NCBI GenBank assembly: GCA_902782645.1
Contig: CACZNV010000078.1
Location: forward strand, 1 to 32,872
DNA from: an uncultured Ruminococcus sp.
Lineage (GTDB): Bacteria; Bacillota; Clostridia; UBA1212
DNA length: 32,872 nt
Direction of reading: 5' to 3'
Part shown: piece after piece, positions 1 through 32,872 of the stretch
Numbering within the stretch: position 1 is the stretch's first letter
Layout of the letters: each line of letters starts with the position of its first letter
The notes under the pieces: model-generated
Databases searched by the model: none
Told to the model about the DNA's origin: nothing
The model's input: the letters and a program-made list of their open reading frames with translations, nothing else
Program-made: the position numbers and the translations under genes

Positions 1-2
1 CC

Positions 3-78
3 CTCGAAGTACCTACGTACGTCGTCGGGTTCGATCACGAAAAAATAGCTCCAAAATCGAGATTTTGGGCTCTTTACG
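3..78. repeat. Palindromic repeat, copy A (right-end part)
   Basis: This 76-base stretch aligns without gaps to 27190-27265 at about 80 percent identity by hand count (61 of 76). It contains the inverted repeat CCAAAATC-GA-GATTTTGG at 51-68, which extends outward into a bulged stem (AGC/GCT), so it folds into a strong hairpin. The outer part of the element is cut off by the window edge. It is probably a dispersed non-coding element of MITE or REP type, although a terminator role is also possible. Confidence 0.7.
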
Positions 79-80
79 CA

Positions 81-134
81 AGCGGCCCCTGCGGCGGAGA
101 AAACCGATTCTTTGCTGCAGGGGCTGCCTTTTTT
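81..134 (+). terminator. Intrinsic terminator of the upstream unit
   Basis: A GC-rich stem pairs GCGGCCCCTGC (82-92) with GCAGGGGCTGC (117-127), including one G-T pair, and is followed by six T residues at 129-134. It lies before the ribosomal operon promoter, so it would end transcription arriving from a gene left of the window. Confidence 0.85.
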
Positions 135-217
135 CCCACCCGGCAAGTCCCGGAGAGCAGGGCGGAAAACAGCAAAATTACGGCAAAAATTCGAATTGAA
201 AAAATTTAAAAAAGTGC

Positions 218-246
218 TTGCATTAAGTTTTGTTATGTGATACAAT
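218..246 (+). promoter_or_regulatory. Sigma-A promoter of the ribosomal super-operon
   Basis: The -35 box TTGCAT (218-223) and the -10 box TACAAT (241-246) are 17 bases apart. The -10 box is preceded by TGA, giving an extended -10. An A/T-rich tract at about 190-213 resembles an UP element. The predicted start point is near 253. No other equally good promoter was seen inside the super-operon. Confidence 0.85.
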
Positions 247-252
247 GCGCCT

Positions 253-579
253 CGTGTGGCCTGACAGACGAGGAAGTTTGAGATTGCTGCAGCAGATATT
301 CTTGGGTTCAAGCGGTGCCGTAGGTCCGATCAACAGAGGCGCGGCGGGGCGAAAAGGATGACGATTGCAGGTAACTCAGACGGAGAATGTCCGGTTCAGA
401 GAAACCGGGCGGCGTGTCACTGTATAGCGAAAAGCGTTTTTTCTTTGTGCAGTAAACCAGGTTGAAATCATCCGTATAAGGTTGATAATTCAATTTGATT
501 TTTTTATGCTCAAAAGATTCAACACCCGGTAGCGTGTACAAGGTTGCCAAAGAATGTCATCTATAAAGGAGATAAACAA
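253..579 (+). promoter_or_regulatory. Long untranslated leader of the S10 operon
   Basis: About 327 bases lie between the predicted transcription start and rpsJ, and I see no plus-strand gene in them. The leader has a hairpin at 250-273 (CCTCGT/ACGAGG) and another at 391-408 (CCGGTT/AACCGG with a six-base loop). Ribosomal operons are often autoregulated through such leaders. I do not recognise a known leader family. A minus-strand reading frame across it has no ribosome binding site and is judged spurious. Confidence 0.55.
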
Positions 580-894
580 ATGGCTAAACAGAAATTGAGA
601 ATCAAATTGAAATCTTACGATTACCAGCTGCTTGATCAGTCAGCTCAGAAGATCGTTGACACCGCAAGAAGAACCGGATCGCTGGTTTCAGGACCTATTC
701 CGCTTCCGACTGAGAAAGAGGTTGTGACGATCCTTCGTGCTGTTCATAAGTATAAGGATTCCAGAGAGCAGTTTGAACTCAGAACCCACAAAAGGTTGAT
801 TGACGTCGTAATGCCTTCAAAGGCAACGGTTGACGCGCTCATGAAGCTCGATATACCGGCAGGCGTTGAGATAGAAATGAGTGTTAAACACTAA
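580..894 (+). CDS. rpsJ: Small ribosomal subunit protein S10
   Basis: This is S10 (NusE), a 30S head protein that also joins the NusB antitermination complex. The 104-residue product opens with [15 protein letters not shown] and has the usual family length. An upstream in-frame ATG at 544 would add 12 residues, but the AAAGGAGA ribosome binding site at 565-572 fits the ATG at 580. It is the first gene of the S10-spc-alpha super-operon. The next gene begins only after a structured spacer of 139 bases, which is unusually long for this operon. Confidence 0.98.
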
Positions 895-1012
895 TATATA
901 ATACATTAGTGCTTAATGCGTTGGCGATGTTCCGGAAAGCCCAAAATTTCCGGTTGATTCGCAAATTGCCGGGCCCCAAAGGGACGGCAAGGTCAAGTTC
1001 GGAAGTCCGAAC
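889..1012 (+). promoter_or_regulatory. Structured spacer before rplC (four hairpins)
   Basis: Four successive hairpins are visible between rpsJ and rplC. They are CACTAAT/ATTAGTG (889-911, overlapping the rpsJ stop), CCGGAAA/TTTCCGG (932-953), TTGCCG/CGGCAA with inner CCC/GGG (966-990), and GTTCGG/CCGAAC around a four-base loop (997-1012). There is no T-run, so this is not a terminator. A regulatory RNA that controls rplC and downstream translation is a reasonable inference but is not shown. Confidence 0.55.
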
Positions 1013-1033
1013 CAATAACCAAGGAGGTAAAAA

Positions 1034-1666
1034 ATGGAGAAATTTGTTTTGGGAACAAAAGTCGGCATGACTCAGATTTTCTCTGAAGACGGCACATGCA
1101 CACCCGTAACCGTTGTGGCAGCGGGCCCCTGCAAGGTCATCCAGAAGAAAACAGTTGAATCCGACGGTTACAACGCTGTTAAAATCGGCTTTGAGCAGGT
1201 TAAACTTGAGAAGCTCAACAAGCCCGAAGCAGGCGTTTACAAGAAGATAAGTCTTGATTACGGCTTCAAATATCTTTGCGAGTTCAAACCCGACAGCATC
1301 GATGCTTATGACGTAGGCAGCGACATCAATGTCAGTGTTTTCTCCGACGGAGATGCTGTTGACGTAAGCGGTACTTCAAAAGGTAAGGGCTTTGCAGGCG
1401 CCATCAAGCGTCACGGTCAGAAGATCGGTCCGAAGAGCCACGGTTCAAAGTACCACAGAGGCGTAGGTTCAATGGGACCTAACACAGACCCCGGTCGCGT
1501 ACTCCCCGGAAAGAAAATGCCGGGACACATGGGCAGCGAGAGAGTTACTGTGCAGAACCTCACCATCGTTAAAGTTGACGCTGAGAGAAATCTTCTTCTC
1601 ATCAAGGGAGCTGTTCCGGGACCTAAGGGCACTCTTCTTGAAATAACGGATTCCGTTAAAGCTTAA
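1034..1666 (+). CDS. rplC: Large ribosomal subunit protein L3
   Basis: L3 is a primary 23S rRNA binding protein that starts 50S assembly and reaches toward the peptidyl transferase centre. The 210-residue length is normal. The conserved glycine- and lysine-rich block with DPGRVLPGKKMPGHMG lies near residues 152-167, and the start MEKFVLGTKVGMTQ is typical. A strong AAGGAGG site precedes the ATG. The spacer upstream is long and structured, so its expression may be controlled separately from rpsJ. rplD follows after 14 bases. Confidence 0.98.
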   Translation: MEKFVLGTKVGMTQIFSEDGTCTPVTVVAAGPCKVIQKKTVESDGYNAVKIGFEQVKLEKLNKPEAGVYKKISLDYGFKYLCEFKPDSIDAYDVGSDINVSVFSDGDAVDVSGTSKGKGFAGAIKRHGQKIGPKSHGSKYHRGVGSMGPNTDPGRVLPGKKMPGHMGSERVTVQNLTIVKVDAERNLLLIKGAVPGPKGTLLEITDSVKA

Positions 1667-1680
1667 AAGGAGGAAGAAAC

Positions 1681-2304
1681 ATGGCTACTGCAAAAGTATA
1701 TAACATGAAAGGCGAGTTCCTTGAGGAAATCGCACTCGACGATAAAGTTTTCGGAATCGAGCCCAATGCTACAGCTGTGCACACAGTTGTTGTGAACACA
1801 CTTGCAAACAGACGCCAAGGCACTCAGTCCGCAAAGACCAAGAGTGAAGTCAGCGGCGGCGGAAAGAAACCCTACAGACAGAAGGGCACAGGCCGCGCTC
1901 GTCAGGGATCAATCCGTTCCGCACAGTGGATCCACGGCGGAATCATCTTCGCTCCGAAGCCGAGAAGCTACAGATTCAAAGTTAACAACAAGGTAAGACG
2001 TCTTGCGATGCTTTCCGCTCTCTCTTCCAGAGCTCAGTCGGATGCAGTTGTGGTTCTCGATAAGCTCGAGCTCGACGAGATCAAGACAAAGAAGATCGTT
2101 GAAATGCTCAAAGCTCTCAAGCTTGAGACCAGCTCACTCATCGTTACAGCTGAACCCGATAAGAAAGTTGTCAAGTCCTCGGATAACATCCCCGGCGTAG
2201 ACACAACATTTGTCGGCTCCATCAACGTCTATGACATTCTTCGCCATGACACGCTTCTGGTAACGAAGGATGCCCTGTCCAAATTGTCGGAGGTGTACGC
2301 ATGA
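1681..2304 (+). CDS. rplD: Large ribosomal subunit protein L4
   Basis: L4 is a primary 23S rRNA binder whose long loop lines the nascent peptide exit tunnel. In other bacteria it can repress its own S10 operon. The 207-residue product carries the tunnel loop block GGGKKPYRQKGTGRARQG near residues 58-76. The start has an AGGAGG site eight bases upstream. Its stop overlaps the rplW start by four bases (ATGA), which indicates translational coupling. Reading frames within it in other frames are shadows. Confidence 0.98.
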   Translation: MATAKVYNMKGEFLEEIALDDKVFGIEPNATAVHTVVVNTLANRRQGTQSAKTKSEVSGGGKKPYRQKGTGRARQGSIRSAQWIHGGIIFAPKPRSYRFKVNNKVRRLAMLSALSSRAQSDAVVVLDKLELDEIKTKKIVEMLKALKLETSSLIVTAEPDKKVVKSSDNIPGVDTTFVGSINVYDILRHDTLLVTKDALSKLSEVYA

Positions 2305-2657
2305 AAGATTTTGATATAATCATTCGCCCGCAGAAGACAGAAAAGTCGAATGCAGAGCAGGCTGAAGGCAAATATGTATTTATCGTTGCCGAAGAAGCTA
2401 CGAAAATTGACATTAAGAAAGCCGTTGAAAGTCTCTTTGGCGTTAAGGTTCTCTCAGTAAACACCATCCGCTACGACGGAAAGAAAAAGACCCGTCGTCA
2501 GAATTCCGGCGTTGTAGAGGGCAAGACCGCAAGCTACAAGAAAGCAATCGTTAAGATTGACAAGACTCCGGCAGAGGTTTCCTACATCGGCAAGGGCGGC
2601 AAGACCGTTAAGACCGGCAGGAAATACAAAGACACCATCGAGAATTATGATGCTTGA
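2301..2657 (+). CDS. rplW: Large ribosomal subunit protein L23
   Basis: L23 sits at the exit of the peptide tunnel and docks trigger factor and the signal recognition particle. The N-terminal part is standard, with the conserved block SVNTIRYDGKKKTRR near residues 52-66. At 118 residues it is about 20 longer than the common 95-100. After the usual KKAIVKI strand it has a basic tail running TPAEVSYIGKGGKTVKTG and onward to the end, in place of the short FF-containing end. The start overlaps the rplD stop by four bases. Confidence 0.97.
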   Translation: MKDFDIIIRPQKTEKSNAEQAEGKYVFIVAEEATKIDIKKAVESLFGVKVLSVNTIRYDGKKKTRRQNSGVVEGKTASYKKAIVKIDKTPAEVSYIGKGGKTVKTGRKYKDTIENYDA

Positions 2658-2675
2658 GGCAGGAGGTAGAAGATA

Positions 2676-3509
2676 ATGGGTATTAAAAAATACAATCCAA
2701 CCACTCCGGGCAGAAGAGGCATGACGGTTTCCGATTTCTCTGAAATCACCGGAAAGAGCAATATTAAAACACTTTTGGCTCCTGTCAAGAAGACCGCAGG
2801 ACGCAACTCCTACGGAAAGATTACCGTGAGACATCACGGCGGCGGCGCCAAGAGAAAATACAGGATCATCGACTTCAAGCGCAACAAGACGGATATGCCC
2901 GCAAAAGTTGTGGCCATCGAGTACGATCCTAACAGAAGCGCAAACATCGCACTTATCTGCTATGTAGACGGAACAAAATCCTATATCATCCAGCCCGAAG
3001 GACTCAAAGTCGGCGACACAGTCGTATCGGGTGCAGCAGCTGATATCAAACCCGGAAATACTCTTCCCCTCGAGAACATCCCCCTCGGTACTCTTGTTCA
3101 CAACGTGGAAATGAAGCCGGGCAAGGGCGGCCAGCTCGCAAGATCCGCAGGCTCCTCCGCTCAGCTGATGGCAAAAGAAAACGGATTCGCACAGCTCAGA
3201 CTTGGCTCCGGCGAAGTTAGAATGATTCCTCTCAACTGCAGAGCTACCATCGGTACAGTCGGCAACTCCGAACACGAGAACATCAAGATCGGTAAAGCCG
3301 GACGTAAGAGATGGATGGGCGTAAGACCTACTGTCCGCGGTGTCGTTATGAACCCGAACGATCACCCCCATGGCGGTGGTGAAGGTAAATCGCCTGTGGG
3401 TATGCCCAGCCCTGTTACACCTTGGGGTAAGCCTGCTCTCGGATATAAGACGAGAAAGAAGAACAAGGCTTCCGACAAGTACATTGTGAGAAGAAGAAAC
3501 GCTAAATAA
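2676..3509 (+). CDS. rplB: Large ribosomal subunit protein L2
   Basis: L2 is among the most conserved 50S proteins and is needed for subunit joining and peptidyl transferase activity. The 277-residue length matches the family. The signature [13 protein letters not shown], with the histidine known to be important for activity, lies near residues 230-242. The C-terminus is rich in lysine and arginine, as expected. A GGAGG site precedes the ATG. It sits in the canonical place between rplW and rpsS. Confidence 0.99.
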
Positions 3510-3526
3510 GCGATGGAGGACTAATC

Positions 3527-3808
3527 ATGAGCAGATCATTGAAAAAAGGACCGTTCGTTGACCAGAAACTGCTTGCCAGGATCGAAGCTATGAACGAAAA
3601 GAACGAAAAAGTCGTTATCAAAACCTGGTCCAGAGCTTCCACGATTTTCCCCCAGATGGTGGGTCACACAATCGCCGTTCATGACGGAAGGAAGCATGTG
3701 CCGGTCTACATTAACGAAGAGATGGTTGGCCACAAACTCGGTGAGTTTGCGATGACCAGAACCTTCCGCGGACACGCCAAGAGCGAAAAGTCCAGCGGCA
3801 AGAAGTGA
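3527..3808 (+). CDS. rpsS: Small ribosomal subunit protein S19
   Basis: S19 binds 16S rRNA in the 30S head beside S13 and contacts the tRNA region. The 93-residue product starts [12 protein letters not shown], typical of the family, and has the conserved strand [23 protein letters not shown] in the second half. A TGGAGG site lies just upstream. Spacing to rplB is 17 bases and to rplV 18 bases, within the usual S10 operon order. Confidence 0.99.
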
Positions 3809-3826
3809 TGAAGGGAGGAATTTTTC

Positions 3827-4315
3827 ATGGGAAGAAAAAAATTCACTGAAGAGGAACTCCTCGCAAAGCGTGATGAGCTGATCGCCGCTTACAACGCACA
3901 GTCTCCCAAGAGCCGCAAACCCGCGGTCCTCACAAAGAGAGAGCGCAAGCTTCTCGGAATCGGCAGAGATCAGGGTAAAGCAATCCTGAGACATGCAGGC
4001 GTAGCTCCGAGAAAAGCCAAGATCGTGCTTGACCTCATTAAAGGCAAACCCCTTGACGAGGCATACGCAATCGTCCGTTACACACCCAAGGCTGCTTCCG
4101 AAATGATCTTCAAACTTATCAGATCAGCAGAAGCCAATGCCGTTAACAACTTCGGTCTCAACCCTGACAAGCTCTACATCGCGGAAGCATACGCAAACTC
4201 CGGAGCAATTCTTAAGAGAATGCAGCCGGTTTCCCGCGGAAGAGGAAACAGAATCAACAAGAGAACGAGTCACATTACCATCGTGGTAAAAGAGAAGATC
4301 GAAGAGGAGGCGTAA
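3827..4315 (+). CDS. rplV: Large ribosomal subunit protein L22 with N-terminal extension
   Basis: L22 binds 23S rRNA, and its long hairpin lines the exit tunnel near L4. The conserved body starts about residue 50 (GKAILRHAGVAPRKAK) and includes the tunnel hairpin with MQPVSRGRGNRINKRTSH near 130-147. The product is 162 residues against about 110-115 usually. The extra N-terminal 48 or so residues are charged and begin MGRKKFTEEELLAKRDEL. The start is well supported by GGGAGG in front of its ATG, and no good start lies at the body, so the extension is probably real. Confidence 0.96.
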   Translation: MGRKKFTEEELLAKRDELIAAYNAQSPKSRKPAVLTKRERKLLGIGRDQGKAILRHAGVAPRKAKIVLDLIKGKPLDEAYAIVRYTPKAASEMIFKLIRSAEANAVNNFGLNPDKLYIAEAYANSGAILKRMQPVSRGRGNRINKRTSHITIVVKEKIEEEA

Positions 4316-4318
4316 ACC

Positions 4319-4978
4319 ATGGGACAGAAAGTAAATCCTCACGGACTGAGAGTCGGCATTATTAAGGATTGGGATTCCAAATGGTATGCCGGAAAGAAAG
4401 AGTATTCCGTTTTCCTCGTAGAAGACAACAAAGTCAGAAACTTCATTAAGAAAAAGTACTATGACGCCGGAATCGCCAAGATCAGACTTGAGAGACAGAA
4501 CAACAAGCTCACAGTCAACATCGACGTTGCGAAACCGGGTATGCTCATCGGCCAGAAGGGCGCCAACAAAGAGATCCTCGTCAGCGAGCTCAAAGCACTC
4601 ACAGGCCGTGACGTAATAGTCAACATCTTTGAAGTAAAGCAGAGAGACCTCAGCGCACAGCTTTGCGCAGAAGACATTGCCCTCCAGCTCGAGAAGCGTG
4701 TTGCTTTCAGAAGAGCTATGAAGCAGGTAATGCTCCGCGCTATGAAGGCAGGCGCACGCGGTATCAAGACAGCTTGCGGCGGACGCCTTGGCGGTGCTGA
4801 AATCGCACGTACCGAGCATTATCACGAGGGAACAATCCCGCTGCAGACTCTGAGAGCAGACATCGACTACGGTTTTGCAGAGGCTAAAACAACCTACGGC
4901 AGAATCGGCGTTAAGGTTTGGATCTACAAAGGCGAGGTTCTCCCCGCACCCAAGAAGACAGAGGGAGGTGCTAATTAA
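4319..4978 (+). CDS. rpsC: Small ribosomal subunit protein S3
   Basis: S3 lies at the mRNA entry tunnel of the 30S subunit and takes part in mRNA unwinding. The 219-residue product starts [13 protein letters not shown]. It has a KH RNA-binding domain with the GxxG-type loop [12 protein letters not shown] near residues 75-86. The C-terminal domain is normal. It starts three bases after the rplV stop, with GAGGAGG in the rplV end as its binding site. Its stop overlaps the rplP start by one base. Confidence 0.99.
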
Positions 4979-5424
4979 TGTTACTTCCAAAGAGAGTTAA
5001 ACACAGAAAACAGCAAAGAGGCAGAATGACCGGTAGAGCCTACCGCGGAAACAAAGTTTCCTACGGCGAGTTCGGTCTCCAGGCGACAGAGTGCGGCTGG
5101 ATCACAGGCAACCAGATTGAAGCTGCCCGTATTGCAATCAACCGTTACGTTAAGAGAGGCGGTAAGGTCTGGATCAAGATCTTCCCCGACAAACCGGTAA
5201 CAAAGAAGCCGGCTGAGACCCGAATGGGTTCAGGAAAAGGTTCCCCCGAATACTGGGTTGCCGTTGTTAAGCCGGACAGAGTTCTTTTCGAGATCGCCGG
5301 TGTTGACGAGTCCATCGCCCGTGAGGCACTCAGACTTGCGTCATACAAGCTTCCTATAAAGTGCAAGATCATTGCAAAGGAAACGGAAGCCGCTGAAAGT
5401 GAGGTAGAAGCCAATGAAGCCTAA
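4978..5424 (+). CDS. rplP: Large ribosomal subunit protein L16
   Basis: L16 sits near the A site of the 50S subunit and organises tRNA and peptidyl transferase architecture. The 148-residue product starts [15 protein letters not shown] and has the conserved core [20 protein letters not shown] near residues 63-82. The acidic C-terminal tail (about residues 137-148) is slightly longer than in Bacillus. Its ATG shares a base with the rpsC stop (TAATG), and its last codons overlap rpmC by 11 bases, so three genes are coupled. Confidence 0.99.
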
Positions 5425-5620
5425 GGATTACAACGAAAAGCTCGAAAAGATGACTCTCGAAGAGCTCAATGAAGAAATCGACGATCTTAAGACTCAGCTC
5501 TTGAGACTTCGCTTCCAGCAAGTAACAACATACATGGAGAACCCGGTTCAGCTCAGACTTCTCAAGCGTGACATCGCAAGAGTTAAAACAGTCATCAACA
5601 GAAAGAGCAAAGAAGCTTAA
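5414..5620 (+). CDS. rpmC: Large ribosomal subunit protein L29
   Basis: L29 is a small helical-hairpin protein at the tunnel exit next to L23. The 68-residue product has the typical pattern [24 protein letters not shown] in the first half and an Arg/Lys-rich second helix ending RKSKEA. The ATG lies inside the end of rplP, and GAGGTAGAAG within rplP serves as the binding site. Length and position are standard for the family. Confidence 0.98.
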
Positions 5621-5638
5621 AGAAGGAGGTTGATTACA

Positions 5639-5896
5639 TTGTCAGAAAGAAATTTAAGAAAGACTCGTGTCGGCAAAGTGGTCAGCGATAAAATGGACAA
5701 GACCATCGTGGTTGCCGTTGTAGACAGCGTTAAGCACCCCCTTTACAAGAAGATTGTGAAGACAACATATAAGCTTAAAGCTCATGATGAGAAAAACGAA
5801 GCCGGAATCGGTGATACCGTTTTGGTTATGGAGACACGTCCTCTCAGCAAAGACAAGCGCTGGAGACTCGTTAACATAATCGAGAAGGCGAAGTAA
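5639..5896 (+). CDS. rpsQ: Small ribosomal subunit protein S17 (TTG start)
   Basis: S17 is a primary 16S rRNA binding protein with an OB fold, needed early in 30S assembly. The AAGGAGG site at 5623-5629 abuts an in-frame TTG at 5630, too close to initiate. The TTG at 5639 is spaced nine bases from the site and gives an 85-residue product beginning [12 protein letters not shown], the usual length and start. The motif [15 protein letters not shown] lies in the middle. The rare start codon may lower translation compared with neighbours. Confidence 0.96.
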
Positions 5897-5914
5897 TTTT
5901 AAGGAGGGTTCGTA

Positions 5915-6283
5915 ATGATACAGGTACAAACAAGACTTAAGGTTGCTGACAACACCGGCGCTAAGGAACTTATGTGCATCAAAGTTATTGGCGGCAGCAG
6001 AAGAAGATATGCTAACATTGGCGATATCATCGTTTGCTCCGTTAAGAATGCCGCTCCCGGCGGAATGGTTAAGAAGGGCGACGTGGTAAAGTGCGTTGTC
6101 GTACGTACCAAGAGGGGCGTCAGAAGAAACGACGGCACATACATCAGATTTGACGAGAATGCGGCAGTCCTCATTAAGGAAGACCTCACGCCTCGCGGAA
6201 CACGTATTTTTGGGCCTGTCGCAAGAGAGCTCAGAGACAAAGACTTCATGAAGATCGTCTCTCTTGCCCCTGAGGTTCTTTGA
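5915..6283 (+). CDS. rplN: Large ribosomal subunit protein L14
   Basis: L14 lies at the subunit interface and forms a bridge to the 30S subunit. Its site is also where the silencing factor RsfS binds. The 122-residue product starts [17 protein letters not shown] and has the family length. The conserved [20 protein letters not shown] block lies near residues 56-75. AAGGAGG precedes the ATG. It is the first gene of the classical spc segment and follows rpsQ by 18 bases with no promoter visible. Confidence 0.99.
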
Positions 6284-6298
6284 TGTGGAGGTGTTGAA

Positions 6299-6640
6299 AT
6301 GGCTACTATGAACATTAAAAAAGGTGACACCGTAATGATCATCACCGGCGAGGAAGCCGGAAAGAAGGGCAAAGTGCTGAAAGTACTTCCTGAGGAAAAC
6401 AAGATCGTTGTTGAAGGCAGGAACAAGGTTACAAAGCACCAGAAGCCCCGCAACCAGAAAGACACAGGCGGCATCGTCGAGCGTGAAGCTGCAATCAATG
6501 CATCAAACGTTATGGTAGTGTGCCCCAAGTGCGGCAAACCGGTCAGAACAGGCATCAAACTTGTCGACACAAAAGACAAGAAGGTCCGCATCTGCAAGAA
6601 GTGCGGTGCTGAAATCAAGACCGATGACGATACGAAATAA
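6299..6640 (+). CDS. rplX: Large ribosomal subunit protein L24, zinc-ribbon form
   Basis: L24 initiates 50S assembly by binding the 5-prime end of 23S rRNA. The N-terminal KOW segment (KKGDTVMIITGEEAGKKGKV) is clear at residues 6-25. The C-terminal half carries two CxxC pairs, VCPKCGKP and ICKKCGAE, so it is a zinc-ribbon version. At 113 residues it is slightly longer than the 101-104 common in Bacillus. GGAGG precedes the start. Confidence 0.98.
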   Translation: MATMNIKKGDTVMIITGEEAGKKGKVLKVLPEENKIVVEGRNKVTKHQKPRNQKDTGGIVEREAAINASNVMVVCPKCGKPVRTGIKLVDTKDKKVRICKKCGAEIKTDDDTK

Positions 6641-6661
6641 TTCTGCACGGAGGTATAGATA

Positions 6662-7201
6662 ATGTTAAGACTTAAAGAAAAATACATTAATGAAATAATT
6701 CCGGCAATGCAGGAGAAGTTCGGCTATAAGAACGTCATGCAGGTTCCGAAACTTGTCAAGATCGTGATTAACATGGGACTCGGCGAGATCAAAGAGAACC
6801 CGAAGGCCATTGAGTCCGCTACCGCAGACCTCAAAACAATCACAGGCCAGGCTCCGATCATCACAAAAGCCAAGAAGTCTGTCGCTGCGTTCAAGCTCAG
6901 AGAGGGCATGAACATCGGTCTCAAAGTTACTTTGAGAGAGGACAGAATGTACGCTTTTGCCGACAAGCTCATGAACATCGCTCTCCCGAGAATCAGAGAC
7001 TTCCACGGTGTATCCGCCAATTCCTTTGACGGCCGCGGCAACTACGCTCTCGGAATCCGCGAGCAGCTCATTTTCCCTGAGATCGAGTACGATAAAGTTG
7101 ACCGTGTAAGAGGTATGGACGTGGTATTCGTTACTACCGCCAATACCGATGAGGAAGCAAAAGAGCTCCTCAGACTCATGGGAATGCCCTTTGAGAAATG
7201 A
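6662..7201 (+). CDS. rplE: Large ribosomal subunit protein L5
   Basis: L5 binds 5S rRNA in the central protuberance and contacts the P-site tRNA. The 179-residue product has the family length, the conserved [15 protein letters not shown] near residues 28-42, and the C-terminal block [18 protein letters not shown] near 123-140. ACGGAGG lies upstream of the ATG. It lies between rplX and rpsN as in other Firmicutes. Confidence 0.99.
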
Positions 7202-7219
7202 AAAGGAGGCTAGAGAATC

Positions 7220-7405
7220 ATGGCAAAGACTTCAATGAAAATTAAGCAGCAGAGAGAGCCTAAGTTCAGCACAAGGGCCTACACAAGATGCCAGATTTGC
7301 GGCCGTCCGCACTCTTACCTGAGAAAATACGGTATCTGCCGTATCTGCTTCAGAGAGCTTGCTTACAAGGGCCAAATCCCGGGCGTTAAAAAAGCCAGTT
7401 GGTAA
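7220..7405 (+). CDS. rpsN: Small ribosomal subunit protein S14, zinc (type Z) form
   Basis: S14 is a 30S head protein that binds late in assembly. This is the short 61-residue zinc form, with two CxxC pairs ([21 protein letters not shown], residues 24 to 43). Many Firmicutes keep a second, zinc-independent paralogue for zinc starvation, but none is in the window. AAGGAGG precedes the start. The spacing to rplE and rpsH is about 20 bases on each side. Confidence 0.98.
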
Positions 7406-7426
7406 TTAAAGAAGGAGGAATGAAAA

Positions 7427-7825
7427 ATGCAAATCACAGACGTTGTAGCTGATATGCTTACCCGCATCAGAAACGCGGGATCCGCAAGGCATACTTCCGT
7501 TGACATTCCTGCTTCGAATGTTAAAAGCGCGATAGCACAGATCCTGCTCGAAGAAGGCTATGTTAAAGGCGTAGAGAAGATCGACGACGGCAAACAGGGC
7601 GTTATCAGAATCACCCTCAAGTACGTCTCCGGCAAGAGATTCGCAATCTCCGGAATCAAGAGAATTTCCAAGCCCGGCCTCCGCGTTTACGCATCTAAGG
7701 ACGAGCTCCCGAAAGTTCTCAACGGACTGGGAATCGCTATCGTTTCCACCTCCCGCGGCATCATGACCGATAAAAAGGCAAGAACCGAGGGCCTTGGCGG
7801 AGAAGTTATGGCTTTCGTATGGTAA
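7427..7825 (+). CDS. rpsH: Small ribosomal subunit protein S8
   Basis: S8 binds the central domain of 16S rRNA, and in Escherichia coli it represses the spc operon by binding its own mRNA. The 132-residue product begins [17 protein letters not shown] and ends GGEVMAFVW, both typical. The conserved [13 protein letters not shown] block is near residues 106-118. GAAGGAGG lies upstream. It is followed by a 152-base structured spacer instead of the usual short gap to rplF. Confidence 0.99.
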
Positions 7826-7977
7826 AAACGAATGCGGCGCCGAGTATTGCTTCCTGTGAAAAAAGCGCCGCTTCAAACAAACTGATCCTTTGCGCCTGAC
7901 AACGCCAAGGATATGTAATCTGAAATGGACCGCCATCGAAAAGCGGTTCGGAATCTTAAGATCGGAGGAAAAAATTT
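7826..7977 (+). promoter_or_regulatory. Structured spacer before rplF
   Basis: This long gap contains several stems. They are GCGGCGC (7834-7840) with GCGCCGC (7865-7871), ATCCTT plus GCG (7885-7894) with CGC plus AAGGAT (7903-7912), ACCGC (7929-7933) with GCGGT (7943-7947), and the palindrome ATCTTAAGAT (7953-7962) next to the rplF binding site CGGAGG. There is no T-run after a stem and no clear promoter. It is a candidate regulatory or processing element within the spc segment. Confidence 0.5.
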
Positions 7978-8523
7978 ATGTCAAGAATCGGAAAAAAACC
8001 GATTGCAATTCCTGCTGGTGTGACAGTTGACATTGCCGACGGAAACGTTGTTACCGTCAAAGGCCCCAACGGTCAGCTCACAGAGAGTTTCAGCACAAGA
8101 CTCACCATCAAAAAAGAAGGTGCTGAGGTCGTAGTTGAGAGAAGCTCAGACGACAAGTTCGACAGAAGTCTTCACGGACTTACCCGCAGCCTCATCCAGA
8201 ACATGGTTGACGGTGTCACAAAGGGTTTCGTAAAGAACCTGGAGATCAACGGTGTCGGTTACAGAGCATCTAAAGCCGGCAAGGTTCTCACTCTCAACGT
8301 TGGTTTCTCCCACCCGGTAGATATCGAAGAGCCTGAAGGAATTACAGTAGAAGTGCCCGCACAGAACAAAATCGTTGTTAAGGGTGCTGACAAGCAAGCT
8401 GTCGGAGCTTTCGCAGCCAAGATTCGCGCTACACGTAAGCCTGAGCCGTACAAGGGCAAAGGTATTAAATACGACTATGAGGTTGTAAGGCGCAAAGAAG
8501 GCAAGACCGGCGCAAAGAAGTAA
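7978..8523 (+). CDS. rplF: Large ribosomal subunit protein L6
   Basis: L6 sits near the sarcin-ricin loop and the factor-binding site of the 50S subunit. The 181-residue product starts [15 protein letters not shown] and has the C-terminal motif [16 protein letters not shown] near residues 153-168. Length is normal. The ATG follows CGGAGGAAAA. The upstream spacer is unusually long for the operon and folds into hairpins, so L6 translation could be controlled separately from S8. Confidence 0.99.
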
Positions 8524-8542
8524 AGAAGGGAGTGCAGCTTAA

Positions 8543-8911
8543 ATGATTAAGAAAATCGATAAAAATGCGGATCGCAAAAGAAGGCATCTCCGCGTAAGGA
8601 AAAAAGTCATTGGAACAAGCGAGCGCCCGAGACTCTGTGTTTACAGGAGCATTGCTAACATCTCAGTGCAGATTATTGACGACACAGTCGGTCACACACT
8701 TGCATCGGCTTCTTCTTTGGACAAAGCAGTTAAAGCTGAGTTTGAGTACGGCGGAAACATTGAAGCAGCTAAGGCAGTCGGCAAACTGATTGGCGAAAGA
8801 GCAGCTGAAAAGGGAATCAAAGAGGTTGTGTTCGACCGCGGCGGTTACCCCTACCACGGACGCGTAAAGGCACTTGCCGATGCCGCTCGTGAAGCAGGTC
8901 TTGATTTCTGA
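8543..8911 (+). CDS. rplR: Large ribosomal subunit protein L18
   Basis: L18 binds 5S rRNA together with L5 and attaches it to the central protuberance. The 122-residue product starts with a basic segment, [16 protein letters not shown] near residues 10-25, and ends in the conserved [26 protein letters not shown] region. AGGGAG precedes the ATG. Spacing and order match the standard spc segment. Confidence 0.99.
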
Positions 8912-8930
8912 TACCGAAGGAGAAAGTGAC

Positions 8931-9428
8931 ATGGAACGTAACAATCAAGCTAATAAAAGTGAGTATACAGAGAAGCTTGTCCATCTCGGCAAAGTAACCA
9001 AGGTCGTGAAGGGCGGTAAAAACATGAGATGGAATGCGCTGGTCGTTGTCGGCGACGAGAACGGACACGTTGGCGCAGGCATGGGCAAGGCTGCCGAAGT
9101 ACCGGATGCGGTTAAGAAAGCAGTTGCTGCCGCCAAGAAGAACATGATCGCGGTTCCCATGGTAGGCACCACGATTCCCCACGAAATTATCGGCACATAC
9201 GGAGCAGGAGAAGTCCTTCTCAAGCCGGCCGGCAAAGGTACCGGTGTTATCGCCGGCGGTGCCGCCCGTGCGGTTGTCGAGCTCGCAGGCCTCAAAGATA
9301 TCAGAACAAAGTCTCTGAGATCGAACAATGCATGCAATGTTGTCATGGCGACAATGGACGCTCTCCGCAATCTGGTAACAGCTGAGTCTGTTGCAAGTGT
9401 CCGCGGCAAGAACGTTGACGAGATTTGA
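8931..9428 (+). CDS. rpsE: Small ribosomal subunit protein S5
   Basis: S5 contributes to decoding accuracy and to the mRNA entry channel of the 30S subunit. The reading frame is open from 8874, but AAGGAG at 8917-8922 fits the ATG at 8931, giving 165 residues, the family length. The double-stranded RNA binding-like fold includes [20 protein letters not shown] near residues 38-57. The C-terminal block [19 protein letters not shown] is near 124-142. It lies between rplR and rpmD. Confidence 0.98.
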
Positions 9429-9445
9429 TGACGGGAGGAAATGAA

Positions 9446-9619
9446 ATGCTTAAAATTACTCTCACAAGAAGTGTGTACGGCATAGTTGAGAATCAGCGTG
9501 CCACACTCAAAGCTCTCGGTCTTAGAAAGATCGGACACATCGTAGAAAAACCCGATAACGAGCAGATTCGCGGAATGATCAGAGTTGTGAGTCACCTCGT
9601 AAAGGTCGAAGAGAATTAA
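9446..9619 (+). CDS. rpmD: Large ribosomal subunit protein L30
   Basis: L30 is a small 50S protein. The frame is open upstream to 9425, overlapping rpsE, but GGGAGG sits just before the ATG at 9446. That gives 57 residues beginning [12 protein letters not shown], the normal length and start. The family motif [20 protein letters not shown] follows. It lies between rpsE and rplO, as usual in the spc segment. Confidence 0.97.
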
Positions 9620-9632
9620 GGAGGACAGAAAT

Positions 9633-10076
9633 ATGAAACTTAATGATTTAAGACCAGCAGATGGTGCAAAAAGAGACCCCTTCAGAAAAGGCCAGGGCCA
9701 CGGAAGCGGCAACGGCAAGACCGCAGGACGCGGACATAAGGGCCAGAAAGCACGCTCCGGCGGCAACATCAGACCCGGCTTCGAAGGCGGCCAGACTCCG
9801 CTCTACAGAAGAATGCCTAAGAGGGGATTCAATAACAAAATATTTGCTAACCACTATGCGGAAATCAATATCGGCAGTCTTAACTGCTTCGAGAACGGCT
9901 CCGTAGTAGATGCAGCGGCTCTTGTGGAGGCCGGCATCATTAAGAATGTATACGATGGACTCAGCGTGCTTGGCAGTGGAAAGCTCGAAAAGAAATTAAC
10001 TGTCAAAGCCGCAAGATTTTCTAAGTCGGCTGCAGAAAAGATTGAAGGCTTGGGAGGAAAGGCTGAGGTGGTCTGA
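9633..10076 (+). CDS. rplO: Large ribosomal subunit protein L15
   Basis: L15 is a late-assembly 50S protein with a long basic N-terminal extension. The 147-residue product has the glycine-rich signature GHGSGNGKTAGRGHKGQKAR near residues 22-41 and ends in an EGLGGKAEVV segment. AAGGAGG precedes the start. The TGA stop overlaps the secY ATG by one base (TGATG), so SecY synthesis is likely coupled to L15. Confidence 0.98.
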   Translation: MKLNDLRPADGAKRDPFRKGQGHGSGNGKTAGRGHKGQKARSGGNIRPGFEGGQTPLYRRMPKRGFNNKIFANHYAEINIGSLNCFENGSVVDAAALVEAGIIKNVYDGLSVLGSGKLEKKLTVKAARFSKSAAEKIEGLGGKAEVV

Positions 10077-11458
10077 TGGGACTTTGGTCTATTATCACAA
10101 AATCTTTTAAGGAACCTACCATCCGTAAAAAGATTTTCATGACGCTTCTGCTCATCCTTATCTTCAGAATCGGCTGCTTTATCCCTGTTCCGGGTATCAA
10201 CGCAAACGTTGTCTGGAATCTCACCGACACAGGTCTTGCTCAGTTCTGGGATTTGCTGACAGGCGGCGCTATGTCGAACACGTCATTGTTCGCGATGGGT
10301 ATCTCCCCGTACATTAACGCTTCGATTATCATCCAGCTGCTCACAGTTGCAATCCCTGCATTCGAGAAGTGGTCAAAAGAAGGCCCCGAAGGAAGAAAAA
10401 AGCTCTCCCGCATCACAAAATACACTGCTGCGGCACTTGCAATCTTCCAGGCTATCATGCTCTACGTCAACATGAAGAACAACCAGAGCGGCAGCCTTCT
10501 CACAGCAAAATTCGGCGGATCCGCCGGACAGGTATTCGTATTCATGCTCATCGTATTCTCGCTGGTGGCAGGTACTTCATTCCTCACATGGCTCGGTGAC
10601 AAGATCACCGAGGTGGGAATCGGAAACGGTATCTCAATGCTCATCTTTGCGGGTATCATCGCAAGAGCGCCCCAGTGGATCGGAACCCTTATCGCCATCG
10701 CTGTCACAGGAAAGAGCGCATTCACAAACGGTCAGCTTGTTGCAAAAGGTTGGTACAGACACGTACCCCTGGCACTCATAGTGCTCCTGGTATTCCTCGT
10801 TGTTATCGTGGCGGTCGTCTGGATGGAGTCCGGCGAAAGAAGACTCGGCGTTGTATACGCTCAGAGAGTTGTAGGCCGTAAGGTCATGGGCGGACAGAAG
10901 AGCTACATCCCGCTCAAAGTCAACTCCGCAGGTGTTCTGCCGATCATCTTCGCAATGTCGCTGCTCCAGTTCCCCGGAACTATCGCATCGCTCATTAACA
11001 GCAGCAGCGGCGCCGCAAACTGGTTTGCGAACAGCTTCACAAAACAGTGGTGGTACATTATCCTCTACGCAGCGCTCATCATCGGATTCACGTTCTTCTA
11101 CAACATGGTCTACTTTGACCCCAAGGAGTACGCGAACAACATTATTCAGAACGGCGGACAGCTCACAGAGGTCAGATCCGGCAACAGAAAAGTCACAGCG
11201 CAGTACATCGCCAAGATTCAGCGCAAACTCACCTGGTTCGGCTCTATCTTCCTCGCAATCCTCGCAATCCTCCCGAATATCCTCGGAAGCATCTGCGCGG
11301 CAATCCCGTCGCTCCAGAATACCGAATCGCTCAACCTCTGGCTTGGCGGTACATCGATCCTCATTATGGTTGGCGTTGCCCTCGAGACCGTAAGAACTCT
11401 TGAGACTCAGCTTATGATGAGACACTACAAAGCCGGAAAGGGCGGCTTCCTCGGCTGA
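10076..11458 (+). CDS. secY: Protein translocase subunit SecY
   Basis: SecY forms the membrane pore of the Sec translocon with SecE and SecG. The 460-residue product has about ten hydrophobic segments, beginning near residues 18-38. Conserved landmarks include GIGNGISMLIFAGI near 182-195 and the basic cytosolic loop RRLGVVYAQRVVGRK near 256-270. It is some 20-30 residues longer than many homologues, which I place in the external loops. GGGAGG and AGGTGG inside rplO act as the binding site. It keeps its usual place between rplO and adk. Confidence 0.98.
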   Translation: MGLWSIITKSFKEPTIRKKIFMTLLLILIFRIGCFIPVPGINANVVWNLTDTGLAQFWDLLTGGAMSNTSLFAMGISPYINASIIIQLLTVAIPAFEKWSKEGPEGRKKLSRITKYTAAALAIFQAIMLYVNMKNNQSGSLLTAKFGGSAGQVFVFMLIVFSLVAGTSFLTWLGDKITEVGIGNGISMLIFAGIIARAPQWIGTLIAIAVTGKSAFTNGQLVAKGWYRHVPLALIVLLVFLVVIVAVVWMESGERRLGVVYAQRVVGRKVMGGQKSYIPLKVNSAGVLPIIFAMSLLQFPGTIASLINSSSGAANWFANSFTKQWWYIILYAALIIGFTFFYNMVYFDPKEYANNIIQNGGQLTEVRSGNRKVTAQYIAKIQRKLTWFGSIFLAILAILPNILGSICAAIPSLQNTESLNLWLGGTSILIMVGVALETVRTLETQLMMRHYKAGKGGFLG

Positions 11459-11477
11459 TTACACGCCAAGGAAAACC

Positions 11478-11605
11478 CTCAAAGCAATAATATGGCGCCG
11501 TCCCGAAAGAGTCGCGCCTTAACAGTCCGAAAGGGCTTGAAAGGCATGAATCCGGGTCGACGCCATGTTTGAGCCATTGAGGAACCTGAGTTTTCAGGCA
11601 CAAAA
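11478..11605 (+). promoter_or_regulatory. Structured spacer before adk (nested stems)
   Basis: The 166-base gap contains a nested fold. An outer stem CTCAAA (11478-11483) pairs with TTTGAG (11568-11573), and an inner stem ATGGCG (11492-11497) pairs with CGCCAT (11561-11566). They enclose a GAAA-capped hairpin AGTCC/GGGCT (11525-11537). A short hairpin CCTGA/TCAGG follows before the adk binding site. An alternative pairing GGCGC/GCGCC (11494-11518) competes with the inner stem. The layout suggests a regulatory RNA. The family is not recognised. Confidence 0.5.
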
Positions 11606-11624
11606 TACAACCGGAGGAAATTAA

Positions 11625-12278
11625 ATGATTATAATGCTTCTCGGCGCTCCCGGCGCCGGCAAAGGAACCCAGGCTGTAAAGCTTGCGGACATTCTCAATA
11701 TCCCCCACATTTCTACTGGCGATATCTTCAGAGCTAATATCAAAGAGGGAACCGAACTGGGCAAGCTCGCCGCCTCATACATCAATGACGGAAAACTTGT
11801 TCCCGACGAGGTCACAGTTTCAATAGTTGAAGACAGACTCAGAAAGCCTGACTGCCAAAACGGCGCAATACTTGACGGCTTCCCGAGAACAATATACCAG
11901 GCAGAGATGCTTGACAAGTTCCTCGCAGGCGAGGGCAAAAAACTTGACGTTGTAATTAACATCGTCATCGACGAAAAAGAGATAACCGAAAGACTTTCCC
12001 AGAGGCGCGTCTGCCCCGAGTGCAAGGCAACTTACCACCTTGGCCACAGACCTCCCAAGAACGGTCTTGCCTGCGACAACTGCGGAACGGAAGTCATTCT
12101 ACGTGACGACGACAAACCGGATGTCATTCAGAAGAGATTCAAGGAATACCACGAGTCCACAGAACCCCTCGTTGAGTATTACAAAGCCAAGGGCAATCTC
12201 ATTGAGAGCCGGGGCGTGAACGGCATCGAACAGTCTCTCAACAACACAATCAGAGCCCTGATTATGAGGAATTTCTGA
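11625..12278 (+). CDS. adk: Adenylate kinase with zinc-type LID
   Basis: This enzyme interconverts ATP plus AMP and two ADP in the cytosol. The P-loop GAPGAGKGT lies at residues 7-15 and the AMP-binding DGFPRT near 84-89. The LID domain has four cysteines, C130, C133, C150 and C153 (CPEC and CDNC), typical of Gram-positive zinc-stabilised long-form enzymes. The 217-residue length is normal. CGGAGG precedes the ATG. The conserved position after secY is common in Firmicutes. Confidence 0.98.
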   Translation: MIIMLLGAPGAGKGTQAVKLADILNIPHISTGDIFRANIKEGTELGKLAASYINDGKLVPDEVTVSIVEDRLRKPDCQNGAILDGFPRTIYQAEMLDKFLAGEGKKLDVVINIVIDEKEITERLSQRRVCPECKATYHLGHRPPKNGLACDNCGTEVILRDDDKPDVIQKRFKEYHESTEPLVEYYKAKGNLIESRGVNGIEQSLNNTIRALIMRNF

Positions 12279-12320
12279 GAGATCCGAAATGACATACTAG
12301 AATATAGCGGAAGTTAAATA

Positions 12321-13085
12321 ATGCTCTATACTAAGTCAAAATATGAAATAGAATTGATGAAGGCCGCCGGAAGAATTCTGGCGGAACTTCTCGAGTCACT
12401 CAATGATGTTGTCAGGCCCGGAATCACCACAAAAGAGCTTGACAAATACGCAGAGAGTGTTATAATGAAAAATGGTGCGCTCCCGTCCTTCAAGGGACAA
12501 CCCGGTATTTATGGTGCTCCGCCATTCCCCGCAAGTGTGTGTGCGTCGGTGAATGACGAGATTATCCATGGCATACCGGATAAACGTGTTTTAAAAGACG
12601 GCGATATCGTGACTATCGATGTCGGATGTTCCTACAAGGGGTACCAGGGAGACGCGGCCAGAACTTATGCGGTGGGCAAGTGCAGCGAAGAGACGTCGCG
12701 GCTGGTCAGCGTAACAAGGGAATGCTTTTTTGAAGGCATCAAAAACGCAGTTCCCGGAAAACGCGTGATTGACATCTCCGGAGCCGTGCAAGACCACGCA
12801 GAGTCGAATGGTTACTCTGTCGTCCGTGAATTCACCGGTCACGGAATAGGAAGAGAACTCCACGAAGATCCTGAAGTTCCGAATTACAGGACAAAATACA
12901 AGGGAATAATGCTTATTCCCGGTATTGCCATCGCTGTGGAACCCATGATCTGCGCCGGAAGCTACGCAACAAAGATTGACAAAAACAAGTGGACAGTGAG
13001 AACTGCCGACGGCAAACTCTCAGCTCACTACGAAAACACAATCATTGTTACGGACGGAGAACCCGTAATTACTACGCTGATTTAA
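12321..13085 (+). CDS. map: Methionine aminopeptidase, type I
   Basis: This enzyme removes the starting methionine from new proteins. The five metal ligands of the family are visible as D100, D111, H174, E207 and E238, and the substrate-contact histidine is in NDEIIHGIP (H83). At 254 residues it is a compact type Ia enzyme without an N-terminal SH3-like extension. The ribosome binding site is weak (GGAAG), unlike its neighbours, so translation may be modest. It lies between adk and infA as in many Firmicutes. Confidence 0.97.
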   Translation: MLYTKSKYEIELMKAAGRILAELLESLNDVVRPGITTKELDKYAESVIMKNGALPSFKGQPGIYGAPPFPASVCASVNDEIIHGIPDKRVLKDGDIVTIDVGCSYKGYQGDAARTYAVGKCSEETSRLVSVTRECFFEGIKNAVPGKRVIDISGAVQDHAESNGYSVVREFTGHGIGRELHEDPEVPNYRTKYKGIMLIPGIAIAVEPMICAGSYATKIDKNKWTVRTADGKLSAHYENTIIVTDGEPVITTLI

Positions 13086-13103
13086 TATAGGAGGAATTGA
13101 AGT

Positions 13104-13319
13104 TTGGCGAAACAGGACTTTATCGAACTCGATGGCGTCGTCACAGATGTCATGCCCAATTGCGTTTTCAAAGTAACCCTGGAAAACGGACATGTAGTGA
13201 CTGCTCACATCTCAGGCAAGCTCAGAACGAACTATATTAAGATTATTGCCGGGGACAAGGTAAAAGTACAGCTTTCACCCTATGATCTCGATCGCGGCAG
13301 AATCACTTGGCGAAAGTAA
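13104..13319 (+). CDS. infA: Translation initiation factor IF-1 (TTG start)
   Basis: IF-1 binds the A site of the 30S subunit during initiation. The 71-residue OB-fold product reads [19 protein letters not shown] at its start, and [21 protein letters not shown] near its end is family-typical. The start codon is TTG, placed nine bases after AGGAGG (13089-13094). No ATG with a suitable site is available. The spacer to rpmJ holds a small hairpin. Confidence 0.97.
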
Positions 13320-13332
13320 CATTTTGAAAATT

Positions 13333-13354
13333 CAGGCAGGCAAGAATCTGCCTG
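13333..13354 (+). other. Hairpin between infA and rpmJ
   Basis: A perfect seven-base-pair stem, CAGGCAG (13333-13339) with CTGCCTG (13348-13354), closes an eight-base loop just upstream of the rpmJ ribosome binding site. There is no T-run, so it is more likely an mRNA processing or stability element than a terminator. Confidence 0.5.
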
Positions 13355-13372
13355 CTTATGAGGAGGATTATT

Positions 13373-13489
13373 ATGAAGGTTAGACCGTCGGTTAAACCGA
13401 TCTGCGACAAGTGCAAAATCATCAAAAGACACGGGAAAGTTATGGTTATCTGTGACGCTTATCCGAAGCATAAGCAGAAACAGGGCTGA
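13373..13489 (+). CDS. rpmJ: Large ribosomal subunit protein L36, zinc form
   Basis: L36 is the smallest 50S protein and stabilises 23S rRNA helices. The 38-residue product begins [14 protein letters not shown] and carries three cysteines and a histidine (C11, C14, C27, H33), the zinc-binding form. GAGGAGG precedes the ATG. The gene is very short but is recognised by its sequence and by its standard place between infA and rpsM. Confidence 0.97.
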
Positions 13490-13558
13490 TGTTTCCTTTA
13501 TAATCAATTGCAAAAGTTGCAGAAATGCTTTGAACCAAAAATGGAGGTGTTTTAGCTA

Positions 13559-13927
13559 ATGGCACGTATAGCGGGTGTAGACTTACCGAGAGAAAAGCGT
13601 GTTGAAATCGGACTTACGTACATTTACGGCATTGGCAATACTAAGGCTAAAGAGATTATTGCCAAGACCGGTATCAATCCGGATACAAGAGTAAAAGATC
13701 TTACTGACGATGAAGTTAACGCCATAAGAGACGTTATTGATCGTGAGTATATTGTTGAGGGTGACGTCAGAAGAGAAGTCAGTCTCAATATTAAGCGTTT
13801 AATGGAAAACGGCTCATACAGAGGCAGAAGGCACAAGGCCAAGCTTCCTGTTCGCGGCCAGAGAACCAAGACAAACGCCAGAACAAGAAAAGGCCCGAGC
13901 AAGACTGTTGCCGGCAAGAAGAAATAA
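13559..13927 (+). CDS. rpsM: Small ribosomal subunit protein S13
   Basis: S13 lies in the 30S head and contacts the P-site tRNA and bridges to the 50S subunit. The 122-residue product starts [20 protein letters not shown] and has the conserved basic tail [16 protein letters not shown] near residues 98-113. GGAGG lies 12 bases before the ATG. A TATAAT-like run at 13499-13504 upstream lacks a matching -35, so no internal promoter is called. It is the first gene of the alpha segment. Confidence 0.99.
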
Positions 13928-13944
13928 TGGGGAGGGTTTGACTA

Positions 13945-14343
13945 ATGGCTGCTAAGACTAAAAAAGTAGTTAGAGGTAAGCGTAAAGAACGTAAGAATAT
14001 CGAACACGGTCAGGCTCATATCCGTTCCAGCTTCAATAATACTATCGTAACAATCACAGATTTGGCAGGAAATGCAATTTCTTGGGCAAGCGCAGGCGGA
14101 CTCGGATTCCGCGGCTCCAAGAAGAGCACTCCTTTCGCTGCTCAGTCCGCTTCCGAGCAGGCCGCTAAGGCTGCTATGGATCACGGCCTCAAAGACGTTG
14201 AAGTATACGTAAGAGGTCCCGGACAAGGCCGCGAAGCTGCCATCAGAGCACTCTCCACCGCAGGACTGTCGATCATCCTTATCAAGGATGAGACGCCCGT
14301 TCCTCACAACGGCTGCAGACCGCCCAAGAGAAGACGTGTATAA
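13945..14343 (+). CDS. rpsK: Small ribosomal subunit protein S11
   Basis: S11 is a platform protein of the 30S subunit near the mRNA exit. The 132-residue product has a basic start, [16 protein letters not shown], and the family block [20 protein letters not shown] near residues 79-98. It ends in the typical PPKRRRV. GGAGG precedes the ATG, and it follows rpsM by 17 bases. Confidence 0.99.
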
Positions 14344-14360
14344 TATGGAGGTGTAAGAAA

Positions 14361-14993
14361 ATGGCAAGATATACAGATGCATCATGCCGTCTTTGCAGGA
14401 GAGAAGGCTGCAAGCTTTTCCTCAAAGGCGAAAAATGTTTTTCCGCTAACTGCCCGTTTGAGAAAAGAAATCAGGCACCCGGTCAGCACGGCGCTGCACA
14501 GGCCAGAAAGAAAACCTCTGAATACGGCGTGCAGATTAGAGAAAAGCAGAAAGTTAAGAGATACTACGGCGTTCTTGAAAAGCAGTTCAGAAATTACTTT
14601 GAGCTCGCAAGCAAGAAGAAGGGTGTCACAGGTGAAAACCTCCTTATCCTTCTCGAATCAAGACTGGACAACGTTGTTTACCGCATAGGCCTCGGCCAGT
14701 CAAGAGCGGAAGCAAGACAGCTTGTCAGACACGGTCACTTCACTGTTAACGGTAAGAAAGTTGACATTCCTTCTTACAGGGTTTCAGAGGGTGATGTTGT
14801 CGCGATTGCTCAGAACAGCCGCGAAATCAAGTGTCTCGAAGATATAGTTTCCACCACATCGGGACGTCTTGTTCCTCAGTGGATTGAGTACGACAGGGAC
14901 AATTATTCTGCAAAGGTGGTATCCGCTCCGAAGCGTGAAGACATAGACTTTGAGATCAAGGAGCATTTGATTGTCGAGTTGTACAGCAAATAA
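14361..14993 (+). CDS. rpsD: Small ribosomal subunit protein S4, zinc form
   Basis: S4 is a primary assembly protein of the 30S body and a known translational repressor of alpha operons. The 210-residue product has an N-terminal zinc-finger-type cysteine cluster (C9, C12 and further cysteines within the first 35 residues) and an S4 RNA-binding domain beginning near residue 97 with [16 protein letters not shown] precedes the ATG. In Bacillus the gene lies elsewhere, but here it sits between rpsK and rpoA as in many Clostridia. Confidence 0.99.
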
Positions 14994-15017
14994 TAGTTTG
15001 CTCAGAGGAGGTTTATT

Positions 15018-15968
15018 ATGGCTGATATTGAAAAACCGAGACTCGAGAATGTTTACCTTTCCGAAGACGGCCGCCAAGGTACGTTTGTCGTAGAGCCTCT
15101 CGCAAGAGGTCTTGGCATCACTATCGGAACTTCGCTCAGAAGAATCATGCTTTCTCAGCTTGAAGGCGCTGCAGCCACTTCGATTCAGATCGAAGGAGTG
15201 AGACATGAGTTTTCCACGATTCCGGGTGTTGTTGACGACGTAACCGAGATAGTTCTCAATATTAAGTGTGTCAACTTCAAACTCTATACCGATTCCACCG
15301 AGATCACTCTCCACAAAGAGGGCGCAGGTGTCATCACAGCCGGAGACATTGAACTTAACTCCGATGTTGAGATACTCAATCCTGATCAGTACATTTGCAC
15401 TCTGAATGAAGATGCAAAGCTGGACATGGTTATCACGGTTAAGAAGGGTAGAAACTGGAGACAGGCAGACAAGAACAAGGAAGCCGGTTTGCCGCTTGGC
15501 GTTATCTTCGTAGATTCAATCTTCTCACCTATCGAAAAAGTCAATGTTAAGATCGACAATACCCTTGTCGGCAATGCAACTGACTACGAGAAACTGACAA
15601 TTGAAATCTCTACAAACGGTGCAATCACTCCTGAAGAAGCTCTCAAAGAGGCTGCACAGATCCTTATCAACCAGTTCAACCTGTTTGTAAACGGCGGCGA
15701 GCTTGTTGAAGAGGACGACGGGCTTAAACTTCCCCAGGACAATGCAATTGCCAGCGATGTGCTTGCAACACCGATTGAAGAACTTGAACTCAATCAGAGA
15801 CCGCTCAATGCTCTTAAGAGAGCCGGCGTAAACACAGTCGGCGAACTCATTCACATGTCGCCCGATGAAGTTAAGAAACTTCACAACGTTGGCGCCAAGT
15901 CCATCGAGGACATCAAGGGCAAGCTTAGCAAACTCGGAGTCAAGTACGGAGAGTCCATTGAAAACTGA
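15018..15968 (+). CDS. rpoA: RNA polymerase alpha subunit
   Basis: The alpha subunit dimerises to begin RNA polymerase assembly and contacts UP elements and activators. The 316-residue product has the N-terminal dimerisation domain (about 1-230, with GLGITIGTSLRRIMLSQLEG near 30-49), a linker and the C-terminal DNA-binding domain (about 245-316, with RPLNALKRAGVNTVGELI). GAGGAGG precedes the start. It lies between rpsD and rplQ in the standard alpha arrangement. Confidence 0.99.
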   Translation: MADIEKPRLENVYLSEDGRQGTFVVEPLARGLGITIGTSLRRIMLSQLEGAAATSIQIEGVRHEFSTIPGVVDDVTEIVLNIKCVNFKLYTDSTEITLHKEGAGVITAGDIELNSDVEILNPDQYICTLNEDAKLDMVITVKKGRNWRQADKNKEAGLPLGVIFVDSIFSPIEKVNVKIDNTLVGNATDYEKLTIEISTNGAITPEEALKEAAQILINQFNLFVNGGELVEEDDGLKLPQDNAIASDVLATPIEELELNQRPLNALKRAGVNTVGELIHMSPDEVKKLHNVGAKSIEDIKGKLSKLGVKYGESIEN

Positions 15969-15992
15969 TTCTACCATTGGAGGATATAAGAA

Positions 15993-16514
15993 ATGAGTTA
16001 TAGAAAGTTAGGTCGCACCGGCGATCAAAGAAAGGCTATGCTCAGAGGCCTTGTCACAGCTCTTCTGCAGAACGGCAAAATTGTCACCACAGAGACAAGA
16101 GCTAAGGAAGTTCAGAGCATTGCTGAGAGCCTTATCACTTCCGCTGTTAAGGAAACCGACAACTTCGAGTCAAAGCAGGTTACTTTCAGCAGAGCTAAAG
16201 TGAATGCCAGAGGCAAATATATTACAATCAACAAGAAGTCTAAGAACGGTAATGACTACACTGTAAGAGAGCGTGAAACTGTCACAGAGCTCCGCAGAGT
16301 AGATAAGCCTTCAAGACTTGCCGCAAGAAGAAGAGCCATCGCTTACATCTATGCTGTAAAGGATGCTGACGGAAACAACCTCAAGGTTGTTAATAAACTC
16401 TTCGACGAGATCGCTCCCAAATACAAGGAGACCAAGGGCGGATACACAAGAATCGTTAAACTCGGCGCTCGCCGCGGTGACGGTGCCCCCATGGCAATCC
16501 TTGAGCTCATCTGA
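15993..16514 (+). CDS. rplQ: Large ribosomal subunit protein L17 with insert
   Basis: L17 is a 50S protein near the exit side. The N-terminal part, [20 protein letters not shown], and the C-terminal [19 protein letters not shown] are standard. At 173 residues the protein is about 55 longer than the common 113-125. The extra segment lies roughly at residues 60-115 and is basic. From recall, similar inserts occur in Ruminococcaceae-type genomes. TGGAGG precedes the ATG. It is the last gene of the super-operon. Confidence 0.97.
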
Positions 16515-16534
16515 TTATCAGAATGAAACAGCTG

Positions 16535-16573
16535 AAAAAGCGTGACCCCGGTTATTCGGCGTCGCGCTTTTTT
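16535..16573 (+). terminator. Intrinsic terminator of the ribosomal super-operon
   Basis: A stem pairs AAAAAGCGTGAC (16535-16546) with GTCGCGCTTTTT (16561-16572), with one G-T pair, and ends in a run of T. It follows rplQ by about 20 bases and closes the ribosomal super-operon. Confidence 0.9.
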
Positions 16574-16617
16574 GGACTAAGGCGAACCGGCGCCGGAACA
16601 GGTTATAACTTTTTAAG

Positions 16618-17223
16618 ATGATAGATTTTGTGTTTTTTTTAAACAGCTTGCTGCTTGGCGTGGGACTTGCGATGGATGCGTTTTCGGTCTCTCTTGCGGA
16701 CGGGCTCCGCGAGCCGGAGATGTCAAAGCGCCGGATGGCTGCCATTGCCGGTGTCTACGGGGTCTTCCAGCTTGCCATGCCCTTTGCGGGCTGGGTCCTT
16801 GTGAGCAGACTGAGATCGGCCTTTGATGTGGTCAGGCAGATGATTCCGTACGTTGCGCTTGCGCTGCTCCTTTTCATTGGTGTGAAGATGATAATCGAAG
16901 GGTTTAAGGAAAAAGGGCAGGATGACGGAGAAGACGACGAACAGCCTGCGGCAAAAATGACCGCCGGGATACTGGTTTTGCAGGGCATTGCCACATCCAT
17001 AGATGCGCTGTCGGTGGGCCTGACTATATCGGATAAGAAACTTCCTGAGGCTCTCCTGTCGGCGGGGATAATCGGCACGGTAACATTTGCGATTTGCATT
17101 GCCGGCATCTTAATAGGCAGAAAGACGGGCGAAAAGCTCAAATGGAAGGCATCCGTGCTTGGCGGCGGGGTGCTGATAGCCATAGGAATCGAGATTTTTG
17201 TGAAAAACATTTTCTTTTCGTGA
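16618..17223 (+). CDS. mntP: Manganese efflux pump MntP
   Basis: MntP exports Mn(II) and protects against manganese excess. The 201-residue product has about six hydrophobic segments arranged as a repeat, with the two conserved acidic motifs GLAMDAFSVSL (D20) and ATSIDALSVGL (D129). An acidic linker, EKGQDDGEDDEQ, separates the halves. The ATG has no good ribosome binding site and I see no clear promoter. A yybP-ykoY manganese riboswitch, common before this gene, is not visible. It follows the ribosomal terminator and precedes the RNA-modification genes by 39 bases. Confidence 0.95.
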   Translation: MIDFVFFLNSLLLGVGLAMDAFSVSLADGLREPEMSKRRMAAIAGVYGVFQLAMPFAGWVLVSRLRSAFDVVRQMIPYVALALLLFIGVKMIIEGFKEKGQDDGEDDEQPAAKMTAGILVLQGIATSIDALSVGLTISDKKLPEALLSAGIIGTVTFAICIAGILIGRKTGEKLKWKASVLGGGVLIAIGIEIFVKNIFFS

Positions 17224-17262
17224 AAACGGATATATTTTTTGAATGAAAGGAAGGGCTCACCC

Positions 17263-18768
17263 ATGCAGCTTCCGGAAGCTTTTTTGAATAATATGAGGCC
17301 GCTCCTCGGTGATGAACTTGAGGATTTTGTGCGCAGTTTTGAACAGGGCGAGCGTTTTTCGGGCATCAGGGTGAACACCCTCAGGCTTTCTCCCGAAAAG
17401 TTCCCCGAACTTGCCCCGGATGTTGCCGACATTGGCGATAAGATTCCCTGGTGTGAAACGGGTTTTTACTATACAGGCGGTCAGCCGGGCAGAAGTCCCC
17501 TCTACCACGCGGGCGTTTACTACATTCAGGAGCCCAGCGCCATGTATCCTGCCGCCAATGTTCCCCTTAAGGAAAACGCCAGGGTGCTGGATCTTTGCGC
17601 GGCCCCGGGAGGCAAGTCGACGCAGCTTGCGGCGAGAATGAACGGGAAGGGGCTTTTGGTCTCAAACGATATAAACGAAGAAAGAACCAAGGCTCTTGTG
17701 AAGAACCTGCAGATGGCGGGCATCGCCAATGCTCTTGTCACCAATGAGACTCCCGAAAACCTTGCCGGCAAATTCCCGGAATACTTTGACACAATCGTTG
17801 TGGATGCCCCCTGCTCCGGCGAGGGCATGTTCAGAAAGGACGAGGAAGCCATTAAGCACTGGGACAGCTTCGGCAGCGCAAGATGCAGACGCATGCAGGA
17901 CGGAATCCTTGAGGCTGCGGACCGTATGCTGAAACAGGGCGGCGTCATTTCATATTCCACATGTACTTTTGAAATTGAAGAGAACGAGGGCGCTATAGAC
18001 GCTTTCATGGACAGGCATCCGGAGTACAGACTCCTTGAAACGCCAAAGACGGGCGGTGTTTCCGGAGGAATCAAACCGAACGGTAAAACCGAACGGGATT
18101 ATTCCCTCTGTGCAAGGCTCTGGCCCCACAAGGTGAAGGGCGAGGGTCACTTTACAGCTTTTCTCCAAAAAGGAGATGAGCCCCCCGAGGATGTTCAAAG
18201 CGACCGAGATGACAAGGGAAAGAATAAAAACGAGCGCAAAAAGAAAAAAGAGCGCTTCAGAAGCTTCAGAAGATACGAGAGCAGACCCCTTGAGGTTGAC
18301 GAATACTTTGAATCATATATGACAAGGGAAGTTCCGGAGGGCACATATTTTTACATGGGTGAGAACCTTTACTATCTCCCTGTGACGCCCCCTGACATTG
18401 ACGGACTCAAGGTTGCCATGGCGGGAGTGTATGCGGGTGAAATCAAAAACTGCGATTTCAAGATGTCCCACAGGCTCGCCTTGACGATGAAGCCTAAAGA
18501 TTTTGCCTACAGGGTGGAGCTTGAAGCAGGATGCCCTGAAATTGAACGGTATCTTAAGGGCGAGACGGTTGTTTTAAGCGGCGAAGGGGTCAAGGTTAAA
18601 GTCTTTGGCGAGTACGTGAGAAAAGAGGCCCTGATTGAAGAACGGGTCTCGGAACCCTGCTGTGTCGCCGTGAATTCCTGCGGAAGAAGCTTTGTGCTGG
18701 GGCTGGGAGCCATCGCGTCGGGCACACTTAAAAATCTATACCCGAAGGGCTGGAGGCGTTTTACTTGA
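17263..18768 (+). CDS. RsmF-like rRNA m5C methyltransferase
   Basis: This is a NOL1/NOP2/Sun family enzyme that methylates carbon 5 of a cytosine in RNA, probably 16S rRNA. The SAM motif DLCAAPGGKS is at residues 110-119, the DAPCSG motif at 181-186 (C184), and the STCTF motif holds the second catalytic cysteine (C234). After a lysine-rich linker (about 315-340) comes a PUA-like RsmF-type C-terminal region. At 501 residues it fits the RsmF group. An upstream TTG exists at 17239, but AAGGAAGG fits the ATG at 17263. It overlaps the next gene by four bases. Confidence 0.93.
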   Translation: MQLPEAFLNNMRPLLGDELEDFVRSFEQGERFSGIRVNTLRLSPEKFPELAPDVADIGDKIPWCETGFYYTGGQPGRSPLYHAGVYYIQEPSAMYPAANVPLKENARVLDLCAAPGGKSTQLAARMNGKGLLVSNDINEERTKALVKNLQMAGIANALVTNETPENLAGKFPEYFDTIVVDAPCSGEGMFRKDEEAIKHWDSFGSARCRRMQDGILEAADRMLKQGGVISYSTCTFEIEENEGAIDAFMDRHPEYRLLETPKTGGVSGGIKPNGKTERDYSLCARLWPHKVKGEGHFTAFLQKGDEPPEDVQSDRDDKGKNKNERKKKKERFRSFRRYESRPLEVDEYFESYMTREVPEGTYFYMGENLYYLPVTPPDIDGLKVAMAGVYAGEIKNCDFKMSHRLALTMKPKDFAYRVELEAGCPEIERYLKGETVVLSGEGVKVKVFGEYVRKEALIEERVSEPCCVAVNSCGRSFVLGLGAIASGTLKNLYPKGWRRFT

Positions 18769-19490
18769 GACTTGACAGGTTGCTTGCCAATATGGGAATA
18801 GGATCAAGGCGGGATGTGAAAAAGATCATCAGCTCGGGAACTGTGACCGTAAACGGCGTGACCGCAAGGGACACGGGCCTTGAAATTGACACCGAAGGGG
18901 ACGAGGTGGTGTGCTGCGGCCGGCCCGTGAAATACAGGAAGTTTGTCTACCTCATGATGAACAAACCTTCCGGGGTGCTTTCCTGCGGAGACGGGGTCCC
19001 GGGGGTCAAGGTGTGCGCAGATCTTGTCGGCGATGACTACGGGTTTTACGATCTGTCCCCGGCCGGGAGACTTGACGTGGACTCCGAGGGGCTTCTGATA
19101 CTCACAAACGACGGCGACTTCATCCACAGCATTATTTCTCCCAACAAAAAAGTGGGCAAGGTCTACTTTATAAGAACTGACGGCGAGCTTGACGAGGGCG
19201 ACGTTCAGAGGTTCAAGGAGGGCATCAAGGTTGACGATGACTTCACCGCAAAGAGTGCGGAACTTAAGATATTGAAAAGCATTGGCGGTGTCTCGGAGGC
19301 GCTGGTCACCCTGAGCGAGGGCAAGTACCACCAGGTCAAGCGGATGGTCAAGGCCTGCGGCAAGACGGTCACCTATCTCAAAAGGCTTTCAATTGGCGGC
19401 TTAAAGCTGGACGAAAGCCTGGCACCGGGCGGGTACAGACCTCTTACCGATGAGGAACTGGCCGATTTGAAACAACAGGCGGAACACTAA
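18765..19490 (+). CDS. RsuA-like rRNA pseudouridine synthase (TTG start)
   Basis: This enzyme converts a uridine in rRNA to pseudouridine. It has an N-terminal S4 RNA-binding domain (about 1-60, MRLDRLLANMGIGSRRDVKK) and a catalytic domain with AGRLDVDSEGLLILTNDG, where D104 is the expected catalytic aspartate. The later motif EGKYHQVKRM resembles RsuA (16S U516) more than RluB/E/F. The length of 241 is normal. The TTG start overlaps the preceding stop (TTGA), and GGAGG sits eight bases upstream inside the RsmF-like gene, so the two are translationally coupled. Confidence 0.92.
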   Translation: MRLDRLLANMGIGSRRDVKKIISSGTVTVNGVTARDTGLEIDTEGDEVVCCGRPVKYRKFVYLMMNKPSGVLSCGDGVPGVKVCADLVGDDYGFYDLSPAGRLDVDSEGLLILTNDGDFIHSIISPNKKVGKVYFIRTDGELDEGDVQRFKEGIKVDDDFTAKSAELKILKSIGGVSEALVTLSEGKYHQVKRMVKACGKTVTYLKRLSIGGLKLDESLAPGGYRPLTDEELADLKQQAEH

Positions 19491-20720
19491 ATGAAAAAAC
19501 AGATTATCGACAAGGCATATTTTCTGCTGACCGCAACTGTCGGAAGACTTGAGGACGGAGCGGAATTTTTTGAGGGCATTGACGTCAGGTTCAAGGCGGG
19601 AATGAAGGATTTTTCTCTCACCGCAAATCTGTCGGAAGAGAACACCCTCTGCTTCATCTTTGCGGGAGAATCCGGGTGCCTTGACGCAGACGGATTCTGC
19701 GACTTTATTGCCGAAAAAATGCGGGATTTTGATGAGATGGAGCTCAATTACAGGGAGCGGGGCAGAACAGTCACCATAAAATGCGACGCCAAAGACGCCA
19801 AGCTTCAGAGCGCCAAAACAAAAAAAGGCGAGGCGGCAAGAAAGAAGCCCTCAATCTACACAGGAGCACAGAATGTGCCTTCGCCGAGCGTTGACAGCGA
19901 GGGCGATCTTCTTGGCGGCGGCGGTGCGACTCTCGGCAACAGGGAGTACATAATAAAGGCGGGCCCCGCATCAAAACTGCTTGAAGTCATTGGCATCCTT
20001 GGCAAAAACGGCAAGGTGCGCAACGACCGCATCAGGAAATACAACCAGATCGACCACTTTGTGGAGCTTATCGCACCGCTCCTCGATTCACTCTGCAGCG
20101 GCAGCAAGCCGGTCAGAATCATCGACTGCGCCTGCGGCAAGTCCTATCTCTCCTTTGTACTCAATTACTACATAAAAGAGGTCATGGGGAGAAAGTGCTA
20201 CTTCACAGGCCTTGACTACAACCCGGTGGTCATCGAGGCCTCAAAGCGCATGGCTGATGAGCTTGGCTACAAGAATATGACTTTTGTGCAGACGGACATT
20301 GGCGTGTACGAGCCTGAGGAAAAGTTTGACCTGCTGCTGACCCTCCACGCCTGCGACACCGCCACAGACCTTGCCCTCAATTTCGCGATACGCCAAAACA
20401 TCTCTCACATCGTATGCGTGCCATGCTGCCACAGGGAGATGAACTCAAACTATTCGCTCCCGGGTTTTGAGCCCGTCATGAAATACGGTATTCTGAAGGC
20501 AAGAATTGCGGACTGTCTCACGGACGCGCTCCGGGCTGAATATCTGGAGGCCGTGGGCTACGACGTTTCCATCGTGGAATACATCTCGCCCCTTGACACG
20601 CCAAAGAACCTGATGATGCGCGCCGTCAAAAAACGCGGCGTCAGCGGGGAGGGCTTAAAGAAGTTTGAGGCCATGGAAAAGTCCCTGGGAACAAAACTCA
20701 GTATCGGAAACAGACATTAG
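19491..20720 (+). CDS. Class I SAM-dependent methyltransferase, PF13679-like
   Basis: The function is not established. The C-terminal half (about 175-390) is a Rossmann methyltransferase: RIIDCACGKSYLSF is the SAM motif (209-222), followed by TGLDYNP (239-245), HACDTATD (286-293) and a VPCCHRE motif (310-316). These resemble PF13679 (Methyltransf_32) as I remember it. The first 110 residues match nothing I recognise and are joined by a low-complexity linker. The ATG follows the RsuA-like stop with no gap, so it lies in an rRNA-modification unit, and an RNA substrate is likely but unproven. Confidence 0.8.
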   Translation: MKKQIIDKAYFLLTATVGRLEDGAEFFEGIDVRFKAGMKDFSLTANLSEENTLCFIFAGESGCLDADGFCDFIAEKMRDFDEMELNYRERGRTVTIKCDAKDAKLQSAKTKKGEAARKKPSIYTGAQNVPSPSVDSEGDLLGGGGATLGNREYIIKAGPASKLLEVIGILGKNGKVRNDRIRKYNQIDHFVELIAPLLDSLCSGSKPVRIIDCACGKSYLSFVLNYYIKEVMGRKCYFTGLDYNPVVIEASKRMADELGYKNMTFVQTDIGVYEPEEKFDLLLTLHACDTATDLALNFAIRQNISHIVCVPCCHREMNSNYSLPGFEPVMKYGILKARIADCLTDALRAEYLEAVGYDVSIVEYISPLDTPKNLMMRAVKKRGVSGEGLKKFEAMEKSLGTKLSIGNRH

Positions 20721-20728
20721 AAGATATA

Positions 20729-20770
20729 AGAAGGGCCATGCGGAAATCAACCGGAGCATGGCCCTTTCTT
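20729..20770. terminator. Bidirectional intrinsic terminator
   Basis: An 11-base-pair perfect stem, AAGGGCCATGC (20731-20741) with GCATGGCCCTT (20756-20766), is flanked by T-rich sequence on the plus strand (TTCTTTA) and by the complement of AAGATATAAG on the other. It lies between convergent genes and can serve both the RNA-modification unit and the glycosyltransferase operon. Confidence 0.85.
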
Positions 20771-20795
20771 TATGCGGAAGCTTGCCGCAAAACGT

Positions 20796-23051
20796 TTAAC
20801 TCAGGCACTGCATATGTTTTGCGGCGCAGTTTTCGTAAGTGTATTCCTTGGCGGTTTCGCAGGCCTTTTCTCCCTGCCTGTAAAGTTCCTCCGCAGACAG
20901 ATTAAGGTACATAGAGAGTGCGGCTGCGGTGTTTTGCTCCAGCACCCCGGGCGCCTCTGCGCCGTCGGCGATGCCTGAGGCAATTATAGTTCCGTTGTAT
21001 CCGTTTTTGATCATTGCCACACCGGCAACGCACCTGTCGGTGGTTATAACGGGCAGGCCGCAGGCCATGGCCTCATTGACCACAAGCCCCCAGACGTCCT
21101 CCCTTGTGGGGAGCACGAAAAAGTCGCAGGCCCTGTAGAGAATCTTGAGCTGTTCTTTGAGAAGGAATCCCGCAAATCTTACGTTGTGAATACCTTTTTC
21201 GGTGATGAGGTCAACGTAATCCTTTGGCGGTGTCCCTCCGCATATAACGACGGTAAGTTCAGGACACGAGGCGGCTGCCGATATGAGTTCATAAAATCCT
21301 TTTCGCCTTATGAAGCTTCCCACGGCCACAGCTATCCTGCCGTTTTCAGGGAGACCGTATTTTTTCCTGGCGGCGGTCTTTTCCGAAGGAGAGGCGGGCT
21401 TTTCAAACAGGTCCTTTTCTCCCGAGACCGATGTGAAGGGGTAACGGATTATTGCTGAGGGTTCCGCTCCGTAGTATGTAAGATATTCGTCCGAACCGGA
21501 AGAGGGGGACAGGTAGCGGACTGCGCCGGAGAGAAAATGTCTCTTAATCCTGCGGGCAAGGGAGGACTCGTTTTCCCTTATGAAACCTCCGTCAATCCAC
21601 ATGGTGTAGGGAATGTTCAGCTTCCGGAGCCTGTTGATGGCAATCATCTCCGTGGGGGAGCTGTAGCCGTTTAAAATCACGTGGGTGAAGCGCCTGTCGG
21701 ATACCAGCTTTTTGACGGAAGGGTTTAAGGCCTTGTCGGATCCGATTCTGAGACCCTTCGGGAAGATGTGGGGAAAGTCGTAGCGGTTTTCGGAAAACCA
21801 TTTTTTGTCTCTGCCGCCGGAGGTCTTACGCTCGAAGACAGCGGTGACGCTCACGTGTTTGTTCATCTCGGAGAAGAACTCCACTCTGTAGGGGCTGGGG
21901 ATGTTGGTGATGTAAAGGACGCCCGGTCCTGCGAGTCTTGAAAGTTCATCCGCTATCACGGCCCGTACGGCCTCATTCCGGTGGTTTTCGTATGCAAACG
22001 TATAATTTGCCGCGGCGAGCCTCTTCCCCGTCTCCCTGTCTTCTGAGAGCGCTGTGATTGCATTGGCGAGAGCGGAGGCGTCCCCCGCAGGAACTTTTAC
22101 ACCGTTCACACCCTCCGAAACGTACTCCGAAAGCTCCTCAAAATCCGAAATAATGACCGGAACCGAAGCAGCCCCTGCTTCAAACAGAGGCCTCTGCTGG
22201 TGGGACTTCACAATCGGAAGGACAACCACATCGCATAGAGCGTAGGCGCTTCGCATATCATTGCACACGCCAAGGCAAACAACGCCGCAGGACGCCCCCA
22301 GGAAAAGATTTTCCAGATTGGTCTTTTCGTCGCCGCAGGCAATTATTTCGATGTTTGCAGGCAGCAGTTTTGAAACTTCTGAAATCACAGCCGCACCCTT
22401 GATGGGATCGCAGCCGCCAACATACAAAACCCTGAACTTGTCACTTGCGCACACGCCAAGAGCTGCGCAGGCCTCATCCCTCGAAACAGGCTCGAAGAAC
22501 CGGTCGGCCACGCTGTTCCTCACCGTGACGGCCCTTGTCTTTGTAAGGTTGAAAAAGTTTTTGTCGTAATCTGAAATGAAATATACCCCTGACGCCCCGG
22601 AAAGAAGCTTCCTGTAGAGCTTCAGCATGCGTTTTGACCCGTTTTTAGGGAAAGTTTCACGCACGAAAATACCCGCCCGGAAGCCCGCTTTTTTGAGGGG
22701 CGGGATCATAAAACTTGTTGTGACAGAGTTTAAAATCACTGCATCGGGGCGGAAGGCCTTGGCGGCAGATATGATTTCCTTGGCAAAAGGCTTACGTCTC
22801 AGCGCTTTTTTAAAATATGTTCTTCTGTAGAGCGGCGGACCGCCGCTGTAATACTCAATGGAGCCGGGCTCGGCGGCATAGCCGAAAACATCAAACCCTT
22901 CGGAGAGGGCTCTCTCCTCCATTGGCGAGCCTGAAGGAAGGCAGATTCTCACCTCAAAACCGGCGTCCTTTGCCACCTGCGCGGTTCGAAGAAGACTTAT
23001 TCCAGCCCCTCCGGTCTTGCCGAAGTGACCGACAAAAAGCAGTTTTTTCAA
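20796..23051 (-). CDS. Fusion of two GT4 glycosyltransferases (TTG start)
   Basis: This 751-residue protein is two GT-B fold, family 4-like glycosyltransferases in one chain. Domain 1 covers about 1-370 (N-terminal GHFGKTGGAG; sugar-nucleotide half from about 207, RVLYVGGCDPIKGA). Domain 2 starts near 375 (GVLYITNIPSPYRVEFF) and has the ExxxxxxxE-like region EDVWGLVVNEAMACGLPVI. Each domain alone is about normal size. No signal peptide is seen, so the enzyme is cytosolic or membrane-associated. The TTG start follows AAGGAG and overlaps the upstream GT gene by four bases. The sugars and acceptor are unknown; a cell-surface glycan is likely. Confidence 0.88.
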   Translation of the reverse strand: MKKLLFVGHFGKTGGAGISLLRTAQVAKDAGFEVRICLPSGSPMEERALSEGFDVFGYAAEPGSIEYYSGGPPLYRRTYFKKALRRKPFAKEIISAAKAFRPDAVILNSVTTSFMIPPLKKAGFRAGIFVRETFPKNGSKRMLKLYRKLLSGASGVYFISDYDKNFFNLTKTRAVTVRNSVADRFFEPVSRDEACAALGVCASDKFRVLYVGGCDPIKGAAVISEVSKLLPANIEIIACGDEKTNLENLFLGASCGVVCLGVCNDMRSAYALCDVVVLPIVKSHQQRPLFEAGAASVPVIISDFEELSEYVSEGVNGVKVPAGDASALANAITALSEDRETGKRLAAANYTFAYENHRNEAVRAVIADELSRLAGPGVLYITNIPSPYRVEFFSEMNKHVSVTAVFERKTSGGRDKKWFSENRYDFPHIFPKGLRIGSDKALNPSVKKLVSDRRFTHVILNGYSSPTEMIAINRLRKLNIPYTMWIDGGFIRENESSLARRIKRHFLSGAVRYLSPSSGSDEYLTYYGAEPSAIIRYPFTSVSGEKDLFEKPASPSEKTAARKKYGLPENGRIAVAVGSFIRRKGFYELISAAASCPELTVVICGGTPPKDYVDLITEKGIHNVRFAGFLLKEQLKILYRACDFFVLPTREDVWGLVVNEAMACGLPVITTDRCVAGVAMIKNGYNGTIIASGIADGAEAPGVLEQNTAAALSMYLNLSAEELYRQGEKACETAKEYTYENCAAKHMQCLS

Positions 23052-24238
23052 TCCTTTTCTCCTTCGCTTTCAACCATGGTCAAAAGTCTCGCCGCCTGGG
23101 CAGGGGGCGCCTTTTTTTCAGCCGCAAATTCGGCAGCTCTCTTTCCGAAAGCTTTGAGGCTGTCGCCTGACATCGCCAAGGTCTCATTAATTTTGGCGGC
23201 AAGGGCGTCTTCGCTCTCATCTTCGGGGGTAATGAAGTATTCTCTGTACTCCTCAGGTATGCCCGGAAGCATGTAAGCCAAAACCGGTGTGCCCGTGGAG
23301 AGGTACTCTATGTTTTTTGACGGGAAAGAATAGGCCGTAAAGGCACCCTCAGAGGTCCTCGGATTCACAAGGAGCGAAGATTCCGCCTCAAGGGCCATCA
23401 CATTTTCGTTCGGAATGACGCCAATATACTTCACACTATCATTTTTCGACGCAATCTCCGAAAGCTCCTCCGCATAGCTTCCGTCTCCGCAGAGCAAAAG
23501 CTCGCTGTCCTTAACGCCCGCTTTGAGGAAAGCTTTGACCAGTTTCTCCACACCGTAGGCCTTCTCGATGCCTCCCGCGTAGAGAATCCGCTTCTTTGAA
23601 CCGGAAGAGGGTTCAGCGGAAGGCTTTGCGAAGGGCGTGGAGATGCCCTCAATGACCGTATAAGGTCTGCCGCCAATGGGCAGCGCCTCCGCCATTTTCT
23701 CCGTCAGGAGCACGAAGCTTCCGCAGAGACTGACAGCTTTCCTGTAGAGTTTTGCGTACCGCTTGCCGGAGGGCTTCCCCGAGAGAAACTCCGGAAGGTC
23801 CGTCACGATGCCGCAGGACCTGACGCCAAGGCTTTTTGCGGCCTTAAGTGCTCCCAAAGATGCAGATAGGGTGAGCAGATCGCAGACTACGCATACATCC
23901 TCCGGGGAGGGAGAGGCCTTTGCAATTCTTTTTATTTCCTTTTTTGCCTGAGTCAGCGTATAGATGTTCTTTATGACCGGAATGTCCAGCACGTTTAAGA
24001 ATCTGTAGGAGAGACCGCCGCTTTCAGCGGGTTTCAGCTTAGTCATTTTGAAAGGTCTGCTTCCGGGAGGCACCGGCGGCGCCGAAAGCATAAGAACATC
24101 CCGCCCGTTAAGGGAGATGCCCTTGGCGAGAAGCTTGTTGTATTTCTGGGCCTGCTGACCGGGAGACCCTTTTCCGTATCCCAGCAGCTCTCCGAACACA
24201 TTCTCGGGCAGAGCGGGGGAAACGTAAACGTATTTCAT
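23048..24238 (-). CDS. GT4-family glycosyltransferase
   Basis: This is a GT-B, family 4-like glycosyltransferase of 396 residues. The second half opens with the typical RILYAGGIEKAYGVEKLVKA and continues with GVIPNENVMALEAESSLLVNPR. The end-on family motif is NIEYLSTGTPVLAYMLPGIP. The frame opens five residues earlier with a TTG, but AAAGGG is spaced correctly for the ATG at 24238 (MKYVYVSPALPENVFG). It is the first gene of a two-gene minus-strand operon with the fusion GT. The donor sugar is not predictable. Confidence 0.88.
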   Translation of the reverse strand: MKYVYVSPALPENVFGELLGYGKGSPGQQAQKYNKLLAKGISLNGRDVLMLSAPPVPPGSRPFKMTKLKPAESGGLSYRFLNVLDIPVIKNIYTLTQAKKEIKRIAKASPSPEDVCVVCDLLTLSASLGALKAAKSLGVRSCGIVTDLPEFLSGKPSGKRYAKLYRKAVSLCGSFVLLTEKMAEALPIGGRPYTVIEGISTPFAKPSAEPSSGSKKRILYAGGIEKAYGVEKLVKAFLKAGVKDSELLLCGDGSYAEELSEIASKNDSVKYIGVIPNENVMALEAESSLLVNPRTSEGAFTAYSFPSKNIEYLSTGTPVLAYMLPGIPEEYREYFITPEDESEDALAAKINETLAMSGDSLKAFGKRAAEFAAEKKAPPAQAARLLTMVESEGEKD

Positions 24239-24276
24239 TGAAAACCCTTTCAAAACAAAGCTTGAATACGGGGTTC

Positions 24277-24305
24277 ATTTTACACGATAACCGCCAAAAC
24301 TTCAA
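24277..24305 (-). promoter_or_regulatory. Promoter of the glycosyltransferase operon
   Basis: On the minus strand TTGAAG (24305-24300) and TAAAAT (24282-24277) are 17 bases apart. The predicted start near 24270 leaves a leader of about 32 bases to the ATG at 24238. It is divergent from the metal-operon promoter. Confidence 0.6.
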
Positions 24306-24406
24306 GAAACCAGCGGGTTTGCCAAAGGCTCCCGGAGCCGCCAAGACGAAGTACAGGCAATCAATCTGAGAATACAAAAATATTTTGAAAAAACTCATTT
24401 TGGGTG

Positions 24407-24435
24407 TTGACAAAGAAAAAGCAAAGTACTATTAT
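24407..24435 (+). promoter_or_regulatory. Promoter of the zinc/cadmium operon
   Basis: TTGACA (24407-24412) and TATTAT (24430-24435) are separated by 17 bases, close to the consensus. The operator lies immediately downstream of the -10 box, over the predicted start point near 24442, so a bound repressor would block initiation or clearance. Confidence 0.85.
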
Positions 24436-24439
24436 GTTG

Positions 24440-24471
24440 TTGAACATTTGAACAATCGTTCAAATGTTCAA
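24440..24471 (+). promoter_or_regulatory. ArsR/SmtB-type operator, perfect inverted repeat
   Basis: Two 14-base arms, TTGAACATTTGAAC and GTTCAAATGTTCAA, are perfect complements around AATC. The core TGAACAATCGTTCA resembles CadC/CzrA/SmtB operators. It overlaps the start of transcription and sits about 50 bases before the sensor gene, so autoregulation of the operon by that sensor is the natural reading. Confidence 0.85.
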
Positions 24472-24522
24472 GTAAACCGCGGCGGGCGCGGAAAGAAGAT
24501 TTAAGACAGGGAGGCAGCTGCT

Positions 24523-24918
24523 TTGGACAATAAGAACTTAAAGCCTGAGGCGCGGGATGCTGAAAACCGGGAACTTACGGATCGGGTGAAAGAGATGCTT
24601 CCGCGGGAGGAAAGCCTTTTCTCATTGGCGGATCTGTTTAAGATATTCGGCGACAGCACGAGAATCAAGATACTGTATGTACTGTTTGAAAGCGAAATGT
24701 GCGTGAATGACATTGCCGGCACGCTGGAGATGACTGTTTCGGCGGTTTCCCACCAGCTGAAGGTGCTGAGGCAGGCCAGACTCATCTGCGCAAGGAGAGA
24801 GGGCAAGTCGTTCATCTATCAGCTTGCCGATGACCATGTAAAAGAAATAATCAACTGTGCTGTTGAGCACTTGTCGGAGGAACCGGAGAACGGTTTCAAC
24901 GCGGGTGAGGAAGACTGA
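24523..24918 (+). CDS. ArsR/SmtB metal-sensing repressor (TTG start)
   Basis: This is a winged-helix metal-sensing repressor that releases DNA when metal binds. The 131-residue product has the recognition helix region TVSAVSHQLKVLRQARLI near residues 71-88. The last helix has D103-x-H105-x10-H116-x2-E119, the alpha5 metal site known from SmtB and CzrA, which sense Zn(II) and Co(II). Only one cysteine (C60) is in the alpha3 position, so a CadC-like thiolate site is less likely. TTG is used after GGGAGG. It leads the operon with the metal-binding protein and ATPase. Confidence 0.92.
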   Translation: MDNKNLKPEARDAENRELTDRVKEMLPREESLFSLADLFKIFGDSTRIKILYVLFESEMCVNDIAGTLEMTVSAVSHQLKVLRQARLICARREGKSFIYQLADDHVKEIINCAVEHLSEEPENGFNAGEED

Positions 24919-24939
24919 AAAGTGAAAGGAACCGGAAAA

Positions 24940-25161
24940 ATGAAAAGGTATATCAAAATCGAAGATCTCTGCTGCGCTAACTGCGCCGCCAAAATTGAAA
25001 AGGCCGTGTCAAAGCTTGAGGGCGTAAACAAATGCACCGTAAACTTCATGGCGGAGAAAATGCTCCTCGAATACGACGACAGCGCTGATTTTGACGGACT
25101 GTTTGCGAAGATAAAGGAAATTGCGGACAGAATCGAACCGGAGTGCTCTTTGAGCCTCTGA
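24940..25161 (+). CDS. Free-standing heavy-metal-associated (HMA) domain protein
   Basis: This 73-residue protein is a single ferredoxin-like HMA domain. The metal-binding segment is DLCCANCAAKIE, with C12-x2-C15 and an extra C11. In relatives such as CadA and ZntA this domain is the N-terminus of the ATPase, but here it is separate and lies directly upstream of the ATPase gene, so it probably delivers metal to it. The frame opens at a GTG at 24922, but AAAGGA spacing and homology favour the ATG at 24940. It lies 21 bases after the sensor gene. Confidence 0.88.
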   Translation: MKRYIKIEDLCCANCAAKIEKAVSKLEGVNKCTVNFMAEKMLLEYDDSADFDGLFAKIKEIADRIEPECSLSL

Positions 25162-25188
25162 GGGCAGTGTAAAAACAAGGCAATAATC

Positions 25189-27063
25189 ATGAAAAAGAAA
25201 CACAAGAGGGAACTGATAAAAATAATAATTGCGACAGTGCTCCTGATAGCTGCGGCTTTGTCTTTCAGGTTTATACCCATTGACTACGGCAATGTATGGT
25301 TCTTTGTGATGAGAATCTGCGTCTATGCGGCGATCTATATGATACTCGGATTTGACATCATGGTCGGCGCGGTGAAGAACGTGTTTTCGGGCGATTTCCT
25401 TGACGAGAGGTTCCTGATGACGATCGCGTCGGTGGCGGCGTTTTTCATTGGCGAGTACATCGAAGGCATCGCGGTTATTATTTTTTACAGCATTGGCGAG
25501 CTTTTCCAGGATATCGCGGTTGGGCGGAGCAGAAATATGATATCCGCTGCCGCGGGGCTGAGGGTTGACGTGTGCCATCTTGTGACTGAGGAAGGAACCG
25601 TTGACAAAAAGCCGGCTGAGATAGGCGAAGGAAGCGTTATCGAAGTGAGACCGGGCGAGAGGATCCCCATTGACGGTGTGGTGGTGGAAGGTCTTTCCGG
25701 CATTGACACCTCAAGCATAACGGGTGAATCCGCGCCGGTGAGCGTGGGACCGGGCGAGAATGTGTACGGCGGCACGGTGTCCACGGACGGACTGCTCAAA
25801 ATCAGAACCCTCACCACCGCCGAAAACTCCAGTCAGGAGAGAATCATATCTCTTGTGGAAGAGGCTTCTATGAACAAATCCGTGACGGAGAGGTTCATAA
25901 CGAAGTTCGCAAGGGTCTATACGCCTGTTGTGGTTATATTTGCAGTTCTTCTTGCGGTCATACCTTCAATTATATTCCACGCCCCGGAGCGATGGATCAG
26001 AACGGCAATAATGTTCCTGGTGGTTTCCTGCCCCTGCGCACTTGTGGTGTCGATACCGTTGGCGTTTTTCGCGGGAGTGGGCAGAGCCTCCAAGGAGGGC
26101 GTGCTGGTGAAGGGCGCAGAGTACCTGGAGAGGCTTTCGGAGGTTGAAAATTATGTATTCGACAAGACGGGAACGGTGACTTCGGGATCCTTCTCGGTGA
26201 GAAACATCAGACTTGCGGAGGGCATCGATAAAAAACGGCTCACGGAGGCGGCGCTGTTCATTGAGAGCGGCTCGAACCATCCGATTGCGGAGGCCGTGGT
26301 GAAGTACTGCACTGAAGAGGGCGCCGTGATTTCGGACAAACCGGAGGATTACAAGGAAATTCCGGGCCTTGGCGTGTCCGTGAAAAGAGGCGACACGCTT
26401 TTAAGAGCGGGAAACCTTAGGTATGCGAAAAAGATTGCCGGCGACGGTTTTTCCTCTGACGGCAAGGCAACGGAGGTGTTCGTCTTCGAGGATGACACTT
26501 ATCTCGGAATGTTTGAGCTTGGCGACAGGGTGAAGGATGGCGTGAAAGATACGTTTGACGCGCTCAGAAAAAAGTGCGGCGCCAAGAAAATCATAATGCT
26601 GTCCGGAGACCGGGACGGGGCCTGCAAAGAAGTTGCGGAGGCCTGCGGCTTTGACGAATACAGGTCGGAGCTTCTTCCCGAGGGCAAGATCAGGGCGCTT
26701 GGCGAGGTGATTCAACACGCCAAGAAATCCACCGTTTACGTGGGAGACGGCATAAACGATGCACCGGTGCTGGCCCTTGCGGATGTGGGAATCGCCATGG
26801 GCGGGGTCGGCCAGGACGCAGCGGTGGAAGCTGCAGACTGCATCCTCATGAACGACGACCTGGGAAAGCTTGTGAGAGCCTCTCAGATTTCAGGGAAAAC
26901 GGTCAGAGTGGCCCGCCAGAATGTGATATTCGCAATCGGCATAAAGCTTTTGGTGCTTTTGGCGGCGGCCTTCGGTTTCGGTATCATGTGGGTCGCGGTG
27001 TTTGCGGATGTGGGAGTTTTGATACTCGCAATACTAAACTCGCTGAGAGTAATGCGATCTTAA
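25189..27063 (+). CDS. P1B-2-type ATPase, Zn/Cd/Pb exporter
   Basis: This ATPase pumps soft divalent metals out of the cell. Motifs are TGES (178-181), CPC (281-283), DKTGT with the phosphorylated D325, the nucleotide-binding SNHPIAEA (362-369) and GDGINDAP (519-526). In the last membrane segments N578, K586 and D607-x-G609 fit the P1B-2 group (Zn, Cd, Pb). At 624 residues it lacks the N-terminal HMA domain, which the preceding gene supplies. The substrate is inferred from this pattern and the alpha5 sensor; Cd or Zn is most likely. Confidence 0.94.
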   Translation: MKKKHKRELIKIIIATVLLIAAALSFRFIPIDYGNVWFFVMRICVYAAIYMILGFDIMVGAVKNVFSGDFLDERFLMTIASVAAFFIGEYIEGIAVIIFYSIGELFQDIAVGRSRNMISAAAGLRVDVCHLVTEEGTVDKKPAEIGEGSVIEVRPGERIPIDGVVVEGLSGIDTSSITGESAPVSVGPGENVYGGTVSTDGLLKIRTLTTAENSSQERIISLVEEASMNKSVTERFITKFARVYTPVVVIFAVLLAVIPSIIFHAPERWIRTAIMFLVVSCPCALVVSIPLAFFAGVGRASKEGVLVKGAEYLERLSEVENYVFDKTGTVTSGSFSVRNIRLAEGIDKKRLTEAALFIESGSNHPIAEAVVKYCTEEGAVISDKPEDYKEIPGLGVSVKRGDTLLRAGNLRYAKKIAGDGFSSDGKATEVFVFEDDTYLGMFELGDRVKDGVKDTFDALRKKCGAKKIIMLSGDRDGACKEVAEACGFDEYRSELLPEGKIRALGEVIQHAKKSTVYVGDGINDAPVLALADVGIAMGGVGQDAAVEAADCILMNDDLGKLVRASQISGKTVRVARQNVIFAIGIKLLVLLAAAFGFGIMWVAVFADVGVLILAILNSLRVMRS

Positions 27064-27268
27064 AAAATCGGGATTTTTGGCTCTTTACGCAAGTCGCAAA
27101 AAAGGACTAACAAAAACAGACTATACCTCTAAAAGCACACAAGGTGTCTTACGACAATTACTTGCGACTTGCTTTGCGCGAGCTACCCGCTCGCAGTACC
27201 TTCGTACAGCGTCGGGGTCGCGCACGCAAAAATAGCTCAAAAATCTTGATTTTTTGATCTTTGCGAAT
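27056..27268. repeat. Palindromic element, copy B
   Basis: About 210 bases after the ATPase stop contain nested inverted repeats. The outer ends both carry AAAAATC-NN-GATTTTT (27063-27078 and 27239-27254), and by hand about 30 bases at each end are imperfect complements. An 11-base arm GCAAGTCGCAA (27089-27099) pairs perfectly with TTGCGACTTGC (27162-27172), and a hairpin GCGAGC-TACCC-GCTCGC lies at 27178-27194. No reading frame or transposase is seen. The right 76 bases match copy A at 3-78. A MITE-like or REP-like element is the best fit. Confidence 0.65.
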
Positions 27269-27282
27269 ATTAGATATGATTT

Positions 27283-27309
27283 AAAAATCAGGGGCTTGCG
27301 TGCCCCTGA

Positions 27310-27311
<2 letters not shown>
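27283..27311 (-). terminator. Intrinsic terminator of the ABC-F gene
   Basis: Reading on the minus strand, AATCAGGGGC and GCCCCTGATT form a 10-base-pair stem around six bases, followed by TTTAAATC. The stem overlaps the stop codon of the ABC-F gene. Confidence 0.8.
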
Positions 27312-29271
<1,960 letters not shown>

Positions 29272-29298
29272 GGCTTCTCCCTCCGGAAAATAAAACTC

Positions 29299-29334
29299 AA
29301 GCCGGCTTCTCAACTCCAGTCAAAAAGCCGGCTT
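29299..29334 (-). promoter_or_regulatory. 5-prime hairpin of the ABC-F transcript
   Basis: Two copies of the self-complementary AAGCCGGCTT (29299-29308 and 29325-29334) pair to give a 10-base-pair stem with a 16-base loop on the minus strand. The predicted transcript starts at about 29332, at the base of this stem, and T-rich sequence and the SD follow. It could also end transcription from the upstream unit. Confidence 0.6.
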
Positions 29335-29338
29335 ACAC

Positions 29339-29367
29339 ATAATACAAAAGACTCTATATCCTGTCAA
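29339..29367 (-). promoter_or_regulatory. Promoter of the ABC-F gene
   Basis: On the minus strand TTGACA (29367-29362) and TATTAT (29344-29339) are 17 bases apart, near consensus. The predicted start near 29332 leaves about 60 bases of leader that contain a hairpin. Confidence 0.8.
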
Positions 29368-29409
29368 AGATTTCTTGCGAAAACGCTGCGGCGTGCGGGA
29401 GGGCGGCGC

Positions 29410-30114
29410 CTATTTTGCGTTGGCGTCTTTCCCGTGAAGAATGTTGTAAAGCGCATCGGTGAATTCCCTGTAGTGCTTCGGAAAATTCTGGGACCCGCTT
29501 GCATGAATCTTCGTTCCTCCGTTCACCACACCGTCGAACCGGAACATGATGCCGTCAAGGACTCCCTTCGGGTGGGGACCATTAAAACCGTTCCAGGACA
29601 GTATCTTGCAGTCGTTAAGAACCTGAAGAATGTCGCACTCGCTGCAGACCGCCCGGGATATGAGGACCCGTTCATCCCTGTCGTTTTCATACCTCATACC
29701 GTAGGCGGAGACTTCGGCCATGCCGTCCTTCATCACAATCTCTCTTTCATTCGCACCCCGCATGCCGGTCTCACGGAGAGTTACAATTTCAAAGGAGCTG
29801 ATGGTCCCGCAGTGAGCCTTGGCGGGTTCGTTGGAGTTGCCCGCAGTCAGCTTTTTCAGTTTCCGCGCCTCAAAAAAGCCGATTTGCCTGTTTTTCCTTG
29901 CCATATCCACGTACCTTTGATACTCGTCGCCGCTTATGGAGTAATACTCGTTATCGGTGCCGTAGCCGCTGCTGTTGTTCACCGTGATGTCCCTGTGGAG
30001 AATAAAGCCGCCCTCGAAGACGCCAATGTACTCGCAAATGAGCTTGTTTTTGTCAACGTTGACCGTGAAAAGCCTTTTGTACTCGAGCCGTTCCTCTGTA
30101 TAAATCATGTCCAT
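29410..30114 (-). CDS. Protein of unknown function
   Basis: I do not recognise this 234-residue protein. It has no signal peptide and no membrane segment. The start MDMIYTEERLEYKRLF is followed by a mixed beta-like region, a VCSECD cysteine pair near residue 165, and a conserved-looking end, KIHASGSQNFPKHYREF. GAGGGAG lies seven bases before the ATG. It is 12 bases downstream of the preceding minus-strand gene, so the two form an operon. Base composition resembles its neighbours and it contains several CGCCAA motifs. No enzymatic motif is visible. Confidence 0.75.
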   Translation of the reverse strand: MDMIYTEERLEYKRLFTVNVDKNKLICEYIGVFEGGFILHRDITVNNSSGYGTDNEYYSISGDEYQRYVDMARKNRQIGFFEARKLKKLTAGNSNEPAKAHCGTISSFEIVTLRETGMRGANEREIVMKDGMAEVSAYGMRYENDRDERVLISRAVCSECDILQVLNDCKILSWNGFNGPHPKGVLDGIMFRFDGVVNGGTKIHASGSQNFPKHYREFTDALYNILHGKDANAK

Positions 30115-30126
30115 AGCCTGACTCCC

Positions 30127-30462
30127 TCAGATGATGCCGCAGCTTGCCGAAAGCTGAGCTTCAAGTTTCTCGTAAAATGCCGTGTAAAAAGCAATTCTAT
30201 CCCGCCAGAGTTCATTGGCGGTTTCGGTGGCCATCTCCACGTCTTTCAGCCGCCGGAGCCCCTCAAGCTTTTTCGCAACAAAAGCTTTCTTGTCGCCAAT
30301 GCTTTTCTCAAGAAACCCTTCCGCAGAGAGAAATTCGTGAATGCGGTATGAATGCTCAAGCCTGTACGCCTTGGCGTCAGGGTGGGCCGAAAGATAAGCC
30401 CCTTCGTCAAATTTGCTTTTCAAAAAAGCCTCGGCTTTTGCGATAAGATCCTGTGCTGCCAT
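30127..30462 (-). CDS. Small protein, possible remnant of an HD-domain protein
   Basis: The 111-residue product has an N-terminal segment YRLEHSYRI (33-41), similar to the first helix of HD hydrolases, and a C-terminal helix, TETANELWRDRIAFYTAF, similar to the end of such proteins as I recall them. The central metal-binding HD core is absent, so catalysis is unlikely. It may be an in-frame deletion product or only a coincidental likeness. The frame opens at 30480, but GGAGG fits the ATG at 30462 and the promoter leaves too little room for the earlier start. It heads a two-gene operon. Confidence 0.65.
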   Translation of the reverse strand: MAAQDLIAKAEAFLKSKFDEGAYLSAHPDAKAYRLEHSYRIHEFLSAEGFLEKSIGDKKAFVAKKLEGLRRLKDVEMATETANELWRDRIAFYTAFYEKLEAQLSASCGII

Positions 30463-30492
30463 TATTTCCTCCGGTTTCATTTCTCAAATACA

Positions 30493-30521
30493 TTTATATA
30501 AAAAACGGGGCGGTTTTGCAA
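30493..30521 (-). promoter_or_regulatory. Promoter of the two-gene unknown unit
   Basis: On the minus strand TTGCAA (30521-30516) and TATAAA (30498-30493) are 17 bases apart. The predicted start near 30486 supports translation from the ATG at 30462. Confidence 0.65.
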
Positions 30522-30571
30522 TAAGTGATTTGGCGGAGCGAAGTTTAAGTTTAAGGACTCAACTGCGCTGA

Positions 30572-30599
30572 TTGACATAGTCTAAATGTATGATACAAT
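30572..30599 (+). promoter_or_regulatory. Promoter of the surface protein gene
   Basis: TTGACA (30572-30577) and TACAAT (30594-30599) are 16 bases apart, with a TGA extended -10. The predicted leader runs about 60 bases to the ATG, preceded by GGGAG. Confidence 0.8.
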
Positions 30600-30666
30600 T
30601 ACGCATAAGGGTATCATGGAATAAAATGACTTTTGCGCCACCGAACACGGCGGATGGGAGTTCAGT

Positions 30667-32872
30667 ATGAAAAAATACATCTGCACATTCCTTATGCTTA
30701 GTATTGCATTGGTTTTAATCCCTTTCGCAATCTTTAGCGAAGACAATTGCGAGCACCCGGAGTCTCATATGATACGGATTGATTCGTCTTACTGCGCCCA
30801 CGTTTGTGATATCTGTGGTGAGCAGATTGAACTACATGAGCACGACTATGTTGCCAGACAGGCAATCGGCGGAGAGGATTGTTCAAAATCAGGCCATTTT
30901 ACTTACGAATGCATGTACGGCTGCGGTGCGTATATTGAAACAGATGAACCGTATTACAATGTTTCCCATTCTTACAAAGACGGAATATGTACAAGCTGCG
31001 GTCTTTCAAAACCTGATGAAGCAAAGAATATAAAAGTGGAAGTTATACCCGAAATTGACGATTTGGTCTGCAGATTCGGTGATATTTTTACATACAACGT
31101 AAGGTTACTGGGGCTTGACGGAGATGATAACGATCCCACACTTGGCGTATGGGAACACGATCTATGGGAAATCGTGCGCCTTTATGATCAAAAGGGTTCT
31201 CTTGTATACGAGTCTTCTTTAGGTGTACCGCTGACAGGTTATTTAAATCACTTCGTTTCCTTTGCGTTTGATTCATATAAATTAATAGGCGGAGATTATT
31301 TACTGGTGGAGGAAATATACCGCTATGAAAACGGAAATCCGGTTGAAATGGTAACCGCTTCATGCCCAATCAAGTATTACGATAACAACGGATACTACGG
31401 AGGCGGCGAACCTATTTCTGACTTAAAAATCAATTTGACGGGTCTTGAATACATACAACACATGTTTGAAGGAATCTGCATTGACGGCAGTGATATGGAT
31501 TGTAATGAAATTAGACTTCGATACAACGTTAAAACGGCAAGTGAAAACGGTCTTCCTATGAGAGCAGAAACCATAAGGGTTTGCTTGGCAAACGGGGATA
31601 AGGTGATAAGACAGGATAATTTCACTACACCCGAATCAGCTCAAATATCCTCGGCTTTTACCGTCCGTGAAGATGAATTCCCTGACGGAGTCTACACTCT
31701 GAGTGCTTATGTCGTAGATTCTCCGATGGTAAAAAGCACGGTAGATTTTGATTTCAATCTATCGGAAATCCTTCCGGAACCTGAAATACACGAGGACCCG
31801 GCTCTGCCTGTCCCAAACGTAACCGTAAGCGTTGATAAAGAAAAATACGATTATTATGATACTATCATCCTGACCGTAGAACTCGAGTATGAGGAAGGGC
31901 CGCTTGAAGATCTCGATGCGATTGTTTATGACGGTGACACCGGCACGACTTATCTCTGGGCCAAAGTAACTGTTTGTTTTCCCGACGGTTATGAACTTGT
32001 TGATTATCCGGATAGTCTGAATCGCATAGACACCGGAGTTTTCTCGGGTAAAATTAATTTTTTGAAAGATACCCCCGAATTGTTAAGCATCGACAAAATA
32101 GGCGAATGCATAATATCAGTAAAAGTCGCGGGCGGAATCGGTACCGCAAGTTTTTATTACACGGCGGAAGAGATATCCTGCACCGGAGAACACTCCTTCG
32201 GAGAATGGACTCCGTCCCCTTCCGTTGTTGGACATGAAAGAAAATGCACTCTGTGCGGCAAGTTAGAATACGGACAACACGCAGCGGACGATGAAACCGT
32301 TACTCTCCCTTTTTACACTTATGACGATGAAGGAAATCAGACGGAAAGCGGTTGCTGCCGCGAATTCACTCGCTGCAAAATTTGCGACGGTTTTATCGAA
32401 GAAGTGGGAAACCATCACAAAGGGCCGTTTACACATTCTTTTTACGATGGCGAACACGCCTCTTGTGTATCGGATGGTTATGCGTATTCTGTCGACATCT
32501 GTTCTTGCTGCGGATTTGCAACAAATCGCACCGAGATTTATTATCCTTCAAAAGGTCATAATGTGGTAGGCGGCGTTTGTTCTGTCTGCGGAATAAAAGA
32601 AAGCAATCTCAACTGTCATACAGAGATAACGGCGGACAAAAACGAAGTAGGGGAAAACGAGCTGATTAAAGTGACATATACACTTAAAGACGCCGGCGGA
32701 GAGCCTGTCAAAGGGTGGATAGTTTCGCCTCAGATATTACAGGTAATCGAATCGGATGACGGAAATACTACGTATATTCCGACAGGTTTCCTCCAAAACG
32801 ATTCCTTCGGCAGCGGTACAGAAACGGACGAGAACGGAACTGCAGTATTCTATTTCAGATGCGGTAATTTCA
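30667..32872 (+). CDS. Large secreted cysteine-rich surface protein, partial
   Basis: The frame is open from an ATG preceded by GGGAG to the window edge (735 codons, no stop), so the C-terminus is missing. Residues 1-24 form a signal peptide (KKYICTFLMLSIALVLIPFA, then S/ED). CxxC-type modules lie near C47/C50, C108/C111, C527/C530, C570/C573 and C638/C641, often beside histidines. They are like the GHxxxxW...CxxCG repeats of clostridial surface proteins. Between them are Ig-like stretches near 385-500 and from 651. The end and any anchor lie outside. Codon use is richer in A/T than its neighbours. Confidence 0.85.
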   Translation, partial: MKKYICTFLMLSIALVLIPFAIFSEDNCEHPESHMIRIDSSYCAHVCDICGEQIELHEHDYVARQAIGGEDCSKSGHFTYECMYGCGAYIETDEPYYNVSHSYKDGICTSCGLSKPDEAKNIKVEVIPEIDDLVCRFGDIFTYNVRLLGLDGDDNDPTLGVWEHDLWEIVRLYDQKGSLVYESSLGVPLTGYLNHFVSFAFDSYKLIGGDYLLVEEIYRYENGNPVEMVTASCPIKYYDNNGYYGGGEPISDLKINLTGLEYIQHMFEGICIDGSDMDCNEIRLRYNVKTASENGLPMRAETIRVCLANGDKVIRQDNFTTPESAQISSAFTVREDEFPDGVYTLSAYVVDSPMVKSTVDFDFNLSEILPEPEIHEDPALPVPNVTVSVDKEKYDYYDTIILTVELEYEEGPLEDLDAIVYDGDTGTTYLWAKVTVCFPDGYELVDYPDSLNRIDTGVFSGKINFLKDTPELLSIDKIGECIISVKVAGGIGTASFYYTAEEISCTGEHSFGEWTPSPSVVGHERKCTLCGKLEYGQHAADDETVTLPFYTYDDEGNQTESGCCREFTRCKICDGFIEEVGNHHKGPFTHSFYDGEHASCVSDGYAYSVDICSCCGFATNRTEIYYPSKGHNVVGGVCSVCGIKESNLNCHTEITADKNEVGENELIKVTYTLKDAGGEPVKGWIVSPQILQVIESDDGNTTYIPTGFLQNDSFGSGTETDENGTAVFYFRCGNF

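Follow-up and report, generated by a model that had tools for sequence, protein, structure and literature searches.

A predicted lineage-specific regulatory hairpin in the secY-adk gap of a Clostridia genus, within the S10-spc-alpha cluster

The S10-spc-alpha arrangement is among the most conserved bacterial gene orders, and the products of its ribosomal-protein, secY, adk and map genes are presumably needed in different amounts, which raises the question of where this long operon is divided. The window, i.e. the whole stretch of 32,872 nucleotides that was analysed, contains the S10-spc-alpha ribosomal-protein cluster according to the reading of its open reading frames (ORFs) and belongs to the Clostridia genome G000 (assembly of 2.15 Mb in 180 contigs). 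The closest named Adk among the matches listed was found in a record labelled Mageeibacillus sp. UBA1243 and was 90 % identical. A recurring hairpin between secY and adk, combined with an order-wide promoter inside map, would give a concrete and testable answer to the question of the division. The following features were assigned to the secY-adk region of the window.

10076-11458, plus strand: secY, named from the ORF reading
11459-11624: secY-adk gap, 166 nt
11486-11491, plus strand: 5' flank AATAAT of the conserved core, unpaired or weakly paired, its alignment columns mostly conserved in five species
11492-11503, plus strand: 5' arm of the basal helix, ATGGCG-C-CGTCC, with six basal pairs at probability 1.0
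11504-11554, plus strand: variable tip domain, here with a GAAA-capped hairpin (11524-11528/11533-11537)
11555-11566, plus strand: 3' arm of the basal helix, GGTCG-A-CGCCAT, in which the mismatched A11560 is invariant
11567-11582, plus strand: 3' tail GTTTGRGCC and the next bases, conserved in the alignments, interrupted U-rich with no U-tract
11585-11598, plus strand: second small hairpin CCTGA-GTTT-TCAGG of the centroid fold, preceding the adk ribosome-binding site
11613-11617, plus strand: likely adk ribosome-binding site GGAGG, assigned by sequence and mostly unpaired (unpaired probability 0.50-0.99)
11625-12278, plus strand: adk, named from the ORF reading

The initial annotation had proposed a nested multi-stem RNA in the gap, and the presence of a strong structure was borne out: the gap folded at -57.8 kcal/mol in comparison to a shuffled mean of -38.6 (z = -5.0), and none of 200 shuffles was equally stable. 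Its inner stem, ATGGCG (11492-11497) paired with CGCCAT (11561-11566), had a pair probability of 1.0 and forms the base of the conserved core, where C11498 lies opposite A11560 as a C.A mismatch. The GAAA-capped hairpin at 11524-11537 was likewise recovered, at pair probabilities of 0.86-1.0. The sequence of the second small hairpin (11585-11598) was not conserved and consisted of other letters in other species.

The corresponding gaps of relatives were taken by gene order, Adk matches being found in 25 of the 31 genomes of the order. The core was present in five members of the genus, G000 itself, G001, G004, G002 (contig C180) and G003. It consists of AAUAAUAUGGCGCCGUCC and GGxCGACGCCAUGUUUGRGCC on either side of a variable tip hairpin, and its single C·A mismatch is invariant. 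From a sixth member, G005, neither adk nor secY was recovered. The 5' arm TGGCGCCGTCC was invariant in 5/5 members, with the first A changed to G in G003, and the 3' arm CGACGCCAT was also invariant in all five. In the 3' tail the first base was C in G003 and GCC was replaced by GCG in G004. The arms and tail of the core were identical to those of G000 at 37/45, 42/45 and 37/45 positions in G004, G002 and G003, respectively (80–95 %), whereas the fourfold-degenerate sites of secY and adk were only 36-52 % identical in comparisons with the same three genomes. In the closer G001 the corresponding values were 45/45 for the core and 57-67 % for the fourfold sites. Since the core arms were retained so much better than the silent sites, the core is considered to be under selection, and the sequence comparison indicates that a structured RNA between secY and adk is under purifying selection in the genus.

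The nearly invariant base stem offered little room for compensatory change. Nine of its 11 pairs never varied, two varied on one side or lost the pair and none changed on both sides, so that covariation of the base stem was essentially nil and is uninformative because of the near invariance of the stem. Covariation and homologous sequences in other genomes had been named in advance as the test of the proposed RNA; the homologues were found, whereas the covariation was essentially missing. Support for the structure came from other parts. All six genus versions folded strongly (z from -3.5 to -5.6 in 6/6) and alike, with a stem of 6-8 bp, a 1x1 mismatch and a further helix, while the tip helices changed wholesale: length and sequence of the tip domain varied among the species, yet a hairpin folded in each. 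The sixth of these versions (L029, in G002 contig C94) is a diverged one with a GGCGCC/GGCGCC stem, one G.A mismatch and the tail UCUUUGCCCCUUUAA; it carries the tail TCTTTGCCCCTTTAA, related to the 3' tail of the core, although its alignment to the other versions was done by reading and is ambiguous. As far as modelled folds can tell, the structure is supported by the tip, which varies and always folds, and by the base stem of the diverged version, which uses other letters and is still paired.

These data also bear on the explanation that there is no RNA function at all, the hairpin being a chance structure or a slowly decaying remnant of a terminator. The small number of genomes (five and the one diverged version) and the almost complete lack of covariation would agree with it, but the core was kept while the fourfold sites diverged strongly, and the fold z was strong in each version, which makes this explanation very improbable.

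G002 contributed two secY-adk lineages, on contigs C94 and C180, in one metagenome-assembled genome rated as 9 % contaminated. Their Adk proteins were 71 and 79 % identical to that of the window, respectively, and the two lineages probably represent two organisms of the genus. The 483-nt gap of G002 (L007 / L031) was seen by eye to contain GATGTTTTCGGCTCTTTGCGCA twice and a third partial copy, upstream of the core.

The position of the core within the gap was variable. It lay 62 nt after the secY stop codon in G004, 125 nt in G003 and 346 nt in G002; G004 and G003 had, besides the core, another hairpin close to the stop codon (in G003 recognized by eye). The distance from the core to adk was 54-63 nt in four species and about 278 nt in G003, where the adk start is uncertain.

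The initial annotation had further suggested an outer stem, CTCAAA (11478-11483)/TTTGAG (11568-11573), and a mutually exclusive stem, GGCGC (11494-11498)/GCGCC (11514-11518), typical of switches. The letters of the outer stem do form 6/6 pairs in G000, but its pair probability in the ensemble was 0.0, the ensemble preferring CCTCAA (11477-11482)/TTGAGG (11577-11582) at a probability of 0.86-1.0. On the alignment, all 6 pairs of the annotated outer stem were formed in G000, 5 each in G001 and G004, 3 in G002 and 4 in G003, whereas the stem of the ensemble had 6, 5, 4, 2 and 3 of its 6 pairs in G000, G001, G004, G002 and G003, respectively; overall 76.7 and 66.7 % of the alignment cells were paired for the two stems. 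The observed percentage was reached by 191/500 shuffles for the annotated outer stem together with the base stem and by 76/500 shuffles for the outer stem of the ensemble, so neither outer stem was clearly above its shuffles. In view of this partial pairing and the shuffle counts, G000, G001 and G004 may form an outer closing stem, while in the other genomes such a stem would be weak. The letters of the alternative stem were also present in the window, but its pair probability was 0.0, and for GGCGC a partner was perfect in G000, paired with the help of a single wobble in G001 and of two wobbles in G002, and did not exist in G003 and G004.

The claim that exclusive pairings make this RNA a switch was therefore not upheld, since the alternative stem is given zero weight by the ensemble and finds no partner in two species, the annotated outer stem is complete solely in G000, in whose ensemble it is not used, and variation is greatest in the tip. 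A riboswitch or another ligand-driven conformational switch could be imagined, the RNA being stably structured and followed by a metabolic gene (adk), with an outer stem partly kept (5/6 pairs in G001 and G004). Besides the pairing data, with the outer stem incomplete in all four relatives, no conserved junction or loop appeared in the alignment and no Rfam family matched, in accordance with the earlier observation that no known riboswitch core was recognizable; such a switch is regarded as scarcely credible. The window gave no Rfam match at the gathering score, and the single match at a relaxed threshold (E 9.7) lay on the opposite strand and concerned an unrelated lncRNA model.

The exact form of the core was found solely in one genus. 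BLASTN with the gap gave matches in 3/97 genomes, the own genome included, all of the same genus, and no match to phages. With a covariance model built from the five core copies, matches were obtained in 15/391 class genomes at E <= 1 and in 6/9 family genomes at E <= 10; below E 0.001 there were solely the five core copies and one locus in G003 contig C28. The Infernal-type search that had been recommended thus recovered the core in five genus members but no convincing copy beyond the genus, where weak homologues may have been missed due to the stricter Infernal filters and the scoring of ten candidates per genome in the class search. Ten weakly matching loci were inspected, leaving aside nine class matches (L116-L124, E 0.3-0.9), and none of the ten sits between secY and adk. 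The matches in G128, G147, G007 and G000 contig C171 lie inside ORFs, those in G395 and G401 overlap ORFs, and those in G000 contig C174 and its counterpart in G001 contig C59 lie opposite a long ORF; all were attributed to chance. The two in G003, on contigs C10 and C28, were terminator-like with U-runs.

Two short reading frames in the gap were rejected as leader peptides after inspection by eye. The frame AUGGCGCCGUCC (M-A-P-S) ends after five codons in G002 and G004, shifts in G001 and has no ribosome-binding site at the usual distance upstream, and the second frame, AUGUUUGAGCC (M-F-E-P), meets a stop at codon 5 in G004. The literature listed on secY-adk hairpins, internal terminators, ribosomal-protein leaders and spc-alpha promoters, with few subscription papers among it, showed nothing about the site, and the accessible parts of PMC8060035, PMC7247131, PMC8040213, PMC4495994, PMC8046335, PMC2965389 and PMC11925234 do not mention a secY-adk hairpin.

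The match in G003 contig C28 (30011-30104, E 2.5e-7; L125 1501-1594, minus strand) has the look of an ordinary terminator and lies between two other ORFs. Its 5' part, AATAATGCGGCGCCGTCCC, almost equals the secY-adk core, and this similarity hints at a descent of the core from a terminator stem used in the genus, or at convergence with one. This brings in the main rival of a processing or 3'-end-protecting hairpin, namely a leaky, factor-assisted intrinsic terminator of the NusA/NusG type that allows partial passage into adk-map and has an ordinary terminator as its ancestor, the U-tract being now interrupted (AUGUUUG). The plain terminator of G003 shares ten letters of the 5' arm, GGCGCCGUCC, followed by UUUUUU, and the tail of the core retains UUU. 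According to the accessible part of PMC8060035, NusA/NusG are required by those B. subtilis terminators whose U-tract is interrupted. Moreover, at least 5 T were counted in a generously placed 8-base window in 9/19 gaps of the order and 25/69 others. The hairpin itself, G+C-rich with a z of -5.6 and basal pairs at probability 1.0, would suit a terminator, but the run of U expected right after the stem is absent: AUGUUUGA has 4/8 U in comparison to UUUUUU in the terminator on L125. The number of T among 8 bases of the tail depends on the starting point: it is 4, with A in position 1 and G in position 3, if the count runs from CGCC, and 3 if it runs from after the end of the CGCCAU stem. The interruptions are proximal here but distal in the terminators covered by the accessible part of PMC8060035. 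A canonical terminator is unlikely because of the interrupted U-tract, and leaky termination with the help of factors is considered possible but rather doubtful. A terminator scan of the window that allowed loops of 3-8 found no plus-strand site, which is no evidence here since with such loops the secY-adk hairpin could never have been detected. A terminator census of a G000 sample gave 291 candidates and too many false positives for use.

The secY-adk gaps of other Clostridia were analyzed in a sample of 26 loci from the order and the best 80 of 225 Adk loci in other Clostridia (mainly Lachnospiraceae by title), from which duplicates of G001 and G002 had been removed. The first pass, over gaps of at least 40 nt, gave a z below -3 in 18/19 gaps of the order and 56/68 others; at seven of the 26 loci of the order the gap measured 16-23 nt, which is too short for such a hairpin, and was left unscored. 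In a second pass, limited to the first 150 nt per gap, z was below -2 in 83/88 and below -3 in 67/88 secY-adk gaps; these counts are not independent because the species are related. The control adk-map gaps, mostly short so that 13/94 reach 40 nt, were below -2 in 4/13 and below -3 in 3/13 cases, and the control map-infA gaps, the long ones of which (median 254 nt) may contain another small gene, in 11/57 and 4/57 cases, respectively; both controls are thus imperfect. Within the order, the best simple hairpin had a median length of 14 bp and a median start 15 nt after the secY stop codon; for the other loci the medians were 12 bp and 14 nt. Such distances are expected of a 3'-end hairpin, although the scan picks the best simple hairpin, which differs from the conserved core in 4/6 genus versions (L004-L007). 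At least 6 T in the 8-base tail were found in 12/88 gaps and at least 5 T in 34/88, so that most secY-adk hairpins are not canonical terminators. Judged by these predicted folds, a stable hairpin of some kind is kept at secY-adk by the majority of the Clostridia in the sample. A casual look at gaps L004-L029 and L032-L109 revealed no common sequence beyond the genus.

The other element of the proposed division lies further downstream.

12439-12466, plus strand: sigma-A type promoter TTGACA-N16-TATAAT, 12/12 match, within map and upstream of infA and the alpha-operon genes

It is the sole 12-of-12 site in the window, and a G000 sample contained 7 such sites in 752,354 strand-bases. The 12/12 match was found at the same codons in 24/25 loci of the order, the exception being G006 with 10/12, while the amino acids encoded at the -10 box differ among these loci (VIM, YII, CII, VII, YIM). 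When the codons were replaced by synonymous ones according to local usage, a 12/12 site arose in 50/4800 trials, which puts the chance at about 1 % per locus, the loci of the order being related and not independent. Outside the order, 0/25 scored loci of a first set reached 11 (45 loci, G006 among them, were missed by the motif search) and neither did any of the 19 scored loci of a second set of 30, in which 8 were unscored and 3 came from the order. Judged by its sequence, the site is likely to drive transcription of infA, rpmJ and the alpha operon, and as such it fits the reading of this region as a boundary. The link between hairpin and promoter is not proved and not strict, since hairpins occur outside the order without the promoter.

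The position of the hairpin, at the end of the ribosomal-protein/secY part and the junction with adk-map, suggests a role at the boundary. The favoured explanation, held to be about as probable as not and if anything slightly less, is that the spc-operon mRNA contains an intercistronic stem-loop acting in cis, with a processing, 3'-end-protecting or attenuating function at the spc/alpha boundary. The hairpin would most likely serve as a processing site or as a barrier to 3'-exonucleases that stabilizes the upstream mRNA ending with secY, possibly with some attenuation of transcription, and in this way may decouple the output of adk-map from secY and the ribosomal-protein genes; the promoter inside map would then restart transcription of infA and the alpha operon after the hairpin. 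The core is not simply a hairpin after the stop codon, because G004 and G003 have their own stop-proximal hairpin and the core lies further down. A barrier alone does not explain why the base and flanks were kept letter by letter, since it needs no conservation of sequence. A factor, possibly a protein or a nuclease, that reads the helix with the C.A mismatch would be the simplest addition to the barrier model.

Conservation at the level of letters combined with a variable tip is typical of protein-binding hairpins, and the arms, the mismatch and both flanks show it here. The hairpin could therefore also serve, in the first place, to bind a regulatory protein (a ribosomal or other RNA-binding protein). 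Such a protein would recognize the mismatched stem together with its flanks and would either repress adk or tie it to the operon. Comparison with the 16S, 23S and 5S rRNA of E. coli rrnB, by sequence alone, nevertheless gave a best ungapped 18-mer of 12/18 in the range of shuffled maxima (11-15), i.e. no mimicry in excess of shuffles; no ribosomal-protein leader of Rfam matched, and the distance to adk varies from 54-63 nt to the roughly 278 nt of G003. This explanation is deemed unlikely. Returning to the intercistronic stem-loop, a more specific version of it is a boundary of two parts built into the S10-spc-alpha cluster of the order, in which a selected hairpin ends or processes the spc transcript and the map promoter restarts the alpha operon, the hairpin of the genus being a sequence-specific target of an RNA-binding factor; it is put forward tentatively, as an idea with a minor share of the probability. 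The hairpin itself is real and selected, and is best described as a predicted lineage-specific intercistronic regulatory hairpin.

Among known systems, the leaders of ribosomal-protein genes, e.g. the S4 leader of Clostridia in the accessible part of PMC7247131, resemble the secY-adk element in being structured RNA of the S10-spc-alpha cluster; unlike them, it is not placed directly before a ribosomal-protein gene and has neither an Rfam match nor similarity to rRNA sequence. The NusA/NusG-dependent intrinsic terminators of Bacillus, as presented in the accessible part of PMC8060035, share with it a stem followed by an interrupted U-rich tail, but here the interruptions are proximal, U makes up 3-4 of 8 bases and a C.A mismatch is conserved. 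In the gal operon of E. coli, the hairpin at the 3' end of galE blocks exonucleases at an operon-internal 3' end, according to the accessible part of PMC11925234. Like the galE hairpin described there, the secY-adk hairpin lies inside an operon and would be predicted to generate an internal 3' end or to protect one; what sets the secY-adk hairpin apart is that the base of its helix and its flanks are conserved in sequence across the genus.
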